From Micromonospora sp. MH99 (GTDB lineage: Bacteria; Actinomycetota; Actinomycetes; Mycobacteriales; Micromonosporaceae), in the NCBI RefSeq assembly GCF_021442385.1, contig NZ_MUZA01000009.1:62001-126000 (forward strand): a stretch of 64,000 nucleotides of DNA, given 5' to 3'. Position 1 is the first letter of the stretch. The number at the start of each line of letters is the position of its first letter. The notes beneath the pieces were generated by a model. The model was not told the DNA's origin. It was given only the letters and a program-made list of their open reading frames with translations, and did no database searches. Shown piece by piece: positions 1 to 64,000 of this stretch. The translations under genes were made by a program, and so were the position numbers.

Positions 1-79
1 GCTCGGGAAGCATGGAGCCGTCAGTGGGCGGGTCGATCGGCTGGTCGTCGTCGTGGGGCGCGGTGCGCGGGCGGGCCAT
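1..79 (-). CDS. N-terminal fragment of an unidentified protein, cut by the window edge
   Basis: About 26 codons can be read from an ATG at 79 leftward (MARPRTAPHDDDQPIDPP...), and then the window ends. The stretch is Asp/Pro-rich and looks disordered, so no family can be named. It would be the third gene in line after the receiver-reductase fusion and histidine kinase, separated from the kinase by about 107 nt with no obvious gene. The upstream RBS is weak, so the start is uncertain. Confidence 0.3.
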   Translation of the reverse strand, partial: MARPRTAPHDDDQPIDPPTDGSMLPE

Positions 80-186
80 CGAGTCCACGGACGCTCCTCG
101 GGGGGGCGGGAAGCACGAACGCCGCCCGAGACTACTGCCAGCGACCGCCTGATGTCTTTAGGTAGTCGGCGCGTCGTACGGGTGTT

Positions 187-1626
187 TCACACAGTCGGCG
201 CGACGTCCTCGGTGATCGGCAGCAGCACCCGGAACGTGGTGTTCCCGGGCTCGGTCTCCACGCGGATGTCGCCGTGGTGCTTCTTGACCACGATCCGGTA
301 CGAGATGTCCAGCCCCAGACCCGTGCCGGCGCCGACCGGCTTGGTGGTGAAGAACGGCTCGAAGATGCGCGGACGCACCTCGGGCGGGATACCGGGACCG
401 GTGTCCGTGATCTCCACCGCCAGCAGCTCGCCGACCCGGCCGGTGCGGACGGTCAGCACGCCCTTCTCCCCCATCGCGCCCAACGCGTTGTCGATCAGGT
501 TCGTCCACACCTGGTTCAGCTCGGCCGCGTACGCCGGGATCGGCGGGAGCGACCTGTCGTACTCCCGGACGAGCTTGACCTCGGCGGGGACCTTGCCCTT
601 GAACATGACAAGCGTGGCGTCGAGCAGGTCGTGCACGTCCACCACCCGGTGCGGGGCGCGGTCCAACTGGGAGTACTGCTTGGCGGCGCCCACCAGACCC
701 GAGATCCGGGTCACCGCGTCGCCGATCTCCCGCATCAGCAGCTCGGTGTCGACGGTGTAGGACAGCCACCGCACCGCGGCCTCCAGGTCCGCCGGGCCGA
801 CGGCCGCCTTCACCTGAGCGAGCCAGGCCGCGTCGAGACCCCCGCCGACCAGGATGGGCGCCAGGTCCCAGGCGCCGCCCACCCCGTGCTCCTCCAGCCA
901 GTCGGTGAGGACGTCCTCGGCGTCGGCGGTGGCCACCGGGCTCAACTTCGGCGCGGTCGCCACCCGGGCCACCGCCTCCTCCTGCAACGCGACAAGCCCG
1001 TGCAGCGCCCGGCCGTCGAGCCGACCGTCGGCGATCATCGCGAGCTTGTGCCGCATCCCCGCGACCCGGTCGCGCAGCACCGACGTGGCCCGCACCGCCG
1101 CCGCGGCCGGATTGTTCAGCTCGTGGGTCAGCCCCGCCGAGAGCGAGCCGAGCGCCAGCAGCCGCTCCCGCTCGCCGACGATGGTCTGGCTGTCCCGCAT
1201 GCCGAAGAACAGCCCCTCCAGCAGGTGCATCGGCATCGGGAACCAGGACCGCAGGGCGTACGCGAAGTCCTCCGCCGGCAGCACGAAGAAGTCCGAGTCG
1301 ACCACCGCCCGCAGACTGTTGCGGTAGGTCTGCTCGACCTGGTCACCCAGGTACGCCTGGGTGGCGCCGCCGTACACCCCGGGCTGGTCGGTCCGGCTGA
1401 CCTCGACGTCGTCGCCACGGACCTGACGGCTCAACGCCACCGCGCCGCGCAGCAGCACGAAGAAGCAGGTGGCGGCCTCCCCCTCGCCGTACACGAGGGT
1501 GCCGCCGGCCCGCTGCTCCACCCGGCCGTGCTCGACCAGCCAGTCGAGCTGTTCGTCGTCGAGCGCCTCGAACAGGAACAGGGCACGCAGCTGCGCGGGC
1601 GTCGCCCGCTCCGACGGGATGGTCAT
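187..1626 (-). CDS. Sensor histidine kinase with N-terminal cyclic-nucleotide-binding-like domain
   Basis: 479 residues. Residues about 12-130 look like a Crp/cNMP-binding beta-barrel. A HisKA-type dimerisation helix follows with the H-box AGLTHELNNP (His168 the likely phospho-acceptor). The C-terminal ATPase domain shows the N-box NLIDNALGAMGE, the G1 box DTGPGIP and the FEPFFTTK...GTGLGL boxes. There are no membrane segments, so this is a soluble sensor. It lies 55 nt downstream of the receiver/thioredoxin-reductase-like fusion gene on the same strand, and that gap is mostly the dispersed repeat. The neighbour's receiver domain is the obvious phosphotransfer partner (inference). The ATG at 1626 is preceded by an AAGGAG-type site at the edge of the repeat. 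What the N-terminal domain binds cannot be told from sequence. Confidence 0.88.
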   Translation of the reverse strand: MTIPSERATPAQLRALFLFEALDDEQLDWLVEHGRVEQRAGGTLVYGEGEAATCFFVLLRGAVALSRQVRGDDVEVSRTDQPGVYGGATQAYLGDQVEQTYRNSLRAVVDSDFFVLPAEDFAYALRSWFPMPMHLLEGLFFGMRDSQTIVGERERLLALGSLSAGLTHELNNPAAAAVRATSVLRDRVAGMRHKLAMIADGRLDGRALHGLVALQEEAVARVATAPKLSPVATADAEDVLTDWLEEHGVGGAWDLAPILVGGGLDAAWLAQVKAAVGPADLEAAVRWLSYTVDTELLMREIGDAVTRISGLVGAAKQYSQLDRAPHRVVDVHDLLDATLVMFKGKVPAEVKLVREYDRSLPPIPAYAAELNQVWTNLIDNALGAMGEKGVLTVRTGRVGELLAVEITDTGPGIPPEVRPRIFEPFFTTKPVGAGTGLGLDISYRIVVKKHHGDIRVETEPGNTTFRVLLPITEDVAPTV

Positions 1627-1634
1627 CGGGTCTC

Positions 1635-1690
1635 CTTCGTTCGCGACTGCGGGGCTCGCAGAACCGGCTCACTCCTCGCGCTCACTGGGC
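1635..1690. repeat. Dispersed intercistronic repeat, single copy
   Basis: A 56-nt stretch filling the gap between the stop of the receiver-reductase gene (stop codon 1682-1684 lies inside the element) and the start of the histidine kinase. It matches 54 of 56 positions of the tandem element at 46181-46300. In both places it lies stop-to-start between co-directional genes in the same orientation relative to transcription. It can fold into a short hairpin around CTGCG...CGCAG. I associate this element with Micromonospora genomes from memory; that is not checked here. Confidence 0.8.
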
Positions 1691-3340
1691 CTCCAGGTAA
1701 CGGTGCACGAGCGAGACGGCCATCGCGCCCTCGCCGACGGCCGAGGCGACCCGCTTGACCGACTCGGCACGGACGTCTCCGGCGGCGAACACCCCCGGCA
1801 CGCTGGTCTCCAGGTGGTACGGGTCGCGCGACAGCGACCACCCGGCCGGGCGCCGGCCACCGCTCAACAGGTCCGGGCCGGTGACGATGAAGCCACGCCC
1901 GTCGCGGACGAGCACGCCGTCGAGCCAGTCCGTGCGGGGCTCGGCGCCGATGAAGATGAACAGCCAGGAGGTGTCGACCGTGCGGGCCTGCCCGGTGCGG
2001 GTGTCGCAGAGGTTGAGCTGTTGCAGGTGGCCCTGCCCGCCTGCGCCGACGACCGCCGTGTGCGGGTGCACGGTGATCCGGTCGATGCGTTCCAGCTGGT
2101 CGATCAGGTACCGCGACATCGACGCCGTGAGGTCCGCGCCGCGGATCAGCAGGTGGACGCGGGCGGCGTACCGGGAGAAGTGCACGGCGGCCTGGCCGGC
2201 CGAGTTGGCCCCACCCACGATGTAGACGTCCTGGTCGACACAGCTGGGCGCCTCGGTGGCGGCGGCACCGTAGAACACCCCCCGGCCGGTGAAGTCGGCC
2301 AGGCCGGGCGCGTCGAGCACCCGGTAGGAGACCCCGGTGGCCAGCACCACCGTGTGCGCGGCGATCTCGCTGCCGTCGCCGAAACGCAGCAGCCGGGCCC
2401 CGCCGGCCTCGCTCAGGCCGACCACCTCCCGGGCGCTGAGCAGCTCGGCGCCGAACTTCACCGCCTGCCGTCGGGCCCGGTCGGTCAACTGCGCGCCGGA
2501 GACGCCGTCCGGGAAACCCAGGTAGTTCTCGATCCGGCTGCTCTGCCCGGCCTGCCCGCCGGTCGCCCGCCGCTCCACGAGCACGGTGCGCAGCCCCTCC
2601 GACGCGCCGTACACGGCCGAGCCCAGGCCCGCCGGACCGCCGCCGATCACCACCAGGTCGTAGAAGTCGGACGCCGGCACCACTGTCAACCCGGCCAGCG
2701 CGGCCAGCTCGGTCTCGTTGGGGGCCACCAGGGCCTTGCCCTCGGCGGTCACCACCAGGGGTACGTCCGCCTCGGTGGCCCCGGCCGCGTCGAGCAGGCG
2801 GGCGCCCTCCGGGTCGTCGGACAACAACCAGCGGTACGGCACGAGGTTGCGGGCCAGGAAGTCGCGGACCTTGAACGACGGCGCCGACCAGCGGTGCCCG
2901 ACGACCCGGATCTCGACGCTCGTCGCGTCCGGGGTGACCGACCACGCCTCCAGCAGGCCGTCGACCACCGGGTACAGCTTCTCCTCCGGCGGGTGCCACG
3001 GCTTGAGCAGGTAGTGGTCCAGGTCGACCACGTTGATCGCCTCGATCGCCGCGTCGGTGTCGGCGTACGCGGTGAGCAGCACCCGGCGCGCGGCGGGGAA
3101 GATGTCCATCGCGGCTTCGAGGAACTCGACGCCTGTCATCTCCGGCATCCGGTGGTCGGCCAGCAGCAGCGCCACCTGCTCGCCGCGCAGCTTGACCTCC
3201 CGCAGCGCGTCCAGCGCCTCCGGCCCGGAGGCGGCCCGCAGCACCCGGTAACGGTCGCCGTAGCGGCGCCGGATGTCCCGGGCCACGGCGCGGGACACCG
3301 CGGGATCGTCGTCGACGGTCAGGATCACCGGGTTTGCCAT
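1682..3340 (-). CDS. Fused response-regulator receiver and thioredoxin-reductase-like flavoprotein
   Basis: 552 residues from the ATG at 3340 (MANPVILTVDDD), chosen because the receiver domain starts there. Receiver domain, residues 1-125: acidic pocket DDD, phospho-acceptor Asp62 in ADHRMPEMTG, Lys113 in LLKPW. Residues about 135-215 resemble a thioredoxin/glutaredoxin-like spacer. From about 225 comes an FAD/NAD(P) reductase with GGGPAG, a second nucleotide motif IVGGANSAGQ, and a C-terminal FAAGDVR FAD motif. Where bacterial thioredoxin reductases carry the redox CxxC, this protein reads YGAAATEAPSC, so the disulfide centre is missing and classic thioredoxin reduction is unlikely. Its partner is the cNMP-domain histidine kinase just downstream. 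The output is probably a phosphorylation-controlled redox or NAD(P)H-sensing function (inference). Confidence 0.88.
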   Translation of the reverse strand: MANPVILTVDDDPAVSRAVARDIRRRYGDRYRVLRAASGPEALDALREVKLRGEQVALLLADHRMPEMTGVEFLEAAMDIFPAARRVLLTAYADTDAAIEAINVVDLDHYLLKPWHPPEEKLYPVVDGLLEAWSVTPDATSVEIRVVGHRWSAPSFKVRDFLARNLVPYRWLLSDDPEGARLLDAAGATEADVPLVVTAEGKALVAPNETELAALAGLTVVPASDFYDLVVIGGGPAGLGSAVYGASEGLRTVLVERRATGGQAGQSSRIENYLGFPDGVSGAQLTDRARRQAVKFGAELLSAREVVGLSEAGGARLLRFGDGSEIAAHTVVLATGVSYRVLDAPGLADFTGRGVFYGAAATEAPSCVDQDVYIVGGANSAGQAAVHFSRYAARVHLLIRGADLTASMSRYLIDQLERIDRITVHPHTAVVGAGGQGHLQQLNLCDTRTGQARTVDTSWLFIFIGAEPRTDWLDGVLVRDGRGFIVTGPDLLSGGRRPAGWSLSRDPYHLETSVPGVFAAGDVRAESVKRVASAVGEGAMAVSLVHRYLEAQ

Positions 3341-3441
3341 GGCGCCAATAGAACCACCCCGCAGGGCCCGGTCGCACCACCGCGTGGGCACCGACGCAGG
3401 CGTGAGAAGGTCCGGGACGGGTAAGCGGCACCGCCGCGGGC

Positions 3442-3477
3442 GGTGTGCGACCGCCGACCCGCCGGCGGTCGCACACC
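3442..3477. other. Perfect 15-bp inverted repeat in a divergent promoter/leader
   Basis: GGTGTGCGACCGCCG (3442-3456), a 6-nt loop, then its exact reverse complement (3463-3477). It lies between the divergent reductase-fusion gene and the membrane hydrolase, ending only 12 nt before the latter's ATG and abutting its G-rich RBS. It is too close to the start codon to be a terminator for either flanking gene. It could be an operator, or a leader hairpin that affects ribosome access. Confidence 0.6.
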
Positions 3478-3489
3478 TCCGGGGGGCTG

Positions 3490-5745
3490 ATGACGGACGC
3501 GTCGCCGACCGAACCGACGACGTCGGGTCGAGTCGTGGAGCTGCGGGTGCACGGCGTCTCCGGGGCGGGCGCCGACCAGGTCCTCAACCGGCCGTACGTG
3601 CACCAGGTCGCCGGGGACCGCAGCGGCGGGTTCTTCCGCCCCCGACCGGGCTACCCGGACTCGACCGGTACGGACGGGGTGACGCTGGAGGCGTACCGCT
3701 GGAGCGACCTGCCGTCCGGTACGGCCGTACGGACGCTGTCGCTGGTGTTCCTGTTGCCGTTCATGCTCTGCAACGTGGCGCTCTGGATGCGCCCGGAGAG
3801 CCTGCCGGGGAAACACGTGATCGTCGCGCTGTGTCGGGTGCTCGCGCTCACCCTGACGATGCTCTACGTGCTCTCCATCGTCGGGATGGCGGTGGACCTC
3901 ATCGCCTGGCGCTGCATGGGCACGCCGGCCTGCACGGCCGGACGGAACTGGCTGTCCTGGCTCGGCGGGCGTCCGCCCGGGGTACGGCTGGGTGTGTCCG
4001 CCCTGGCACCGGTCGCCGCGATCGGGATCGTGTGGTGGCTCGGCGCGCGCCCGAGCCACTCGTTCGACGCCTTTCGCACCGGGGCGACCCAGGAGACCTC
4101 CGTCCAGCAGTTGAGCGCGGTCGGCCAGTGGGACGGGACCCCGGTGGTGGGACGGCTGCGCTCGGTGCACGTCGCGGCCGCGTTCGCGACGCTGGACGGC
4201 AGCCTGCTCGCCGCCTGGGACAGCGAGAACGAGTCGTTGGTGCGGGCAACGCTGGCGGTGGCGACCGGGGCCGTTCTGCTCACCTGCGTGGTGATGCTGA
4301 CGAGGGTGCGGGGCATGGACCGCCCCAGCCCGGTGCCCCGGCTGGAGGCGGCCACGCGCGGGCTGCGCACGATCGCCTGCGGCCTGACGATCCTGGTGAT
4401 CGCGTACACCCTGACCAGCCGCGAGCCGTGGCCGCAGAGCAGGATGCTGCCCGGCTACAGCGCCACCGTGGCCTGGTTGTTCGTCAGCCAGACCGTCCTG
4501 CTGGTGATCCTCGCGGCGGTGGTGATCTGGGTGCGCGGCAGTAGGCGACGCGCCGACGGGAAGCGGCTTTCCCGGCTGCGCGCGCTGGGCTCTCCGGTGT
4601 TCGTCACGATCGCCGCCGGGCTCGCGGTGGCGTTCTCCGCCGAGTTGGTCTACCGGGTTGCCGACGTGTTGGACCGCGGCGGCGGGCCCACCGCGCCGGA
4701 AGCCTTCAGCCCGCCACTGGCGTACAAGTGGGCGATCTTCGGGTTTTTCCTGGCAGTGCTGGCCGCGCTGCTGGTGGGCGTGGTGGCAACCGTGGCGACC
4801 CGTCCCAGCCGGTGGCGGGCCGCGCGGGCGATCGTGGCCGCCGACTTCCCGGACGCACCGCCGGAGGCGGGGGCGCGGCTGCGCCGGGTCGAGCAGGCGG
4901 TGGCGCGGGCCCGGTTCACCGAACGGCTGGAGCCCCTCACCGTCGTCTACGCCGGCTCCGCCGCGCTAGGACTGGCCACCAGTTTCCTCGGCCTGCTCCA
5001 GATCTACCCCGGGGACGTGTTCGAGCAGTACGTCGGTGTGCCCGACAGCTTCGTCAACTTCCTCATCGGGGCGGGCAGCTACACGATCGCCGCGATCCTG
5101 GTCGGGCTCGTGATCGGCGGCATCTTCGCGTACCGGACGGCCGGGTTCCGCCGGTACGTGGGCGTTCTGTGGGACCTGGGCACCTTCTGGCCCCGGGGGG
5201 CGCACCCCTTCGCTCCACCCTGCTACGCCGAGCGGGCCGTGCCGGAGCTGACCAAGCGGATCACCTACCTCGTGGACCAGGGCGCGGGGGTGCTGCTGGC
5301 GGGGCACAGCCACGGCTCGGTGCTGCTCGCGGCCACGCTGCTGCAACTGCCGCCGCGGGTCACCGACCGGGTCGCCCTGCTCACCTACGGGTCGCCGCTG
5401 AGCCGGCTGTACTCGCGCCTGTTCCCCGCCTACGTCGACGAGTCGTCGCTGCGGGAGATCGGCGAGCGCGTCGGCTGGCGCTGGGTGAACCTGTGGCGCG
5501 ACACCGACCCGATCGGCGGGTGGATGTTCGCTCCGCACCGGCCCGGGGACACCGGAACGCTCACCGGGCCGGAGACGGCGGTGGACCGCCGGTTGACCGA
5601 CCCGCAGGGCGTGATGCCGCCGCCCAGCGACAGCGTGCCGCCGCCGATCCTGGGCCACTGGCCGTGCGAGTCACAGGAGGAGTTCACGCAGGCGGTGCGG
5701 GACCTGGCCGGGCGGCTGCGCGCACAGCGCCGGACGACGGACTGA
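3490..5745 (+). CDS. Polytopic membrane protein with C-terminal alpha/beta-hydrolase-like domain
   Basis: 751 residues. The N-terminus ([12 protein letters not shown]) has the small-residue pattern seen at the start of hydrolase-fold lipase-like proteins. About ten hydrophobic segments follow (e.g. [46 protein letters not shown]). After the last one, near residue 600, the sequence [18 protein letters not shown] carries a G-H-S-H-G nucleophile elbow typical of esterases/lipases. A later stretch around WRDTDPIGG could supply the acid residue. The start at 3490 is favoured by the CCGGGGGG RBS. The gene stands alone and ends 25 nt before smpB. Substrate unknown. It is a conserved type in actinomycetes to my recollection but functionally undescribed. 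Confidence 0.72.
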
Positions 5746-5770
5746 GGCGGCGGCCGGATATCGTCGCCGG

Positions 5771-6262
5771 GTGAGCCCGTCCAAGCAGCCCGAGCGTCGA
5801 CTGATCGCCTCGAACAAGAAGGCCCGGCACGAGTACACCGTGCTGCGCACGTACGAGGCGGGCATCGTGCTGGTCGGCACCGAGGTGAAGTCGCTGCGCG
5901 AGGGGCGGGCGTCGCTTGTCGACGCGTTCGCCCACGAACGCGACGGCGAGATCGTGCTGTACGGGCTGCACATCGCCGAGTACAGCTACGGCACGTGGAC
6001 CAACCACGCGCCGCGCCGCAACCGCAAGCTGCTGCTGCACCGCTCCGAGATCAGCCGGATTTTGGAGAAGGTTCGCGAGGGCGGGGTGACGCTGGTGCCG
6101 TTGTCGATGTACTTCGACAACGGCTGGGCCAAGGTCGAGCTGGCCCTGGCCAAGGGCAAGCGCGCGTACGACAAGCGCCAGACCCTCGCCGAGCGGGACG
6201 CCAACCGCGAGATCGCCAGGGAGCTGGGCCGGCACCTGAAGGGCCACCCCCGCCGCCCCTGA
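5771..6262 (+). CDS. smpB: SsrA-binding protein SmpB
   Basis: 163 residues from a GTG start. It binds tmRNA and delivers it to stalled ribosomes for trans-translation. Hallmarks: [12 protein letters not shown] near the N-terminus, [19 protein letters not shown], the [22 protein letters not shown] segment (central RNA-binding face), [21 protein letters not shown], and the basic C-terminal tail [20 protein letters not shown] that enters the ribosomal mRNA channel. Length is normal for the family. No tmRNA gene is recognisable in the window on either side, so ssrA must be elsewhere. Confidence 0.97.
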
Positions 6263-6343
6263 TCGGCATGTCTCCGCGCGGCACGCCGCGCCACCGTTGA
6301 CGACGTCGGCAGGGCGTGGTGTGCTCACTTCAACGCCGTTAAT

Positions 6344-6362
6344 GAAAACGGTAGTCGTTTCC
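6344..6362. promoter_or_regulatory. Imperfect dyad upstream of the 6380 gene, metalloregulator-like
   Basis: GAAAACG, 5 nt, CGTTTCC forms an AT-richer 7-5-7 imperfect inverted repeat 18 nt before the start codon, in otherwise GC-rich DNA. The TGAAAACG...CGTTT pattern is loosely reminiscent of Fur/Zur-type boxes. The assignment to a metal regulator is only a resemblance. Confidence 0.35.
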
Positions 6363-6379
6363 GAATGCGGAGGAGAATC

Positions 6380-6772
6380 ATGTCGCTCACTGTCCCGCCA
6401 GCCCTGCTGCACGCCGCCGAGCGCGGCCCCGTCGACGACGAGGAGTTCATCGCCTGCGTCCGCGACTCCCTGCCGTACGCCTGGGCCACCGTCAGCCGGG
6501 TGGTGGCCGACCTCGACGCCCGCGACGCCGACCTGGCCGACAACACCGTCCCGCCACCCACCGACGAGGATCGGGGTCAGCTGTTGCGGGCACTCGCGAG
6601 CGACGCCATCCGCGCCGGCTTGGAGCGACACTTCGGTGTCCGGCTGGCCTTTCAGAACTGCCACCGCGTCGCCGCGTTCCGACCGTCGGCCGTCGACGGG
6701 GAGCGCTACCGCCGCTTCGTGTCGACCCGCGGCCAACTGCTGAACCAGTCCCCCGGACTACGCAACTGCTGA
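6380..6772 (+). CDS. Conserved actinobacterial protein, SCO5389-like
   Basis: 130 residues. Start at the ATG at 6380 behind a strong GGAGGAGA site. Features: N-terminus SLTVPPALLHAAERGPVDD, a central QLLRALASDAIRAGLERHFG helix, then LAFQNCHRVAAF and a C-terminal RGQLLNQSPGLRNC. I recognise this as the family represented by Streptomyces coelicolor SCO5389 (from memory), which has no established function. No signal peptide or membrane segment. Conserved Cys residues at NCHR and the C-terminus could be functional. A dyad sits directly upstream. Confidence 0.75.
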   Translation: MSLTVPPALLHAAERGPVDDEEFIACVRDSLPYAWATVSRVVADLDARDADLADNTVPPPTDEDRGQLLRALASDAIRAGLERHFGVRLAFQNCHRVAAFRPSAVDGERYRRFVSTRGQLLNQSPGLRNC

Positions 6773-6876
6773 CCCCCGCCCGCGGTGGGACGGGCCCGGA
6801 CCGGCCCGTCCCGCCGCAGGTGCGGCACGAGAAGCCCCCTCTCGTACGCAGAAACGAGCGCAGTGCCGGCTTCCTG

Positions 6877-6890
6877 CCCGCATCTGCGGG
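6877..6890. promoter_or_regulatory. Perfect 6-2-6 inverted repeat in the mod operon promoter region
   Basis: CCCGCA-TC-TGCGGG ends 15 nt before the GTG of the HTH-TOBE gene, overlapping where the promoter should be (a TAGGGT -10-like hexamer follows at 6894-6899). A site of this kind could be the operator for the molybdate regulator encoded next. Not demonstrated. Confidence 0.4.
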
Positions 6891-6905
6891 GGCTAGGGTG
6901 GCCCG

Positions 6906-7322
6906 GTGACGATGTTCCGCATCGGCGAGGCCGCCGACCTGCTCGGCGTCAGCGCCGACACGATCCGCCGCTGGGTGGACGCCGGGCGGTTGCCCGCCGG
7001 GCGCGACGAGCACGGCCACCGCGTCATCGACGGCGTCGACCTCGCGGCGTTCGCCCGCTCGCACGCCGCCGACCCAGACGCGGGAGCGGAGTTCTCCTCC
7101 GCCCGCAACCGGCTGCGCGGCATCGTCGTCGACGTCCGCAAGGACACGGTGATGGCTCAGGTGGACATCCAGGCCGGCCCGTTCCGGGTCGTGTCGCTGA
7201 TGAGCCGGGAGGCGGTGGACGATCTCGACCTCCAGGTCGGGTCGATGGCCGTCGCGGTGATCAAGTCGACGACAGTGGTGGTGGAGCGGGCCACGCCCAC
7301 CCGGGCGAGGGTCGGCGGGTGA
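6906..7322 (+). CDS. MerR-like HTH regulator with a molybdate-binding TOBE (Mop) domain
   Basis: 138 residues, GTG start (an internal ATG 6 nt later is also possible). Residues 3-50 form an excisionase/MerR-type winged helix: FRIGEAADLLGVSADTIRRW followed by a wing. Residues 68-135 are a single Mop/TOBE domain (ARNRLRGIVVDVRKD...VDIQAGPFRVVSLMSREA...VGSMAVAVIKSTTVVVER), the fold that binds molybdate oxyanions. It overlaps modA by 4 nt (GTGA), so it is co-transcribed with the transporter it presumably controls. The architecture is a compact alternative to E. coli ModE, which has two TOBE domains. Confidence 0.88.
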   Translation: MTMFRIGEAADLLGVSADTIRRWVDAGRLPAGRDEHGHRVIDGVDLAAFARSHAADPDAGAEFSSARNRLRGIVVDVRKDTVMAQVDIQAGPFRVVSLMSREAVDDLDLQVGSMAVAVIKSTTVVVERATPTRARVGG

Positions 7323-8101
7323 GCGGCCGGAGCGTGCTGGCGACGCTGACGGCGATCGCCGTACTGGCACTGACCGGCTGCGGCGGAGGCGACGACCCGG
7401 CGGGCGACGACGCCGACGGCCGGGTCACCGGCACGGTGACCGTGTTCGCCGCCGCCTCGCTGACCGAGTCGTTCACCCGGATCGTCAGCGACTTCGAGGC
7501 CGCCAACCCGGGCGTCACCGTCACCCTCAACCTCGCCGGCAGCTCCGCCCTGGCCAATCAGATCAACCAGGGCGCCCCGGCGGACGTCTTCGCCTCGGCC
7601 GCGCAGAAGAACATGGCGACGGTGACCGAGGCCGGTAACGCCGAGGGCACACCGAGCGTCTTCGCCCGCAACCAGTTGGTGATCGCGGTGCCCGGCGGCA
7701 ATCCGCGGGGCGTGACCGGGCTGGCGGATCTGGCCCGTCCGGGGGTGAAGGTGGCGCTCTGCGCCGACCAGGTGCCGTGCGGCGCGGCGGCACGAACCGC
7801 CCTGACCGCGGCCGGCGTCGCGTTGACCCCGGTCACGTTGGAGCAGGACGTCAAGGGGGCGCTCGCCAAGGTGAAGCTCGGCGAGGTCGACGCGGCCCTG
7901 GTCTACCGCACGGACGCCCGCGCGGCGAGCGCCGACGTGACCGGAGTCGAGTTTCCCGAGTCGGCGCGGGCGGTCAACGACTATCCGATCGTCGCGCTGA
8001 AGGACGCGCCGAATCCGGCCGGCGCGCGGGCCTTCGTCGCGTACGTCCGCTCGACGCCGGCACAGGCGGTCCTCGCCGGGGCCGGGTTCCAGGCGCCGTG
8101 A
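7319..8101 (+). CDS. modA: Molybdate ABC transporter substrate-binding lipoprotein ModA
   Basis: 260 residues. The signal sequence has a lipobox ALTGC, giving a lipid-anchored Cys, then an acidic GDDPAGDD linker. The binding domain shows VTVFAAASLTESF (first oxyanion loop), NLAGSSALANQINQGAPADVFASA, and a C-terminal VNDYPIVALKDAPNP typical of ModA. Start is the GTG at 7319, overlapping the TOBE regulator stop. Its stop overlaps modB by 4 nt. It captures molybdate or tungstate outside the membrane and hands it to ModB. Confidence 0.95.
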   Translation: MSGRSVLATLTAIAVLALTGCGGGDDPAGDDADGRVTGTVTVFAAASLTESFTRIVSDFEAANPGVTVTLNLAGSSALANQINQGAPADVFASAAQKNMATVTEAGNAEGTPSVFARNQLVIAVPGGNPRGVTGLADLARPGVKVALCADQVPCGAAARTALTAAGVALTPVTLEQDVKGALAKVKLGEVDAALVYRTDARAASADVTGVEFPESARAVNDYPIVALKDAPNPAGARAFVAYVRSTPAQAVLAGAGFQAP

Positions 8102-8913
8102 GTCAGGCCCTTGCCCGTGTCGTGCCGCGCCGACGGGGGCGGGTGCCGGCGGCGCTGCTGATCCCGGCGGGGCTGGGCCTGCTCTTCCTCGTCCTGCCGC
8201 TGGCCGGGCTGGTGGTCCGGGCGCCGTGGACGACGCTGCCGCAACGGCTCACCGCGCCGGGGGCGCTGACCGCGCTGCGACTGTCGGTGCAGACCGCGAC
8301 CCTGGCCACCGGGCTCTGCCTGCTGCTCGGGGTGCCGCTGGCCTGGCTGCTGGCCCGGGTCGAGTTTCCCGGCCGCCGGCTGGTCCGCGCCCTGGTCACC
8401 GTGCCACTGGTGCTGCCACCGGTCGTCGGCGGCGTGGCGCTGCTGCTGGTCTTCGGCCGGCGCGGGCTGCTCGGCGGCTGGCTCGACGCGACGTTCGGCG
8501 TCACCCTGCCGTTCACGACCGCGGGTGTGGTGCTGGCCGAGGCGTTCGTCGCCATGCCGTTCCTCGTCATCGCCGTCGAGGGTGCGCTGCGCGCCGCTGA
8601 CCACCGCTACGAGGAGGCGGCCGCGACGCTCGGCGCCGGGCGGTGGACCACCTTCACCCACGTCACGCTGCCCCTGGTGGCACCGGGTCTGGCCGCCGGC
8701 GCGGTGCTGTGCTGGGCGCGGGCGCTCGGCGAGTTCGGCGCCACCATCACCTTCGCCGGCAACTATCCCGGGCGTACGCAGACGATGCCGCTGGCCGTCT
8801 ACCTGGCGTTGGAGACCGACCTGGAGTCCGCGATCGTGCTCAGTCTGGTGCTGCTGATCGTCTCGGTGGGCATCCTGGCCGCGCTGCGGGACCGCTGGCT
8901 GGCCAGCCCGTGA
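8098..8913 (+). CDS. modB: Molybdate ABC transporter permease ModB
   Basis: 271 residues, GTG start overlapping modA by 4 nt. About six membrane helices (e.g. ALLIPAGLGLLFLVLPLAGLVV, LVTVPLVLPPVVGGVALLLVF, ATITFAGNYPG loop, IVLSLVLLIVSVGILAAL). The EAA coupling motif appears as EEAAATLGAGRWTTFTHVTLP, and the ModB-typical RALGEFGATITFAGN follows. It forms the channel of the molybdate importer. Overlaps modC by 4 nt. Confidence 0.95.
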   Translation: MSQALARVVPRRRGRVPAALLIPAGLGLLFLVLPLAGLVVRAPWTTLPQRLTAPGALTALRLSVQTATLATGLCLLLGVPLAWLLARVEFPGRRLVRALVTVPLVLPPVVGGVALLLVFGRRGLLGGWLDATFGVTLPFTTAGVVLAEAFVAMPFLVIAVEGALRAADHRYEEAAATLGAGRWTTFTHVTLPLVAPGLAAGAVLCWARALGEFGATITFAGNYPGRTQTMPLAVYLALETDLESAIVLSLVLLIVSVGILAALRDRWLASP

Positions 8914-10052
8914 CCGCGCCGATGGACGAGACCAGAACCGCGCCGCTGGACGCTGCCGGACCCGCGCCGCGGGACGACGAGGCCGGGCCCGCGCCGCTGC
9001 TCGACGCCCGGCTCGTCGTCGACCGGGGCTCCTTCCGGTTGGACGTGCCGTTACGGGTCGCGTCGGGCGAGGTCGTCGCGCTGCTCGGGCCGAACGGCGC
9101 CGGCAAGACCACCGCGTTGCGCGCGCTGGCCGGGTTGCACCCGCTCACGGCCGGGCACGTCACCCTCAGCGGCGTCGACCTGGATCGGCCGGCGAGCCGG
9201 GGCTGGGTGCCCACCGAACGCCGCCCGATCGGCGTGGTCTTCCAGGACTACCTGCTCTTTCCGCACCTCGACGCGCTGGACAACGTGGCCTTCGGGCCGC
9301 GCCGGCACGGCGTCGACCGGCGGACGGCGCGGGCCACGGCCCGGGACTGGCTCGACCGGGTGGGCCTGGCCGGCCAGGCGCACCGCCGGCCCCGGCAGCT
9401 CTCCGGCGGGCAGGCGCAGCGGGTGGCGCTGGCCCGCGCACTGGCCGTCGGGCCGTCGCTGCTGCTGCTCGACGAGCCGCTCGCCGCCCTGGACGCCCGC
9501 ACCCGCCTGGACACCCGCGCGGAGCTGCACCGCCACCTGGCCGCGCACCCGGGCGCCACGGTGCTGGTCACCCACGACCCGCTCGACGCGTTGGCGCTGG
9601 CCGACCGCCTGGTCATCGTCGAGGGTGGGCGCGTGGTGCAGGAGGGCGACGGCCCGAGCGTCACCGCCCGCCCGCGCACCGACTACGTGGCCCGGCTGGT
9701 CGGGTTGAACCTCTACCGGGGCCGGGCACAGGGTCACGCGGTACGTGTCACGCCGGAGCTGACCCTCAGCGTGGCCGACCGGCTCGACGGGGACGCGTTC
9801 GTCGCGTTCCGCCCGGCGGCGGTGGCCCTGCACCCGGCCCGGCCCGACGGCAGCCCCCGCAACACCTGGGCGGGCACCGTGGCGGGCGTGCAGCGCCACG
9901 GCGACAACGTGCGCGTGCAGGTGGACGGGCCGATCGGCGTGGCCGCCGACGTCACGCCGGCCGCCGCGGCGTACCTGCGGCTGATCCCCGGCCAGCGGGT
10001 CTGGGTCGCGGTCAAGGCCACCGAGACCCACGCCTACCCGGCCACGACCTGA
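8910..10052 (+). CDS. modC: Molybdate ABC transporter ATP-binding protein ModC
   Basis: 380 residues from the GTG at 8910 (ATG at 8922 is an alternative). Walker A GPNGAGKTT near residue 60, Q-loop FQDYLLFPHL, signature LSGGQAQRVALARAL, Walker B LLLLDEP, D-loop AALD and switch His in LVTHDPLDAL. The C-terminal portion (about 270-378) carries a TOBE/Mop-like region (NTWAGTVAGVQRHGDNVRVQV). It energises molybdate import. Last gene of the regulator-modABC operon. Confidence 0.95.
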   Translation: MTAPMDETRTAPLDAAGPAPRDDEAGPAPLLDARLVVDRGSFRLDVPLRVASGEVVALLGPNGAGKTTALRALAGLHPLTAGHVTLSGVDLDRPASRGWVPTERRPIGVVFQDYLLFPHLDALDNVAFGPRRHGVDRRTARATARDWLDRVGLAGQAHRRPRQLSGGQAQRVALARALAVGPSLLLLDEPLAALDARTRLDTRAELHRHLAAHPGATVLVTHDPLDALALADRLVIVEGGRVVQEGDGPSVTARPRTDYVARLVGLNLYRGRAQGHAVRVTPELTLSVADRLDGDAFVAFRPAAVALHPARPDGSPRNTWAGTVAGVQRHGDNVRVQVDGPIGVAADVTPAAAAYLRLIPGQRVWVAVKATETHAYPATT

Positions 10053-10103
10053 CACCCGCGCTGCATGCTGCCGGGGTCGGCGACGGCCCGCGACGAGCGG
10101 CGG

Positions 10104-10517
10104 TCAGTCGGTGAGCAGGTCGGCGTGCGCGGCGCGTAGCCGGGACAGCGCCGGGTCGCTGCCCGGGACGACGCGGCGGTCCAGCTCGGCCCACACCTCG
10201 GCCAGCGCCGCGCGGACCGCCCCCAGCTCGGCGGCGTGCCGCTGGCTGCTGCGACGGTGCTGCTCGTCGAGCCGGCGGGCCCAACCGGCGGTGACCGCGG
10301 CGAGCCGGTCGCCGTCGGCGCGAGCCTGCGCGCCGCTGCGGGCGGCGGCTGCGGGAACGATCGCGGCGATCGGGCGGGGGTCGCCGTCGCGGGTGACGAC
10401 GGTGACGGCGTCGGTCAGCTCGGCCAACGCGACGAGCTGGCTGAACCGGGTGCGCGCCTCACGCAGCGGCACGGAACGCGGCGGGTCGGATCCGGGGGTG
10501 AGCGCGGGGACGGCCAT
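10104..10517 (-). CDS. Phd/YefM-like antitoxin-type protein with extended helical C-terminus
   Basis: 137 residues. Residues 18-60 fit the Phd/YefM fold (PLREARTRFSQLVALAE...VVTRDGDPRPIAAIVP), the DNA-binding N-terminal half of type II antitoxins. The remainder is long, Ala/Arg-rich and helical, longer than a usual antitoxin tail. No toxin-like (RelE, Doc, PIN) gene lies next to it: one side is modC (convergent), the other a GNAT gene. It is therefore an orphan, either a regulator or the remnant of a TA pair. Confidence 0.7.
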   Translation of the reverse strand: MAVPALTPGSDPPRSVPLREARTRFSQLVALAELTDAVTVVTRDGDPRPIAAIVPAAAARSGAQARADGDRLAAVTAGWARRLDEQHRRSSQRHAAELGAVRAALAEVWAELDRRVVPGSDPALSRLRAAHADLLTD

Positions 10518-10559
10518 GAATGCATGGTGCCGCCCGGGTACGACAGAAATCCGCAGTCG

Positions 10560-11132
10560 TCAGTGGACGGTGGGCGGCGCCGGTGTGGGCCGGGCCAGCC
10601 ACTCGTCGGCCGGCACCGACCAGATTTCCAGGTCGATGCGCCCGCGTGGGCTCGGGTGGACCTGGCGCAGGGTGCCGTCGTGGCGCAGGCCGAGGCGCCG
10701 GGCCAGGGCGATGCTGCGGGTGTTGGCCGCGTCGGTGCGCCACTCGACCCGCTGGATGCCGCGCTCGCGGACCGCCCAGTCGACGATGCGGTGGATCGCG
10801 GGGGCCATCAGACCCCGCCCCTGCGCGTCCGGCTCCAGCCAGCAGCCGACCTCGCAGACGCCAAGCGTGACGTCGAACGACACGAACATGACCCCGCCGA
10901 CCAGGGTCCCGTGCCGCCACAGTCCCCAGATGCCTCCGCTGTCGCTGGCCCAGCGGTCGGCGTAGCGCTGCAGCACCGCGCGGGCCGACGGCAGGTCGGT
11001 GGCGACGAAGGTCGGCGATACCCAGGGGCGGATGTGCTCGCGGGCCCGGTCCAGGTGGGCGAGGAACTCCTCGGCCCGCCACGGCTCCAGCGGGCGCAGT
11101 TCGACCTCGTCGGTCAGCGGCAGGGCGAACAC
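10560..11132 (-). CDS. GNAT acetyltransferase, RimJ/RimL type
   Basis: About 190 residues. The reading frame extends to a GTG at 11159, but the GTG at 11132 (VFALPLTDEVELRPL) directly follows a GGGAGG site and the domain begins there. RimL-like features: ELRPLEPWRAEEFLAHL at the N-terminus, FDVTLGVCEVGCWLEPDAQGRGLMAPAI (beta4 and the Q/R-x-x-G-x-G/A acetyl-CoA loop), and VEWRTDAANTRSIALARRLGL. It probably acetylates a protein N-terminus or small-molecule amine; the target is unknown. Confidence 0.85.
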   Translation of the reverse strand: MFALPLTDEVELRPLEPWRAEEFLAHLDRAREHIRPWVSPTFVATDLPSARAVLQRYADRWASDSGGIWGLWRHGTLVGGVMFVSFDVTLGVCEVGCWLEPDAQGRGLMAPAIHRIVDWAVRERGIQRVEWRTDAANTRSIALARRLGLRHDGTLRQVHPSPRGRIDLEIWSVPADEWLARPTPAPPTVH

Positions 11133-11210
11133 CGGGCCTCCCGGGACAGTTGGGTGCACGACGACGGGTAGCAGGCTCGCACAGGTCCGCCGGCTCGCCC
11201 CGACCGGGCC

Positions 11211-11651
11211 TCAGACCGGCAGGTACGTCCGCAGGGCGGCGAACTGGGCCACGGTCAGGTACGAGGGGTTGGCCGCCTGCGGCTGCCGGAACACCTCCAG
11301 GGCGGCGAGCCGATCGTCGGCGCGCAACGCCTGCCGGGGCACCCGCTCGCGCTCGGGGAGGATGGGCAGGTCCAGGGGCACCGACCACTGTCGCTCCGGT
11401 GGCCCCGGCTCGGCCACCCCGGTGACCCGCCCGACGCCCCACACCCCGTACGGCAGTCGGGCGCGGCTGCCGCTGGCCCAGAAGACCACCGGCTGCCCGG
11501 CGCGCATCAGCCGGGCCCGGTAGCCGGGGCGTACGCACCAGCTCGTCACCAGCGGTTCGCGGGCGAACCGGGCGGTGAGGTCGACCGTGTCGGCGTTGCC
11601 CTTGATCAGCCAGGCGCCGAGATCGTCGAGGCGCACCCGTGGCTCGGTCAT
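11211..11651 (-). CDS. EVE/PUA-like domain protein
   Basis: 146 residues from the ATG at 11651 (MTEPRVRLDDLGAWLIKG), chosen over an upstream in-frame ATG because the domain starts here. The pattern AWLIKGN...TSWCVRPGYRARLMRAGQPVVFWASGSRARLPYGVWGVGRVTG resembles an EVE domain: Trp at the start, a G-x-x-V-x-F strand, then a G-V-W-G-x-G strand. EVE domains bind modified bases or RNA. The assignment is by pattern only. Confidence 0.5.
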   Translation of the reverse strand: MTEPRVRLDDLGAWLIKGNADTVDLTARFAREPLVTSWCVRPGYRARLMRAGQPVVFWASGSRARLPYGVWGVGRVTGVAEPGPPERQWSVPLDLPILPERERVPRQALRADDRLAALEVFRQPQAANPSYLTVAQFAALRTYLPV

Positions 11652-11684
11652 CGCCTCATCCTGCCCCGGCCGGCGGCCCTCCAA

Positions 11685-12950
11685 TCAGATGATCATGTGG
11701 GTCCAGTAGGTGAGCCAGAGCACGAACAGCGCACCCTGCACCACGGCGAGGGCCGCCGTCAGCCACACGTCGACACCGGCGGAACGGGCCCAGCGGGCCA
11801 GCACCAGGGCCACCGGGAACACGGCCAGCAGGTAGCGCAGCAGGCTCTTGTAGACCGCCGGGCCCATCGACAGCGGCACCAGGATCATGAGCACGCCGTA
11901 GACCAGATACGGCAGCTCACGGCGACGGAACCCGGCGACCAGCACGGCCAGCACGACCAGGGCGAAGAGGACCCGTCCGGCGTCGCGCGGCTCGCCGGCC
12001 AGAGCGTCCACCACCACCGGCACCGGGTTCTGCATCGTGATCCCCCAGCCGACCCGTTGGGCGTGCTGGTAGGCGAACCAGTCCCCGCCGCGCCACCGGC
12101 AGAACGCCATGAAGGTGAACCATCCGGCGGGCAGCAGCAGCAACGGCCAGCCGATCCGCAGGTATCCGAGCAGGGCGCGCGGGCCCAGCCGCCAGTCGTG
12201 CTGGCGCAGCAGCACCAGCGCCAGCGGCAACGCGACGAGCAGCCCGAGGGACCGGCTCATCGCCAGGAAGTAGCCGAGCACGCCGACCAGCAGCCACCGC
12301 CGTCGCTCGGCGTAGTAGAACGCGGCCAGCGCGAGGCAGACGAACAGCGACTCGGTCAGCGCGGCCTGGAACAGAAAGGCCGTCGGCAGCAGCACCAGGT
12401 AGCGGGTGAACCGACGGGCCGCGTCCGGGTCGCCGAGCAGCAGCTCGGCCAGCCGGTAGCCGTACACCAGGGCCCCCAGGAACGCGACGTTGCTGATCAG
12501 CAGCAGGGCCAGCGCGTTGTCGCCGCCGAGCAGCGCGCCGACCGGCCGGGCGAGGAAGGGGTAGAGCAGCGGGAAGCCGAAGTCCCCCCACGGCCGCCCG
12601 GTCAGCGGCAGCTCGCTCAGCCGCAGGTAGAGCAGCGCGTCCCAGGCGAACCAGAAGGAGATCCACCGATGGCCGGAGACCTCCCGCTGCTGCGCCCACA
12701 TCATCGCCTCGTCCGGCGGCGGCGCACCTCCGATGCCGTCCCAGGCATGCAGGACCAGCAGGCCGAGCAGGGTCAGCAGCAGCTTCGCGCCGAGAAAGAG
12801 CCCGATGAGGTACGGCCAGGGCGCCGGCACGCGCCGGGCCAGCCGCGCGCCCGCCCCGGCCGTACCGGCCAGCCGGGCCGCCCACGCCACCCCGGCGGGC
12901 CGGGCAGCCAGAATCGCTGCGTGCCGCCGGCCGTTTCGCCACCGGTGCAT
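11685..12950 (-). CDS. GT-C type integral membrane mannosyltransferase (PIG-V-like)
   Basis: 421 residues from the ATG at 12950. Roughly ten hydrophobic helices, starting with [22 protein letters not shown]. The first long external loop holds [17 protein letters not shown], a Trp/Asp-containing motif of GT-C enzymes of the PIG-V/mannosyl_trans2 type (WDxxxY/W). A later [23 protein letters not shown] also fits that family. It would use a polyprenyl-phosphate mannose donor on the outer face of the membrane. It is divergent from the flavoprotein at 13120, sharing a 169-nt promoter region. Acceptor unknown. Confidence 0.72.
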
Positions 12951-13119
12951 CCGCCCCGCTCCCCCGGTCCGCCGACCCACCCGCCGCGTGGGGGTGCCGC
13001 CCCTTTCGTTGTACGCCCCGATGCGCCCCGCCGGAGCGAAACGACCACGACCGGCAGGTGACATCCCGGGCATAACGGGTACGCGCCGCGCCTCAACCAT
13101 CGGCAGGGAGTACGGCGGC

Positions 13120-14676
13120 ATGAGCGAGCAGCACGGCACGGTGGTCATCGGCGCGGGGCCCGCGGGGCTCACCGCGGCGTACGAGTTGCTTCGACACGGG
13201 CGGTCCGTCCGGGTCTTCGAGGCCGACGAGGTGGTCGGCGGGATCAGCCGGACCGTGGAGCGCGACGGGTGGCGCTTCGACATCGGCGGGCACCGGTTCT
13301 TCACCAAGGTGCCCCGGGTGGAGGCGTTCTGGCACGAGATCCTGCCCGACGAGGACTTCCTGACCCGACCCCGGATGAGCCGGATCTTCTACCGGGGGGC
13401 CCTGTTCAACTACCCGCTGAGCGCGACGAACGCCCTGCGCAACCTGGGGCTGCCGGAGGCGGTGCGCTGCCTGGGCTCGTACGCCCGGGCCCGCCTGCGC
13501 CCGCCGAAGGACCAGTCGCACTTCGAGGGCTGGGTGTCGGCGCGGTTCGGCTGGCGGCTGTACTCGATCTTCTTCAAGACGTACACGGAGAAGGTCTGGG
13601 GCATGCCGGCGGATCGGTTGCAGGCCGACTGGGCCGCGCAGCGGATCAAGAACCTGTCGCTGGCGACGGCGATCCGCAACGCGGTGCTGCCCCGCCGCCG
13701 CCGCACCGACGTGACCAGCCTGATCGAGGAGTTCCAGTACCCGAAGTACGGGCCGGGGATGATGTGGGAGCGCTGCGCCGAGGAGGTGCGTCGGCGCGGC
13801 GGGGAGGTGTCGACAGGCACCTGGGTGACCGCCGTGAACCGCGACCCGAAACGACGACGGGCGATCAGCGTGACGCTCAACGGCGCGGGCGGGCAGCGCA
13901 CCGAGCCGGCCGACGACGTGATCTCGTCGATGCCGATCTCGGAGCTGGTCGCCGCGCTGCGTCCGCCGGCGCCCCCGGAGGTGCTGGCCTGCGCCGCCGA
14001 CCTGCGCTACCGCGACTTCCTGACGGTCGCCCTGGTGGTGCCGGCCGAGTTCTCGTTCCCGGACAACTGGATCTACGTACACGACCCGGCGGTGCGGGTG
14101 GGCCGGATCCAGAACTTCGGCTCGTGGTCGCCCTACCTGGTCAAGGACGGGCGCACCTGCCTGGGCCTGGAGTACTTCGTGTTCGAGGACGACGAGATGT
14201 GGCGTACCCCGGACGCCGACCTCGTGGCCCTGGCCACCGCAGAGCTGGAACGGTTGGGGTTGGTCCGCCCGGGGGTGGTCGAGGCCGGGCACGTGGTGCG
14301 GATGCCCAAGGCCTACCCGGTGTACGACGAGCGCTACCAGCACAACGTGGACGTGATCCGGGCCTGGCTGGCCGAGGCCGTGCCGAACGTGCACCCGGTG
14401 GGGCGCAACGGCATGCACCGCTACAACAACCAGGACCACTCGATGCTCACCGCGATGCTGACCGTCGAGAACATCGCCACCGGCGCCACGCACGACGTCT
14501 GGTCGGTCAACGTGGAGCAGGACTACCACGAGCAGTCGACCGGAAACGGTCGGCGGGGCACCGGCCGCGACGCGCCGGTGCTGCCGCGCCGGATCGTCAC
14601 CGCCCCGATCGCCGCTCCCGAGGGCGTCCGCGCAGCCGACGACGGCGGCCGATCCGCGCAGGCGCCCCTGGTCTGA
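13120..14676 (+). CDS. FAD-dependent oxidoreductase related to UDP-galactopyranose mutase/amine oxidase
   Basis: 518 residues, ATG behind GGCAGGGAG. N-terminal Rossmann motif [20 protein letters not shown] with E-A-D closing the ribose site, then the second FAD stretch [26 protein letters not shown] typical of the UGM/protoporphyrinogen-oxidase-like branch. Also GYARARLR..., [23 protein letters not shown] and a C-terminal [22 protein letters not shown] that closes the FAD site. Such proteins in actinomycetes lie near cell-wall or exopolysaccharide glycosyltransferases, consistent with the divergent mannosyltransferase. About 50 low-complexity residues end the protein. Substrate not predictable. 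Confidence 0.8.
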
Positions 14677-14707
14677 CGGACCGGGGCCCGTTACGCGGAC
14701 TCCAGCG

Positions 14708-15133
14708 TCAGATCGGGCCGCTGGTGTAGATCTTCGTGCTGCTCTCGTTGCCGATGAACGGGTTGTTAACGGCCCACAGCAGGCCCTCGTCGTACTCCGG
14801 CACGTCGAAGTTGCACATGACCCAGCCGGCGTCAGCTCCGCTGCTGTTGATGCACTGCCGACTCCAGTCCGGTCCCTGGATCGTGCCGGCGGCCGACGCG
14901 CCGTTCGCCTTGGTGTCCTTCACCCAGACCCGGTCCCCGTACGCGGCGAAGCACGCCTTGGCGCCGGTCGTCGACACGCACCACACGTCGACACCGTTGG
15001 CCGCCGGCGGCGCACCGCTCGGCGTGCCCGTGGCCGCCGACGCCGCCGAGGCGGTCCCGACCAGCACGAGGGCCACTGTCGTCGGCACCATGACCAGGGC
15101 ACTCGCCAACCGCGTACTCGGCTTCCTACGCAT
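14708..15133 (-). CDS. Small secreted protein of unknown function
   Basis: 141 residues from the ATG at 15133, about 9 nt after GGGGGAG. Signal peptide: MRRKPSTRLA, a hydrophobic core LVMVPTTVALVLVG, then cleavage after ASAASAAT. The mature part has four Cys (WCVSTTGAKACF, QCINSSG, MCNFDV), enough for two disulfides, and many aromatic residues. It resembles small exported actinomycete proteins with a beta-rich fold. No family recognised. Confidence 0.7.
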   Translation of the reverse strand: MRRKPSTRLASALVMVPTTVALVLVGTASAASAATGTPSGAPPAANGVDVWCVSTTGAKACFAAYGDRVWVKDTKANGASAAGTIQGPDWSRQCINSSGADAGWVMCNFDVPEYDEGLLWAVNNPFIGNESSTKIYTSGPI

Positions 15134-15392
15134 CCACGTCAACTCCCCCGGCATTCACCATGATCGTCACTCCGGTGCTGGACGGTAGCAGTCGGACCGT
15201 CGCTGAACGAAGCCGATGTGGACGGTGGCTCATCATCGGCCATTCACTGATCTGCAGACTTCCCTTGGATCGGTCTGCCTTACCGCCACTCGGTCCCGGT
15301 GGAGCGCCGTCGCGGTCACCGCGTGTGGTCCGCACCGGTCAGGACATCGATCCGTTGGATGGCGTACGGATCGGCGTGGCTACCATCCTGTC

Positions 15393-16346
15393 GTGATCGA
15401 GGAGTTGATCAGACGTGCTGGCGCCGAGGACGACGACGCGATCGAGGAGTTGTGCGCGATCGCGGACACCGACCCCCGAAGGCTGACCCCGCACCTGGGT
15501 CTCCTGCTCGACCTCGATGTGCTGTACCCGGCGAAGTTGTACCGCGCTGCGGACGTCGACGTGGTCCGTCGGGTCGTCGAGCAGGTCGACAGCGGCCGCA
15601 CGCCCGATCGGCTCAACCACCTGCTCATGGTCCTGGCGCACAGTGCTCACCCGTACGCCGAGAGTGCACTGCGTCGCTGGACGGCGCAGCCTCCCGCGGG
15701 TTCGGGCGAACTGCACGTCGATACGCTCAGCTACGCCCACGAGGGCGGTTGGGCGGTCGGCTCGGACGGCCGGCGACGGGACCTGTGCGGGGACACCGCG
15801 TACCGGTGGGTCCTGCGCGAAACAGCGCCCGGCCCCGATCAGCCCGGCTGCCCCTGGTGCGCCTCGCCGCTGTGGGTTGCCGCAGACCTCGACACCACCG
15901 ATGCCGCCGTCGCCGCGGCGCTGGCCCACACCGGGTGGTCCGGGCGGTTGGTGATCGAGACCTGCCACTTCTGCGCCTGCTACACGACGTTGTACAGCCA
16001 CGTCACTCCGGCCGGTGACACCACCTGGTGGGCCGGCAACGCCCGCCCGAGCTACCTCCCGGACGCCGACGAACCGGAGGAACCTACGACGCTGACCCCG
16101 GTCCTCGGTCAGGCCCTGGCGAGCCCGTACCAGGTCAGCGCCTGGAACCAGGGTGGATCGACACTGGGCGGCCGGCCCGAGTGGATCCAGGACGCCGAGC
16201 ACGCCGACTGCCCCGGTTGCGCTGAACCGATGGACTACGTGGGTCTGATCGCCGGCGCCGATCTGGACGAATACGGCGAGGGCGCCTACTACCTGCACCT
16301 GCACCAGCCGTGCGGGTTCGCGGCGGTGAACTACCAGCAGAGTTGA
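15393..16346 (+). CDS. DUF1963/YwqG-like protein with Cys-pair motifs
   Basis: 317 residues from a GTG at 15393. Residues 1-110 are helical and may be HEAT-like (VVRRVVEQVDSGRTPDRLNHLLMVLAHSAHPYAE). The C-terminal half holds cysteine pairs CPWC, CHFCAC and CPGC. It ends with LGGRPEWIQDAEHADCPGC...MDYVGLIAGADL...YLHLHQPCGFAAV, the G-G-x-P-x-W-x-Q pattern typical of DUF1963/YwqG proteins. The Cys pairs suggest zinc binding. Such proteins often occur among polymorphic-toxin immunity genes, but no toxin is adjacent. Confidence 0.65.
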   Translation: MIEELIRRAGAEDDDAIEELCAIADTDPRRLTPHLGLLLDLDVLYPAKLYRAADVDVVRRVVEQVDSGRTPDRLNHLLMVLAHSAHPYAESALRRWTAQPPAGSGELHVDTLSYAHEGGWAVGSDGRRRDLCGDTAYRWVLRETAPGPDQPGCPWCASPLWVAADLDTTDAAVAAALAHTGWSGRLVIETCHFCACYTTLYSHVTPAGDTTWWAGNARPSYLPDADEPEEPTTLTPVLGQALASPYQVSAWNQGGSTLGGRPEWIQDAEHADCPGCAEPMDYVGLIAGADLDEYGEGAYYLHLHQPCGFAAVNYQQS

Positions 16347-16361
16347 GGGCCCGATGGGGTT

Positions 16362-16381
16362 CCACCACGGGTCGGTGGTGG
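16362..16381. terminator. Small hairpin between convergent genes
   Basis: CCACCAC, a 6-nt loop, GTGGTGG lies 16 nt after the stop of the DUF1963-like gene and before the convergent gene's stop at 16398. It is modest (7 bp) with no T-tract. The position suits a shared terminator. Confidence 0.4.
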
Positions 16382-16397
16382 CGCTTCCGCGTTCGAC

Positions 16398-16808
16398 TCA
16401 GAGCCACGTCCAGGGGCGGATCGCCCTCCACACCCGTCCGCGCATCCGTGCGCGCCGCGGGTGGAGGAAGACCTCGATGTCCTCCAGCGCGTTACCGGCG
16501 GTACCGGCGAGGTGGGGCAGCGCCCGGGCTCGGCGCAGCGCGGCGACCACCCGGCGCTCATCCAGTTGACGGTGGACCCTCGCCAGATGCCCCAGGCACG
16601 TCGCGGCGAGCGCACTGACCTGGCGATCGTCGTGTTCGAGCAACCGAAGGTGCAGCTCCTGCAGCTCCCGCCAGTCCCCGTCGCCGCACAGGGCGGTGCC
16701 GACCATGGCGTCCAGCGCGGCCGACAGGTCGCCGCGGTCGAGCGCGGTGCGTACCTCGTCCGGTGTTGATGGCGGCGGGTTGTGGAAGACGTGATGCTGG
16801 TGACGCAC
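16398..16808 (-). CDS. Small helical HEAT-like protein of unknown function
   Basis: About 136 residues. The frame runs upstream to an ATG at 16826, but the GTG at 16808 follows AGAGAGG at 8 nt and looks like the real start. The sequence is almost all helix: TPDEVRTALDRGDLSAALDAMVG, LQELHLRLLEHDDRQVSALAATCLGHLARVH, RRVVAALRRARALPHLAGTAGNALEDIEVFL. This suggests two or three short HEAT-like repeats, as in some immunity-type orphan proteins. Convergent with the DUF1963-like gene; no operon partner. Confidence 0.6.
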   Translation of the reverse strand: MRHQHHVFHNPPPSTPDEVRTALDRGDLSAALDAMVGTALCGDGDWRELQELHLRLLEHDDRQVSALAATCLGHLARVHRQLDERRVVAALRRARALPHLAGTAGNALEDIEVFLHPRRARMRGRVWRAIRPWTWL

Positions 16809-16925
16809 CGGCGCATCCTCTCTCATCCGGCGCTGCGGCGCGTTGCCCGAGTCGTCGCGCTCCGTTGGCGGCGGCGTCGGACTCCACCGACGAGCGCCGG
16901 CGTTGACTGGGCGTAGGTTCACCGG

Positions 16926-17606
16926 GTGACCGTGTACGACATCGCCGCCACACTGCCCCCGATCGAGGTGCTGCGGGACCGCTGCAAGGCACTCGCCGTG
17001 CTGGAGCGCATCATCGACGGTGGCGAGCCCTACTACGCCTACACCCAAGGGTGGGGTGACGACGAAGCGGCGCTGATGGACAACGGTAGCGGCGATGAGT
17101 GGACGATCGTGTTCACCACTGCGGGCGCGTTCATCCGCGTGTTCGACCACGAGTCGGCGATGAGTCCCCACCGCGATCCGCACCACGAGCTGTGGACCGG
17201 GCTCCTCGACGGCATCCCGGCCGCGTTCCGTCCGCTGATCGAGGAGCCGGCGTTCGGCGACGAAGAGGGCCTGTTCGTCGCCACCGCTGTGCTGTGGCGG
17301 CTCTCCAGTGATGACCGTTGGCACGCCGGCGAAGGCATCACGTTCCCCCCGCTCCGTGGACCGCATGGCGACAACGACCCGGACGGCGCCGGCCTGCTCG
17401 AGATCCTGCTCGACGACATCGTCGACCGGTACGTCGAGTTCGCCGAGGACTACTACGAGATCGAGGTGGATCCGAGGGTGGTCGAGCACGTCGTCACGTA
17501 CGGTCCACTCACCGACGCCGTCGTCCAGGCCCTGAACCCGCACATGACAGTTGACCTGCTGCGCGAGGATATCGCCGCGATTGGATATCCGAGCGCGGCA
17601 GCGTGA
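16926..17606 (+). CDS. Conserved protein of unknown function
   Basis: 226 residues, GTG start, no signal peptide. Acidic and aromatic-rich: VLERIIDGGEPYYAYTQGWGDDEAALMDNGSG, TIVFTTAGAFIRVFDHESAMSP, then DGIPAAFRPLIEEPAF, VATAVLWRLSSDDRWH and a C-terminal YVEFAEDYYEIEVDP. The layout (beta-rich core, helix pair, acidic tail) is like SUKH/immunity-type orphans, but I cannot place it in a named family. Confidence 0.65.
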   Translation: MTVYDIAATLPPIEVLRDRCKALAVLERIIDGGEPYYAYTQGWGDDEAALMDNGSGDEWTIVFTTAGAFIRVFDHESAMSPHRDPHHELWTGLLDGIPAAFRPLIEEPAFGDEEGLFVATAVLWRLSSDDRWHAGEGITFPPLRGPHGDNDPDGAGLLEILLDDIVDRYVEFAEDYYEIEVDPRVVEHVVTYGPLTDAVVQALNPHMTVDLLREDIAAIGYPSAAA

Positions 17607-17686
17607 CGTCAGGCCCCGAATTGACGAATTGATTACCTGGAGTCGGCTGGCTCCCGTCGTCGGCTAGCGCTGCGGGAGGTGTGGCG

Positions 17687-18922
17687 TCACTTCAGGTAGG
17701 CGGCGAGCGGGATGTTCTGCGCCCGGAGGGCGGTGGCGATCAGGCCGGCGATCTGTCTGGCGCCGGCGGCCTCGAAGTGGGTGTGGTCGTTGCAGAAGAA
17801 CGCGCCGACCGCGCCCGTCGAGTAGTCACCGTTGTTCGGGCACAGCCGGAGCGTGTTGTAGAGCGCCACGCTCCTGGCATGCAGGTCGATGACCGGTACG
17901 CCGTTGGCCGCGGCCGCGGCAGTCGTCTCGGTGACGAAACCGCGATTGCCGACGGCGGTGCCGCCGCTGCACGTGATCGCCGCGACCGGGGTGACGAAGA
18001 TCGGCTTCACCCCTCTGGCTTTGGCGGCAGTCGCCATGACGCCGAGCAGTTCCTTGAAGCGGTTGCTGCCGACGTGTCGCGGGCAGGCCGAGTCGCCGTC
18101 GTTGATGCCGAACTGGACGATCAGATAGTCACCGGTCTTGAAGCCGTTGGCGGTGTCCAGCATCGCCGACCACCGCGCGCTGTAGGCGGTCGAGCTGAGC
18201 GTGCACTCGCCGGCCGAGTTCTTGGTGGAGGTCACGTTGCCCTCGTACAGCCACGTCTGGATGCTGCGACCGCCGACGGCGCTGTTCTGCACGGTGACGT
18301 TCGAGGTGAGGTAGGACGCGAACTGACTGCCCCAGCCGATCGGACAGGAACTGGCATTCATCATCGTGGAGTCGCCGGCCATCCACACCCTGATCGGCGC
18401 GGGTGGCGATGACGTGGAAGGGGTCGCCTGCGGTGTGCTCGGCTCGGGGCAGGGCGTTGGCCTCGGCGTCTGTGTCGGCGTCGGCGTCGGTGCGGTGGGG
18501 GTCGCGGCCGGTGGGCCGGCGCAGGTGACGCCGTTGAACGAGAACGACGACGGCACCGGGTTGCTGCCGCTCCACGAGCCGGTGAAGCCGAAGTTGACCG
18601 ATGCGCCGGAACCGACGGCACCGTTGTAGCTCACGTTGGTCGCGGTCGCCGCCGTGCCGGTGACCGTGACTGTGGCGTTCCACGCCTGCGTCACACCCTG
18701 CCCGGGGGCGAGACTCCAACCCAGGGTCCAACTGGTCACCGCGTCACCGAGGTTGGTGACGACGACATCGGCTCCGAATCCGCCGGTCCACTCGCTGGTG
18801 ACCCGATAGGCGACACCGCACGCCGGGGCGGCGGCCTGGGCGGTGGCGATGCCGAGCCCGCCGGCCGCGACGGTCAGGACCGTTGCCGCCAGGACCACGA
18901 GACGCGATCGGCCAACCTTCAT
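17687..18922 (-). CDS. Secreted CBM2 plus SGNH esterase, rhamnogalacturonan acetylesterase-like (CE12)
   Basis: 411 residues. Signal peptide 1-31, with cleavage around GIATAQAAA. CBM2 module about 34-132 (ACGVAYRVTSEWTGGFGADVVVTN...SWNATVTVTG) with paired Cys. A Thr/Pro linker follows (TPTAPTPTPTQTP). The C-terminal SGNH hydrolase has block I AGDSTMMNAS, block III FGINDGD and block V DHTHFEAAG (Ser, Asn, Asp-His triad). This domain order and the DSTM block match rhamnogalacturonan acetylesterases, which remove acetyl groups from pectin backbones. Last gene of a three-gene pectin operon, 35 nt after the CE2-like gene. Confidence 0.88.
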   Translation of the reverse strand: MKVGRSRLVVLAATVLTVAAGGLGIATAQAAAPACGVAYRVTSEWTGGFGADVVVTNLGDAVTSWTLGWSLAPGQGVTQAWNATVTVTGTAATATNVSYNGAVGSGASVNFGFTGSWSGSNPVPSSFSFNGVTCAGPPAATPTAPTPTPTQTPRPTPCPEPSTPQATPSTSSPPAPIRVWMAGDSTMMNASSCPIGWGSQFASYLTSNVTVQNSAVGGRSIQTWLYEGNVTSTKNSAGECTLSSTAYSARWSAMLDTANGFKTGDYLIVQFGINDGDSACPRHVGSNRFKELLGVMATAAKARGVKPIFVTPVAAITCSGGTAVGNRGFVTETTAAAAANGVPVIDLHARSVALYNTLRLCPNNGDYSTGAVGAFFCNDHTHFEAAGARQIAGLIATALRAQNIPLAAYLK

Positions 18923-18957
18923 CGGGTTACTCCTGCCTCGATCGGAGATGCCCGCCG

Positions 18958-20391
18958 TCAGGTGGCGGCGGCGCACGGGGAGCCGTTGAGGGCGAAACCG
19001 GTCGCTCCGCCGAGCGGGCTGTCGGTGACAAATCCGAAGCTCGTCGAACCGGCGGCCGGGATCACCGCGTTCCAGGCGGCGTTCACCGCGGTGGCCGCAC
19101 TGCCGGACTGGGTGACTGTGGCATTCCAGGACTGCGTGATCCGCTGGCTGCCGGGCAGGGACCAGGTAAGCGTCCAACCGTTGACCGGCACGGTGGAGGT
19201 GTTGCTGAGCGTCACGTCGAACTGGGCACCCGTACCCCAGTCACCGGTCTTGCGGTAGGTGAGGGCGCAGTCCCCGCCCGCGGGTGCGGTAGGCGCAGCT
19301 GTGGTCGGCGCAGTCGTGGGGTCCGGGCTCGTGGGGGCCGGAGTCGTGGGGTCCGGGGTTGTGGTCAGTCGTGCGCTGAGGATCGGGGCCAGCCGGTCGG
19401 TGATGGCCTGGTGGCCCGCGTCGTTCGGGTGCACCGAGTCGCTCAGACCGCCGGACGGCAGCCAGCCGGTGGTGTCCACGTAGAACACGTTGGCGTCACC
19501 AGCGGCGTTGCGTGCCCGCACCGCCGCCTCCGTCTCGGCGGCATAACGACCGATGAACGTCCGCATGGCGAAGAGCTTGGCGTTCGGGAACCGGGCCCGG
19601 ATCCGCGTGAGGAAGGTCGTGTACGTCGCCTGGAAGGCCGTGGCGCTCACGCCATGGCTCTTGTCGTTGGTCCCCAGGTTGATCACCACGCCGTCGGCCG
19701 TGTAGCGGGAGAAGTCCCACGGGTCGGTGCCGGCCTGGCCACCGGACGACATCCAGTAGCGGGTCTCCTGCGCCCAGCACCCGTCGGTCGTCTCGGCCAG
19801 ACACATGCCACCGATCGCGATCTGGGTGTGGTCGTAGCCGAGCCTCTCACCGACCTTGAAGCCGTAGTCCGTCACGGCGAGCTGACTGCTCGTGGCGCCC
19901 GCGGTGATCGAGTCACCGACGAACTCGACAAGCTTGGGGCGGGCCGGTGGTGCGAAGGTGGCCGCGCCCGACTCCAGGATCAGCCCCTGGAAGACCGCGT
20001 CACCGGTGTAGGAGCCGGCCACCTGCCGGTAACTGACGATCAACGTGTGGTTGCCGGCCGCCAGCGCGGTCGGCGTCAGGTTGATCGTGCCGGAGCCGGT
20101 GAACGACGTGAACGCCCTACCGTCGATGCTGGCCCACAGCTGGATGGTGTTGCGCTGCCGGAGCTTCACGGTCCTACCGGTGAACCCGACCCGCAGGTAC
20201 GCGCCGGCCCAGTACGGCACGTAGGCCGAGGCGTTCGTCTTGTTCCACCGGCCGACGAAGCTGATGTTCGAGTCGGCAGGTGTGCCGTCACCGACCGCGG
20301 CCTCGGCGTTGAGAGCCGGCAGACCTGCGGCGAGCACGCCGGCGGCGACTGCGATGAGGGCCGCGGTACGCAGGGAACGGATCTTCGTCAT
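18958..20391 (-). CDS. Secreted CE2-like SGNH acetylesterase with C-terminal CBM2
   Basis: 477 residues. Signal peptide about 1-32. A jelly-roll domain about 40-145 (SNISFVGRWNKTNASAYVPYWAGAYLRVGFTG) typical of CE2 enzymes is followed by an SGNH domain with VEFVGDSITAGA, LGTNDKSHG and DSVHPNDAGH. Then a Thr/Pro linker and a C-terminal CBM2 (ALTYRKTGDWGTGAQFDVTLSN...TQSWNATVTQSG). CE2 enzymes deacetylate plant polysaccharides such as xylan or mannan. The ATG at 20391 overlaps the pectinesterase stop by 4 nt, so the two are translationally coupled. Confidence 0.88.
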   Translation of the reverse strand: MTKIRSLRTAALIAVAAGVLAAGLPALNAEAAVGDGTPADSNISFVGRWNKTNASAYVPYWAGAYLRVGFTGRTVKLRQRNTIQLWASIDGRAFTSFTGSGTINLTPTALAAGNHTLIVSYRQVAGSYTGDAVFQGLILESGAATFAPPARPKLVEFVGDSITAGATSSQLAVTDYGFKVGERLGYDHTQIAIGGMCLAETTDGCWAQETRYWMSSGGQAGTDPWDFSRYTADGVVINLGTNDKSHGVSATAFQATYTTFLTRIRARFPNAKLFAMRTFIGRYAAETEAAVRARNAAGDANVFYVDTTGWLPSGGLSDSVHPNDAGHQAITDRLAPILSARLTTTPDPTTPAPTSPDPTTAPTTAAPTAPAGGDCALTYRKTGDWGTGAQFDVTLSNTSTVPVNGWTLTWSLPGSQRITQSWNATVTQSGSAATAVNAAWNAVIPAAGSTSFGFVTDSPLGGATGFALNGSPCAAAT

Positions 20392-21446
20392 CGGATGGGG
20401 TTCCAGCCGTCGTTACCCGCCAGGTAGGCGGTGGGCGTGTACTGGGTGGCGGTGGAGGCGCTCATCTGGGGACGGTTGGCGTTGATGCCGGCGCCGGCCC
20501 CGGTGCTGCTGTACTCGGCGAACCGGGCGGTCCGCCACGAGAAGCCGGACATGTCGGTCCAGGGGTCGGTGCGGATGTGTGCGCCCATCGCGACGCCCCG
20601 GTAGAGGACCTGACCGCGGGCGTTGACGTCGCCGCTGGGGTGCCAGGGCCGGCCCAGATAGACGGTCCTGGCGGGAGCGTTGCTGGTCAGGGTGGTGCCC
20701 CAGAACAGGAAGCCGAACTTGTTGTTGATGTCGGTGGCCGCTGCGGTGATGTAGCCGTTGTTCGACGACGAGTTCCGGGTGAGCGAGTGCACGGTGCCGT
20801 TCTGGAACACCATGGTGCCCCGCCCGAAGATGAAGTCGACGTCACCCTCCACGTAGGAGTTACGGACGTAGAGACGCCGGACCGAGCTGACACTTGGCGC
20901 GTTGACCAGGAGGGTGTCCTGGTTGCCGAGGATGCGGACGTTGTCGAACTGCACCCGGTCGCCGGAGGTGTTGACGGCGACGGCCTGCTCGGCGTCGAGG
21001 GTGTTGGCGGCCTCGTTGAAGTCGTTCGACATGGTCAGATTGCTGATCGTGGTGTCGTTGGCGTTGACGAAGACCGAGGCACTGCCGGACGTGCCGTACG
21101 TGCCGCCACCGGGCTTGGTCTGGCCGGATGCGTGCCCCTCGACGATCACCACCTGGGCGGCGGAGCTGCCCGCGCCGACCAGGGTGAGGTAGGGCTTGTT
21201 GGCGGGAATGGTGACCACGCCCCGGTAGGTGCCGGGTCTGATGGTGATGGTGACCGGAACGCTGTTGTTCGCCGCGACACTGTCGATCGCCGCCTGCACG
21301 GTCGTGTAGTTGCCGCTGCCGTCGGCGGCCACGGTGATGGAGGCGGAGGCGGACGCGGCGGAGGCCGTCGAGACCGCGGCCGCGAGAGCGCACACGGTCA
21401 CCACCGCCACCGAGCGCACGCGAAGAACCCTGCCGGGTGTGGTCAT
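20388..21446 (-). CDS. Secreted pectinesterase (CE8)
   Basis: 352 residues with a signal peptide ending near ASAASASAS. Right-handed beta-helix pectin methylesterase with all signature blocks: GNYTTVQAAIDSV, IRPGTYRGVV, QAVAVN, GNQDTLL (first catalytic Asp), GDVDFIFGRG (second catalytic Asp) and VYLGRPWHP (substrate Arg). It removes methyl esters from homogalacturonan. First gene of the pectin operon, and it has no carbohydrate-binding module unlike its two partners. A perfect palindrome lies 66 nt upstream. Confidence 0.93.
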   Translation of the reverse strand: MTTPGRVLRVRSVAVVTVCALAAAVSTASAASASASITVAADGSGNYTTVQAAIDSVAANNSVPVTITIRPGTYRGVVTIPANKPYLTLVGAGSSAAQVVIVEGHASGQTKPGGGTYGTSGSASVFVNANDTTISNLTMSNDFNEAANTLDAEQAVAVNTSGDRVQFDNVRILGNQDTLLVNAPSVSSVRRLYVRNSYVEGDVDFIFGRGTMVFQNGTVHSLTRNSSSNNGYITAAATDINNKFGFLFWGTTLTSNAPARTVYLGRPWHPSGDVNARGQVLYRGVAMGAHIRTDPWTDMSGFSWRTARFAEYSSTGAGAGINANRPQMSASTATQYTPTAYLAGNDGWNPIR

Positions 21447-21511
21447 GAGCGTTCTCCGATCTCAGCGGGCCTCCGCCGGAGATCATGTCGACCGGCGGAC
21501 GACGGAGTTAA

Positions 21512-21523
21512 GTTAACGTTAAC
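21512..21523. promoter_or_regulatory. Palindromic operator-like box GTTAACGTTAAC upstream of the pectin operon
   Basis: A perfect 12-bp AT-rich palindrome in the 128-nt gap between the pectinesterase start and the convergent-side MFS gene end. The CG-centred palindrome is the style of LacI-family operators. Two boxes of the same pattern (GTNANCGNTAAC) precede the GH127 gene at 63410-63421 and 63556-63567. No regulator gene is adjacent, so control would be in trans. Confidence 0.65.
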
Positions 21524-21574
21524 ATCGATGATTGGAAATATGAAGGTGGCGGGCACGGAGGGTGAACCACCCGT

Positions 21575-22822
21575 TCATCCGACCCGAACGTCCCTCGCGG
21601 ACGCGGCGGGTTCGGCGGCCACCGACGGTGTCCTCCTGGGCAGCAGGAGCGGGGTCGCGAGCAGGAGAACGCCGGAGATGGTGATCGCCGCGAGAGGGCT
21701 GGTGAGCGTCGCGAGGACTCCCCAGATCACCACCAGGGCCGCCTGGACGAGTCTGCTGGCAGCACTCCACGTGCTGAGGACGCGGGCGGTGTGGCCGAGT
21801 GGGGTGCGGTGCAGTCGCTCGGTCGCGTAGATCGGGTTGAAGACGCCCATGCAGGTGATCAGCAGGCCCTCGACGACGATCACGGTGACGAGTCCGGGGA
21901 TGCCCGGCTGGACGAACGCGAGACCGAGGGGAAAGACCGAGCGCAGCCACCCGGAGACGATCATGACCCGGTGCTGGCCGTGGCGGGCCACGAGGCGGGA
22001 CGACAGGCGGGCGCCCACCAGGCCGCCGAGCGCCGGGACGCCGAAGGCGAGGCCATACTGCCAGGCCGGCAGGTGGTACTGACCCAGCAGGAGGACAGCC
22101 AGGAGTGGGGCGGTGGCCATGATGAGGCCACCGACCAGGATGGAGTTGAGGAACAGCCCTCGCAGGACGCGGTCGTGCCGGATGAACCGCCAGCCGACCA
22201 GAAGATCGGCACCGCGCAGCCGGCCGGCCCGGTCCGGAGGCGACGCGACGTCGCCGCCGCGGATGCGCAGGACCGCGAGCGCCGACAGCAGATAGCTGAC
22301 GGCGTCGGCGGCGACGGTGACGACCGGCCCGAGCAGCCCGACGAGCGCGCCACCGAGGGGCGGACCCACCGCGACCGCCGCCCAGTTCGTGGCCTCGAAC
22401 CGTCCGTTCGCCACCACCAGGTGATCACCCCGGACGAGATGCTTGAGGTACGCCCCGGACGCCGCGGCGAAGGCGATGCCCGCGGCCCCGGAGAGGACCG
22501 AGACGACCAGCAACTGGCCGTACGACAGCAGACCGAAGGCGTACGCGAGCGGGACGCTCGCCATGGCCACGAACCGGAGCAGGTCCATGGCGACCAGCAC
22601 CTGACGCTTCGCCCGGCGCTCGACCCCCGGCCCGAGCGAGAACGCCACGACCGCCGCGACTGCCGGTCCGACCGCCGCCAGGATCGACACGGCGAACGCC
22701 GGCGAGTGCAGGACGCGCACCGCGATCAACGGGAACGCGCCGAAGGCGATCCACGTGCCGTACGTGCTGACGGCGTACGCCGACCACAGCCAACCGAAAC
22801 TGGACCCCAACCGCGCGCGCAT
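21575..22822 (-). CDS. MFS transporter
   Basis: 415 residues from the ATG at 22822, behind a G-rich site. Twelve predicted membrane segments (e.g. FGWLWSAYAVSTYGTWIAFGAFPLIAV, AVSILAAVGPAVAAVVAFSLG, MIVSGWLRSVFPLGLAFV), with the cytoplasmic basic loop GPGVERRAKRQVLVAMDLLRF between helices 2 and 3. It belongs to the MFS branch of MefE/EntS-like exporters common in actinomycetes. It is divergent from a LysR regulator, which probably controls it. Substrate unknown. Confidence 0.85.
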   Translation of the reverse strand: MRARLGSSFGWLWSAYAVSTYGTWIAFGAFPLIAVRVLHSPAFAVSILAAVGPAVAAVVAFSLGPGVERRAKRQVLVAMDLLRFVAMASVPLAYAFGLLSYGQLLVVSVLSGAAGIAFAAASGAYLKHLVRGDHLVVANGRFEATNWAAVAVGPPLGGALVGLLGPVVTVAADAVSYLLSALAVLRIRGGDVASPPDRAGRLRGADLLVGWRFIRHDRVLRGLFLNSILVGGLIMATAPLLAVLLLGQYHLPAWQYGLAFGVPALGGLVGARLSSRLVARHGQHRVMIVSGWLRSVFPLGLAFVQPGIPGLVTVIVVEGLLITCMGVFNPIYATERLHRTPLGHTARVLSTWSAASRLVQAALVVIWGVLATLTSPLAAITISGVLLLATPLLLPRRTPSVAAEPAASARDVRVG

Positions 22823-22836
22823 CCGCCCCCCTCGTG

Positions 22837-22927
22837 ACAACCGACGTTCGGGTCCGGGCAGCACACCAGCGCCGCCGACGTCGGCGCAAACAACCGACGT
22901 CCGGGCGCGTCACAACCATCTGTTGTG
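22837..22927. promoter_or_regulatory. Direct repeats and an inverted repeat between the MFS and LysR genes
   Basis: ACAACCGACGT[T/C]CGGG occurs at 22837-22852 and 22890-22905, exactly 53 nt apart (about five helical turns). A perfect 6-5-6 inverted repeat, CACAAC...GTTGTG, lies at 22911-22927 at the start of the regulator reading frame. All three contain ACAACC. The arrangement fits LysR-type binding sites in a divergent promoter. Confidence 0.55.
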
Positions 22928-22945
22928 CGGGTGGATGATGTTCCG

Positions 22946-23911
22946 GTGGATACCGAGGCGGTGCGGTCGTTCGTCCGAGCGGCCGAGTTCGGGCAGTTGC
23001 AGCACGCGGCCGAGGAGCTGGGCGTGACGCAGCAGGCCGTGTCGAAGCGGATCGCCGCCCTTGAGCGCGCCCTCGACGTGCGGTTGTTCACGCGTACTCC
23101 CCGGGGGGTCGAGCTGACGCTCGACGGCCAGGCGTTCCTCCCGCACGCCCGGGGCATCGTGGCCGGGGTGGACCGCGCCCTCGCCGCGATCAGGCCGGGC
23201 TCGCGGGCCCTGCGGATCGACGTTCTCGGCCTGCGGTCCGCGCAGGCAGTCGTGCTGCACGACTACTGGCGGTCCCACCCGGAGACCAAGCTCGACGTGG
23301 TGACCCTGCGGGTCAACGACCCGCGCGCGGCCGTCGCCGCCGTCCAAGCGGGCGACATCGACGCCTCGTTCCGCTCGGTCACCGACCCGGCCACGCTGCC
23401 GCGCGACGTGCGGATGATCCACGCGTTCGACTCACCCCTGGAACTGCTCGTCGGCCCGCGGCACCCGCTCGCCTCCGCGCGCACTCTGACACCGGCCCAG
23501 CTGCGCGGGCACCGGATCTGGGTCCCCGGCATCGCGCCGAAAAGCGAGTGGTCGGACTTCTACGACCAGCTCGCCACCGCGTTCGACCTGCGCATCGACG
23601 CCGCCGGCCCGCACTTCGGCGACGAGGTGCTGCTCGACATCCTCGCGGACTCCGCCGACGTGGCGACCTTCGTCGGCACGCGCGACAGGTATCTCTGGCC
23701 GACGAACCACGACCTGCGCCGCATCCCGATCGCGCGCCCGACGCTCGCGTACCCGCTCTCGCTCATCCTGCCGCGCGTGAACGCGCACCCGGGGCTTCAG
23801 GCGGTCATCGACCACGTCGCGAGCCTGGCGCCACCCCCGGCGACGACGTGGCGCCCGTCTTGGGCAGCGCAGCCGGCCGGCGGCGGGCCGGGCAGCATTC
23901 CCGGAAGCTGA
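22946..23911 (+). CDS. LysR-family transcriptional regulator
   Basis: About 321 residues from the GTG at 22946 (VDTEAVRSFVRAAEFGQ), the usual LysR start distance from the helix-turn-helix. GTGs at 22925 and 22931 are also in frame. HTH: LQHAAEELGVTQQAVSKRIAALERALDVRLF. The remainder is a type 2 periplasmic-binding-like effector domain (LRIDVLGLRSAQAVVLHDYW...DIDASFRSVTDPATLP...LLVGPRHPLASA). It is divergent from the MFS transporter, which is its likely target. The C-terminus carries about 20 extra low-complexity residues. Confidence 0.88.
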   Translation: MDTEAVRSFVRAAEFGQLQHAAEELGVTQQAVSKRIAALERALDVRLFTRTPRGVELTLDGQAFLPHARGIVAGVDRALAAIRPGSRALRIDVLGLRSAQAVVLHDYWRSHPETKLDVVTLRVNDPRAAVAAVQAGDIDASFRSVTDPATLPRDVRMIHAFDSPLELLVGPRHPLASARTLTPAQLRGHRIWVPGIAPKSEWSDFYDQLATAFDLRIDAAGPHFGDEVLLDILADSADVATFVGTRDRYLWPTNHDLRRIPIARPTLAYPLSLILPRVNAHPGLQAVIDHVASLAPPPATTWRPSWAAQPAGGGPGSIPGS

Positions 23912-23954
23912 CGGACGGGAGCCGGCACCACCCCGCCGGCCGACCGGACCCGAC

Positions 23955-24398
23955 CTAGCAGGATGAGCGGATGTCGAGGACGACCGGAGCGCTCTGCGCC
24001 ACGGCGCCGTCCGTGACCCGGAGTTGCGGGACGTACCGGCCGGGCGTGACACCACTGACGCGGAACGCAGCCAGGCTCTGCACGAGGTGGCCGTCCCCGG
24101 AGCCGGGCGGCACGGTCAGCGGGCTGTACACCTCGACGCCGTCGGGCATGCCGGTGTAGCCGACGGCGAGCTGCGCCGACCAGGTCCCGTCGACCACGAC
24201 GAAGAAGTACAGGGTGCGGGGGTCGTCGGGGGTCGCGCAGAGCCGCTGTGGCAGGTCGACGAGCGTCCAGGTCGACGAGGTGCCAGTGGTCGTCCTGGCG
24301 GGCGCTGCCGAACCGGGCGTGCCGCCGACAAGGGCCAGCAGCGTTGCCGCCAGCGCGGCGGCGGCGATCCGTGCGGCGGTGCGGGAGAACTTCACCAT
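23955..24398 (-). CDS. Small secreted protein of unknown function
   Basis: 147 residues from the ATG at 24398, just after CAGGAG. Signal peptide: MVKFSRTAARIAAAALAATLLALVGGT, cleavage near GSAAPA. The mature part is beta-rich (WTLVDLPQRLCATPDDPRTLYFFVVVDGTWSAQLAVGYTG) with one Cys near its start and one at the C-terminus, which may pair. No family recognised. Convergent with the LysR gene; 43 nt separate the two stops. Confidence 0.65.
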   Translation of the reverse strand: MVKFSRTAARIAAAALAATLLALVGGTPGSAAPARTTTGTSSTWTLVDLPQRLCATPDDPRTLYFFVVVDGTWSAQLAVGYTGMPDGVEVYSPLTVPPGSGDGHLVQSLAAFRVSGVTPGRYVPQLRVTDGAVAQSAPVVLDIRSSC

Positions 24399-24812
24399 CG
24401 ACTCCTGTCCTCTGCGGCCGACATCGGTGGGAAACACCGACGATCCGGCAACCGCCGAGCGGCGGTGGGTCGTCGACACGCTGGACCCGACGCCGGATAA
24501 GAAAGATGTTTGTCGATGCAACAATCCCCCCGGGTGGTCTGCCTGTCAAGCAACCGCGAGCCGGCGGCCCCTCGGTCGATGCCGGCCCTGTCGATCCGGT
24601 TGCAGGTCGCCGCTTCGCGGAGCTGTGACAATGCGCGGGTGATCTGTCGAGCGTCCGTGTCCGTCGACGCTCGGAGCTGGTCCGACGGACGGGACGCGAG
24701 GCCACGAGGTGGACTGCGACGAGATTCTTGCGGCGCCGCGTCGATCCACCGGCCGCCCGTTCGACGTGTGGGGTGAGGGCCGAGGGACGGCCCGCCGGAT
24801 GAGGAGAACGCG
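24399..24812. other. 414-nt gene-free divergent intergenic region
   Basis: No convincing reading frame on either strand; short ORFs here lack RBS and family features. A small hairpin CGGTG...CACCG is visible near 24427-24441, and an AT-richer patch (GATAAGAAAGATGTTTGT) near 24500 could hold the promoter of the secreted protein. The right end carries GAGGAGAA, the RBS of the YCII gene. Confidence 0.5.
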
Positions 24813-25199
24813 ATGTCGACGTACATGCTGATCATGCGAGGCACCGACGAGTCGAACGCCGCCATGATGACCTCGATCGACGAGGCAATGGTCGCGACCC
24901 GCACGTTCATCGAGGAGATGGTCAGGGCCGGCGTCCTCCTCGCGGCCGAAGGGCTGGACGATCCGGCCCGGGGCGTCGTGGTCGACTTCGCGGGCGAGGC
25001 CCCGGTGGTCACGGACGGGCCGTACGGCGAGACCAAGGAACTGTTCGGGGGGTACTTCCTGCTCGATGTCGCCTCGAAGGAGGAGGCGGTGGAGTGGGCC
25101 AGGAGGTTCCCCGCGGTGCGGGGATCCAAGATCGAGGTCCGGCGGGTCGCCGGGGCCGACGAGGTCCCGGCGGACAGCGCGGGCAGCGGCCACCTCTGA
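24813..25199 (+). CDS. YCII/DGPF-domain protein, partner of an ECF42 sigma factor
   Basis: 128 residues; ATG behind GAGGAGAA. YCII-related ferredoxin-like fold with the hallmark VVTDGPYGETKELFGGYFLLDVASKEEAVEWA. These small proteins (COG3795 type) are consistently paired with ECF42-group sigma factors in actinobacteria. The stop overlaps the sigma gene's ATG by one base (TGATG), so the two are co-translated. The biochemical role of the DGPF protein is not established. Confidence 0.9.
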   Translation: MSTYMLIMRGTDESNAAMMTSIDEAMVATRTFIEEMVRAGVLLAAEGLDDPARGVVVDFAGEAPVVTDGPYGETKELFGGYFLLDVASKEEAVEWARRFPAVRGSKIEVRRVAGADEVPADSAGSGHL

Positions 25200-26470
25200 T
25201 GGGTACGGCCGACGTCGAGGCCGTCTGGCGGATCGAGTCGGCGCGGATCGTCGCCGCGCTGACCCGGTTCACCGGCGACTTCGGGCTGGCCGAGGACGCC
25301 GCCCAGGAGGCGGTGGCCGAGGCGCTCGTGTCGTGGCGGCGTGCCTCCCCGGCCAATCCGGGCGGTTGGCTGATGGCCACGGCCCGACGGCGGGCCATCG
25401 ACGCGATCCGTCGCCGACATGCGCTCCAGGAACGGTACGCCCTGCTGGCGGCCGACTCGGCAGGTGACGCAGCGGCCGGCCTCATGGTCGACGAGGACAT
25501 CGACCCCGACCGGATCGACGACGACGTGCTGGCGTTGATGTTCGTCAGCTGCCATCCGGTGCTCTCCCCCGAGGCCCGGGTGGCGCTGACCCTGCGCGTG
25601 GTCGGCGGCCTGTCCAGCGAGGAGATCGCCCGCGCGTTCCTCGTCTCCGTGCCGACCGTGCAGGCCCGCATCACCCGCGCCAAGAAGACGATCGCGGCGA
25701 CCCGGGTGCCGTTCGAGCTGCCGCCGGCCGCCGAGCGCCGGGAACGGCTCGGCGGCGTGCTCAGCGTCCTGTACGTGATCTTCACCGAGGGCTCAACCGC
25801 CACGTCGGGCGACCGGTTGCTGCGCCCCGACGTCGCGTACGAGGCGATCCGGCTGGCCCGTACGCTGGCCGCGCTTGCACCGGACGAGCCGGAGGTGCAC
25901 GGCCTGCTCGCGTTGTGCGAGCTGACGGCCGCGCGTTTCCCGGCCCGGACCGGCCCGGACGGCTCCCCGGTCCTGCTGGCGGACCAGGACCGACGGCTGT
26001 GGAACGTCTCGGCGATCCGTCGCGGGCTGGCCGCGCTGGCCAGGGCGTCGGCCCGCGGGCTCGGCCCGTACGGGTTGCAGGCCGCGATCGCCGCCGCCCA
26101 CGCGACGGCGCCGTCTGTCGAGGCGACCGACTGGGGGCGGATCGTCGTGCTCTACGAGGCGCTCGGCCGGGTCGCCCCCTCACCGGTGGTCGACCTCAAC
26201 CGGGCCGTCGCCGTGGCCATGGCCTCGGGCCCGGCGCAGGCCCTGGCCATCGTGGACGAGCTGATCGCCGCGAACCGGCTCCCCGGGTCGCACCTGGTCC
26301 CGACCGTACGCGGAGAGCTGCTGGCCCGACTCGGACGGCGGGCGGAAGCGCGTGCCGAGCTGGAGCTGGCCGCACGGCTGTGCGCCAACCAGCGGGAACG
26401 CTCGGTGCTGCTGCGCAAGGCGTCGGAGTCAGCGGACCCAGGACCGGCGCAGCGCGCCCCCATCGATTGA
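25199..26470 (+). CDS. ECF42-type RNA polymerase sigma factor with long TPR-like C-terminal extension
   Basis: 423 residues from the ATG at 25199. Sigma region 2: FTGDFGLAEDAAQEAVAEALVSWRRA, MATARRRAIDAIRR. Region 4: LSSEEIARAFLVSVPTVQARITRAKKTI. The C-terminal 230 residues (DUF6596-like, helical, TPR-like) include VLYVIFTEGSTATSGD, LGLLALCELTAARFPAR and AIAAAHATAPSVEATDWGRIVVLYEAL. That extension is diagnostic of ECF42 and replaces an anti-sigma factor as control element. Encoded with its DGPF partner. Confidence 0.92.
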   Translation: MGTADVEAVWRIESARIVAALTRFTGDFGLAEDAAQEAVAEALVSWRRASPANPGGWLMATARRRAIDAIRRRHALQERYALLAADSAGDAAAGLMVDEDIDPDRIDDDVLALMFVSCHPVLSPEARVALTLRVVGGLSSEEIARAFLVSVPTVQARITRAKKTIAATRVPFELPPAAERRERLGGVLSVLYVIFTEGSTATSGDRLLRPDVAYEAIRLARTLAALAPDEPEVHGLLALCELTAARFPARTGPDGSPVLLADQDRRLWNVSAIRRGLAALARASARGLGPYGLQAAIAAAHATAPSVEATDWGRIVVLYEALGRVAPSPVVDLNRAVAVAMASGPAQALAIVDELIAANRLPGSHLVPTVRGELLARLGRRAEARAELELAARLCANQRERSVLLRKASESADPGPAQRAPID

Positions 26471-26664
26471 CACTTTTCGTTACGACGGTGATAGTAACTG
26501 CGTACCGCTCCCATCGGATCGCCTGTGGGGACCCCGCCGGGTGGTCGACGCGATCGCGCCTCGACCTGGCCCGTGGCCTGCGCTGACCGCTGTGGTCGCA
26601 GCGCGAACGAACAGCCGCCACCGCCGCCGCAGGGAGCCCACCGTGACATCCGTTGGAGGGGTGC

Positions 26665-27915
26665 ATGAGAAGGAGATCGAAGATCTACGCGGGGCTGGTG
26701 AGCGTCATCGTCCCGGTCGCCTCGGTGATCGTGATGCTCGGCGCGACGCCGGCCGACGCCGCCGTCGGCGGTTCCGGGCCCTATCCCGCCGACTACGAGA
26801 CCTCGGCCGGCCTGGCCAACCACACCATCTTCCGGCCCCAGACGCTCCCGTCCGAACGCCTCCCCATCTTCGTCTGGGGCAACGGCGGGTGCTCGGCCAA
26901 TGGCCTCTCCCAGGGCAACTTCCTGCGCGAGATCGCCTCCCACGGCTTTCTCGCCATCGCCAACGGCGCCCCGAACGGATCGGGCTCGACCACCTCCCAG
27001 ATGCTCACCCAGTCCATCGACTGGGCCGTCGCGGAGAACTCCCGGCAGGGCAGCAAGTACTTCAACAAGCTCGACACCACCAAGGTCGCCGTCGCGGGCT
27101 TCTCCTGCGGAGGGCTGGAGGCGTACGCCGTCTCGGCCGACCCGCGCGTCACCACGACCGGCATCTTCAGCAGCGGACTGCTGAACGACGCCGACGACTA
27201 CCAGCTCAGGCGGCTGACCAAGCCGATCGCCTACTTCATCGGCGGGCCCAGCGACATCGCCTACCCCAACGCCATGGACGACTGGGGCAAGCTGCCCGCC
27301 GGGCTCCCCGCCTTCATGGGCAACCTCAACGTCGGTCATGGCGGCACCTACGACCAGGCCAACGGCGGCGAGTTCGGCCGCGTCGCGGTGCTCTACCTCA
27401 AGTGGCGCCTGAAGGACGACACCACCGCCGGCGCCAACTTCGTCGGCCCCGACTGCGGCCTGTGCCGCAGCCAGTGGACCGTCCAGCAGAAGAACCTGAC
27501 GCTCGACGGCGGCACGCCACCCACCACGCCGCCACCCACCACGCCGCCACCCACCACGCCTCCGCCCACCACACCTCCGCCCACGACGCCCCCGCCGACC
27601 ACGCCGCCGCCCACCGGCACCCCGGCCTGCACCGCGGTCTACGCCGTGCAGGACCAGTGGAACGGCGGATTCGTGGCCACCGTTACCGTCACCGCGGGGA
27701 CCGCCGCGCTCACCGGCTGGCGGGTCACCCTCACCCTGCCGAGCGGAGCGTCGGTCAGCTCGCTGTGGAACGGCGTCGCCAGCGGTACCAGCGGCACCAT
27801 CACCGTGGCCAACCAGAGCTACAACGGACGACTGGCGGCGGGCCAGAGCGCCAGTTTCGGGTTCCAGGGCACCGGCAACGGCAGCGGCACCACCGCCACC
27901 TGCGCCGGAAGCTGA
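26665..27915 (+). CDS. Secreted alpha/beta-hydrolase with C-terminal CBM2
   Basis: 416 residues from the ATG at 26665 after TTGGAGGGG. Signal peptide to about ATPADAA. Catalytic domain about 38-285: FVWGNGGCSANG, a nucleophile elbow VAGFSCGGLEAYAV (Ser in G-x-S-x-G), and VGHGGTYDQANGGEFG with the likely catalytic His. A Thr/Pro repeat linker (PPTTPPPTT) joins a C-terminal CBM2 (CTAVYAVQDQWNGGFVATVTV). It resembles secreted esterases/polyester hydrolases acting on plant cell-wall material. Stand-alone gene, 194 nt after the sigma factor. Confidence 0.82.
   Translation: MRRRSKIYAGLVSVIVPVASVIVMLGATPADAAVGGSGPYPADYETSAGLANHTIFRPQTLPSERLPIFVWGNGGCSANGLSQGNFLREIASHGFLAIANGAPNGSGSTTSQMLTQSIDWAVAENSRQGSKYFNKLDTTKVAVAGFSCGGLEAYAVSADPRVTTTGIFSSGLLNDADDYQLRRLTKPIAYFIGGPSDIAYPNAMDDWGKLPAGLPAFMGNLNVGHGGTYDQANGGEFGRVAVLYLKWRLKDDTTAGANFVGPDCGLCRSQWTVQQKNLTLDGGTPPTTPPPTTPPPTTPPPTTPPPTTPPPTTPPPTGTPACTAVYAVQDQWNGGFVATVTVTAGTAALTGWRVTLTLPSGASVSSLWNGVASGTSGTITVANQSYNGRLAAGQSASFGFQGTGNGSGTTATCAGS
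27518..27612 (+). repeat. In-frame repeat encoding the Pro/Thr linker
   Basis: CCACCCACCACGCC-type units are repeated six to seven times and encode T-P-P-P-T. Expansion or contraction by 15 nt changes linker length without a frameshift, so copy number may vary between strains. Confidence 0.85.
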
Positions 27916-27922
27916 CGTGGGC

Positions 27923-27965
27923 CAGCTCTGCGGGTCGGGGCCGCTGGCACCGGCCCGCAGAGCTG
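27923..27965 (+). terminator. Strong hairpin terminator after the CBM2 hydrolase
   Basis: CAGCTCTGCGGG (27923-27934) pairs perfectly with CCCGCAGAGCTG (27954-27965), 8 nt after the stop codon. A 12-bp GC-rich stem without a T-tract is the usual actinomycete form. Confidence 0.8.
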
Positions 27966-28010
27966 TCGCGCGCCGTCAGGGCGCACCGGTCGGCATGCGA
28001 GACTGCCGCG

Positions 28011-28544
28011 GTGCCCTGGGAAGCCGCGACGCCGCCCCGCCCGCCCGCACACCCCGTCGCGCTGACACCTGTCGACCGGTCGCACCGGGCGGTGCTCGGC
28101 AATCTGGGTCAGTTGTACCGCCATGACCTGTCCGAGGCGTACGGTCACCTGCCCAACGACGACGGCACATTCAACGACCGGCCACTCGACCGGTTTCTCG
28201 CCGGCGTCGACCCGCACCGCCGGGCCTGGCTGATCACCGCGGCCGGCCGTACGGCGGGGTTCGTGATGACCACGCCGACCGAGGACGGCGGCACGTCCGT
28301 CACCACCTTCTTCGTTGTCCGAGCGCTGCGCCGCACCGGCGTCGGCCGTACCGCCGCCGTGCAGGTCATCTCGCTGTTCCCCGGCAGGTGGAGCATCGGC
28401 TTCCAGCGGTACAACCCCGGCGTCGAAGCGTTCTGGTCGCGGGTGGCGGACCAGGTCGTCGGCGACGCGTGGGAGGTCCACGACGGTCCCGCCGCCGAAA
28501 CGCGGCCCCCCGACACCTTCCTCACCTTCACCACCGCCGGCTGA
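28011..28544 (+). CDS. GNAT-family N-acetyltransferase
   Basis: 177 residues from a GTG at 28011. GNAT core: GNLGQLYRHDLSEAYGHLPNDDGTFND at the N-terminus, then AWLITAAGRTAGFVMTTPTE, VTTFFVVRALRRTGVGRTAAVQVI (acetyl-CoA loop R-R-T-G-V-G) and a C-terminal WSIGFQRYNPGVEAFWSRVADQV. The order of motifs matches small YjgM/PanM-like acetyltransferases. Substrate unknown. It follows a strong terminator, so it is expressed separately from the CBM2 gene. Confidence 0.82.
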   Translation: MPWEAATPPRPPAHPVALTPVDRSHRAVLGNLGQLYRHDLSEAYGHLPNDDGTFNDRPLDRFLAGVDPHRRAWLITAAGRTAGFVMTTPTEDGGTSVTTFFVVRALRRTGVGRTAAVQVISLFPGRWSIGFQRYNPGVEAFWSRVADQVVGDAWEVHDGPAAETRPPDTFLTFTTAG

Positions 28545-28604
28545 CCGGATCGTCGCGGCGAACTGCGGTCCGGCGTGCCATCGGCGGGCGTGGCCGGGGA
28601 ACGG

Positions 28605-29087
28605 TCAGCCCTGTCGCCACACCTGGAACGTCTGCTGCACCCGCCACGCGCCGTCGGGCTGCCGCGCCTCGTTGCGCCAGCGGAACTCGTCGGCGGCGAT
28701 GTCGGAGAAGGTCCACCGCAGATCACCGCCGTCGAGCACGATCAGCTCGCCGACGCGGGCGGCCCGGAAGGTGTGCGTCCGATGCCGGCCCGGCCCGACC
28801 CACGTCGAACGCCAGATGCCCGGCCCTGCCGTCGGATCGGGGAAGCGCACGCTGACGCCGTGCTCGACGCCGGGCAGGATCCAGACGTCGGTGGTCGCTC
28901 GGCCGCCCAACGCGTACCCGAAGTGCCACTCGCCCCGCCGGACGGACGAGGACCCGTCGGGGTCGTACTCGGTGCAGTCCAGTGCCCAGGAACCCGTGAA
29001 CTGTCCGAACAGGCTGAGGTCGACGCCATCGGCCGGACCGTCCGCGAGGAAGGCGGCACCGACGGCGAGTGACGAGTCGTGGACCAT
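28605..29087 (-). CDS. DUF1579-like lipocalin/nitrobindin-fold protein
   Basis: 160 residues, ATG at 29087, no signal peptide. Beta-barrel pattern of the DUF1579 type: FGQFTGSWALDCTEYDPDGSSSVRRGEWHFGYALGGRATTDVWI, then GIWRSTWVGPGRHRTHTFRA, LRWTFSDIAADEFRWRNEARQPDGAW and a C-terminal QQTFQVWR. Proteins of this family bind small ligands; the function here is unknown. It lies 27 nt downstream of the hemoglobin gene on the same strand and is probably co-transcribed. Confidence 0.7.
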   Translation of the reverse strand: MVHDSSLAVGAAFLADGPADGVDLSLFGQFTGSWALDCTEYDPDGSSSVRRGEWHFGYALGGRATTDVWILPGVEHGVSVRFPDPTAGPGIWRSTWVGPGRHRTHTFRAARVGELIVLDGGDLRWTFSDIAADEFRWRNEARQPDGAWRVQQTFQVWRQG

Positions 29088-29114
29088 GCCGAAACGATAG
29101 CCACACCGCGGGCG

Positions 29115-29879
29115 TCACCGTCGATACGGCGGGGCCACGCCCCAGCCCCAGCGTGGCACGGGTGCCTGCCGGACCGGGTTCGCGTCGGGCTGGGAATTGC
29201 GTACGGCCAGCCGGGTGCCCCACTCAAGGTAGCCCGTGAAGGCGGCCCGGAACTCCGGATCGTCGGGAAGGGCGACCTCGTCGGCGGCGTCCATCATGAG
29301 GTTGACCCACCGTCGACGCTGCGCCTCGCTGATCGCCAGGCCCAGGTGCTGGCCGACCATGTGGCGGTAGCCGCCGCGCTGGGTGGTGTAGGCGGCCGGC
29401 CCGCCGAAGACCTCGGCGAGCCAGAGCGCCACGTACCGGGCGTGGTCGGGGTCCATGTGGGCGAACATCGGCGCGAGGAGGTCGTCGGAGCGGACCAGGC
29501 GGTAGAAGGCGTCGCAGAGCTTCGTGAACGCCTCGGTGCCGCCGGCCCACTCGTACAGGCTCGGCGGCGCGGCGCCACCGTGGCCGGCGACCGAGGTTCG
29601 GCCGTAGTGCCGCATCTCGTCGATGTCCTCGACGTACGGCCTGACCGCGGCGAGGAACCGCCCGAACACCGGACCGCCCCGGAACCCGTTCAGGTGCCCG
29701 TCGACCGACGTCCAGGTGATGCGCAACACGTGGCAGCTGGCGTCGTCCAGGCAGCGGCTCAACTCGTAGTCCACGCACTCCGGCGCCGCCCTCAGCTCGC
29801 CGGCGGCCCGCTCGTACGCCGCCTCGAAACCCTCCAGCCGCGCCGGCGGCACGCGGTACCTGATGTACTCGATGACCAT
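29115..29879 (-). CDS. Fusion of antibiotic-biosynthesis-monooxygenase (ABM) domain and group II truncated hemoglobin
   Basis: 254 residues. Residues 1-85 form an ABM-like ferredoxin fold (VIEYIRYRVPPARLEGFEAAYERA...DYELSRCLDDASCHVLRITWTSVDGHLNGF). Residues 105-235 are a 2-on-2 globin: LYEWAGGTEAFTKLCDAFYRLV, FAHMDPDHARYVALWLAEVFGGP with the YTTQRGGYRHMVGQH stretch holding the proximal His, and RRRWVNLMMDAADEVALP with the group II Trp. Likely a heme protein for oxygen, NO or peroxide chemistry, coupled to a small-substrate domain. It is divergent from an HxlR regulator across a 9-4-9 palindrome. Confidence 0.88.
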   Translation of the reverse strand: MVIEYIRYRVPPARLEGFEAAYERAAGELRAAPECVDYELSRCLDDASCHVLRITWTSVDGHLNGFRGGPVFGRFLAAVRPYVEDIDEMRHYGRTSVAGHGGAAPPSLYEWAGGTEAFTKLCDAFYRLVRSDDLLAPMFAHMDPDHARYVALWLAEVFGGPAAYTTQRGGYRHMVGQHLGLAISEAQRRRWVNLMMDAADEVALPDDPEFRAAFTGYLEWGTRLAVRNSQPDANPVRQAPVPRWGWGVAPPYRR

Positions 29880-29914
29880 GGTTACAGCGCAACACCCACG
29901 GCGGCGATGATCAA

Positions 29915-29936
29915 GTACGCACCTTTTGGTGCGTAC
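29915..29936. promoter_or_regulatory. Perfect 9-4-9 palindrome between the hemoglobin and HxlR genes
   Basis: GTACGCACC-TTTT-GGTGCGTAC sits in the 71-nt divergent gap, 36 nt before the hemoglobin start and 15 nt before the HxlR start. Perfect symmetry and its location make it the obvious HxlR operator for both directions. Confidence 0.8.
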
Positions 29937-29950
29937 CGAAGGAGACCACG

Positions 29951-30358
29951 ATGGCCAAGCGTTACCACTGCCCGGTGGAGTTCGCCGTCGACGTCATCGG
30001 CGGGAAGTGGCGGCCGGTGATCCTGGCCCACCTCAAGGAGGGCGTGCACCGCTATGGCGAACTGCGCCGCCGGATGCCCGACGTCAGCGAGAAGATGCTG
30101 ACCCAGCGGCTGCGCGAGCTGGAGGCCGACGGGCTCGTCGCGCGCCACGACCTGGAGACCACACCCCCGCATGTGGAGTACCGACTCACCGAGGAGGGGC
30201 TCAGCCTCGCACCGGTGCTGCAGGCCCTCTACGACTGGGGGGCCGCGCGGGCCGCACGTACCGGCACGGCCATCGAGGAACCCGCTGCCGTGGCGAATGA
30301 GCGCACGTTCGGAGAAGTTCGGTCGGAGCGAGTGCCCGATACTGCTCGACGTGAGTGA
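29951..30358 (+). CDS. HxlR-family winged-helix regulator
   Basis: 135 residues; ATG after GAAGGAG. Typical HxlR core: CPVEFAVDVIGGKWRPVILAHLKEGVHRYGELRRRMPDVSEKMLTQRLRELEADGLV, then a wing TPPHVEYRLTEEGLSL and helix VLQALYDWGAARA. Conserved Cys in YHCPVEF, the residue used for redox or aldehyde sensing in the HxlR/HypR/YodB group. It probably represses itself and the divergent hemoglobin gene. The end overlaps the next gene by 8 nt. Confidence 0.92.
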   Translation: MAKRYHCPVEFAVDVIGGKWRPVILAHLKEGVHRYGELRRRMPDVSEKMLTQRLRELEADGLVARHDLETTPPHVEYRLTEEGLSLAPVLQALYDWGAARAARTGTAIEEPAAVANERTFGEVRSERVPDTARRE

Positions 30359-31271
30359 AACCGCAGGCCCGGGCCGCTGGGATGTGGCCAACACGGCACT
30401 GCGCTCGGCTGCCGACCGGTTCACCGAGCTGGTGGCCGCCGCGCCGTCGCCCACGGCCATGGTCACCGACGACTGGACCCTCGCCGACACCGTCGCGCAC
30501 GTGGTGTCGATCGCGGCGCTGTACGTGTCCCGGCTGGACGGCACCGAGGTCGCCATCCGGGTGCCGGGCCTGGAGGACATGCTCGCCGTCACGAACGTCG
30601 ACACGGTCGCCGACGTCAACAGCCACGTACTCGCCCACTTCACCGAGCGGGATCCGGAAGTCCTGCTGTCGCGGTTGAACACCGCGGTCGCCCACCTCCT
30701 GGCCACGACCGCGGATCCACTGTCGACGGTGAGCTGGCTGGGCAACGCGCGGGTGACGGTCGGCGGTCTGTTCGCCCATCTCACCAACGAGCTGCTCGTG
30801 CACGGCTGGGACGTCGCGCGGGCGCTGCGCCGACCGTGGCCGATGCCGGACGAACACGCCGCGCTCTACTGGGACCTCTTCATGTTCGACATGCTGCGTG
30901 ACTCGTACGGCGTGCTGCTCAACACCGAGCTGCCGATGCCTCGCCACCACGTGTCGGTGCAGTTCCGGTCGGAGTTCACATCGACCACGACGCTGACGCT
31001 GGGCGACCGCAGGGTGTGGATCGCGCCGCCCGACGGCCCGTTCGACGCGCGCGTGACGTTCCGGCCCGCCCGGTTCAACCTGATGATGTTCGGCCGGATC
31101 AGCATCGCGCAGGCGGTGCTGCGGCGCGACGTCGTCATCGGCGGGCCACGGCCGTGGCGGCTGCCCGCGTTCCTGCGGGTCGTGCACATGCCCAACGGTC
31201 GGCTCGCGCCGGCGGAAACGCAGAGGGCAGACCGACCACTGCGGGACAGGCCGAACGACGACGCCGGCTGA
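30351..31271 (+). CDS. Maleylpyruvate-isomerase/mycothiol-dependent (DinB-like) family protein
   Basis: 306 residues from the GTG at 30351, overlapping the HxlR gene by 8 nt. DinB/MDMPI N-terminal helical bundle: WDVANTALRSAADRFTELVAA, WTLADTVAHVVSIAALYVSRLDG and LTNELLVHGWDVARALRRPW, with the H...H/D pattern that binds metal in mycothiol-dependent isomerases. The C-terminal region (STTTLTLGDRRVWIAPPDGPFDARVTFRPARFNLMMFGRIS) looks like an SCP2-type lipid-binding domain. Translational coupling to HxlR suggests one thiol-related stress unit with the hemoglobin (inference). Confidence 0.75.
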   Translation: MSETAGPGRWDVANTALRSAADRFTELVAAAPSPTAMVTDDWTLADTVAHVVSIAALYVSRLDGTEVAIRVPGLEDMLAVTNVDTVADVNSHVLAHFTERDPEVLLSRLNTAVAHLLATTADPLSTVSWLGNARVTVGGLFAHLTNELLVHGWDVARALRRPWPMPDEHAALYWDLFMFDMLRDSYGVLLNTELPMPRHHVSVQFRSEFTSTTTLTLGDRRVWIAPPDGPFDARVTFRPARFNLMMFGRISIAQAVLRRDVVIGGPRPWRLPAFLRVVHMPNGRLAPAETQRADRPLRDRPNDDAG

Positions 31272-31301
31272 TCGTTGTACGCCGCGACGGCCGCTCGGCT
31301 G

Positions 31302-31649
31302 TCAGCTGGCCCGGTAGGTGAGGTAGCGGCCCTCTGTCCAGCTGTGGAAGTTGTTGAGTTCGGTTGCCGGGCCGCTGCAGTCGGTGCTCTGGTAGCCGGG
31401 CACCGAACGGAAGCCACCGCTCCAGGTGAGCATCCAGGCCGCGTCGGCCGGCACCTGATGGCAGATGCCGTCGGGTGTGGCCAGCCTGCCGGCCACCTCG
31501 GTCGGGTAGCTCGAGTAGAAGACCAGGCCCTGGTCCGGGCTCTGGAACGGTTCGCCAGCCACCGCAGGCGACCCCGGCAGCGTCACGGCCGATGCGGCGA
31601 TCAGGACGGCGGCGAGACTCGCGGTGGTCCGGCGGGCGGATGCGCGCAT
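31302..31649 (-). CDS. Small secreted protein of unknown function
   Basis: 115 residues from the ATG at 31649, after AAAGGACC. Signal peptide: MRASARRTTASLAAVLIAASAVTLPG with cleavage near PAVAGE. The mature ~83 residues have two Cys (ICHQVP, TDCSGP) and aromatic repeats (WMLTWSGGF, NFHSWTEGRYLTY). No family recognised. Its 170-nt upstream region is shared with the divergent 31820 gene and includes an AT-rich patch (GACATATATCGATGTC) near 31712-31727. Confidence 0.65.
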   Translation of the reverse strand: MRASARRTTASLAAVLIAASAVTLPGSPAVAGEPFQSPDQGLVFYSSYPTEVAGRLATPDGICHQVPADAAWMLTWSGGFRSVPGYQSTDCSGPATELNNFHSWTEGRYLTYRAS

Positions 31650-31819
31650 GAGTGGTCCTTTCGGGACGGTGGTCAGAGGGCGGACCAAAAGTTGACTCGG
31701 TCCAGACTCAGACTGACATATATCGATGTCGTAATCCATCCGGGACGCCCTTCGGCACGCATCGCGGCAGACACTCGCGCGTGATCGTGTCGGTGAACCC
31801 GTGGCTACACTGCACGACC

Positions 31820-32461
31820 ATGCGCTCGGGCGAGATTCTCGACCAGCTCGACGCCGCGGCCGAGGACTTCCGGTTCCCGGACCTGGGCCACGGTTACTAC
31901 TTTGCGGTCGACGCACGGCTGCACGCCTATCGCGACGCGGACCGGTGGGCGCTCATCGTGGAGACGTTGGGATATTCGCCCAGGGCTGGCAACCTCATCG
32001 ACGTCCTGCACGTCTTCGGCAACTGCCTCACCACGGGACAACCGGGCTTTGGCAACGAGGACTTCCTCAGCCGGATCGACAACTGGGACGAGATCGAGGA
32101 TGTCGACGAGCCCGAGATCTACTGCGGAAACCCGATCGAGGTACGAGGCCGGCGGATCGCCGTAGCAGCCGAGCCGGGCGAGGAACTCTTCGACGTGTTT
32201 CGCCGGCTCGTTCCGGAACACCGGGAGCTGCTCCTGGCCGACGACGTCGAACTGCGGCGGCGGATCCCGGCCGACCTCCCCGAGATCATGCGATTGGACC
32301 GGTGGCACCACCCGGACCTTGTCCAGGACACCCTTCCCAGTCGCTCAACGACCTTCCGCCAGCTCGCCGACGTGCTGGCGACGGGAGACGCGAGTCGGTA
32401 CGCGCCAGACCTACCACCCAACACACACTGGTCCCACTGGCCGGAGTCCGGGACCCTGTGA
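31820..32461 (+). CDS. Conserved cytoplasmic protein, DUF7003-like
   Basis: 213 residues, ATG start. Distinctive blocks: ILDQLDAAAEDFRFPDLGHGYYFAVDARLHAYRD, WALIVETLGYSPRAGNLIDVLHVFGN, EEIEDVDEPEIYCGNPIEVRGRRI and PELLLADDVELRRRIP. I associate this with the DUF7003 family (recall only). No known biochemical role. Such proteins appear with SMI1/SUKH-type immunity orphans in actinomycetes, as do the neighbouring genes here. Confidence 0.65.
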   Translation: MRSGEILDQLDAAAEDFRFPDLGHGYYFAVDARLHAYRDADRWALIVETLGYSPRAGNLIDVLHVFGNCLTTGQPGFGNEDFLSRIDNWDEIEDVDEPEIYCGNPIEVRGRRIAVAAEPGEELFDVFRRLVPEHRELLLADDVELRRRIPADLPEIMRLDRWHHPDLVQDTLPSRSTTFRQLADVLATGDASRYAPDLPPNTHWSHWPESGTL

Positions 32462-32503
32462 CCCTCACCGCGAGACGGTGCGGCCGCCGCGATGAGTGTG
32501 GGT

Positions 32504-32851
32504 TCAGTCCCTCGGGTCAGGGGACGTCGACCCGGGAAGGCTCGCGACGACAAGCTCCACGGCCTCCGCCGCTGTCGTGGCCTCACCGAGCAGCCGTTCA
32601 TAGCCCGGGGTGTAGACCTGGTACGGAGGGCCGCCACACACGATGAAGGGCAGGTCGTCGGTGCGGACAGCGGGGTACGGTGGCCGGGCGGTCCGGAAGA
32701 ACTTCAGCGTTCCGTGCGTGGGAAGCGGGAAGAACGTTCGCAGCGTCGGGTGCTCGTAGGCGGCGGTCACCACCGGATCGCCGGACCACCAATTCGGTGC
32801 GCCGTGCACGAGATCCCGCCACGTCTCGGCGGCTTCGATGTTCTCCTTCAC
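32504..32851 (-). CDS. DUF6193-like small protein
   Basis: 115 residues from a GTG at 32851, 7 nt after GGGAGGA (frame is open further upstream). Pattern: AAETWRDLVHGAPNWWSGDPVVTAAYEHPTLRTFFPLPTHGTLKFFRT, then PPYQVYTP and AAEAVELVVASLPG. The W-R-x-L...A-y-x-x-P-x-L-R-x-x-f-P...S/T-H-x-x-L-x-F series matches what I know as DUF6193, seen near natural-product or toxin loci. It lies 50 nt downstream of the 32902 gene on the same strand. Confidence 0.6.
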   Translation of the reverse strand: MKENIEAAETWRDLVHGAPNWWSGDPVVTAAYEHPTLRTFFPLPTHGTLKFFRTARPPYPAVRTDDLPFIVCGGPPYQVYTPGYERLLGEATTAAEAVELVVASLPGSTSPDPRD

Positions 32852-32901
32852 CGAGCCATCCTCCCACTGCCGGGCCAGGCTGAGCAGGACACCTGACGGG
32901 G

Positions 32902-33996
32902 TCAGCGCCGCTCTGGCTCGTCGACGACCGGAAAGGCCTGCCGCACCTCCGCCAGGAACTCGTCCCGCCGCGCGGCGTACGTGCTGACCGCCGCCCACAG
33001 CGCCTCCAGCGCGGCCTGCAGCGGGTCCGACTCACCAGCGGCCATCAGTGCCGGTAGCGCCATCGGGACCGGGTCCACCGGGGCGTCGAGAACCGCGCCG
33101 AGCGAATCAGCCGGGCCGTGACCCGCCGGGCGCAGCGAGACGGTGGAGAAGATGACGGGCGGCTCGCCCCGGATCCGTGTCCACAGTGCCGTGTGATCGG
33201 CGAACTCGGCGGGTAGCGGCTCGCCCCGATCCAGGGCCGTCCACGCCGGTGTCATCCAGTCCAGGTCCGCGATGCCGGCGACGGTGAACGCCCGCCGTGC
33301 GGCCCAGATCGCGATCTGGCGCTGAATGCCGGCGCCGGCCGCCGCCACCCCGTCGACCAGGTCGCGGTCCAGCAAGGCGATGCCGTGGACGTTGCCGCGC
33401 ACCTGCCGGAGCCGTTCACTTGGCGCACGACCGCCCCAGCGCCGCAGCTCATCCCGCCTTCGGTACTCCTGATCGCGGCGCTCCCGCTCCAACCGCCTGA
33501 GCATCTCGGCCTCGACCTGCTCCCACAGGGTCGGCGGGGGTGGCAACCCGGCCGCCCAGCCGTGCCAGTACGCGGCGGCCCGGCTGGTCTGGCGCACGAT
33601 CGCGTCGGCGCGCGGCACGGCGGCTCGGGAACCCTCGCCCGTCGAGCCCTCCGGCCACAGGCACAACAGGTAGCGGTCCGGCCGCCGATCCATGTACGTG
33701 TAATCGTCCTCGTCCAGCTCGTCGGGGTCGAACCCGCCGAACGGGTCCCGCCCCTCGTCCATGCCCGTGGCGCAGTACCGCACGCGGTAGACCGGCAGCC
33801 GGCCGGCGTCCTGCCCCTCGGGGGTCAGCGGCAACGGGGCGAGTGACCCGTCGCCCCAGGGGACCAGGTCAACCACCGGGGCCCTGGGCAGAAACGACGC
33901 CTCCACCACCTCCTCCCACTCCTGCGCCGCGGCCGACGGCTCACCGTCGTACACCTCGACTCGGAAGTGGACCCGCCCGGTGTGCGTGCCGGTCAT
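32902..33996 (-). CDS. Conserved protein; C-terminal part of an apparently split ORF
   Basis: 364 residues beginning MTGTHTGRVHFRVEVYDG. No signal peptide. Acidic N-terminal domain (VVEASFLPRAPVVDLVPWGDGSLAPLPL), a central YTYMDRRPDRYLLCLWPEG strand pair, a charged helix (EAEMLRRLERERRDQEYRRRDELRRW) and a C-terminal helical region with AALEALWAAVSTYAARRDEFLAEV. The first 22 nt lie in a perfect 20-bp tandem duplication. Removing one copy joins this gene in frame to the 55-codon ORF at 33993-34160, so the real protein was probably one about 412-residue polypeptide. The present ATG overlaps the upstream stop by 4 nt. Confidence 0.7.
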   Translation of the reverse strand: MTGTHTGRVHFRVEVYDGEPSAAAQEWEEVVEASFLPRAPVVDLVPWGDGSLAPLPLTPEGQDAGRLPVYRVRYCATGMDEGRDPFGGFDPDELDEDDYTYMDRRPDRYLLCLWPEGSTGEGSRAAVPRADAIVRQTSRAAAYWHGWAAGLPPPPTLWEQVEAEMLRRLERERRDQEYRRRDELRRWGGRAPSERLRQVRGNVHGIALLDRDLVDGVAAAGAGIQRQIAIWAARRAFTVAGIADLDWMTPAWTALDRGEPLPAEFADHTALWTRIRGEPPVIFSTVSLRPAGHGPADSLGAVLDAPVDPVPMALPALMAAGESDPLQAALEALWAAVSTYAARRDEFLAEVRQAFPVVDEPERR

Positions 33997-34016
33997 CCGG
34001 TGTGCGTGCCGGTCAT
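33977..34016. repeat. Perfect 20-bp tandem duplication
   Basis: CCGGTGTGCGTGCCGGTCAT occurs twice without interruption (33977-33996 and 33997-34016). 20 is not a multiple of three, so the duplication shifts the frame of the minus-strand ORF and creates an ATGA stop-start overlap. Either a recent slippage event or an assembly artefact. Confidence 0.9.
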
Positions 34017-34160
34017 CAGGAACAGCGCGCCCGCCTGGCCGGCCCCGCAGAGGCCGTTCGCCTGCCCGGCGAACGCCCCGCTCATGTCCGGCAGCTCACG
34101 ACTCGTCACGTAAATCTGCCCGTAGGCGACCGGCGCCGGGCCGTCGAAGAGAACGCGCAT
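33993..34160 (-). pseudogene. 55-codon N-terminal piece of the ORF split by the 20-bp duplication
   Basis: Starts at the ATG at 34160 (MRVLFDGPAPVAYGQIYVTS) and continues through GAFAGQANGLCGAGQAGALFLMTGTHTG to a TGA created by the duplication. Its last eight residues, MTGTHTG and flanks, repeat the start of the 32902 gene, which continues the fold in the other frame. It is read here as the 5' half of a disrupted gene. Alternatively the pair may be translationally coupled through ATGA and give two chains. Confidence 0.6.
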
Positions 34161-34270
34161 CGGCCGATCCTGCCATCGACCGGCGGACGCCCGCTGTCCC
34201 CTCGACCCGACGGCACGCGGGTGATCTGTCCGAGACCCGACCAGGGTTCGCGGGCGCGGCCACTACCGCA

Positions 34271-34350
34271 GGAAACCGCTTACCCGACGGCTATTGACGG
34301 TCATCGTTGGCTCTCAGTACCGTGATGCGGGCAGCGAGAAAGCGCTTTCC
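34271..34350 (+). promoter_or_regulatory. Candidate sigma70-type promoter flanked by two LacI-style boxes
   Basis: TTGACG (34294-34299), 18-nt spacer, TACCGT (34318-34323). Just downstream is the perfect palindrome GAAAGCGCTTTC (34338-34349), and just upstream of the -35 a diverged copy, GGAAACCGCTTACC (34271-34284). The downstream box matches 13 of 14 positions of GGAAAGCGCTTTCC, the pattern also seen around the LacI gene near 51.5 and 52.4 kb. It controls the ThuA/sugar dehydrogenase gene starting at 34381. Confidence 0.6.
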
Positions 34351-34380
34351 GACCCTCACCGTCCGACAGGGAGCGCCCCC

Positions 34381-37300
34381 ATGCCCAAACACCTGCGCGC
34401 GATCTGCCTCGCCCTGCTCGCCATCGCCACCGTGCTGAGCACCACCACCGCCCTGCCCGCCCAGGCCGCCCCGCGCTTCCGGGTGCTGGTCTTCTCGAAG
34501 ATCACCAACTACTACCACGACTCGATCCCGGCCGGCGTCGCCGCGATCCAGCAGCTCGGCGCCACGCACAACTTCGACGTCGTCGCCACCACCGACGCGG
34601 CCGCCTTCACCGACGCCAACCTCGCCACCTTCGACGCACTGGTCTTCAACAACACCAACTCCACCCCCGCCTCGGGTGACCTGCTCAACGCCAGCCAGCG
34701 CGCGGCTTTGCAGACGTTCATCCGCAACGGCGGCGGCTGGGCCGGCCTGCACGCCGCCTCGGCAAGCGAACGCGACTGGCCGTGGTACGAGGGCCTGGTC
34801 GGCACCATCTTCGACCACCACCCCGACTTCTCGGCCACCGGCGGCACGTACCCGGGTCGGGTCAAGGTGCTGGACCGCGCCCACCCCTCCACCCGCAACC
34901 TCCCGGAGCTGTGGGAGCAGAGCGAGGAGTGGTACAACTGGCGGACCAACCCCACCGGCAACGTGCACACCCTCGCGCAGATCAAGGTGCGCGACGGGAT
35001 CAGCGGCCTGGACGAGGGCGTCGACCACGCGTACTCCTGGTGTCAGCGCTACGACGGCGGCCGGTCCTGGTTCACCGCCGGCGGGCACGCCAGCTCCCGG
35101 TTCAGCGAGCCGGCGTTCCTGGAGCATCTGCGCTACGGCATCGAGTGGGCCGCCGGCGCGGTCGCCGGCGACTGCTCCGCCACCAGAACCGGAAACTTCG
35201 AGCGGGTGGGCCTGGTCACCGAGAACCTCGCCGACCCCTTCGAGCTGGCCGTCGCCCCGGACCGGAAGGTCTACTACATCCAGCGCACCGGCGCGCTCAA
35301 GGTGGTCAACTCGGACACGCTCCAGGTCACCACGCTGCTCGACTTCGCCTACACCTCGGCGATGACCGACCAGTCCGACGGGCTGCTCGGGATGACCCTG
35401 GACCGCAACTTCGCCAGCAACGGCTGGGTCTACCTGCTCTGGTCGGACAAGACCCTCAAACAGCTCAACCTGTCCCGGTTCACCGTAGCGAACAACAGCG
35501 TCGCGCTGTCCTCCGAGAAGCGGCTGCTGACCGTTCCGACGTACCGCGGTGTGGGTCGCGCCAACTCGCACATGGGCGGCTCGCTGGCCATGGACGCGGC
35601 CGGTCGCCTGTACGCAGCGATCGGTGACAACACCGACCCGTTCGCCTCCAGCGGTTACACCCCTATCGACGAGCAGGCCGGTCGGGCCGCCTGGGACGCG
35701 CAGGGCACCGCCGGCAACACCAACGACCTGCGCGGCAAGATCCTGCGCATCACCCCGCAAGCCGACGGTACGTACACCGTGCCGAGCGGCAACCTCTTCC
35801 CGGCCGGCACGGCGAAGACCCGGCCGGAGATCTACGCGATGGGCATGCGCAACCCGTTCCGGATCACCATCGAGCCGCAGACGAACGCGGTGCTGGTCGG
35901 CGACTACGGCCCGGACGCCCGCGCCGCCGACCCCAACCGCGGTCCGGAGGGGACAGTCGAGTTCAACCGCATCACCGCCGCCGGCAACTACGGCTGGCCG
36001 TACTGCGTGGGCAACAACATCCCGTTCACCGACTACAACTTCGCCACCAGCACCTCCGGGGCGAAGTTCACCTGCGCCGCACCGACGAACAACTCCCCCA
36101 ACAACACCGGTCTGACCGCCCTGCCGGCGGCGAAGCCGGCACTGGTCTGGTACGCGTACTCCGCCTCCAGCCAGTTCCCGGAGGTCGGCACCGGGGGCGG
36201 TGGCCCGATGAGCGGGCCGGTCTACGACTACGACCCGGCCAACAGCCGCACCACGAAGTTCCCGGAGTACTTCGACGGCAAGTGGATCACCTACGAGTTC
36301 ACCCGCAAGTGGTTCAAGACGCTCTCGATCCACCGGACCGCGCAGACCTTCACCACCTCGCGCTTCGGTCCCACCGCCGTCGGCGACCTCCAGTCGATCA
36401 ACGGAATCTTCGACAACATGAGCTGGATCCAGCCCTTCGAGGCGGAGTTCGGGCCGGACGGCTCGCTCTACGTCATCGACTTCGGTGAGGGCACCGGCAG
36501 CGGTCGCGGCGGCAGCAACGCCGGCGCCGGCATCTACCGGATCGACTACGTGGCCAACGGCCGACCGCCGACCGCGAAGATCGCCGCCACTCCGGACAGC
36601 GGACGTACGCCGCTCGCGGTCAGCTTCTCCTCGGCCGGGACGGCGACCGGTGACGGCTCGGCGCTCAGCTATGCCTGGGACTTCACCAACGACGGCACCA
36701 CCGACTCCACCGCCGCCAATCCGAGCTTCACCTACTCGGCGGCCGGGAGGTTCACCGCCCGGCTGACCGTCCGCAACACCGGCAACGGCCTGACCGCCAG
36801 CGCCGTCACCGACGTGGTGGTCGGCAACACCCGACCCACGGTGACCATCACCGTGCCCGACGGCGGGTTCTTCGACTTCGGCGACAAGATCCCGTACACG
36901 GTGACGGTCACCGATCCGGAGGACACCACCATCGACTGCGCCAAGGTGACCGTCCAGACCCAGCTCGGCCACGACACGCACGCCCACCCGCTGGACGTCT
37001 ACACCGGCTGCTCGGGACTGCTCGCCACCGAGGCGGACGCGGGTGACGGCCACGGGCCGGGACAGAACCTCTACACCGTCGTGACCGCGCAGTACACCGA
37101 CGGCGGCGCGGCCGGCGGCGTACCGGCGCTGACCGGCTCGACCCGGGCGCAGCTGCAACCCAAGAGCAAGGAGGCCGAGCACGTCAGCGGCCAGTCCGGC
37201 CTCGTGGTGAACGACCGGACCACCGCCCGCGCCGGCAAGCGGCTCGGCGACGTCGACCACAACGACTGGGCGGCGTACGGGCCGGTGGACCTGCGCAACA

Positions 37301-37845
37301 TCGGCTCGGTGACGCTCGGGGTGACCAACGGCGGGCTCGGCGGCGTCATCGAGCTGCGCACCGGCTCCCCCACCGGCACCCTGATCGGCTCGGCCACCAT
37401 CGGCTCGACCGGCGGATGGGACAACCTGGTCTCGCCGACCGTCACGCTCACCAACAAACCCGCCGGCACCACCGTCCTGTACGCGAAGTTCGTCAACGCC
37501 ACCCAGGTCGGCGGCACGCCGGACCTGATGTCGCTGGACTGGCTGCGGTTCAACGGCGCCGGCGTCAAACAGGAACCGGGCGGAACGCTGTCGCTCGCGG
37601 CCAACCCGGCCAGCGGCACCGCCCCGCTGACCACCACGCTGACCGCCACCGCGACCGCACCGTCCGGGCAGAGCATCACCGACTACGCGTGGGACTTCGG
37701 CGACAACAGCGCCATCTCGCACGGCGCGACAATGCGGTCGACGAGTCACAGCTACGCGCGCAAGGGCACCTACACCGCCCGGGTGACGATCACGTACACC
37801 AGCGGGGAGACCCGCTCGCTCAACCTGACCGTCACGGTCAGCTGA
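34381..37845 (+). CDS. Giant secreted ThuA / PQQ-type sugar dehydrogenase with PKD and CBM6-like modules
   Basis: 1154 residues, ATG after AGGGAG. Signal peptide 1-30 (cleavage near PAQAA). ThuA-like glutamine-amidotransferase fold about 31-255 (FRVLVFSKITNYYHDSI, GGGWAGLHAAS, FDHHPDFS, SEEWYNW, SWCQRYDGGRSWFTAGGH). Glucose/sorbosone-dehydrogenase beta-propeller about 270-725 (DPFELAVAPDRKVYYIQRTG, SDGLLGMTLD, GGSLAMDAAGRLYAAIGDN, YAMGMRNPFRI, GGPMSGPVYDYD). PKD domain about 730-820, a linker domain, CBM6/carbohydrate-binding-like region about 930-1060 (EAEHVSGQSGLVV...DWAAYGPVDLRNIG), second PKD to the end. Likely an extracellular sugar-acting oxidoreductase. The ThuA module is implicated in sugar metabolism elsewhere. 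Confidence 0.88.
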   Translation: MPKHLRAICLALLAIATVLSTTTALPAQAAPRFRVLVFSKITNYYHDSIPAGVAAIQQLGATHNFDVVATTDAAAFTDANLATFDALVFNNTNSTPASGDLLNASQRAALQTFIRNGGGWAGLHAASASERDWPWYEGLVGTIFDHHPDFSATGGTYPGRVKVLDRAHPSTRNLPELWEQSEEWYNWRTNPTGNVHTLAQIKVRDGISGLDEGVDHAYSWCQRYDGGRSWFTAGGHASSRFSEPAFLEHLRYGIEWAAGAVAGDCSATRTGNFERVGLVTENLADPFELAVAPDRKVYYIQRTGALKVVNSDTLQVTTLLDFAYTSAMTDQSDGLLGMTLDRNFASNGWVYLLWSDKTLKQLNLSRFTVANNSVALSSEKRLLTVPTYRGVGRANSHMGGSLAMDAAGRLYAAIGDNTDPFASSGYTPIDEQAGRAAWDAQGTAGNTNDLRGKILRITPQADGTYTVPSGNLFPAGTAKTRPEIYAMGMRNPFRITIEPQTNAVLVGDYGPDARAADPNRGPEGTVEFNRITAAGNYGWPYCVGNNIPFTDYNFATSTSGAKFTCAAPTNNSPNNTGLTALPAAKPALVWYAYSASSQFPEVGTGGGGPMSGPVYDYDPANSRTTKFPEYFDGKWITYEFTRKWFKTLSIHRTAQTFTTSRFGPTAVGDLQSINGIFDNMSWIQPFEAEFGPDGSLYVIDFGEGTGSGRGGSNAGAGIYRIDYVANGRPPTAKIAATPDSGRTPLAVSFSSAGTATGDGSALSYAWDFTNDGTTDSTAANPSFTYSAAGRFTARLTVRNTGNGLTASAVTDVVVGNTRPTVTITVPDGGFFDFGDKIPYTVTVTDPEDTTIDCAKVTVQTQLGHDTHAHPLDVYTGCSGLLATEADAGDGHGPGQNLYTVVTAQYTDGGAAGGVPALTGSTRAQLQPKSKEAEHVSGQSGLVVNDRTTARAGKRLGDVDHNDWAAYGPVDLRNIGSVTLGVTNGGLGGVIELRTGSPTGTLIGSATIGSTGGWDNLVSPTVTLTNKPAGTTVLYAKFVNATQVGGTPDLMSLDWLRFNGAGVKQEPGGTLSLAANPASGTAPLTTTLTATATAPSGQSITDYAWDFGDNSAISHGATMRSTSHSYARKGTYTARVTITYTSGETRSLNLTVTVS

Positions 37846-37853
37846 TCACAGGT

Positions 37854-37887
37854 CGGTGGCGGACGGGCCACACCCCGTCCGCCACCG
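37854..37887 (+). terminator. 14-bp hairpin terminator after the ThuA gene
   Basis: CGGTGGCGGACGGG, 6-nt loop CCACAC, CCCGTCCGCCACCG: a perfect stem 9 nt after the stop codon. Confidence 0.85.
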
Positions 37888-38008
37888 CCGAGACGGCCGC
37901 GCGGAGCCGCTGACGGCAGATATCTTGGCGACATCCACCCAGGCGCTGTGACCTATTGCCCACGTCCGGGGGCAGCGGGTTCCGGCAGTCGGTACCTACA
38001 GTCGGGCC

Positions 38009-38542
38009 ATGAGCACCGACACCGACGTGCGGGTCTGGCTCCGCGACCGGGGCGCTGAGCAGATCGCACATCCCGGCGGCAATCTGTACGCCCACCTCTG
38101 TCGCGTCAGCGAACGACTCGCCGCGCTCGGCTGCGACGGCGACGTACAGGTTGCGGGCCTCACCCACGCCGTCTACGGAACCGACGGGTTCGACCGCACC
38201 CTGCTCGACCGGGCCGATCGTGCGGTCCTGCGGGATCTGATCGGCGCGGACGCCGAGGAACTGGTCTATCTGTACGGCGCCTGCGACCGGGAACGCAGTT
38301 GGCCGGAGCTGGCCACGACCGGCCAGGTGTTCGACAGGTTTGTCGGTCAGGTGAGAACGACGGGCGGGGCTCGCCGTCGGTCGCTCATCGACCTGAGCAT
38401 CGTCAACGAACTGGACGTCATCGAGCACGATCGCGCGGTGGCCGAGCGGCACGGCGCCTACTTCCGGGCGCTGTTCGCCTCCTGGGCGCCGGCGGCCTCC
38501 GCACCGGTCATCGACGACGCGCAGCGGGTCCTGGGGGCATGA
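38009..38542 (+). CDS. DUF6817 HD-like helical protein
   Basis: 177 residues, ATG start. Helical with His/Asp motifs: IAHPGGNLYAHLCRVSERLAALG, VQVAGLTHAVYGTDGFDRTLL, LIGADAEELVYLYGACDRERSW, IDLSIVNELDVIEHDRA. The H-x-x-H/R...T-H-A-x-Y-G-T pattern and length fit what I know as DUF6817, related to HD-type metal-binding folds. It overlaps the following CoaD-like gene by 4 nt (ATGA), implying a joint function. Confidence 0.72.
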   Translation: MSTDTDVRVWLRDRGAEQIAHPGGNLYAHLCRVSERLAALGCDGDVQVAGLTHAVYGTDGFDRTLLDRADRAVLRDLIGADAEELVYLYGACDRERSWPELATTGQVFDRFVGQVRTTGGARRRSLIDLSIVNELDVIEHDRAVAERHGAYFRALFASWAPAASAPVIDDAQRVLGA

Positions 38543-38958
38543 CACCCGGACGCGTGCGAGCCGTCTACCCCGGCACCTTCGATCCCTTCACCCCCGGGCA
38601 TGTGAACGTGGTGAACCGGGCACGCGAGCTCTTCGACGAAGTGGTCGTGCTCGTCGCGGTCAACAGCAGCAAGCGTCCGGGCACCGACGAGGTGCGGCGG
38701 GCGGCCGCCGTACGGGCCGTCCTGCCGGTCGAGTGGACGTCCGTCACCGTTGTGGCCTGGAACGGGTTGACCACCACGTACTGCCACCAGCACGACGTGG
38801 GAGTGATCGTTCGAGGCGTGCGCAACACCACCGATCTCCGGTACGAGCACCAACTCGCCGCGATGAACCAGGCGCTGGGTGTTCCTACGGTGTTCCTGCC
38901 CGCGCAGCCCGAACTGGCCGCCGTCTCGTCGACAGCGGTGCGCACGCTGGGGCGCTGA
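38539..38958 (+). CDS. Short CoaD-like nucleotidyltransferase (phosphopantetheine adenylyltransferase homologue)
   Basis: 139 residues, about 20 shorter than typical CoaD. Class I nucleotidyltransferase motifs are intact: AVYPGTFDPFTPGHVNVV (T-x-G-H), VAVNSSKRPG, NGLTTTYCHQHDVGVIVRGVRNTTDLRYEHQLAAMNQ and AAVSSTAVR replacing the usual I-S-S-S-x-V/L-R/K. The C-terminal helix after that motif is missing. It is probably a paralogue beside a full-length housekeeping coaD elsewhere (inference), with another acceptor or as a specialised CoA step. Coupled to a DUF6817 protein. Confidence 0.8.
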   Translation: MTPGRVRAVYPGTFDPFTPGHVNVVNRARELFDEVVVLVAVNSSKRPGTDEVRRAAAVRAVLPVEWTSVTVVAWNGLTTTYCHQHDVGVIVRGVRNTTDLRYEHQLAAMNQALGVPTVFLPAQPELAAVSSTAVRTLGR

Positions 38959-39013
38959 CCGTTTCCGCCGGCTCGGCGCGGGGAACTGCTCGGGGTAGAG
39001 GTGAGGGGAAAAG

Positions 39014-39769
39014 ATGAGCCGGTACGTACTGTCGCCGACCGCCCGGGCGCTGATCCTGCCGGTGCTGGGCACCGTCGCGCTGAGCACCGCCTGCACGACG
39101 GGTGGGGACACGCCCGACGCGGCGTCGTCGACCGGGTCGGCGACGAGCGCGGCGGCCACCCCGAGCCCGACAGGGCAACCATCCGCGAGCGCCAGTGGGC
39201 CGGTCACCATCCCCACGTCGGCGTTCGTCGAGCTGCCCGCCGAGCTGCGAAAGTCCCCCCGCCGCACGACGCCCGTCACCGAGGCCCTACCGACGCTGTG
39301 TGGCAACGAGTTCGGCACCGGGGGCCGGCAGGTCACCGCGAGCGCGGCGATGACTGTGACCTACAAGAAGGCCGGCGAGGCCGACAGCAACACGCCGCAG
39401 GGCATGATCCACCAGACCATCTTCACCTTCGAGGGTGACGGCGCTTCGAACTACCTGCGACGCCTGCGCGACGCGGTGCAGGCGTGCCCCTCGTACGACC
39501 AGGGCGGCAACCCCGTCACGGTCACGAGCAAGGCGTTGCCCGGCGTCGGGGACGAGGCGTTGCTGGTGACCCGCACGTGGGCCACCACGAGTCTGAGCGG
39601 CGAGCGTACCGGCGAGGGCGAGTCCTCCGCCCAGATCGCCGTGGCCCGGGTCGACGGGGCGGTGACCGTGTTCCACGACCAGGGCTGGGAGGGCAGCAGC
39701 GGCAACCCGACCATCCTGGACCGGACCGTGCGCGACGGTGTGCGGGCGATCGACGCCTGGCAGCGCTGA
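39014..39769 (+). CDS. Secreted lipoprotein of unknown function
   Basis: 251 residues, ATG after GAGGGG. Signal sequence RALILPVLGTVALSTAC with lipobox LSTAC, so a lipid-anchored Cys, followed by a Ser/Thr/Pro-rich tether. The globular part (about 80-250) has CGNEFGTGGRQVTASAAMTVTYKK, FEGDGASNYLRRLRDAVQACPSY and DEALLVTRTW, a beta-alpha-beta layout with a probable Cys pair like the extracellular sensor domains of PknH-type lipoproteins. Convergent with the subtilase gene. Confidence 0.75.
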   Translation: MSRYVLSPTARALILPVLGTVALSTACTTGGDTPDAASSTGSATSAAATPSPTGQPSASASGPVTIPTSAFVELPAELRKSPRRTTPVTEALPTLCGNEFGTGGRQVTASAAMTVTYKKAGEADSNTPQGMIHQTIFTFEGDGASNYLRRLRDAVQACPSYDQGGNPVTVTSKALPGVGDEALLVTRTWATTSLSGERTGEGESSAQIAVARVDGAVTVFHDQGWEGSSGNPTILDRTVRDGVRAIDAWQR

Positions 39770-39814
39770 CGGAAGGTGGGGCGGCGCCGACGGCACCGCC
39801 CCACGCTCCGTCAG
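39766..39814. terminator. Long symmetrical bidirectional terminator
   Basis: Left arm CTGACGGA-AG-GTGGGGCGG and right arm CCGCCCCAC-GC-TCCGTCAG pair over 17 bp with one 2x2 internal loop, filling the whole gap between the convergent lipoprotein (stop 39769) and subtilase (stop at 39818). Confidence 0.9.
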
Positions 39815-39817
39815 GAA

Positions 39818-42800
39818 CTACTGCCAGGCACTCTGCTGGGTGGAGACGAGATTGCCGGGGATGATCGTGCCGTTGGTGTTGTACTCGGTGTACGCCCAGA
39901 AGTCGCCCTCGGGCAGCGGCCCGTTGGGCTTCAACGTGAAGTTGACGCTCTGACCGCGCTCCGTTGTCGACGGCAGCGTGAGCGTGGCGGGCGAATACTT
40001 GGCGTTACGACCGATGATGGCGTGCCGCAGTTCGAAGTCGACGACCGGGCCACCGGGCACCTGCGCGAACACGTACGCGGTGTAGCGCCCCGGCTCGGGC
40101 AGGAACTTGTACGCCTGCTCCAAGCTGGTCCAGTACCTGTCACTGCTGTAGACCAGGGTGTCGCCCTTGTACAGGTACAGGTCGAGGTTGGTGTTCGGGT
40201 CTTCGGTGTTGGCTTCGACGATGATGCCCGCGGTGTTCGCCGGCACGGTGAAGTCGACAGCCTTCACGCCGGAGGCACTCGGGTCGAAGACGCCGCCGTA
40301 GACGCCGGCCGGCATTGAGTACGTCTTGCGCAGCATCGGCGTGTAACCGGTGCTGCGACCGGCGAGCGGCCCGGTGAAGCCGGGCTGGACGAAGCCGAAG
40401 GAGCCGCTGGTCATCCGACCGAACTCCTCGCCGTCGTCACCGTACGGCCGGGCGCTGATCCCCCACGGGCGAGCGGCGACCGGGATGCGGGCGCTGTGCC
40501 CCTTGCCCTTCCAGGTGATCGACCCGGTCACGTACCGGTCCCAGGGGGCGTTGCCCCGGCGCAGCGTGATGGTCACCGTCGCGGACTTGCCCGGCGCCAG
40601 CGTCACCGACGCCGGGGTGACGGCTACCTTCATGCCGGGCAGGCCGGACACCGACGACCGGTAGGTCTCGCGCGCCTTGCCCACGTTGGTCAGCGTGCGC
40701 GTGACGGTCACCGGGTGGGTGCCGTCGTACTCGCGTAGCGAGATGGCCGGCAGGTTGAGTTCCTTGCCGTCGGGCTGGGCCGTCTGGCTGAAGGCGACCA
40801 GCTCCGCGGCGGTCGGCTCGATGACCAGGCCCGGGTCGGTGGCCCGGTTCAGGTTGATGAAGCCGCTGCCCTGGTCCAGCGGGCTGGTGGTGCCGACGGT
40901 GTCGGTCGCGGTGGTCCGCAGCGCCGAGGCGACCCGGCCCGGCGTCCAGTCCGGGTGGGTGGCACGCAGGACCGCCGCCGCGCCGGCCACGTACGGCGAC
41001 GCCATCGAGGTGCCCGAGTACGCGTCGAAGTCCCGCCCGAAGTTGCCCGCCGGTGAGACGGCGGCGATGATGTCCGACCCCGGGGCGACCAGGTCCGGCT
41101 TGAAGACGCCGAAGGTCACCTTGTCGGGGCCGGTGGAGGAGAAGTCCGCGACGCTGGGGACGCCCGGAACGCTGGAGCCGTCACCGCCGGTGCGCAGGGA
41201 CACCGTCGCGTCGGTGGGGTGACGCATCAGGTAGTTGAACAGCGTGCCGGCCTGCTTCTCGGTCGGCAGGTACACCACCGGGAAGTTGTAGATCGAGTTG
41301 ACCCGGTAGTTGCCGACCGGGTCGAACAGCACCATCGCTGCCCCGCCCTTGGTCTTGACCTCGGCGGCGGAGGCGAACGTGTCGGACAGCGCGCAGGCGA
41401 CGACCTTGCCCTTGATCTTGGCCGCGTCCAGGCTGCCCGGTTCGCAGTAGACGGCGCCCAGCTCCGGCGATCCGGCCTGGTCGCCGAAGACCATCGCCCG
41501 CGCGGCGCCACCGGGCAGCGCGTCCAGCGAGCCGCCGACCAGCTTCGTGCCGTCGCCCAGCTTGAGCGTCGCCTCGTCGAGGTTGGTCACCGCCGCGCCG
41601 ACAGTGGTCACCCAGGGTGCCGCGTTGCTGATGGCGCCGCTCACGATGCCGGTGTTTCCGGCCGACGCCGCCACGAAGACCCCGGAGAGGGTGGCGTTGA
41701 GGAAGGCGACACCGATGGGGGTGTTGGCCTCCCAGTCGCCGAGCTGCGAGCCGATCGAGAAGTTCAGGACCTGCACGCCGTCGGCGACGGCCGCGTCGAT
41801 GCCGGCGATGATGTCGGCGTCGAAGCCCATCCCGGCCCAGAGCACCTTGTAGACGGCGATCTGTGCGTCCGGCGCCACCCCGGAGATCGGGCCGAAGCGC
41901 CGACCGTCGATGGTGACGTCCGAGATCGGCAGACCGGCGGCAGTCGAGGCGGTGTGCGTGCCGTGCCCCTCCATGTCGCGGGGAGAGAGCAGCTCACCCT
42001 CGGGCACCGAGCCGCCGCCCGCGAGCCACGTGTCGGCGAAGTACCGGGCACCCACGATCTTGCCGTTGCAGTGCTCGGCCACGAAGGCCACGCCGGTCTG
42101 GCACGTGCCGTGCCAGGTCGGGGGCGCGGGCATCTTCTTGGCGAACGAGGCGCTCTCCGGCCAGATGCCGGTGTCCAGGACGCCGATCACCGTGCCCGCG
42201 CCGGTCGCGGGACCGGGCTTGACCGGCTTGGTGGTGGTGCGCTCGGCCGCGGACCGCTCGGCCCCACCCGGGGAGGCGGCGGTCGGGGTGGCGGCCGTCG
42301 TGGTGGTCGCGAGTGGCGACGTCGATCGGGTGCCGAGCGCGCGTGCGGCGGTGACGGCGCGAACGCGCTTGTCCGCCCGCAACGCGGTCGCCTGCTGAGC
42401 GGTCAGCTTGGCCGAAAAGCCGTTGAAGGCGGCGGTGTAGGCCGCCTTGACCTGGACACCGGCCGCGGCGGCGACGGCGGCCCGCTGCGTGTCGAGGTGC
42501 CGGCGGTACGCCTGCGACGGCGCGGACGTCACGTCCAGACGGCCACCCGGCGTCGGGCGGGTTCGCGCCAGCCCCGAGGTCCCACCGACGTACGTGGTCA
42601 GCGGGGCCTCGGCCAGCTCGACGATGTAGACGCCGGAGCCGGACGCGTCCACGGCGGCCTTCGGGCTGGTCTCACTGTTGCCGGGGCGACGGTCCGCCCC
42701 GTCGGTCAGGGTGGTGCGCCGGTCGGATCCGGTGGAGAAGTAACCCGGCCCGCTGCTGGCTGGCCGGTCCCCCGGGGCCGCCGACGCCGATCCCGCTACA

Positions 42801-42883
42801 CCGGTTGTGCCGGTGATCATCGCGACGACCAGCGTCGGTATCGCCAGCCTTCGCAGCCTGTTCCCGCTCGTGCGTGAAGACAC
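39818..42883 (-). CDS. Secreted subtilisin-like serine protease (S8) with PA insertion
   Basis: 1021 residues from the GTG at 42883 after AAAGGAG; the ATG at 42898 is an alternative. Signal peptide to about SASAAP. I9 propeptide about 85-180 (YIVELAEAPLTTYVGGT...AYTAAFNGFSAKLTAQQATAL). Peptidase S8 with Asp in VIGVLDTGIWP (about 235), His in GHGTHTASTAAG (about 305) and Ser in GTSMASPYVAGAAA (about 624). A PA-type insertion sits between His and Ser (AVYCEPGSLDAAKIKGKVVAC). Fn3-like domain after it (TVTRTLTNVGKARETYRSSV), and a C-terminal pre-peptidase-like beta domain (NTNLDLYLYKGDTLVYSSDR). A CebR-like palindrome lies upstream. Confidence 0.93.
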   Translation of the reverse strand: MSSRTSGNRLRRLAIPTLVVAMITGTTGVAGSASAAPGDRPASSGPGYFSTGSDRRTTLTDGADRRPGNSETSPKAAVDASGSGVYIVELAEAPLTTYVGGTSGLARTRPTPGGRLDVTSAPSQAYRRHLDTQRAAVAAAAGVQVKAAYTAAFNGFSAKLTAQQATALRADKRVRAVTAARALGTRSTSPLATTTTAATPTAASPGGAERSAAERTTTKPVKPGPATGAGTVIGVLDTGIWPESASFAKKMPAPPTWHGTCQTGVAFVAEHCNGKIVGARYFADTWLAGGGSVPEGELLSPRDMEGHGTHTASTAAGLPISDVTIDGRRFGPISGVAPDAQIAVYKVLWAGMGFDADIIAGIDAAVADGVQVLNFSIGSQLGDWEANTPIGVAFLNATLSGVFVAASAGNTGIVSGAISNAAPWVTTVGAAVTNLDEATLKLGDGTKLVGGSLDALPGGAARAMVFGDQAGSPELGAVYCEPGSLDAAKIKGKVVACALSDTFASAAEVKTKGGAAMVLFDPVGNYRVNSIYNFPVVYLPTEKQAGTLFNYLMRHPTDATVSLRTGGDGSSVPGVPSVADFSSTGPDKVTFGVFKPDLVAPGSDIIAAVSPAGNFGRDFDAYSGTSMASPYVAGAAAVLRATHPDWTPGRVASALRTTATDTVGTTSPLDQGSGFINLNRATDPGLVIEPTAAELVAFSQTAQPDGKELNLPAISLREYDGTHPVTVTRTLTNVGKARETYRSSVSGLPGMKVAVTPASVTLAPGKSATVTITLRRGNAPWDRYVTGSITWKGKGHSARIPVAARPWGISARPYGDDGEEFGRMTSGSFGFVQPGFTGPLAGRSTGYTPMLRKTYSMPAGVYGGVFDPSASGVKAVDFTVPANTAGIIVEANTEDPNTNLDLYLYKGDTLVYSSDRYWTSLEQAYKFLPEPGRYTAYVFAQVPGGPVVDFELRHAIIGRNAKYSPATLTLPSTTERGQSVNFTLKPNGPLPEGDFWAYTEYNTNGTIIPGNLVSTQQSAWQ

Positions 42884-42939
42884 GAGACTCCTTTCCATCG
42901 CTCCCTTGTGGAGCTGCCTCATCGATCGCGACCCGCTCA

Positions 42940-42953
42940 TGGGAGCGCTCCCC
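42940..42953. promoter_or_regulatory. CebR/MalR-like box upstream of the subtilase gene
   Basis: TGGGAGCGCTCCCC matches 13 of 14 positions of TGGGAGCGCTCCCA, the CebR operator of Streptomyces cellulose-utilisation genes (established knowledge). It lies about 57 nt before the subtilase start. CebR is expected to regulate cellulases rather than proteases. Confidence 0.6.
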
Positions 42954-43063
42954 CACCTAAGCCCGCGACGGTTAATCGAGGGTTTGCTCGGTGTTACGGA
43001 TCGCTGGTGCACATAAGATCACGATGCGTCAGCCGTGCCTAGATCATGTTTTCCGGTCGCAGG

Positions 43064-43159
43064 TCACGCCTGCTGCGGCCCGAACCACAGCACGGCGATG
43101 ACACCCGCGATGACGATCGCGGGCAGCACAACGTGGCGCACCAGAAGCACCCACGGCAC
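43064..43159 (-). CDS. Possible small single-span membrane protein
   Basis: 31 codons from a GTG at 43159 to TGA, 21 nt downstream of the NAT_N-like gene on the same strand. The product VPWVLLVRHVVLPAIVIAG... continues VIAVLWFGPQQA: one hydrophobic span after a single Arg-His. The RBS is poor. The same DNA contains a perfect 8-bp hairpin (CCCGCGAT-GACG-ATCGCGGG, 43104-43123) that could instead be a terminator. Weakly supported. Confidence 0.28.
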   Translation of the reverse strand: MPWVLLVRHVVLPAIVIAGVIAVLWFGPQQA

Positions 43160-43180
43160 CAGCCGGAACTACCGGCCCGC

Positions 43181-44125
43181 TCAGATCGCGAAGCGGCCCT
43201 GACGCCACTGCCAGTGACGGCCGGCCGTCAGGTGGTCGACGATCGCCCGTTGCAGGGCGGTGCGGCGCGGCAGTTGGTCGAGCGGCGTGCTCAGGGTGCG
43301 GAACACGAAGCGCCGCACCTCGACGTCGGCGTCCAGCCCGTCGGGCTCCTCGTAGGGCTCCAGCTCGAATCGTCGCTGGAAGCGGACGATGTTGGAATCC
43401 TCGGGAAGGTAGTCCCGCAGCTGCGGGTCGAGCAGCCACGAGCCGCAGGAGAACGCCGTGTAACGCTCGTCGGGAAAGTGGCGCGGGAAGAAGGCGCGGG
43501 CCTCGTCGAGCGACGCCGAGACCGCTTGCGGGGTCAGCGGCCCCGAGTCGGGGATGTGCAGGCCGATGGCGCCGTCACCACGGTGGTGCTGCAACCGGCC
43601 CAGCTCGTAGACGGCGCCACGCACGTGCAGCGTCAACCAGCTCTGCATGACCGGCCAACCCTCGCGGTGCATCCGCCGGTCGACGGTGAGGTTGCGACCC
43701 AGGTCCGCGAGGGTCGCCCAGGACACGGCGTCGGGAACCCCGTGGTCGCGGTGGTAGTCCCGAACGACACCGACGAGGGCGAGGTACGCGTACACGTAGA
43801 GGTGTTGCCACGCCGGGCCCCGCTCGCGCGGCAGCTCCGGGCCCGGCGGCAGCCAGACGTAGCCGCCGAGATCGGCGCGGACCAGGGCGATCGAGCGATC
43901 CAGGAGCCAGCGCAGCTCCGGAGTCCACAGTGGTGAGTCGGGGTCGGGCCAGCCGGCCATGATCTCGGCGGCGTCGTCCGGGCGGACCGCGAGCCGGTCG
44001 AGCATCGCGAGCGCGTCGGCCTTGGCGGGCAGCGGGGCCGACGGCCGATCGCCGGCGAGGCGGTGCACACGCTCGACCGCCTCGACGGGCACTCCGAGCC
44101 GGGCGGCGGTGTCGTCCACGTCCAC
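43181..44125 (-). CDS. Acyltransferase-domain (NAT_N/GNAT_C-like) protein
   Basis: 314 residues, ATG at 44125. N-terminal helical domain with VDDTAARLGVPVEAVERVHRLAG and AMLDRLAVRPDDAAEIMAGWPDPDSPLWTPELRWLLDRSI. The C-terminal GNAT-like domain has GRNLTVDRRMHREGW, LTLHVRGAVYELGRLQHHR (beta strands around the acyl-CoA site), AIGLHIPDSGPLTPQAVSASLDEARAFFPRHF and SNIVRFQRRFE. This two-domain layout is the actinobacterial acyltransferase group with NAT_N and GNAT_C regions (recall). Substrate unknown. Confidence 0.72.
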   Translation of the reverse strand: MDVDDTAARLGVPVEAVERVHRLAGDRPSAPLPAKADALAMLDRLAVRPDDAAEIMAGWPDPDSPLWTPELRWLLDRSIALVRADLGGYVWLPPGPELPRERGPAWQHLYVYAYLALVGVVRDYHRDHGVPDAVSWATLADLGRNLTVDRRMHREGWPVMQSWLTLHVRGAVYELGRLQHHRGDGAIGLHIPDSGPLTPQAVSASLDEARAFFPRHFPDERYTAFSCGSWLLDPQLRDYLPEDSNIVRFQRRFELEPYEEPDGLDADVEVRRFVFRTLSTPLDQLPRRTALQRAIVDHLTAGRHWQWRQGRFAI

Positions 44126-44181
44126 CGGGCGACTCTACCGCCGGCTGGCGTTCCCGCGCGGCCGGCATCTTCTCACCAGCG

Positions 44182-45387
44182 TCACGCGAGACGCCTCCAG
44201 AGCACTGTGAGCAGTGCGGCGAAGCCCAGGCCGAGGAGTGGGGCGACGCCGATCCCGGCGAGCGTGCAGGCGACCGCGACAAGCGCCGGCGGCATCCAGC
44301 ACCAGGCGGGCACCCTCCGCGCGGTCCGGCCGCGGCGGCGGGCCGCCGCCTCGGTCGCCATCGGCACCACCAGCACCGGCAGCGCGGCGGCCAGCAGCGT
44401 CAACCAGGGCAGCACGAGACGGTCGAAGCGCGCCACCGCCAGCAGCCCGCCGAGCACCGCGACGGCGACCATCGCGGGCCGCGCCGGCACCCGCGGCGTC
44501 AGGCCGCGCACCGCCAGCGCCCCGGAGTAGGTGGTGGTCAACGCCGCCGCGAAGACGGCCACCGCGACGAACAGATTGGCGTACGCGGCCAGCCCCGACC
44601 CGGCGGCGAGGAGCGCGACCACGTCCGCCGAGCCGGTACGCAGCCACAGGCCGGCACCCGCGAGCACACCCAGCAACGCCGGCCCGATCAGCAGCCCCAC
44701 GCACCAGGCCAGGTCCCGCCGCCGGGCGAGACCCACGCTGAAGTCCGGCGCCCGCAACGCGAACACCGCCGCGTAGCCGATCAGCGCGGCACCGTCGGCC
44801 AGCCCACCGGCGGCGAGACGCACCGGGGCACCGGGCGGCGGCAGCACGGTCAGGCACCAGCCGACCAGCACCACCGCGCTGAGCGTGGTGAGCACCGCGA
44901 CCCGGTTGCCGTACCGGGCCGGCGCCCAGGAGACGGCGAGGACCGCCACCTCCAGCAGCGCCGGCCCGGCCCAGCCCGGCAGGTGCGCCAACGCCGCGAG
45001 GGACGCGCCGCCGAGCCCGACGTTGAACCCGTTCCAGCCGATCATCGACACGGTCAGCACTGCCGCCAACAACAGCCGTGACGTGTCGCCCAGGTACGCG
45101 GGCAGCACCGCCGTCAACGTCCCGCCGTCACCGAGCGGCCGGCGCAGGCCGATCCGGCCCTGCCCCCGGAGCAGCGCTGCCATCAGCGCCCCGCCGACCA
45201 GCAGCCCGGTCACCGGCACCGCGCCGCCGTGCCGGGCGGCCATCGCCGCACCGAGCACCAGGGTGGCCGGCGCGGTGCCGATGCCCAGCCAGGCGCCGGC
45301 CGCCGACGGCCAGCGCCGACCGGGTGGCTCGTCCCGGGACGGCGTCCGCGCGCCGGCCGGCCCGCCGTCGGACAGTCGCTCAGACAA
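44182..45387 (-). CDS. NCS1-like nucleobase/cytosine-permease-type transporter
   Basis: About 401 residues from a TTG at 45387 that overlaps the isomerase stop (TTGTCTGA); a GTG at 45432 also lies in frame. About twelve membrane segments. The first one, AAGAWLGIGTAPATLVLGAAMAA, has the Gly-rich entry of NCS1/CodB carriers, and VLTVSMIGWNGFNVGLGGASLAAL matches the discontinuous helix seen in CytX/CodB. PDFSVGLARRRDLAWCVGLLIGP is the usual cytosolic loop. It probably imports a nucleobase-like or heterocyclic solute. Terminal gene of the LacI cluster. Confidence 0.72.
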   Translation of the reverse strand: MSERLSDGGPAGARTPSRDEPPGRRWPSAAGAWLGIGTAPATLVLGAAMAARHGGAVPVTGLLVGGALMAALLRGQGRIGLRRPLGDGGTLTAVLPAYLGDTSRLLLAAVLTVSMIGWNGFNVGLGGASLAALAHLPGWAGPALLEVAVLAVSWAPARYGNRVAVLTTLSAVVLVGWCLTVLPPPGAPVRLAAGGLADGAALIGYAAVFALRAPDFSVGLARRRDLAWCVGLLIGPALLGVLAGAGLWLRTGSADVVALLAAGSGLAAYANLFVAVAVFAAALTTTYSGALAVRGLTPRVPARPAMVAVAVLGGLLAVARFDRLVLPWLTLLAAALPVLVVPMATEAAARRRGRTARRVPAWCWMPPALVAVACTLAGIGVAPLLGLGFAALLTVLWRRLA

Positions 45388-46183
45388 CGTGGCGCAGGTA
45401 ACCGGCGATCGCCTCGTCCAGCACCTGTGCACCGGGACGCGCCCACACCTCGGCGGAGAAGACCTCCACCTCGATCGGCCCGCGGTAGCCGGCCGCGTCG
45501 ACCGCCTCGCGCAGCCGGCGCAACTCGATGCACCCGTCGCCGGGCAGCGCCCGGCCGAGCAGCACCCCCTCGGGCAGCGGGGTCACCCAGTCGCAGACCT
45601 GGAACGCGGCGATCCGCGCGCCGGCCCGCGCGATCTGCGCGTACACCGTGTCGTCCCACCACACGTGATACGCGTCGACGACCACGCCGACCACCGCCGG
45701 GTCGAACCGCTCGGCGATGTCCAGCGCCTGGCCGAGGGTGGCGATCACGCACCGGTCGGCGGCGAACATCGGGTGCAGCGGCTCGATGGCCAACCGGACG
45801 CCGGCCGCGGCCGCGTGCGGGGCCAACTCGCCGATCGCGTCGGCGACCCGACGGCGGGCGCCGTCGATGTCCCGACTGCCGGACGGCAGACCGCCGGAGA
45901 CCAGCACCAGCTCGGGTGCGCCCAGCGCGGCGGCCTCCTCGATGGCCCGCAGGTTCTCCGTACGCCAGTCGTCGGCGGTGAAGAAGCCACCCCGGCACAG
46001 GGACGTGACGACGAGGCCGGCGTCGCGGACCAGTTTCGCCGAGCGGGCCAGCCCGTACCCGGCCACCGGCTCCCGCCACAACCCGATGCCCGGCACGCCG
46101 GCCGCCACGCAACCGGCGACCACGTCGGGCAGCGCCCAGTGCTGGGCGGTGGCCTGGTTGAACGAGAAGCGCGTGAGGCTCAC
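45380..46183 (-). CDS. Sugar phosphate isomerase/epimerase-type TIM barrel (xylose-isomerase-like)
   Basis: 267 residues from the GTG at 46183 (VSLTRFSFNQATAQHW). The frame is open upstream only because the 60-bp tandem repeat happens to be stop-free. TIM-barrel AP-endonuclease-2 fold: GIGLWREPVAGYG, VVTSLCRGGFFTADDW, GAPELVLVSGGLPSGSRD, LAIEPLHPMFAADRCVI (metal Glu), GVVVDAYHVWWDD (Asp/His) and PIEVEVFS (Glu). Such enzymes isomerise or epimerise sugars and cyclitols, or dehydrate keto-inositols (IolE type). Overlaps the NCS1 gene. Confidence 0.85.
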   Translation of the reverse strand: MSLTRFSFNQATAQHWALPDVVAGCVAAGVPGIGLWREPVAGYGLARSAKLVRDAGLVVTSLCRGGFFTADDWRTENLRAIEEAAALGAPELVLVSGGLPSGSRDIDGARRRVADAIGELAPHAAAAGVRLAIEPLHPMFAADRCVIATLGQALDIAERFDPAVVGVVVDAYHVWWDDTVYAQIARAGARIAAFQVCDWVTPLPEGVLLGRALPGDGCIELRRLREAVDAAGYRGPIEVEVFSAEVWARPGAQVLDEAIAGYLRHVV

Positions 46184-46300
46184 TGGGCTGTTCTTCGTTC
46201 GCGACTGCGGGGCTCGCAAACCCGGCTCACTCCTCGCGCTCACTGGGCTGTTCTTCGTTCGCGACTGCGGGGCTCGCAAACCCGGCTCACTCCTCGCGTT
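46181..46300. repeat. Two tandem 60-bp copies of the intercistronic repeat
   Basis: Units 46181-46240 and 46241-46300 differ at a single base. The block runs from the DUF993 stop codon to the isomerase GTG exactly, like the single copy at 1635-1690. Because 60 is a multiple of three and one frame is open, gene prediction may wrongly extend the isomerase by 40 residues (the repeating SARSEPGLRAPQSRTKNSP). Confidence 0.92.
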
Positions 46301-47454
46301 CACTGGACGACACCCGCCACGGTGAAGAACGCCCGCGCGCGGGCGGCGGCCAGGTCGGCGTCGGGCAGCAGCCCGGCCGCGTCGGCCAGGGTGAGCAGGG
46401 TCGCCAGGTGCGCCGGGGACCGCCCGGACTGCGCGCCGCCGACCATGGTGAAGTGGTCCTGGTGGCCGGCCAGCCAGGCCAGGAACACGATCCCCGTCTT
46501 GTAGTGCCAGGTCGGTGCCGCGAACAGGTGCCGGGCCAGCGGCACGGTCGGCGCGAAGATCTCGTCGTACGTCGCCAGGTCGCCCCGGTCGAGGGCCGCC
46601 AGCGCGGCGGCGGCGGCCGGCGCGATCGCCGCGAACACCCCGAGCAGCGCGTCGGAGTGGCCCACCTCGTCACCCCGGATCAGCTCCGGGTAGTGGAAGT
46701 CGTCGCCGGTGTAGAGGCGTACGCCCGCCGGTAGCCGGCGGCGCAACGCGATCTCCCGGCCGGCGTCCAGCAGCGATACCTTGATGCCGTCCACTGAAGA
46801 CTGATGCGCCTTGATCAGCTCGACGACCGTGTCGGCGGCCAGGTCCAGATCGGCGGATCCCCAGTAGCCGGCCAACGCCGGGTCGAACATCGGGCCCAGC
46901 CAGTGCAGCACCACCGGCTCGTCGGCGGCGGTCAGCAGCTCGTCGTACACCCGGAGGTAGTCCTCGGGGCCACGGGCGGCGGCGGCCAGGTGCCGGCTGC
47001 ACATCAGCACCGGCCTGGCGCCGGCCGCGCGGACGTCGTCGAGCTGTTCGCGGTACGCGGCGGCGACCGCCGACAGGGTGGCCGGGCCGGACGGCAGCTG
47101 GTCGGTGCCGACACCCGCGACGATCCGGCCGCCCACGGCACGGGCCTCGGCGGCGCTGCGCCGGATCAGCTCCCGGGTGGCCGGGTAGTCCAGGCCCATC
47201 CCCCGCTGGGCGGTGTCCATCGCCTCGGCGACCCCCAGCCCGTACGACCACAGGTGCCGCCGGAACGCGAGTGTGGTGTCCCAGTCCACGGCCGCCGGGG
47301 CCCCCGGCACGTTCTCCGCGCCCGGGTCGGCGACCACGTGCGCGGCGGCGTACGCGATCCGGCCGGTCGCCGGGGCGGCCGGGCGGGCGAAGCCGGTCCC
47401 CCCGGCCAGCCGGTGTCGCCGCCCGTCCGGCAGCACCACGTCGGCGGCGCTCAC
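46300..47454 (-). CDS. DUF993 family, dihydrodipicolinate-synthase-like TIM barrel
   Basis: 384 residues from the GTG at 47454, overlapping the Gfo/Idh stop by 4 nt. Features: ADVVLPDGRRHRL at the N-terminus, AYAAAHVVADPGAE, VDWDTTLAFRRHLWSYGLGVAEAMDTAQRGMGLDYPATREL, IVAGVGTDQLPSG, PVVLHWLGPMFDPALAGYWGS and a Lys in SSVDGIKVSLLD that could form the aldolase-type Schiff base, then YTGDDFHYPELI. This matches DUF993, a DHDPS/NAL-like group of unknown reaction. Context suggests cleavage or dehydration of a modified sugar or sugar acid. Confidence 0.85.
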   Translation of the reverse strand: MSAADVVLPDGRRHRLAGGTGFARPAAPATGRIAYAAAHVVADPGAENVPGAPAAVDWDTTLAFRRHLWSYGLGVAEAMDTAQRGMGLDYPATRELIRRSAAEARAVGGRIVAGVGTDQLPSGPATLSAVAAAYREQLDDVRAAGARPVLMCSRHLAAAARGPEDYLRVYDELLTAADEPVVLHWLGPMFDPALAGYWGSADLDLAADTVVELIKAHQSSVDGIKVSLLDAGREIALRRRLPAGVRLYTGDDFHYPELIRGDEVGHSDALLGVFAAIAPAAAAALAALDRGDLATYDEIFAPTVPLARHLFAAPTWHYKTGIVFLAWLAGHQDHFTMVGGAQSGRSPAHLATLLTLADAAGLLPDADLAAARARAFFTVAGVVQ

Positions 47455-48602
47455 GCGCGCAGCTCCGGGACCTGGACGCGGACCCCCTCGCGGGCCGCGC
47501 GCAGCCCCAGCTCGGCGAGCTGTACGCCGCGCGCGCCGGCCAGGAAGTCCCACTGGAACGGCTCGCCGGCCACGACGTGCCGCAGGAACGCCTCCCACTG
47601 CACCCGGAAGCCGTTGTCGAACTCCTCGTTGTCGGGCACCTCGCTCCACTGGGCGCGGAAGTCCTCGGTGACCGGCAGGTCCGGGTTCCACACCGGCTTC
47701 GGAGTGACCGCCCGGTGCTGCACCCGACAGTTGCGCAACCCGGCGACGGCGCTGCCCTCGGTGCCGTCGACCTGGAACTCCACCAGCTCGTCGCGGTACA
47801 CCCGTACACCCCAGGACGAGTTGATCTGCGCGATGATCCCGCCGTCGAGTTCGAAGATGGCGTACGCGGCGTCGTCGGCGGTGGCCGCGTAGGTGCGGCC
47901 GTCCTCGTCGACGCGCTCGGGCACGTGGGTGGCTGTCACGCAGGAGACCGCGTTGACCCGGCCGAACAGCTCCTCCAGGACGTAGTGCCAGTGCGGGAAC
48001 ATGTCGGACGTGATCCCGCCGCCGTCCTCGGCCCGGTAGTTCCAGGACGGGCGCTGGGCCGGCTGCCAGTCGCCCTCGAAGACCCAGTAGCCGAACTCCC
48101 CCCGCACCGAGAGGATCCGGCCGAAGAAGCGGCCGTCGATGAGCCGCTTGAGCTTGCGCAGACCGGGCAGGAACAGCTTGTCCTGCACGACGCCGGTGCG
48201 GATGCCGGCCGCGGCGGCGGCCCGGGCCAGGTCGAGCGCGCCGGCGGTGTCCTCGGCCAGGGGCTTCTCGGTGTAGATGTGCTTGCCGGCCTCGATCGCC
48301 TGACGGATCGCCTTCTCCCGCTGCTGGGTGACCTGGGCGTCGAAGTAGATCTCGACGTCGTCCCGGGCCAGCGCCGAGGTCAGGTCGGTGGTCCAGTCGC
48401 TGAGGCCGTGCCGTTCGGCGAGCTCGCGGAGCTTCGTCTCGTTGCGCCCGACCAGGACCGGTTCCGGCCAGATGGTCGTGCCGTCGGCCACCGGCACACC
48501 GCCGGACTGGCGGATGGCCAGCAGGGACCGGACGAGGTGCTGGCGGTAGCCCATCCGTCCGGTCACGCCGTTGACGATGATGCCGATGGACCTGCGGGTC
48601 AT
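47451..48602 (-). CDS. Gfo/Idh/MocA family NAD(P)-dependent oxidoreductase
   Basis: 383 residues, ATG at 48602 after GGAAGG. Rossmann entry GIIVNGVTGRMGYRQH, then YFDAQVTQQREKAIRQAIEAGKHIYTEKPLAED with the family EKP signature (catalytic Lys). C-terminal sheet domain: GEFGYWVFEGDWQPAQRPSWNYRAEDGGG, SDMFPHWHYVLEELFG with the His of the active site, and ADDAAYAIFELDGGIIAQINSSW. It oxidises or reduces a sugar, cyclitol or sugar acid carbon. Overlaps the DUF993 gene by 4 nt. Confidence 0.9.
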   Translation of the reverse strand: MTRRSIGIIVNGVTGRMGYRQHLVRSLLAIRQSGGVPVADGTTIWPEPVLVGRNETKLRELAERHGLSDWTTDLTSALARDDVEIYFDAQVTQQREKAIRQAIEAGKHIYTEKPLAEDTAGALDLARAAAAAGIRTGVVQDKLFLPGLRKLKRLIDGRFFGRILSVRGEFGYWVFEGDWQPAQRPSWNYRAEDGGGITSDMFPHWHYVLEELFGRVNAVSCVTATHVPERVDEDGRTYAATADDAAYAIFELDGGIIAQINSSWGVRVYRDELVEFQVDGTEGSAVAGLRNCRVQHRAVTPKPVWNPDLPVTEDFRAQWSEVPDNEEFDNGFRVQWEAFLRHVVAGEPFQWDFLAGARGVQLAELGLRAAREGVRVQVPELRA

Positions 48603-48641
48603 GGTGTTCCTTCCGTCGTGCTGGGTGGTGCCGATCCGCGT

Positions 48642-49436
48642 TCAGTGGTTGGCGGCCGCGCTGCCGAGCAACCCGCGTAGTTCGGTGGCGAGGCGGTCGA
48701 AGCGGGGGTCCGACATCACCTGCGCGTAGTCGCGGTGCGCCGGCAGTTCGACCGCGAAGGTGCGGATGATCCGGCCGGGCCGGGCGCTCATCACCACGAC
48801 CCGGGTGCCGAGGAAGACCGCCTCGGCGATGGAGTGGGTGACCAGCACGACGGTGGTGCCGGTCTCCCGCCAGATGCGGTGCAGCTCGGCGTTCATCTGC
48901 TCCCGGGTCAGCGCGTCCAGGGCGCCGAACGGCTCGTCCATGAGCAGCACCGGCGGGGCGTGCAGCAGCGCGCGGCACAGCGCCACCCGCTGCTGCATGC
49001 CGCCGGACAGCTCGTGCGGTAGCGCCTTCTCGAAGCCGGTCAGGCCGGTCATCTCGATCAGCTCGTCGGCGCGGCGGGCCGCCTGCGCCCGGTCCATGCC
49101 GCGCATCTCGGCCTGGAGCAGGATGTTGGCCCGCGCGCCGCGCCACTCGAGCAGCGCGGCCTTCTGGAAGACGAAGCCGATTTCCTTCTGCGGGCCGCGT
49201 ACCGGGCGCTCCAGCAACGACACCTCGCCGCTGGTGGGCTTGACCAGCCCGGCGACGATCTTCAGCAGGGTGGACTTGCCGCAGCCGGACGGGCCGACGA
49301 TGGTGACGAACTCCCCCGGCTCGATGTCGAGGGACACGTCGTCGAGGGCTGTGGTCTGCGACCGTCGGGTGGTGAACCGGACGGTCACCCCGGACATTCC
49401 GATGGCGGTGCCGGTCGCTGCCGGCGCGGCGCTCAC
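48642..49436 (-). CDS. ABC transporter ATP-binding protein, nitrate/taurine/NMT1 type
   Basis: 264 residues, GTG at 49436. Walker A VGPSGCGKSTLL, Q-loop FVFQKAALLEWR, signature HELSGGMQQRVALCRAL, Walker B VLLMDEPFGALD and switch His VLVTHSIAEAVFLG. This is the SsuB/TauB/NrtD-like class used with NMT1-type binding proteins. Located 4 nt after the binding-protein gene. It drives import of the cluster's substrate. Confidence 0.93.
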   Translation of the reverse strand: MSAAPAATGTAIGMSGVTVRFTTRRSQTTALDDVSLDIEPGEFVTIVGPSGCGKSTLLKIVAGLVKPTSGEVSLLERPVRGPQKEIGFVFQKAALLEWRGARANILLQAEMRGMDRAQAARRADELIEMTGLTGFEKALPHELSGGMQQRVALCRALLHAPPVLLMDEPFGALDALTREQMNAELHRIWRETGTTVVLVTHSIAEAVFLGTRVVVMSARPGRIIRTFAVELPAHRDYAQVMSDPRFDRLATELRGLLGSAAANH

Positions 49437-49440
49437 CGGG

Positions 49441-50445
49441 TCACCCCTGCGCCGCGTACGAGGAGTCCCAGTACGCGTTGGGCGCCCCCGGGTCCTTCAG
49501 CTCGGCGTAGCGCGACATCAGGTCGATGGTCTCGGACCACTGGGCCTCGGTGTTGACTCCGGGCGGGCCGTCCCCGCCGAGCAGCGGCAGGTTGAGGGTG
49601 AGCTGTTTGGTGAGCACCTCGGGGGCGGGCTCGTTCTCGGCGAGGGCCGCCATGGCGCTCACCGCGCCGGCGGGGTCGCGGGCGGCGTCGGCCCAGGACT
49701 TCTGGGTGGCCCGGACGAACTTGCGGGCAAGCTCCGGGTCCTTCTGCAGGGTCTGCGTGTTGGCGATCAGGCCGGTGCCGAGCAGGTTCATCCCGTAGTC
49801 GGCGAAGAGCAGCACGTCGACCTTCTTGCCGGTCTTGCTCTCGATGGTCGGGGCCTGGTCGTGGAAGAAGCCCATGATGGCGTCGACCTTGCCCTCGGCG
49901 AGCGCGGCGATCTTGCCGGCCGCGTCGACGTTGACCACCTTGACGTCGTTCTTGTTGACGCCGTTCTTCTCCAGCCAGGCCGGGAAGGTCGCGTAGAGGG
50001 CGTCGCCGGGCGTGCCGCCGACGGTCTTGCCCTTCAGGTCCGCCGGGGTCTTGATGTTCTCCTCGGTGAAGAACTCGACCGAGGAGGGCCCCTTCTCCAG
50101 GTACGCGCCGAGGCTGCGCACCGGCATCCCGCTGGCCACGGACTTGAGCAGCACCGGGCTGTCGGCCCAGCCGAAGTCGGTCTGTTTCTGGGCGACCTGC
50201 TTGACCGTGTTGCCGGAGCCGTTGCCGGGCAGGATCTTCAGGTCGATGCCCTCGGCCGAGTAGTAGCCCTTCTGCAGGCCGTAGTAGAAGGGGGCGTGTT
50301 CGCCGTACGGCACCCAGTTGAGGGTGAGGGTGACCTGCTTCTTTCCGTCGGCGCCGGTCTTGCCCGTGGAGTCGTCGGCACCGCAGCCGGTGGCGGCGAG
50401 GAACAGGGCGGTGGTGGCCAGGATGGTGGTGGCGGTGCGTTTCAT
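49441..50445 (-). CDS. NMT1/THI5-like ABC transporter substrate-binding lipoprotein
   Basis: 334 residues, ATG at 50445. Signal sequence with lipobox LAATGC. NMT1/THI5-like domain: VTLTLNWVPYGEHAPFYYGLQKGYYSAEGIDLKILPGNGSG, VAQKQTDFGWADSPVLLKSVASGMPVRSLG and DLKGKTVGGTPGDALYATF. This group binds taurine, hydroxymethylpyrimidine, riboflavin or other heterocycles. The W-V-P-Y-G-E-H-A-P-F-Y pocket start is shared with pyrimidine-precursor binders. It is unusual beside sugar-type enzymes. Confidence 0.92.
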   Translation of the reverse strand: MKRTATTILATTALFLAATGCGADDSTGKTGADGKKQVTLTLNWVPYGEHAPFYYGLQKGYYSAEGIDLKILPGNGSGNTVKQVAQKQTDFGWADSPVLLKSVASGMPVRSLGAYLEKGPSSVEFFTEENIKTPADLKGKTVGGTPGDALYATFPAWLEKNGVNKNDVKVVNVDAAGKIAALAEGKVDAIMGFFHDQAPTIESKTGKKVDVLLFADYGMNLLGTGLIANTQTLQKDPELARKFVRATQKSWADAARDPAGAVSAMAALAENEPAPEVLTKQLTLNLPLLGGDGPPGVNTEAQWSETIDLMSRYAELKDPGAPNAYWDSSYAAQG

Positions 50446-50468
50446 CGGTGCCTCCGTGATGGGGTCGG

Positions 50469-51431
50469 TCAGGAGGTGGTGAGGGACACGCCGGCACGGC
50501 GGCTGGCGTGCCACGGGATGAGCAGTGCCTCGGCGATCTCGACCAGGACGAACAGGACGATGCCGATGGCGGACATCAGGATCAGGTCGGCGAACAGCAG
50601 CGGGGCGTCGAGGTTGCCGTTGGCCAGCAACAGGACGTAGCCGAGCCCTTCGCTGGCCCCGACGAACTCGCCGACCACGGCGCCGACCACGGCGAGGGTG
50701 ACGGCCACCTTGAGGCCGGCCATCAGGTGCGGCAACGCGTTCGGAAAGCGGATCTTGCGGAAGGTGCGCCACGGCCCGGCGCCCATGGTGGCGGAGAGGT
50801 CGAGCAGTTCCGGGTCGGTGGAGCGCAGGCCGGCCACCCCGGAGATGACCACCGGGAAGAACGCGATGAGCACGGCCAGGATGATCTTCGGGGTGAGGCC
50901 GAGACCGAACCAGACCACGAGCAGCGGCGCGATGGCGATCTTCGGGATGACCTGTGCGAACAGGACGATCGGGTAGAGCGCCTTGTCCAGGGTGCGCGAG
51001 TAGGCGATGGCGACAGCGGTGGCCAGCCCCAGGGCGGCGGCCAGCACGAAGCCGAGCACCGTCTCGTAGAGCGTGACCATGGTGTGCCGGGCCAGCTCGG
51101 ACCACTGGTCGGTCATCGTGGTCCAGACCTGGCCGGGAGTGGGCACCAGGTAGTTCGGCACGTACTCCCGGGCGGCGACGAACCACCAGGCGACGAAGAA
51201 GGCGACCAGCACCAGGGCCGGTCGCCACAGCGAGTCGGCGAGGGCCGCCGCGCGCCGACCGAGCGTCGGGCGTGGTGCACGGCCACCACCGGACGGCGGT
51301 TGCGCCACAGTGGACGGACCGTCGACGACTGCCGCACCGACTTCTCCCGACGCGGAGGCGGCTGCCCGCGCACCGCTCACCTGGTCGGCGGCGGCCGACC
51401 GGCCCGCCGTGTCCAAAGAGTTCTCGGTCAC
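50469..51431 (-). CDS. ABC transporter permease, nitrate/taurine/NMT1 type
   Basis: 320 residues from the GTG at 51431 after GGAGG. An unusual 70-residue Ala/Pro/Ser-rich N-terminus precedes six membrane helices (PALVLVAFFVAWWFVAA, TLYETVLGFVLAAALGLATAVAIAY, ILAVLIAFFPVVISGVAGL). The EAA loop is LDLSATMGAGPWRTFRKIRFPNALPHLMAGLKV. It pairs with the binding protein and ATPase downstream. Operator-like boxes lie 58-112 nt upstream of the start. Confidence 0.92.
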   Translation of the reverse strand: MTENSLDTAGRSAAADQVSGARAAASASGEVGAAVVDGPSTVAQPPSGGGRAPRPTLGRRAAALADSLWRPALVLVAFFVAWWFVAAREYVPNYLVPTPGQVWTTMTDQWSELARHTMVTLYETVLGFVLAAALGLATAVAIAYSRTLDKALYPIVLFAQVIPKIAIAPLLVVWFGLGLTPKIILAVLIAFFPVVISGVAGLRSTDPELLDLSATMGAGPWRTFRKIRFPNALPHLMAGLKVAVTLAVVGAVVGEFVGASEGLGYVLLLANGNLDAPLLFADLILMSAIGIVLFVLVEIAEALLIPWHASRRAGVSLTTS

Positions 51432-51488
51432 GCGGAACCTCCTCGGGGCCCGGCACGGCACTCGTGGAGCGGGCCGGTCGGCGGATCA

Positions 51489-51543
51489 GGCAAACGCTTT
51501 CCTGGAGCGTAGGCGGCCCCCTCACGCCGGGCAAGGCCTTTCC
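51489..51543. promoter_or_regulatory. Two LacI-style boxes upstream of the ABC/catabolic operon
   Basis: GGCAAACGCTTTCC (51489-51502) matches 12 of 14, and GGCAAGGCCTTTCC (51530-51543) 11 of 14, of GGAAAGCGCTTTCC. They are 41 nt apart (about four turns), in the gap between the cupin stop and the permease start, as expected for LacI-family repression of the permease-first operon. Confidence 0.6.
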
Positions 51544-51672
51544 TCGATCTATTCGTCGATCAGGCCGGCCCCGCACGCGCCGGGCCACCGGCGGCCCGCG
51601 CACGCCCCGCCGTCAGCGGGACAGCGGCGGATCGGGACCATCCACTCCGGACGGACGACGCGCCGAGCGCCG

Positions 51673-52389
51673 TCAGCCGCCGGCCGGGTAGGTGTCGAGG
51701 AGGCCGCACATGCCGAGCCGACCCCGCTCGACCGGTTCGGCCACCGCGTACACCCCGGCGTCGCCCAGGTGCCCGGGATCCCCCCGCTCGAGGGCGTCGA
51801 GCTGCACGGCGGTGTCGGCGGCCGCACGGCCGGCGCCGGCTTCCCACCGCTGCCGCCACCGCGCCAGCTTCGGCTGGCACAGCGCGATCGCGGCGGCGTG
51901 GAACGCGGCCAGCGCCGCCGGCCCGCCGGATCGCAGCGCCGAGAAGCCGGTCACCGCCAGATCCCGCCGGCGGTACGCGGCACGCACGTCCGCGCCCGGC
52001 GCTCCCCCGTCGGGCAGCGCCGCCGCCGCCGCGTACGCCGCCGGGTCGGCCAGCACCTCGGGTGGGAAGGTCAGCACCGCGTCGCCGGCCTCGGGCAGGC
52101 CGCTGTTCTGCATGAGCACCACGATGCTCAGCCCACCGGTGTTCACCAGGCGGTGCACGGTGCCCGGCTCGAACCAGACCACCACCCCCGGCCGCAGCGG
52201 CGTCTCCCGGAACCCGGCAGTGGTCAGGGTCTGCACCGCGCCCTCGCCGTCGGTCACCACGTACCCCTCGGTGCAGCACAGGTGCACGTGCGGGGTGCCA
52301 CCGACGACGCCGTCCGGGGCGCCCGTGTCGTAGACGCGCAGCCGGGAGACGCCGATCCCGCCGGGAAGCGCCGCGAAGCGATCGGACAT
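51673..52389 (-). CDS. Cupin-domain protein
   Basis: 238 residues, ATG at 52389. Cupin motif 1: GGTPHVHLCCTEGYVVTDGEGAVQTL (metal His pair and Glu). Motif 2: RPGVVVWFEPGTVHRLVNTGG (His). The C-terminal half is helical (AAFHAAAIALCQPKLARWRQRWEAGAGRAAADTAVQLDALERGD). It could be a sugar isomerase, epimerase or ligand-binding protein. It is divergent from the LacI regulator with an operator box in the shared 93-nt gap, so it is probably the first regulated unit of the cluster. Confidence 0.82.
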   Translation of the reverse strand: MSDRFAALPGGIGVSRLRVYDTGAPDGVVGGTPHVHLCCTEGYVVTDGEGAVQTLTTAGFRETPLRPGVVVWFEPGTVHRLVNTGGLSIVVLMQNSGLPEAGDAVLTFPPEVLADPAAYAAAAALPDGGAPGADVRAAYRRRDLAVTGFSALRSGGPAALAAFHAAAIALCQPKLARWRQRWEAGAGRAAADTAVQLDALERGDPGHLGDAGVYAVAEPVERGRLGMCGLLDTYPAGG

Positions 52390-52406
52390 GGCCGGGCCTC
52401 CCTGCG

Positions 52407-52420
52407 GGAAAGGGCTTTCT
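52407..52420. promoter_or_regulatory. LacI-style box in the cupin/LacI divergent promoter
   Basis: GGAAAGGGCTTTCT matches 12 of 14 positions of GGAAAGCGCTTTCC, 18 nt before the cupin start and 63 nt before the lacI-like start. Its position suits joint control of both genes. Confidence 0.6.
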
Positions 52421-52482
52421 CTGCGGTACGGTGACGCTAGCCGGCGCGGCGAAACGCCGTCAACAGACCGAGGGGGCGGGCC

Positions 52483-53556
52483 ATGGCGACCCTGTCCGAC
52501 GTGGCGCGACGCGCGGGCGTCTCACCCGCCACCGCCTCCCGCGTCATCAACGGCAGCAGCAAACCGGTCACCGACGAGCTGCGCGAGCGGGTGCTCGCCG
52601 CCGTCGCCGAGTTGCAGTACGTGCCCAACGCGCACGCCCAACTGCTGGCCCGCTCGCACCGCAGCGCGGTAGGCGTGATCGTGCACGACGTCTCCGACCC
52701 GTACTTCGCCGAGATCACCCGAGGGCTGCAACGGGTCGCCACCGACCAGGGCCGGCTGCTGATGATCTGCAACAGCTACCGCGACCCGGACCGCGAACTG
52801 GAGTACGTGGAGCTGCTGCGCGGCCACCAGGTGGCGGCGCTGATCCTGGCCGGCTCCGGCTACCACGACGAGGCGTTCACCCGGCAGCTCAACGAGAAGC
52901 TCGCCGCGTACGAGGCGACCGGCGGGCGGGTCGCGGTCATCGGTCGCCACGAGCACTCCGGCGACGCCGTCATGCCGGACAACCGGGCCGGTGGTCACCT
53001 CGCCGGTCGCGAACTGTGCGAGCTGGGGCACCGGGCGATCGGCGTGGTCGCCGGCCCCCGCATCCTCACCACCACCACGGATCGGCTGGCCGGGCTCCGG
53101 CAGGCCCTCGCCGAGCAGGGCCGCGAGCTGCCCGAGCATCGCATCCGGTACGCCGAGTTCGACCGCGACGGCGGCGCCGAGGCCACCGCCCGGCTGCTCG
53201 ACGCCGACCCCGGGCTGACCGCGATCGTGGCCCTCAACGACTCGATGGCCATCGGCGCCCTGGCCACCCTGCGGGCCCGCTCGCTGGCGGTGCCGCGGCA
53301 GGTCTCCGTGGTCGGCTTCGACGACATGCCGATCGCCCGGGACGTGACGCCCGCGCTGACCACCGTGCGGCTGCCGCTGGTCGACATGGGAGTCCGGGCG
53401 ATGTCCCTGGTGCTCGGCGCGGAGGCGCCGGCTCCCCGGGTCGAGGTGCTGTCCGCCGAGCTGATCCGCCGGGACACGTCCGGGCCGGCGCCGGCCCAGC
53501 GGCGCGAGGCGACCACGTCGGCGCCCCGCGCCCGGCGAGCCGACGCCGCCTCCTGA
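52483..53556 (+). CDS. LacI-family transcriptional regulator of the catabolic cluster
   Basis: 357 residues; ATG after GAGGGGGCGG. HTH and hinge: ATLSDVARRAGVSPATASRVINGSSKPVTDELRERV...LQYVPNAHAQLL (R-V-I-N in the recognition region). The periplasmic-binding-like effector domain follows: GVIVHDVSDPYFAEITRGLQRVA, DNRAGGHLAGRELCELGH and VVGFDDMPIARDVTPALTTVRLP. Divergent from the cupin gene and the ABC/catabolic operon, with near-palindromic GGAAAGCGCTTTCC-like boxes at each promoter. The inducer is unknown, probably the imported solute or a derivative. Confidence 0.95.
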   Translation: MATLSDVARRAGVSPATASRVINGSSKPVTDELRERVLAAVAELQYVPNAHAQLLARSHRSAVGVIVHDVSDPYFAEITRGLQRVATDQGRLLMICNSYRDPDRELEYVELLRGHQVAALILAGSGYHDEAFTRQLNEKLAAYEATGGRVAVIGRHEHSGDAVMPDNRAGGHLAGRELCELGHRAIGVVAGPRILTTTTDRLAGLRQALAEQGRELPEHRIRYAEFDRDGGAEATARLLDADPGLTAIVALNDSMAIGALATLRARSLAVPRQVSVVGFDDMPIARDVTPALTTVRLPLVDMGVRAMSLVLGAEAPAPRVEVLSAELIRRDTSGPAPAQRREATTSAPRARRADAAS

Positions 53557-53691
53557 CCGGGCTCGGTCCCGCGGCGTCCGGTCAGGACGGACGGCGTAGC
53601 TGGGTTGCGGATCGAGGACGAACCGGCTGCGGTACGTCCTCCCGACGGCGTCGCGCGAACGAGGAGATCACGGCGCACGGCGTGGCCCGTG

Positions 53692-53725
53692 CGGGTGGCG
53701 GCCGACGCGGGTCGGCCGCCACCCG
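53692..53725. terminator. 15-bp bidirectional terminator between lacI-like and fasciclin genes
   Basis: CGGGTGGCGGCCGAC, GCGG loop, GTCGGCCGCCACCCG: a perfect stem 7 nt from the fasciclin stop (53732, minus strand). The LacI stop is about 135 nt upstream on the other side. Confidence 0.88.
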
Positions 53726-53731
53726 GGTGGG

Positions 53732-54391
53732 TCAGGGCAGGTCGATCGGGCGCAGCACCCGGTCCACGGTGTGCGCGATCTGCCGGTTGCCCTTGTTGAC
53801 GTCGAACGTGACCACGCGGGCGTCACGGTCGTTGGTGTCGGCGTCGACCAGTCGCAGCTGGCGGAAGATGAACCAGTAGGTGCGGACGTCGACCTTGACG
53901 GTCGGGCCGAGGGCGGTGGTCAGCTCCGCGCCGTCGGCCTTGAGGGCCGCCCTGCGGTCGATCGTCGAGCCCGGCACGACGTGGTAGAGCAGCACCGTCT
54001 CCACGGTGTCGATGCCCAGCCCGGCGACCGCAGCGAACGCGGCGCTCTCCCCGGGCAGCTTCCTGGCCTTGGTCAGCTCCTGCACCAGTTGCTGGAACGC
54101 GGCGTCGTTGGGCAGGAACGCGGTCAGGGCGACGGTGCCGTCGGTGAGGACCTTCACCGGCGAGTCCGGCTTGGCCTCGAGCACCGCCAGCACGGCCGCG
54201 GTCAGGACGTCGAAGTCCCGCGAGTTGCGGTCGAAGCCGCTCGTGTCCTTCGTGAGCACCTGGGCGAGCGACGTCGTGCCGAGCGGCTTGGCCTTACCGG
54301 TCGCCTGGGCCGGCACGGCCACGGCGGTGGTGGCAAGCGCGGTGGCCACGGCGCCCACCGCCATCCGGGCGGCGAATCGTGCGATCTTCAT
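53732..54391 (-). CDS. Secreted fasciclin-domain protein
   Basis: 219 residues from the ATG at 54391. Signal peptide: MKIARFAARMAVGAVATALATTAVA, cleavage after PAQA. One FAS1 domain: FDVLTAAVLAVLEAKPDSPVKVLTDGTVALTAFLPNDAAFQQLVQEL (H1 region T-A-F-L-P-N-D), then ETVLLYHVVPGSTID (H2-like Y-H motif) and a C-terminal block VNKGNRQIAHTVDRVLRPIDLP. FAS1 proteins act in adhesion or surface binding. Stand-alone gene with its own terminator. Confidence 0.88.
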   Translation of the reverse strand: MKIARFAARMAVGAVATALATTAVAVPAQATGKAKPLGTTSLAQVLTKDTSGFDRNSRDFDVLTAAVLAVLEAKPDSPVKVLTDGTVALTAFLPNDAAFQQLVQELTKARKLPGESAAFAAVAGLGIDTVETVLLYHVVPGSTIDRRAALKADGAELTTALGPTVKVDVRTYWFIFRQLRLVDADTNDRDARVVTFDVNKGNRQIAHTVDRVLRPIDLP

Positions 54392-54544
54392 CAGCGGGCC
54401 TTTCGTCGAAGCGACGGATCCGTGACGTCTCGTCACGACACATGCTTCGCGGCCGGCACACCGCCCGGATGCAGCCGTCGTCGGGAAAGTTCGGCAGCCG
54501 AAATCCGCTGTCCCCGTCCTGGGCGCCCCGCGTAGCCTGCGCCG

Positions 54545-55030
54545 GTGCTGATCCGTGAGTTCGACGACGAGGACTGGTCGCAGGTGTGGCCGATGATCGA
54601 GGACGTGGTCCGGGCGCAGGAGACCTTCCCCTACGACCCGGACATGACCGTGGACACGGCGTACCGCGTCTGGGTGGAGGCCCCGCCCGGCCGGACCGTC
54701 GTCGCGGTCGACGGCGAGCGGGTGCTCGGCACGGCGAAGATGGGCACCAACCGGCCCGGGCCGGGCGCGCACGTGTCCACCGCCAGTTTCCTGGTCGCCG
54801 CCGACGCGCGGGGCCGGGGTGTGGGCACCGCGCTGTGCCGCGACGCCCTGGCCTGGGCACGGCGCCGGGGGTACGCAGGCATGCAGTTCAACGCAGTGGT
54901 GCAGACCAACCGGGTGGCGGTCGAGCTGTACCGCAGGGAGGGCTTCGACGTGGTCGGCACCGTGCCGGGCGCGTTCCGCCACCCCGCCCTCGGCCGGGTC
55001 GGCCTGCACGTCATGTACCAGGAGTTCTGA
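54545..55030 (+). CDS. GNAT-family N-acetyltransferase
   Basis: 161 residues, GTG start. Full GNAT core: LIREFDDEDWSQVWPMIEDVVRAQETFPYD, VVAVDGERVLGTAKMGTN, VSTASFLVAADARGRGVGTALCRDALAWARRRG (acetyl-CoA loop R-G-R-G-V-G) and NAVVQTNRVAVELYRREGFDVVGTVPGAF. This matches phosphinothricin/YncA-like acetyltransferases. Substrate unknown. Convergent with the MFS gene, only 16 nt between the stops. Confidence 0.9.
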   Translation: MLIREFDDEDWSQVWPMIEDVVRAQETFPYDPDMTVDTAYRVWVEAPPGRTVVAVDGERVLGTAKMGTNRPGPGAHVSTASFLVAADARGRGVGTALCRDALAWARRRGYAGMQFNAVVQTNRVAVELYRREGFDVVGTVPGAFRHPALGRVGLHVMYQEF

Positions 55031-55046
55031 CCGCCCCCGCCGGTGG

Positions 55047-56318
55047 TCAGCCGGCCTGACCCACCGGGACGGCCGGAGGCGACAGATGTGTCTGCGCGCC
55101 AGCGCGGCGGATCGGGGTGAACAGCCCGCCGACCGCGACCAGCAGGCAGCCCACTCCGGCCGCGAACGCGACAGCCGCGACGCCGTACCGGCCGGCGGCC
55201 CAGGTCAGGATGGCGGCGCCGGCCGGCCCGAGGGCGTAGTGCGTGCTCCAGAACGCCGAGGTGACCCGACCGAGCAGATGGTCGGGGGTGATCTCCTGGC
55301 GCAGCGACATCGAGCAGATCCCGCCGACGCTGAGACAGCACAGGTAGACGGCGGTCAGCGTGGTGACCGCCGGCACGCTCGTCGCCATGCCGGCGCCCGC
55401 CACCGCGAACCCGCAGACCGCGTGCGCGCCGATCCAGGTGGCGCCGAAGCCGCGCCGACGACGCAGCGGGGCCACCAGCAGCGCCCCGGCGACAGTGCCC
55501 AGCGCCGCCAGGCCGAGCACCGCGCCGACCGTGCGCTCGGTGCCGCCGAGATCGTGCGTGACGTGGTAGATCAGCACATCGGTGAAGCCGTAGGTCAGGA
55601 AGATGAACACCGACAGCAGGACGGTCAGCGCGCGGAGCACCGGCTGTCGCCACAGGAACCGGGCCCCGGCCAGGAACTCGGCCAGCGGGCGCTCCCGAGG
55701 CACCGCGACGTCGGCGGCCGGAGCGCTGCGCAAGCGGACGAGCCGCAGGCCGGCCGCCGAGAGCGCGAAGCTCGCCGCGTTGACGGCGATGGCGACCGCC
55801 GGACCGAAGCGGGCCGACACCACACCGGCGAGCAGCGGCCCGAGGACGGCGGCCGCCGCGAACGTCGCCTGGAGGCGGCCGTTGGCCTCGGTGAGCCGGT
55901 CGGAGTCGACGAGGTTGCGCACCGCGGTCACCGCCGCGACCTGGAACAGCATGCCGGCCGCCTCGCAGATCGGCAGCACGACGAAGAGCAGCCAGACCTG
56001 CGGGCCCGCGAGCCAGGCCAGCGGCACCAGGGCGTAGAGGACCACACGGGCCAGGTCCGCGACGATCATCAGCGTACGGCGGTCGTACCTGTCGACCAGC
56101 ACCCCGCCGAAGATCCCGGCGACCACCGACGCCGCGCCGGCGACTGCGGTGAGCAGGCCCATCTGCGCCACCGACCCGGTCGCCTGCAACACCAGCAGCG
56201 GCACCGCCAGGTAGGCGAACGCGTCACCGGCCGCGGAGAGCGACTGCGCGATCCAGTACGTGCCGAAGGAGCGGTCCCGCCACAGCGGAGCCCGCCGAGG
56301 GCTGGCAGCTCGGCTCAT
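55047..56318 (-). CDS. MFS transporter
   Basis: 423 residues from the ATG at 56318 (MSRAASPRRAPLWRDRSFGTYWIAQSLSAAGDAF), chosen by family start. Twelve membrane segments. The helix 2-3 loop is GGVLVDRYDRRTLMIVADLARVV, a standard G-x-x-x-D-R-x-x-R-R loop. It belongs to the MefA/EntS-like exporter branch. It is divergent from the flavoprotein-ECF41 operon with 133 nt between. Drug or siderophore export is possible; substrate unknown. Confidence 0.88.
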   Translation of the reverse strand: MSRAASPRRAPLWRDRSFGTYWIAQSLSAAGDAFAYLAVPLLVLQATGSVAQMGLLTAVAGAASVVAGIFGGVLVDRYDRRTLMIVADLARVVLYALVPLAWLAGPQVWLLFVVLPICEAAGMLFQVAAVTAVRNLVDSDRLTEANGRLQATFAAAAVLGPLLAGVVSARFGPAVAIAVNAASFALSAAGLRLVRLRSAPAADVAVPRERPLAEFLAGARFLWRQPVLRALTVLLSVFIFLTYGFTDVLIYHVTHDLGGTERTVGAVLGLAALGTVAGALLVAPLRRRRGFGATWIGAHAVCGFAVAGAGMATSVPAVTTLTAVYLCCLSVGGICSMSLRQEITPDHLLGRVTSAFWSTHYALGPAGAAILTWAAGRYGVAAVAFAAGVGCLLVAVGGLFTPIRRAGAQTHLSPPAVPVGQAG

Positions 56319-56451
56319 CCCGTCGAGGGTAGTGGCCCTCGCAGCGCCGTGCCGACCGTCACACCGGGCCGATGTCACGAACGGGTGGGCGTACCGCATC
56401 TCGTGGTCGTCACCTCGATCGGCGAGGGACGGCGAGCGGAGAGGCACCACG

Positions 56452-57642
56452 ATGAACACAGCACAGACCCCGCACCGGGTCGTGATCCTGGGCGCGGGCT
56501 ACGCGGGCATGGCCACGGCGATCCAACTCGCGGCGCGCACCCGGCGACGCTCCGACGTGCGGGTGACAGTGGTGAACGCGCAGGAACGGTTCACCGAGCG
56601 GTTGCGGCTGCACATGACGGCGACCGGACAGGACGTCGCCGAGCTGACCATCCCCACCCTGCTGGCGGAAACCGGCGCGAGGTTCGTCCGCGGCTGGGTG
56701 ACGGCTGTGGACGCGCACGCGCGGACCGTCCGGGTCGACGACAGCCAGGTGCTGCACTACGACACCCTCGTCTACGGGCTGGGCAGCGTCGCCGACACGG
56801 CAGCGGTGCCGGGCGCGCAGGAGCACGCGTACACCCTGGACAGCCCGGCGGACGCGGCGGCGCTCGCCGACCGGCTGGCGCGGCTCGGCGCGGGCACCGT
56901 CGTCGTCGCCGGCAGCGGGCTGACGGGCGTCGAGGCGGCGGCCGAGATCGCCGAGCGGCACCCGGAGCTGACTGTCGTGCTCGTCGGCCAGCGGGAGCCC
57001 GGGGCGGGCATGAACGCGAAGGCACGGGCCTACCTGCGTCACGCCCTCACGCGCCTGGGCGTCCAGGTGCACACCGGCGCGGCGGTGACGCGGGTGCTGC
57101 CGGACGGGGTCGAGCTGGCCGACGGGCGGACGGTGGCCGCCGCGGTCGTGCTCTGGACCGGCGGCACGCGGGTGTCGCCGCTGGCAGCAGCCGCGGGGCT
57201 GAGCGTCGACGATCGCGGTCGCGTCGTCACCGACGCGACGCTGCGCTCGGTCTCACATCCGGACGTGTACGCGGTGGGCGACGCCGCGGCGGTCCGGCAG
57301 GGCTACGGCGTCCTGCACGGCACGTGCCAGAGCGGCATGCCGACAGGTGTGCACGTCGGGGTGTCGATCGCCCGCAGCGTGCGGGGTCGACAGCCGCAGC
57401 CGTTCCGCTTCGGCTACTACCACACACCGGTGAGCCTGGGACGGCATGACGCCCTCGTGCAGTTCACCCACCCCGACGACAGCCCGCGCCGGCTGTGCCT
57501 CACCGGCCGTACCGCCGTCTGGTACAAGGAGACGGTGAGTGCCTCCCCCTGGCCGACGTACCGTCGCATGTCGCGGATGCCGGCGTCCGGCGCGTTCTGG
57601 CCGCGCGGTGGCCGCTTCACCCGCCTGCGGGACGCGCGGTGA
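56452..57642 (+). CDS. NDH-2-like NAD(P)/FAD-dependent oxidoreductase, ECF41 partner
   Basis: 396 residues from the ATG at 56452. Type II NADH-dehydrogenase-like flavoprotein: FAD motif VVILGAGYAGMATAIQLAAR, second dinucleotide motif TVVVAGSGLTGVEAAAEIAER, VLWTGGTRVSPLA and the FAD-closing HPDVYAVGDAAA. Then HGTCQSGMPTGVHVG and a C-terminal VWYKETVSASPWPTYRRM that may contact the membrane. Its stop overlaps the ECF41 sigma gene by 4 nt (GTGA), making it the oxidoreductase partner of that sigma factor. Confidence 0.9.
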   Translation: MNTAQTPHRVVILGAGYAGMATAIQLAARTRRRSDVRVTVVNAQERFTERLRLHMTATGQDVAELTIPTLLAETGARFVRGWVTAVDAHARTVRVDDSQVLHYDTLVYGLGSVADTAAVPGAQEHAYTLDSPADAAALADRLARLGAGTVVVAGSGLTGVEAAAEIAERHPELTVVLVGQREPGAGMNAKARAYLRHALTRLGVQVHTGAAVTRVLPDGVELADGRTVAAAVVLWTGGTRVSPLAAAAGLSVDDRGRVVTDATLRSVSHPDVYAVGDAAAVRQGYGVLHGTCQSGMPTGVHVGVSIARSVRGRQPQPFRFGYYHTPVSLGRHDALVQFTHPDDSPRRLCLTGRTAVWYKETVSASPWPTYRRMSRMPASGAFWPRGGRFTRLRDAR

Positions 57643-58559
57643 CCCGGCCCGGCGATGGCGCGGACCAGCAGGTGTTCCACCTCCACCGCAACCTGCTGTT
57701 CGCGGTGGCCTACCGCGTCCTGGGCAGTGCGGCCGACGCCGAGGACGCGGTGCAGGACGCCTGGATCGCCTGGTCGGCGGCCGACCGTTCGCAGGTCGCC
57801 GACCCGAGGGCGTACCTGGCGCGGATCGTGTCGAACGTGGCGTTGCAGCGTCTGCGCTCGGCCCAGCGTCAACGCGAGACCTACGTGGGGCCGTGGCTGC
57901 CGGAGCCGATCCTCACCAGCGGTGACACCGCCGACGCCGTCACGGACGTCGAGTCGGTGTCGATGGCCATGCTGGTCGTGCTGGAGACACTCAGCCCACT
58001 GGAGCGAGCGGTGTTCGTCCTGCGGGAGGTCTTCGACTTCAGCCACGCCGAGATCGCGGAGGCGGTGGAGCGCTCCGAGGCCGCGGTGCGCCAGGCCGCG
58101 CACCGCGCCCGCGAGCACGTCCGGGCCCGCCGTCCCCGCTTCCCGGCGGATCGGGCCCGCCAGCGCGGGGTCACCGAACGGTTCGTCGCCGCCGCCACCG
58201 GTGGGGACATCAACACCCTCCTGGAGTTGCTGTCCCCGGACGTCACGCTGTGGACCGACGGCGGAGGCAAGGTCCGCCAGGCCCTGCGGCCGATCGTGGG
58301 CGCCCGGACGGTGGCCACCTGGTTCGCCGCCATCGGCACGGTGGCCTACCAGGGGGTCCAGCCCGCCGACATGACAGTCGCGTTGGCCGAGATCAACGGC
58401 GGTCCGGGCGTGGTGTTCCGCGGCGCGGGCCGGGTGATCGCCACCGTCACCCTCGATGTCGACGCCGACGGTCGGGTCGTCGCCATCCACAACGTCGCCA
58501 ATCCCGACAAGCTGCGGGCCGTCGCCACCGGCGCCGCCCACGACGTCTGGTCGTCCTGA
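57639..58559 (+). CDS. ECF41-type RNA polymerase sigma factor (SigJ-like) with SnoaL-like C-terminus
   Basis: 306 residues, GTG start. Region 2: RVLGSAADAEDAVQDAWIAW, PRAYLARIVSNVALQRLRSA. Region 4: LSPLERAVFVLREVFDFSHAEIAEAVERSEAAVRQAAHRAREHV. The linker carries YVGPWLPEPI and the C-terminus a SnoaL-like domain with TDGGGKV and NPDKL, all diagnostic of ECF41, whose C-terminal domain replaces an anti-sigma factor. Coupled to the flavoprotein, which is normally its regulatory target. No well-spaced ECF41 consensus promoter is seen upstream of that partner. Confidence 0.93.
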   Translation: MTRPGDGADQQVFHLHRNLLFAVAYRVLGSAADAEDAVQDAWIAWSAADRSQVADPRAYLARIVSNVALQRLRSAQRQRETYVGPWLPEPILTSGDTADAVTDVESVSMAMLVVLETLSPLERAVFVLREVFDFSHAEIAEAVERSEAAVRQAAHRAREHVRARRPRFPADRARQRGVTERFVAAATGGDINTLLELLSPDVTLWTDGGGKVRQALRPIVGARTVATWFAAIGTVAYQGVQPADMTVALAEINGGPGVVFRGAGRVIATVTLDVDADGRVVAIHNVANPDKLRAVATGAAHDVWSS

Positions 58560-58594
58560 AACGGCCCCGGGGAGGGACTCCCGGGGCCGTTTCA
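58557..58594. terminator. 15-bp bidirectional terminator containing the sigma gene's stop codon
   Basis: TGAAACGGCCCCGGG (58557-58571) pairs perfectly with CCCGGGGCCGTTTCA (58580-58594). The left arm begins with the sigma factor's TGA. The convergent FMN reductase ends at 58614. Confidence 0.92.
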
Positions 58595-58613
58595 GGGGCG
58601 TACGCGCAGCGGG

Positions 58614-59174
58614 TCAGCCCTGGCGCAGCGGCGCGAGCGCGGCGCTCCAGGCCACGACCTGGTCGAGGGTCACGTTGAGCGCGTCCCGCTGGTGGTCGTT
58701 GGGCTTGAAGACGCTGAAGTTCTCGAAGTCGGTGAAGAGGGACAGCGCGACCTGCGAGCGCACGTCGGCCATCTGCAGCTCGCCGGCGATCAGGCGCAGG
58801 TGCTCGACGGCCCGGGCGCCGCCGACCGAGCCGTAGCTGACGAAGCCGACCGCCTTGTTGTTCCACTCGGCGTAGAGGAAGTCGATGGCGTTCTTCAACG
58901 CACCCGAGGTCGAGTGGTTGTATTCGGGCGTCACCATCACGAATCCGTCGAACGACGCGATGGTCTCGGCCCAGCGCAGCGTGTGCGGCTGGCTGTACTG
59001 ACCCATCGCGGGCGGGTACGCCTCGTCGAGGTGCGGCAGCTTGTAGTCGAGCAGGTCGATCAGCTCGAACTGCGCGTCGGTGCGCTGCTGGGCGATCTCG
59101 TGGACCCAACGGGCGACGGCTTCGCCGTTGCGCCCCGGGCGGGTGCTTCCGAGGATGATCCCGATCCTGGTCAT
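58614..59174 (-). CDS. NADPH-dependent FMN reductase (flavodoxin-fold)
   Basis: 186 residues, ATG at 59174. Flavodoxin-like reductase: GIILGSTRPGRNGEAVARWV (FMN phosphate loop G-S-T-R-x-G-R-N/x), LLDYKLPHLDEAYPP, FDGFVMVTPEYNHSTSGALKNAIDFLYAEW (the P-E-Y-N motif over the isoalloxazine) and FVSYGSVGGARAVEHLRLI. Reduces FMN, quinones or azo compounds with NADPH. Divergent from a MarR regulator across two near-identical palindromes. Confidence 0.93.
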   Translation of the reverse strand: MTRIGIILGSTRPGRNGEAVARWVHEIAQQRTDAQFELIDLLDYKLPHLDEAYPPAMGQYSQPHTLRWAETIASFDGFVMVTPEYNHSTSGALKNAIDFLYAEWNNKAVGFVSYGSVGGARAVEHLRLIAGELQMADVRSQVALSLFTDFENFSVFKPNDHQRDALNVTLDQVVAWSAALAPLRQG

Positions 59175-59224
59175 GGCTGCGCCTTTCAGTGGTCCGAACC
59201 TGGCGCCGGAACGCTAGCCGGTCC

Positions 59225-59296
59225 TTGCTTGGTCAAGCAAATGACGGACCTATGGGCGTGGTCACACGCTGCGTAAGCAATTGCTCAATCAAGCAA
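59225..59296. promoter_or_regulatory. Paired MarR-type operators between the FMN reductase and MarR genes
   Basis: TTGCTTGGTCAAGCAA (59225-59240, a perfect 7-2-7 palindrome) and TTGCTCAATCAAGCAA (59281-59296), 13 of 16 positions identical. The second begins on the T of AGCAATTGCT (59276-59285), another palindrome. The sites sit 51 nt before the reductase start and 14 nt before the MarR start, so both directions would be repressed. Confidence 0.82.
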
Positions 59297-59309
59297 CTAC
59301 GCTGGGACC

Positions 59310-59774
59310 ATGACCGACCCCACCGCAGAGCCGCTGCGACCCCTCGACTCCGACGAGGAGGCGCTCGTCCGCGCCCTGGGCCGGGTGATGTACGTGATGC
59401 CCCGCACGATCGACGCCGACATGGTCAACGACCGGCAGCTGCCGCTCACCGAGTACACCGCCCTGATGAACCTCTCCGAGGCGCCGGACCGGCGGATGCG
59501 CATGCACGAGCTGGCGGCGGCCTGCTACCTCTCCCTGAGCGGCATGACCCGGACGATCATCCGGCTGGAGACGCAGGGCCTGGTCAGGCGGGAGCGGTGC
59601 GAGGAGGATGCGCGCGGCTGGAACGCGGTGCTCACCGACGCGGGCTTCGCCCGGCTCCAGGAATCCTGGCCCAGCCACCTCGCCGCCGTACGCCGGCGGT
59701 TCCTGCGCCACTTCGAGGGCCTCGACCTGGCCCAGCTGGCCCGCGCGTTCGGGCGCGCGGGAGCAGTCGACTAG
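59310..59774 (+). CDS. MarR-family transcriptional regulator
   Basis: 154 residues, ATG start. MarR winged helix: LRPLDSDEEALVRALGRVMYVMP at the dimer helix, LTEYTALMNLSEAPDRRMRMHELAAACYLSLSGMTRTIIRLETQGLVRRERCEEDARGWNAVLTDAGFARLQ with the D-x-R-x wing. It probably represses itself and the divergent FMN reductase, released by a phenolic or quinone ligand (inference). Confidence 0.92.
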   Translation: MTDPTAEPLRPLDSDEEALVRALGRVMYVMPRTIDADMVNDRQLPLTEYTALMNLSEAPDRRMRMHELAAACYLSLSGMTRTIIRLETQGLVRRERCEEDARGWNAVLTDAGFARLQESWPSHLAAVRRRFLRHFEGLDLAQLARAFGRAGAVD

Positions 59775-59781
59775 CCCGCTG

Positions 59782-60114
59782 TCACCGGTCGGCGGCCGGC
59801 GCCGCCTCCCCCTGCTCGACCTCCTGGATGAGTTGCTTGAGGTGGGCGATCTCGACGCGCAGGGCCGCCCGACCGGCAGCGGTGAGCGTCACCCAGGTGC
59901 GTGGGCGCTTGCCCTCGTAGCCCTTCTCGATCTGGATCAGCTCGGCCTTCTCCAGGACGGTCAGGTGCTGCCCGAGGTTGCCTGCGGTCAACTGCAGGGT
60001 GGTGCGCAGGAAGCCGAACTCGACCTGGCGAGCCTGGTGCGCGATGGCCAGGATGCCCAGTCGGACGCGCTGGTGGACCACGTCGTCGAGGCCGTTGGTG
60101 GGATGGTCGGTCAT
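59782..60114 (-). CDS. Winged-helix regulator paired with a membrane protein
   Basis: 110 residues, ATG at 60114. Winged-helix type: VHQRVRLGILAIAHQARQVEFGFLRTTLQLTAGNLGQHLTVLEKAELIQIEKGYEGKRPRTWVTLTAAGRAAL. This is the MarR/ArsR-like HTH_34 class that typically represses a co-encoded membrane gene. Overlaps the membrane gene by 4 nt (ATGA). A palindrome near that gene's start is the likely operator. Convergent with the MarR gene; 7 nt between the stops. Confidence 0.85.
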   Translation of the reverse strand: MTDHPTNGLDDVVHQRVRLGILAIAHQARQVEFGFLRTTLQLTAGNLGQHLTVLEKAELIQIEKGYEGKRPRTWVTLTAAGRAALRVEIAHLKQLIQEVEQGEAAPAADR

Positions 60115-60845
60115 CGCGCCGGAACCTCGGTGCTCGGCTTGAACAGGGCGAAAGCGGCGCTGCCGAGCAGCAGCAGCGCCGCCGGGACGAGCAGGTACGG
60201 CAGGAAGTACCACCGCGAGGTCGAGTGGATGACCTGGCTGCCCTGCACCAGCACGATCGCCAGGTAGACGAGGGTGTATGCCAGCAGCGCCCGGTTGCGT
60301 TCGACCCACGCCAGCACCAGCAGCGCCAGCGCGATGACCGCGATGGGACTGGCCAGCCCGTTGACGAGCCACGCCGCCGGCCCGACCTCGATCTCGACCG
60401 GGTCGACGGAGAAGGGGTCGGCGGGGACGGGGACGAGCGGGTGGTACGTCAGCCAGATCGACACGGCGGCCATCAGAGCGGCCAACGCGACGCCGACGAC
60501 GACGTAGGGGCGGATCGGGGTGCCCACGCCACGCCGTCGGGACTGTTTCACGTAGAAGCCGGCGATCGCCACGTACGCGAGCACCAGCGCGACGGTCCAG
60601 TATCCGAGCTGCGTCGGACTGGGCTCCATGCAGACCCTCTCCCCTTGGCGGGACCGGCAGGTGCCGAACAGGTCGAGGTAGGGGGCGTACCGGTAGACGG
60701 GTATCGCGACCAGGGTGACCACCGCGAGGACCAGCAGCGGAAACCAGGTGCCGCGCTGGGCGACATGGACCTGGCGGGTCAGGTCGCGCACGGCCGCCAA
60801 CAGCTCGCGAGGGCCGTCTGCCTGCGGAGCGGATTCGTGTGTCAT
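60111..60845 (-). CDS. Seven-helix membrane protein of unknown function
   Basis: 244 residues from the ATG at 60845 (MTHESAPQADG). After a cytosolic N-terminus come several membrane segments (WFPLLVLAVVTLVAIPVY, YWTVALVLAYVAIAGFY, YVVVGVALAALMAAVSIWL, PIAVIALALLVLAWV, LLAYTLVYLAIVLV, YLLVPAALLLLGSAAFAL). The first outer loop contains FGTCRSRQGERVCME, probably a disulfide. First gene of a two-gene operon with a winged-helix repressor. The architecture resembles membrane proteins co-encoded with HTH_34 regulators; role unknown. Confidence 0.75.
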   Translation of the reverse strand: MTHESAPQADGPRELLAAVRDLTRQVHVAQRGTWFPLLVLAVVTLVAIPVYRYAPYLDLFGTCRSRQGERVCMEPSPTQLGYWTVALVLAYVAIAGFYVKQSRRRGVGTPIRPYVVVGVALAALMAAVSIWLTYHPLVPVPADPFSVDPVEIEVGPAAWLVNGLASPIAVIALALLVLAWVERNRALLAYTLVYLAIVLVQGSQVIHSTSRWYFLPYLLVPAALLLLGSAAFALFKPSTEVPAR

Positions 60846-60854
60846 GAAGTTAGC

Positions 60855-60867
60855 TTTGCATTGCAGA
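60855..60867. promoter_or_regulatory. Short palindrome upstream of the membrane-protein operon
   Basis: TTTGCA-T-TGCAGA, an AT-rich imperfect palindrome ending 10 nt from the start codon. Likely an autoregulatory operator for the winged-helix protein. Confidence 0.5.
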
Positions 60868-60923
60868 CCTATCCGCGCAAGAGAGTGCTCCAACATCTCC
60901 CGAACCGTGCCCAGACAGCACCA

Positions 60924-60969
60924 GGGGCGTGTGTCGAAGTCCCCGGTTCAGGATTTCGACACACGCCCC
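60924..60969. terminator. 15-bp hairpin terminator downstream of GH127
   Basis: GGGGCGTGTGTCGAA (60924-60938) and TTCGACACACGCCCC (60955-60969), perfect stem with a 16-nt loop. It separates the GH127 gene (stop at 60998) from the downstream operon on the same strand. Confidence 0.9.
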
Positions 60970-60997
60970 GGACAGGCCGAGCCGCCGACGTGACGGT

Positions 60998-63331
60998 CTA
61001 GGCGTTAGCCACCAGCCGCCAGCGGTTGTCCGCGCTGCCGTTGTCGGAGTCCTGGACGGCCTGCGCGCCACGCGCGGTGGACCCGTTGAGGATGCCGAGC
61101 AGCTTGCCGCTGTTGACGTTGCGGATCTTGTAGGTGCCGTCGCCGTTGTCCACCAGGGTCCACCGGTGGTCGGCGGTGCCGTTGTCGGCCCACTGCAGGA
61201 CGCGGGCGTTGTCGGCGGTGGACATGTTCTCCACGCCGAGGACCTTGCCGCTGTTGACGTTGCGGAACCGGACGGCGGTGCCGTCGGTCACCACCACCCA
61301 GTTGTGGTCGGCGGTGCCGCTGTCGTCCCACTGCAGAGCCAGCCCACCGTCCGCGGTGGACATGTTCTGGATGCCGAGCACCATCCCGCTGCCGACGTTG
61401 ACCAGCCGGTGGCTGCCCCCACCACTGCTGCCACTGGTGTTCCAGTAGACGGTGTAGTTGAAGCCGTGGGCGTCCTGGAACGGCCCGAGGTTGACGGTGG
61501 ACCCGTTCGCGGTGGCGGTGAACGCCAACGAGCTGGTGCTGGTCCGCGCGATGGACGAGACGTTGAGTGCCGGCGGGGCGCTCAGCGTGGTGTTGCCGTA
61601 GTTGCCGCTGAGCACGCTCGGGCCGTAGGTGACGGCGGCGATGCTGGGGTTGTCGTTGGTCGGCTGCACGACGACACGCATCGGCAGACGCACCGTGATG
61701 GTGTCACCGGCGGCCCAGGTACGCGTGACCGTGGCGTAGCTGCCGGGCGTCGTGGCGACGGACTGCGCCACACCGTTGACGCTGATCGTCGCGCCGCTGG
61801 TCCACGCCGGAATGCGGACGCGGACGCTCCACGAGCCGCTCATCGTGCCGCCGAGGGTGAGCGTGGTGGTGTCGCTCACCGGGTACGTGGTGCTCTGCGT
61901 GACCGTGATCCCCCGCTGCGACCAGTCCAGCTCCGAGGGCACGAACAGGTTCACGGTGAGCGTCGTGCCGCTGTAGAAGTAGATGGAGTCCATCAACTTC
62001 GTGTTGATCTCCACGCCGGTGCCCTGGCAGCACCAGAACGAGTTGTAGTCGGTGCTCCAGGTGCCGCCACCCCACGCCGGGCCCACACCCCGCCGGCCGC
62101 CCGGCTTGAGCGGGGTGAAGTAGGTGATGTGACCGTGGCTGTCGGCCGGGTTCTGCGCGCCGATCAGGTGGTTGATCGTGGCGCGCTCGTAGTAGTCGAA
62201 GTAGTCGGTCCGGTTCGGGTCGAGCAGCCACAGCTCCCGCGTCAGCTTGAGCATGTTGTAGGTGTTGCACTGCTCGCAGGTGTCGTTGCTGAGGTATCCG
62301 GCGATCGCGTTGGGCGCCCGGAAGTGCTCGGCCTGGCTGTTGCCGCCGATGACATAGGAGTGCGCGCGGACGGTCATGTTCCACGCGTTGCTGGCGATGT
62401 CCCGGTAGCGGGTCGTCCCGGTGGCCTTGAACTCGCGGGCCGCGCCCACCCACTTGGGCACCTGCGTGTTGGCGTGCAGTCCGTTGAGCTGGTCGGAGTT
62501 GGAGGCCAGGGGGTTGAACACGGCGGCGTGGTCGAACCGCTGGGCGGTGGTGAGCCACCGGCTGTCACCGGTCTGCTGGTAGATGTCGGTGAGCACCTCG
62601 TTCATACCACCGAACTCGGTGCCGAGCATCGACTGCATCTGGCTGGAGCTGAGCCGGGACGTGCGGGTGTCGACCCAGCCGGCGAGGGCCAGCAGCACCG
62701 TACGGGCCTGCGTGTTGCCGGTGTAGCGCCAGACGTCGAGCAGGCCGGCGAGCGTCTTGTGGATGCAGTAGTAGGGCACGTTGCCGTTGGACAGCGTGCG
62801 CGCCTCGAGCGCGGTGAAGTCGGACTCCGGGAAGCCGGAGAGGTATCCCGAACCGAACCCGGCCGCACCGTTGTTGGCCTGGCACTTGGCCATCTCGGCG
62901 ACCATGTAGTTCGCCTTGTCCCGGCAGGTGGTGTCGCCCAGCACCGCGTAGGCCTGCGCCCACGCGGTCAGGAAGTGCCCCTGCATGTGGGTCCGGAACG
63001 GGAAGTTCGGCGCATCCCAGCCACCGTTGGTGGCGGCGCCGTTGGTGGAGAGCCGGTGGTTGGCGCGGAAGTTGTAGAGCATCCGGTCGACGTCGACGAA
63101 GCGCAGGTAGTTCAGGGTGCGGGTCTGGTTGTCGAGCCAGCGGCCGGCGGTCAGTCGCACCTGACCGAACTCGAAGGGGTAGGCGCCGACGCCGATGTCC
63201 GACCGCGCTGGCGGGACCACGGCAGCGGCAGCGGGGCCCGCGCCGAGCGTCGTGGCTCCGGTGGCGGAGAGCACGGCGGTGGCGCCGGCGGCCTGCAGCA
63301 CGCGGCGTCGGCTGAGGGGCAGGGACGACAT
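60998..63331 (-). CDS. Secreted GH127-type beta-L-arabinofuranosidase with C-terminal ricin-type module
   Basis: 777 residues. Twin-arginine-like signal: SRRRVLQAAGATAVLSATGA. Catalytic (alpha/alpha)6 domain about 45-430 (QVRLTAGRWLDNQTRTLNYLRFVDVDRML, GFGSGYLSGFPE, EFGGMNEVLTDIY with the acid Glu). Metal/nucleophile cysteines: NDTCEQCNTYNMLKL (E-x-C) and SFWCCQGTGVE, matching the Zn-Cys site of GH127 enzymes. Beta domain follows, then about 640-777 a beta-trefoil with three repeats (NSGKVLGVENMSTAD...QWADNGTADHRW). It would trim arabinan side chains of pectin or hydroxyproline-rich glycoproteins. Confidence 0.93.
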   Translation of the reverse strand: MSSLPLSRRRVLQAAGATAVLSATGATTLGAGPAAAAVVPPARSDIGVGAYPFEFGQVRLTAGRWLDNQTRTLNYLRFVDVDRMLYNFRANHRLSTNGAATNGGWDAPNFPFRTHMQGHFLTAWAQAYAVLGDTTCRDKANYMVAEMAKCQANNGAAGFGSGYLSGFPESDFTALEARTLSNGNVPYYCIHKTLAGLLDVWRYTGNTQARTVLLALAGWVDTRTSRLSSSQMQSMLGTEFGGMNEVLTDIYQQTGDSRWLTTAQRFDHAAVFNPLASNSDQLNGLHANTQVPKWVGAAREFKATGTTRYRDIASNAWNMTVRAHSYVIGGNSQAEHFRAPNAIAGYLSNDTCEQCNTYNMLKLTRELWLLDPNRTDYFDYYERATINHLIGAQNPADSHGHITYFTPLKPGGRRGVGPAWGGGTWSTDYNSFWCCQGTGVEINTKLMDSIYFYSGTTLTVNLFVPSELDWSQRGITVTQSTTYPVSDTTTLTLGGTMSGSWSVRVRIPAWTSGATISVNGVAQSVATTPGSYATVTRTWAAGDTITVRLPMRVVVQPTNDNPSIAAVTYGPSVLSGNYGNTTLSAPPALNVSSIARTSTSSLAFTATANGSTVNLGPFQDAHGFNYTVYWNTSGSSGGGSHRLVNVGSGMVLGIQNMSTADGGLALQWDDSGTADHNWVVVTDGTAVRFRNVNSGKVLGVENMSTADNARVLQWADNGTADHRWTLVDNGDGTYKIRNVNSGKLLGILNGSTARGAQAVQDSDNGSADNRWRLVANA

Positions 63332-63409
63332 GGGACCTCCAGATGAGCGCTACCGGCGACGGGGCGACAACCGGGCGGGACGGGCTCGGTGGGATGCAGG
63401 GGTCCGAAC

Positions 63410-63421
63410 GTTAGCGTTCAC
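63410..63421. promoter_or_regulatory. Operator-like box GTTAGCGTTCAC upstream of GH127
   Basis: In the GH127 direction it reads GTGAACGCTAAC, matching 10 of 12 bases of the pectin-operon palindrome GTTAACGTTAAC. Located about 79-90 nt before the GH127 start. Confidence 0.6.
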
Positions 63422-63553
63422 ATCCGTGTCCGGCATGTTACGGCCCACCGACCCACGAATTCAAGATGATGACTGTAGTCGTACGCCGTACACCTGTGGA
63501 CGAAGCCGGGAGGGCGGGCGCCGTGAAGGGGATACGGTAGGGCGTGCCACCTC

Positions 63554-63569
63554 GTGTTATCGATAACAC
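63554..63569. promoter_or_regulatory. Perfect 16-bp palindrome GTGTTATCGATAACAC
   Basis: CG-centred palindrome typical of LacI-family operators. Its core GTTATCGATAAC shares 10 of 12 bases with GTTAACGTTAAC. It lies 85 nt before the LD-carboxypeptidase start and about 225 nt before GH127, so it could serve either gene. Confidence 0.65.
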
Positions 63570-63653
63570 CCAGGGAAGACGGCACGGCCGGTCCCCGGGT
63601 CGGCGCACCCAAAACGGGATGCGCGCCGAGGGCGTCGCTGGTGGAATCTCGGG

Positions 63654-64000
63654 ATGAAGCGTGATCTTGTGCGTCCCCCGAAGGCACGACCGGGTGACCG
63701 CATCGCGGTCCTGTCGCCGTCCTTCGCCGCTGCCGGCGCCTATCCCGAGATCCACGAGCAGGCCATGCGACGGCTCGCCGACCTGACCGGCCTCGTCCCG
63801 GTCGAGTACCCGACCACCCGCACGGTCGGCGCGAGCGCCCAGGCGCGCGCGACGGACATCAACGCCGCCTTCGCCGATCCCCGGGTACGCGCCATTCTCG
63901 CCGTCATCGACGGCGAGGACCAGATCACTGTCATCCCCCACCTGGACGCCGATCTCGCCCGCGCCGACCCGAAGCCGTTCCTGGGCACCAGCGACAACAC
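63654..64000 (+). CDS. N-terminal part of an S66 LD-carboxypeptidase (MccF-like), cut by the window edge
   Basis: 115 codons visible from the ATG at 63654. S66 fold: PPKARPGDRIAVLSPSFAAAGAYPEIHEQAMRRL, then VGASAQARATDINAAFADPRVRAILAVIDGEDQITVIPHLD. The last codons read FLGTSDNT, whose Ser sits in the G-x-S-D-N/x-T nucleophile turn of this family. LD-carboxypeptidases cleave the terminal D-Ala of muropeptides; MccF-like members inactivate microcin-type peptidyl nucleotides. The C-terminal half, with the His/Glu, is outside the window. Confidence 0.88.
   Translation, partial: MKRDLVRPPKARPGDRIAVLSPSFAAAGAYPEIHEQAMRRLADLTGLVPVEYPTTRTVGASAQARATDINAAFADPRVRAILAVIDGEDQITVIPHLDADLARADPKPFLGTSDN

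Follow-up and report, generated by a model that had tools for sequence, protein, structure and literature searches.

The locus described here lies on the reverse strand of the window, the whole 64,000-nucleotide stretch of Micromonospora sp. MH99 DNA that was analysed. Two open reading frames (ORFs) meet at a tandem duplication of a 20-bp segment (Table 1). Tandem Repeats Finder (TRF) placed the array at 33977-34017 on the minus strand, with a period of 20, 100% matches and no indels, and an exact-repeat scan recovered the same array at 2.05 copies. The two 20-bp copies are perfect and directly adjacent, with no gap between them. The TGA stop of the first ORF (33995-33993) and the ATG start of the second (33996-33994) overlap as ATGA. 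These results bear out a preliminary description of the sequence, which had reported two perfect copies splitting one frame, the residues MTGTHTG in both ORFs and a stop overlapping the second ATG; its coordinates proved correct against the ORF list, TRF and the exact scan.

Table 1. Features at and around the 20-bp duplication (positions are those of the window).
Feature	Position	Strand	Basis or remark
DUF6193 gene, downstream of the broken gene	32504..32851	-	start presumed from the corresponding M. lupini ATG
364-codon ORF, remainder of the gene	32902..33996	-	begins MTGTHTG
20-bp unit, copy opening the 364-codon ORF	33977..33996	-	TRF, exact scan
ATGA stop/start overlap (4 nt), product of the duplication	33993..33996	-	sequence, ORF list
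55-codon ORF, N-terminus of the gene	33993..34160	-	ends MTGTHTG followed by TGA; start and frame shared with five close orthologs
20-bp unit, copy closing the 55-codon ORF	33997..34016	-	TRF, exact scan; match extends one base (34017)
Upstream block of about 41 bases	34161..34201	-	alike in seven close homologs (L006-L012)

With one copy deleted in silico, the longest open frame was 446 codons, as against 397 before. As a control, the same operation was carried out on 12 tandem repeats from the window genome and two relatives, and it lengthened the longest frame at nine of them. Fusion of the frames is thus weak evidence by itself in GC-rich DNA, and it is the homologs that decide. As a repeat, the 20-bp array is not due to chance: a single first-order Markov sequence as long as our 1.93-Mb sample contained no perfect tandem repeat with a period of at least 14. 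Real Micromonospora DNA carries 22-30 such repeats per Mb; they are common as a class, and what sets the array at 33977-34016 apart is that it splits a gene.

Homologs across the duplication site

Five close orthologs (L006-L010), which are 75-84% identical to the 364-codon part, match both window pieces in a single frame, with the seven shared residues occurring once. Their lengths range between 409 and 416 codons; counted with one copy, the window gene has 412 codons and is open to its stop. An alignment of nine homologs at the DNA level showed a single copy in all nine, as expected if the second copy is a duplication, and a start at the position used by the 55-codon ORF (the start codon of L027 being GTG instead of ATG). 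The same count led us to reject the idea of a conserved hypermutable tract.

Similar results were obtained when the intact M. lupini protein was used as query. All 23 loci other than the window's own (21 distinct) cross the site in a single stop-free match, as the fused ancestral N-terminus proposed earlier would predict. With this query the window's own locus falls into two frames; it also gave a gapped match of spanning extent, which contains a stop.

A locus was scored as spanning when one match ran from residue 44 or before to residue 62 or beyond, with no stop between residues 38 and 64. The test covered 24 of the 41 loci bearing on the gene (numbered L001-L033 and L174-L181). Among the 24, the window's own locus is L001, L176 repeats L013 and L181 repeats L005, hence the 21 distinct loci. 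Omitted were the query itself (L032) and 16 loci of a longer type, with open frames of 502-839 codons, whose N region aligns weakly; seven further matches from the genus search, given no locus, are likewise outside the count. L002-L004, which are of the longer type, cross the site in one frame in a separate alignment.

The pattern extends beyond the genus search. All 19 plasmid records examined carry one continuous piece over the site (best place per record, residues 44-62); 17 of these matches are annotated as hypothetical proteins and two are unannotated. In four of the records the annotated start was compared with the start of the match: it fell on the same base in one, 6 and 9 bases upstream in two others, and 30 bases downstream in the fourth. 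A class-wide search gave matches in 39 of 296 genomes, that of the window included. Forty-four of the 46 non-own matches span the site in one stop-free match and the other two fall short of it, while the window genome itself gives two matches in different frames.

Altogether, these comparisons indicate that the 55- and 364-codon ORFs are the two parts of one gene. Homologs that naturally start at MTGTHTG and lack the 55-residue N-terminus, the finding that the preliminary description had named as contradicting it, were rejected as a possibility on the ortholog, DNA-alignment, spanning, plasmid and class-wide comparisons alike, the 21 distinct loci all reading through.

Two other possible lesions came to light in the course of these searches. 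The homolog of genome G111 (L013/L176) is apparently frameshifted farther down the gene, between M. lupini residues 139 and 152, where it yields two matches in different frames. A weak match at G233:C1:2791506-2791652, covering residues 2-46 and containing one TGA, ends near the same site as in the window and is maybe another broken copy. Given the lesion in G111, the gene family may be broken repeatedly.

Distribution of the gene and its surroundings

Matches with an E-value of 0.001 or less were found in 38 of 160 Micromonospora genomes (that of the window included), many of them covering the first or the second part only, and full-length orthologs of at least 75% identity in five other genomes of the 160. 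The gene is thus accessory and patchily distributed, and the word conserved, initially applied to it, is too strong for a distribution of this kind. The N part (about 200 residues) is found alone in L011, L012 and L027, and the C part occurs also in longer proteins that have a longer and more diverged front.

Searches for a family or a fold returned little. Neither Pfam nor NCBIfam gave a match over cut-off on the window pieces or the homologs, and PADLOC returned no match, on which ground membership in a known defence family was rejected. A resemblance of the N part to ComJ was discarded as well: PF11033 was found in none of 61 genomes of the genus at an E-value of 0.01 or less, whereas the Bacillus subtilis control was recovered. 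A search of solved structures with an 11-row profile gave one match, at E 0.54, which we took as chance. For the ortholog of M. lupini, a structure predicted from four aligned rows had a mean pLDDT of 44.9, too poor for claims.

The block of about 41 bases preceding the gene (Table 1) is not alike in L013 or L027. In a 60-kb segment of G159, all that is common with the part of the window compared is the gene together with about 45 bases upstream of it, the wider flanks being non-syntenic. The block may be the promoter. What may be a -10-like element is found 6 bases ahead of the ATG and would suggest a leaderless transcript; a scan of 31600-34400 for promoter and terminator consensus sequences found none.

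In the window as well as in M. lupini and G083, the same two genes, DUF7003 and DUF6193, are found close to the gene. A literature search for DUF6193 gave no match. In both genomes about 1 kb separates the 3' end of the gene from the DUF6193 gene (L032 in the case of M. lupini), and this DNA is missing from the window (32863-32922). The stretches of M. lupini and G083 are partly shared and otherwise different. The locus is therefore variable in more than one way.

Two further tandem repeats were recorded elsewhere in the window. At 46178-46306 a 60-bp unit is present in 2.2 copies with 98% matches; arrays similar to it in period and sequence occur in L125 of G083 (period 60) and in L138 of the window genome (period 62), and the array is perhaps a member of a dispersed intergenic repeat family of the genus. 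At 61094-61400 lies a diverged repeat of 138 bp (2.2 copies, 76% matches).

Origin of the duplication and its possible consequences

To date the break, dN/dS was estimated over 408 codons, as three-point estimates from pairwise Nei-Gojobori distances in six combinations. Values on the window branch range between 0.24 and 0.34, against 0.34-0.55 on the sister branch, with a window-branch dS of about 0.12-0.15. Neither relaxed selection nor further lesions after the break were seen, as judged from dN/dS and from the rest of the frame, which is open. Since the copies are identical, the frame is open and selection shows no relaxation, the break should be either recent on the scale of the branch or artefactual; a low dN/dS is equally expected in both cases.

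We favor the first of these and consider that the gene has probably been inactivated through a recent, strain-specific 20-bp duplication causing a frameshift. Strand slippage or a similar replication error would have duplicated 20 bp within an accessory gene, shifting the frame by two bases. The segment opens with ATGA and has a length of 2 modulo 3, and its repetition therefore puts the second ATG exactly over a TGA of the first frame. The ATGA thus follows mechanically from the repetition of an ATGA-initial segment, which makes the apparent coupling signal a by-product rather than evidence of design. Ribosomes initiating at the true start would make a 55-residue fragment and then stop, and little or no full-length protein would be produced, leaving the gene effectively inactivated. 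Should one copy be lost exactly, the gene would be whole again; the lesion should thus be revertible in principle, like any perfect tandem duplication.

Alternatively, the strain could have a single copy and an intact gene, the second copy having arisen during assembly by the joining of ends that share 20 bases. We regard this as unlikely, albeit with several observations on its side. The assembly is a draft (6.86 Mb in 155 contigs), and the gene is otherwise under constraint by the dN/dS measure. In the same assembly glnD (NCBIfam, [protein-PII] uridylyltransferase) carries, by comparison with G159, an apparent frameshift of one base toward its 3' end, its profile match ending early (739 of 782 positions), and another clean two-copy duplication of 20 bp is found in the intergenic region just downstream of glnD (L089 15093-15134). 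The G159 counterpart of that intergenic region did not align. The glnD lesion and the duplication next to it, which together occupy L089 14830-15134, both fit nature or error. A comparison of orthologs flagged frameshifts in 4 of 87 and 2 of 39 covered genes of this assembly, versus 3 of 85 and 0 of 40 in the reverse direction. However, the six flags correspond to five places, of which the four outside the present gene look intergenic or antisense by eye on the alignments. One flagged place lies just before the glnD start; the 3' lesion of glnD was unflagged and was spotted by eye.

Repeat statistics also speak against an assembly error. Perfect tandem repeats with a period of at least 14 numbered 43 in 1.93 Mb of this genome and 10 and 12 in 0.4 Mb each of the two relatives, that is 22.3 per Mb versus 25.0 and 30.0, with no excess here. 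Periods that are not a multiple of three accounted for 14 arrays in the window genome and for 6 and 1 in the relatives. Nor is there a peak at period 20, which accounts for 3 of the 43 arrays (one of these next to a longer one) versus 18 at period 15. The sample amounted to 28% of the window genome, including two all-N contigs that contribute nothing. Moreover, the contig is 151 kb long and the site lies some 96 kb from its beginning. An isolated indel error in the draft would nonetheless be conceivable.

Whether copies are lost and regained so as to switch the gene on and off within the population was also considered. The anatomy is in keeping with such a phase-variable switch, the duplication being perfect, short, frame-shifting and placed within an ORF, as are the pneumococcal capsule-gene duplications described in passages of PMC4022640. 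Yet there are two copies only, the single copy in the nine aligned relatives argues against a conserved repeat tract, and the data consist of one genome in one copy state, with no second allele or phenotype known. Phase variation therefore appears distinctly improbable.

A functional two-chain protein, in which termination at the TGA is coupled to restart at the ATG and chains of 55 and 364 residues assemble, seems very unlikely. In its favor, the 364-codon ORF stays open with a low dN/dS, and passages of PMC6728339 report that, in archaea and bacteria, termination-reinitiation can occur where a stop and a start codon overlap. Against it, the split falls within a conserved TG-HTG motif, and none of the 21 distinct non-own loci is split there, each having one frame instead of a two-gene pair. 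By eye, the 15 bases before the second ATG contain no Shine-Dalgarno-like motif. According to the same portions of PMC6728339, removal of this motif cut reinitiation substantially or wholly in four of five E. coli pairs; in archaeal pairs the outcome of removal was variable, and reinitiation did not strictly require the motif. Of 200 shuffled sequences, 168 fold at least as well as the RNA at the site, whose folding is thus no better than theirs. The slimmest chance goes to the boldest version, in which one slippage event would have created a working coupled two-chain protein, a gene fission in one step with its ATGA supplied by the duplication and reversible through copy loss.

Of the readings put forward in the preliminary description, that of a broken gene is supported; the coupled two-chain protein and the phase-variable switch found no positive support, no tested locus being split at the site. 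For annotation, the two ORFs are best treated as halves of one accessory gene, and a frameshift should be flagged pending support from reads. Were the split protein to work, it would constitute a natural one-step gene fission with built-in translational coupling. An ATGA-initial segment whose length is 2 modulo 3 can yield such coupling when duplicated in the right phase.

Comparison with known systems

With the ATGA gene pairs that undergo termination-reinitiation, as these are presented in the relevant passages of PMC6728339, the locus shares the 4-nt overlap of stop and start. It differs from them in that the overlap here is a by-product of a duplication, is unseen in relatives, is not preceded by a Shine-Dalgarno-like motif and joins ORFs that are halves of one gene.

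Comparable in anatomy are the spontaneous intragenic duplications that underlie phase variation in the pneumococcal type 3 locus, in cap8E and in tts (Waite et al. 2001, 2003; both cited in PMC4022640). For its own isolates carrying insertions of up to nine bases, PMC4022640 puts the expected reversion at no more than about 10^-5. As in the pneumococcal cases, a short tandem duplication breaks an ORF and could potentially revert. Phase variation has been reported in pneumococci, whereas here a single draft genome presents one state of an accessory gene that matches none of the curated families searched. Intragenic duplications of this sort being known, the locus adds at most a further example.

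The window gene resembles an ordinary bacterial frameshift pseudogene in having a frame that is broken relative to the tested relatives, and differs from it in being without further decay. Overall, the locus most likely represents a recent mutation of an ordinary kind that broke the gene, or perhaps an error of assembly.
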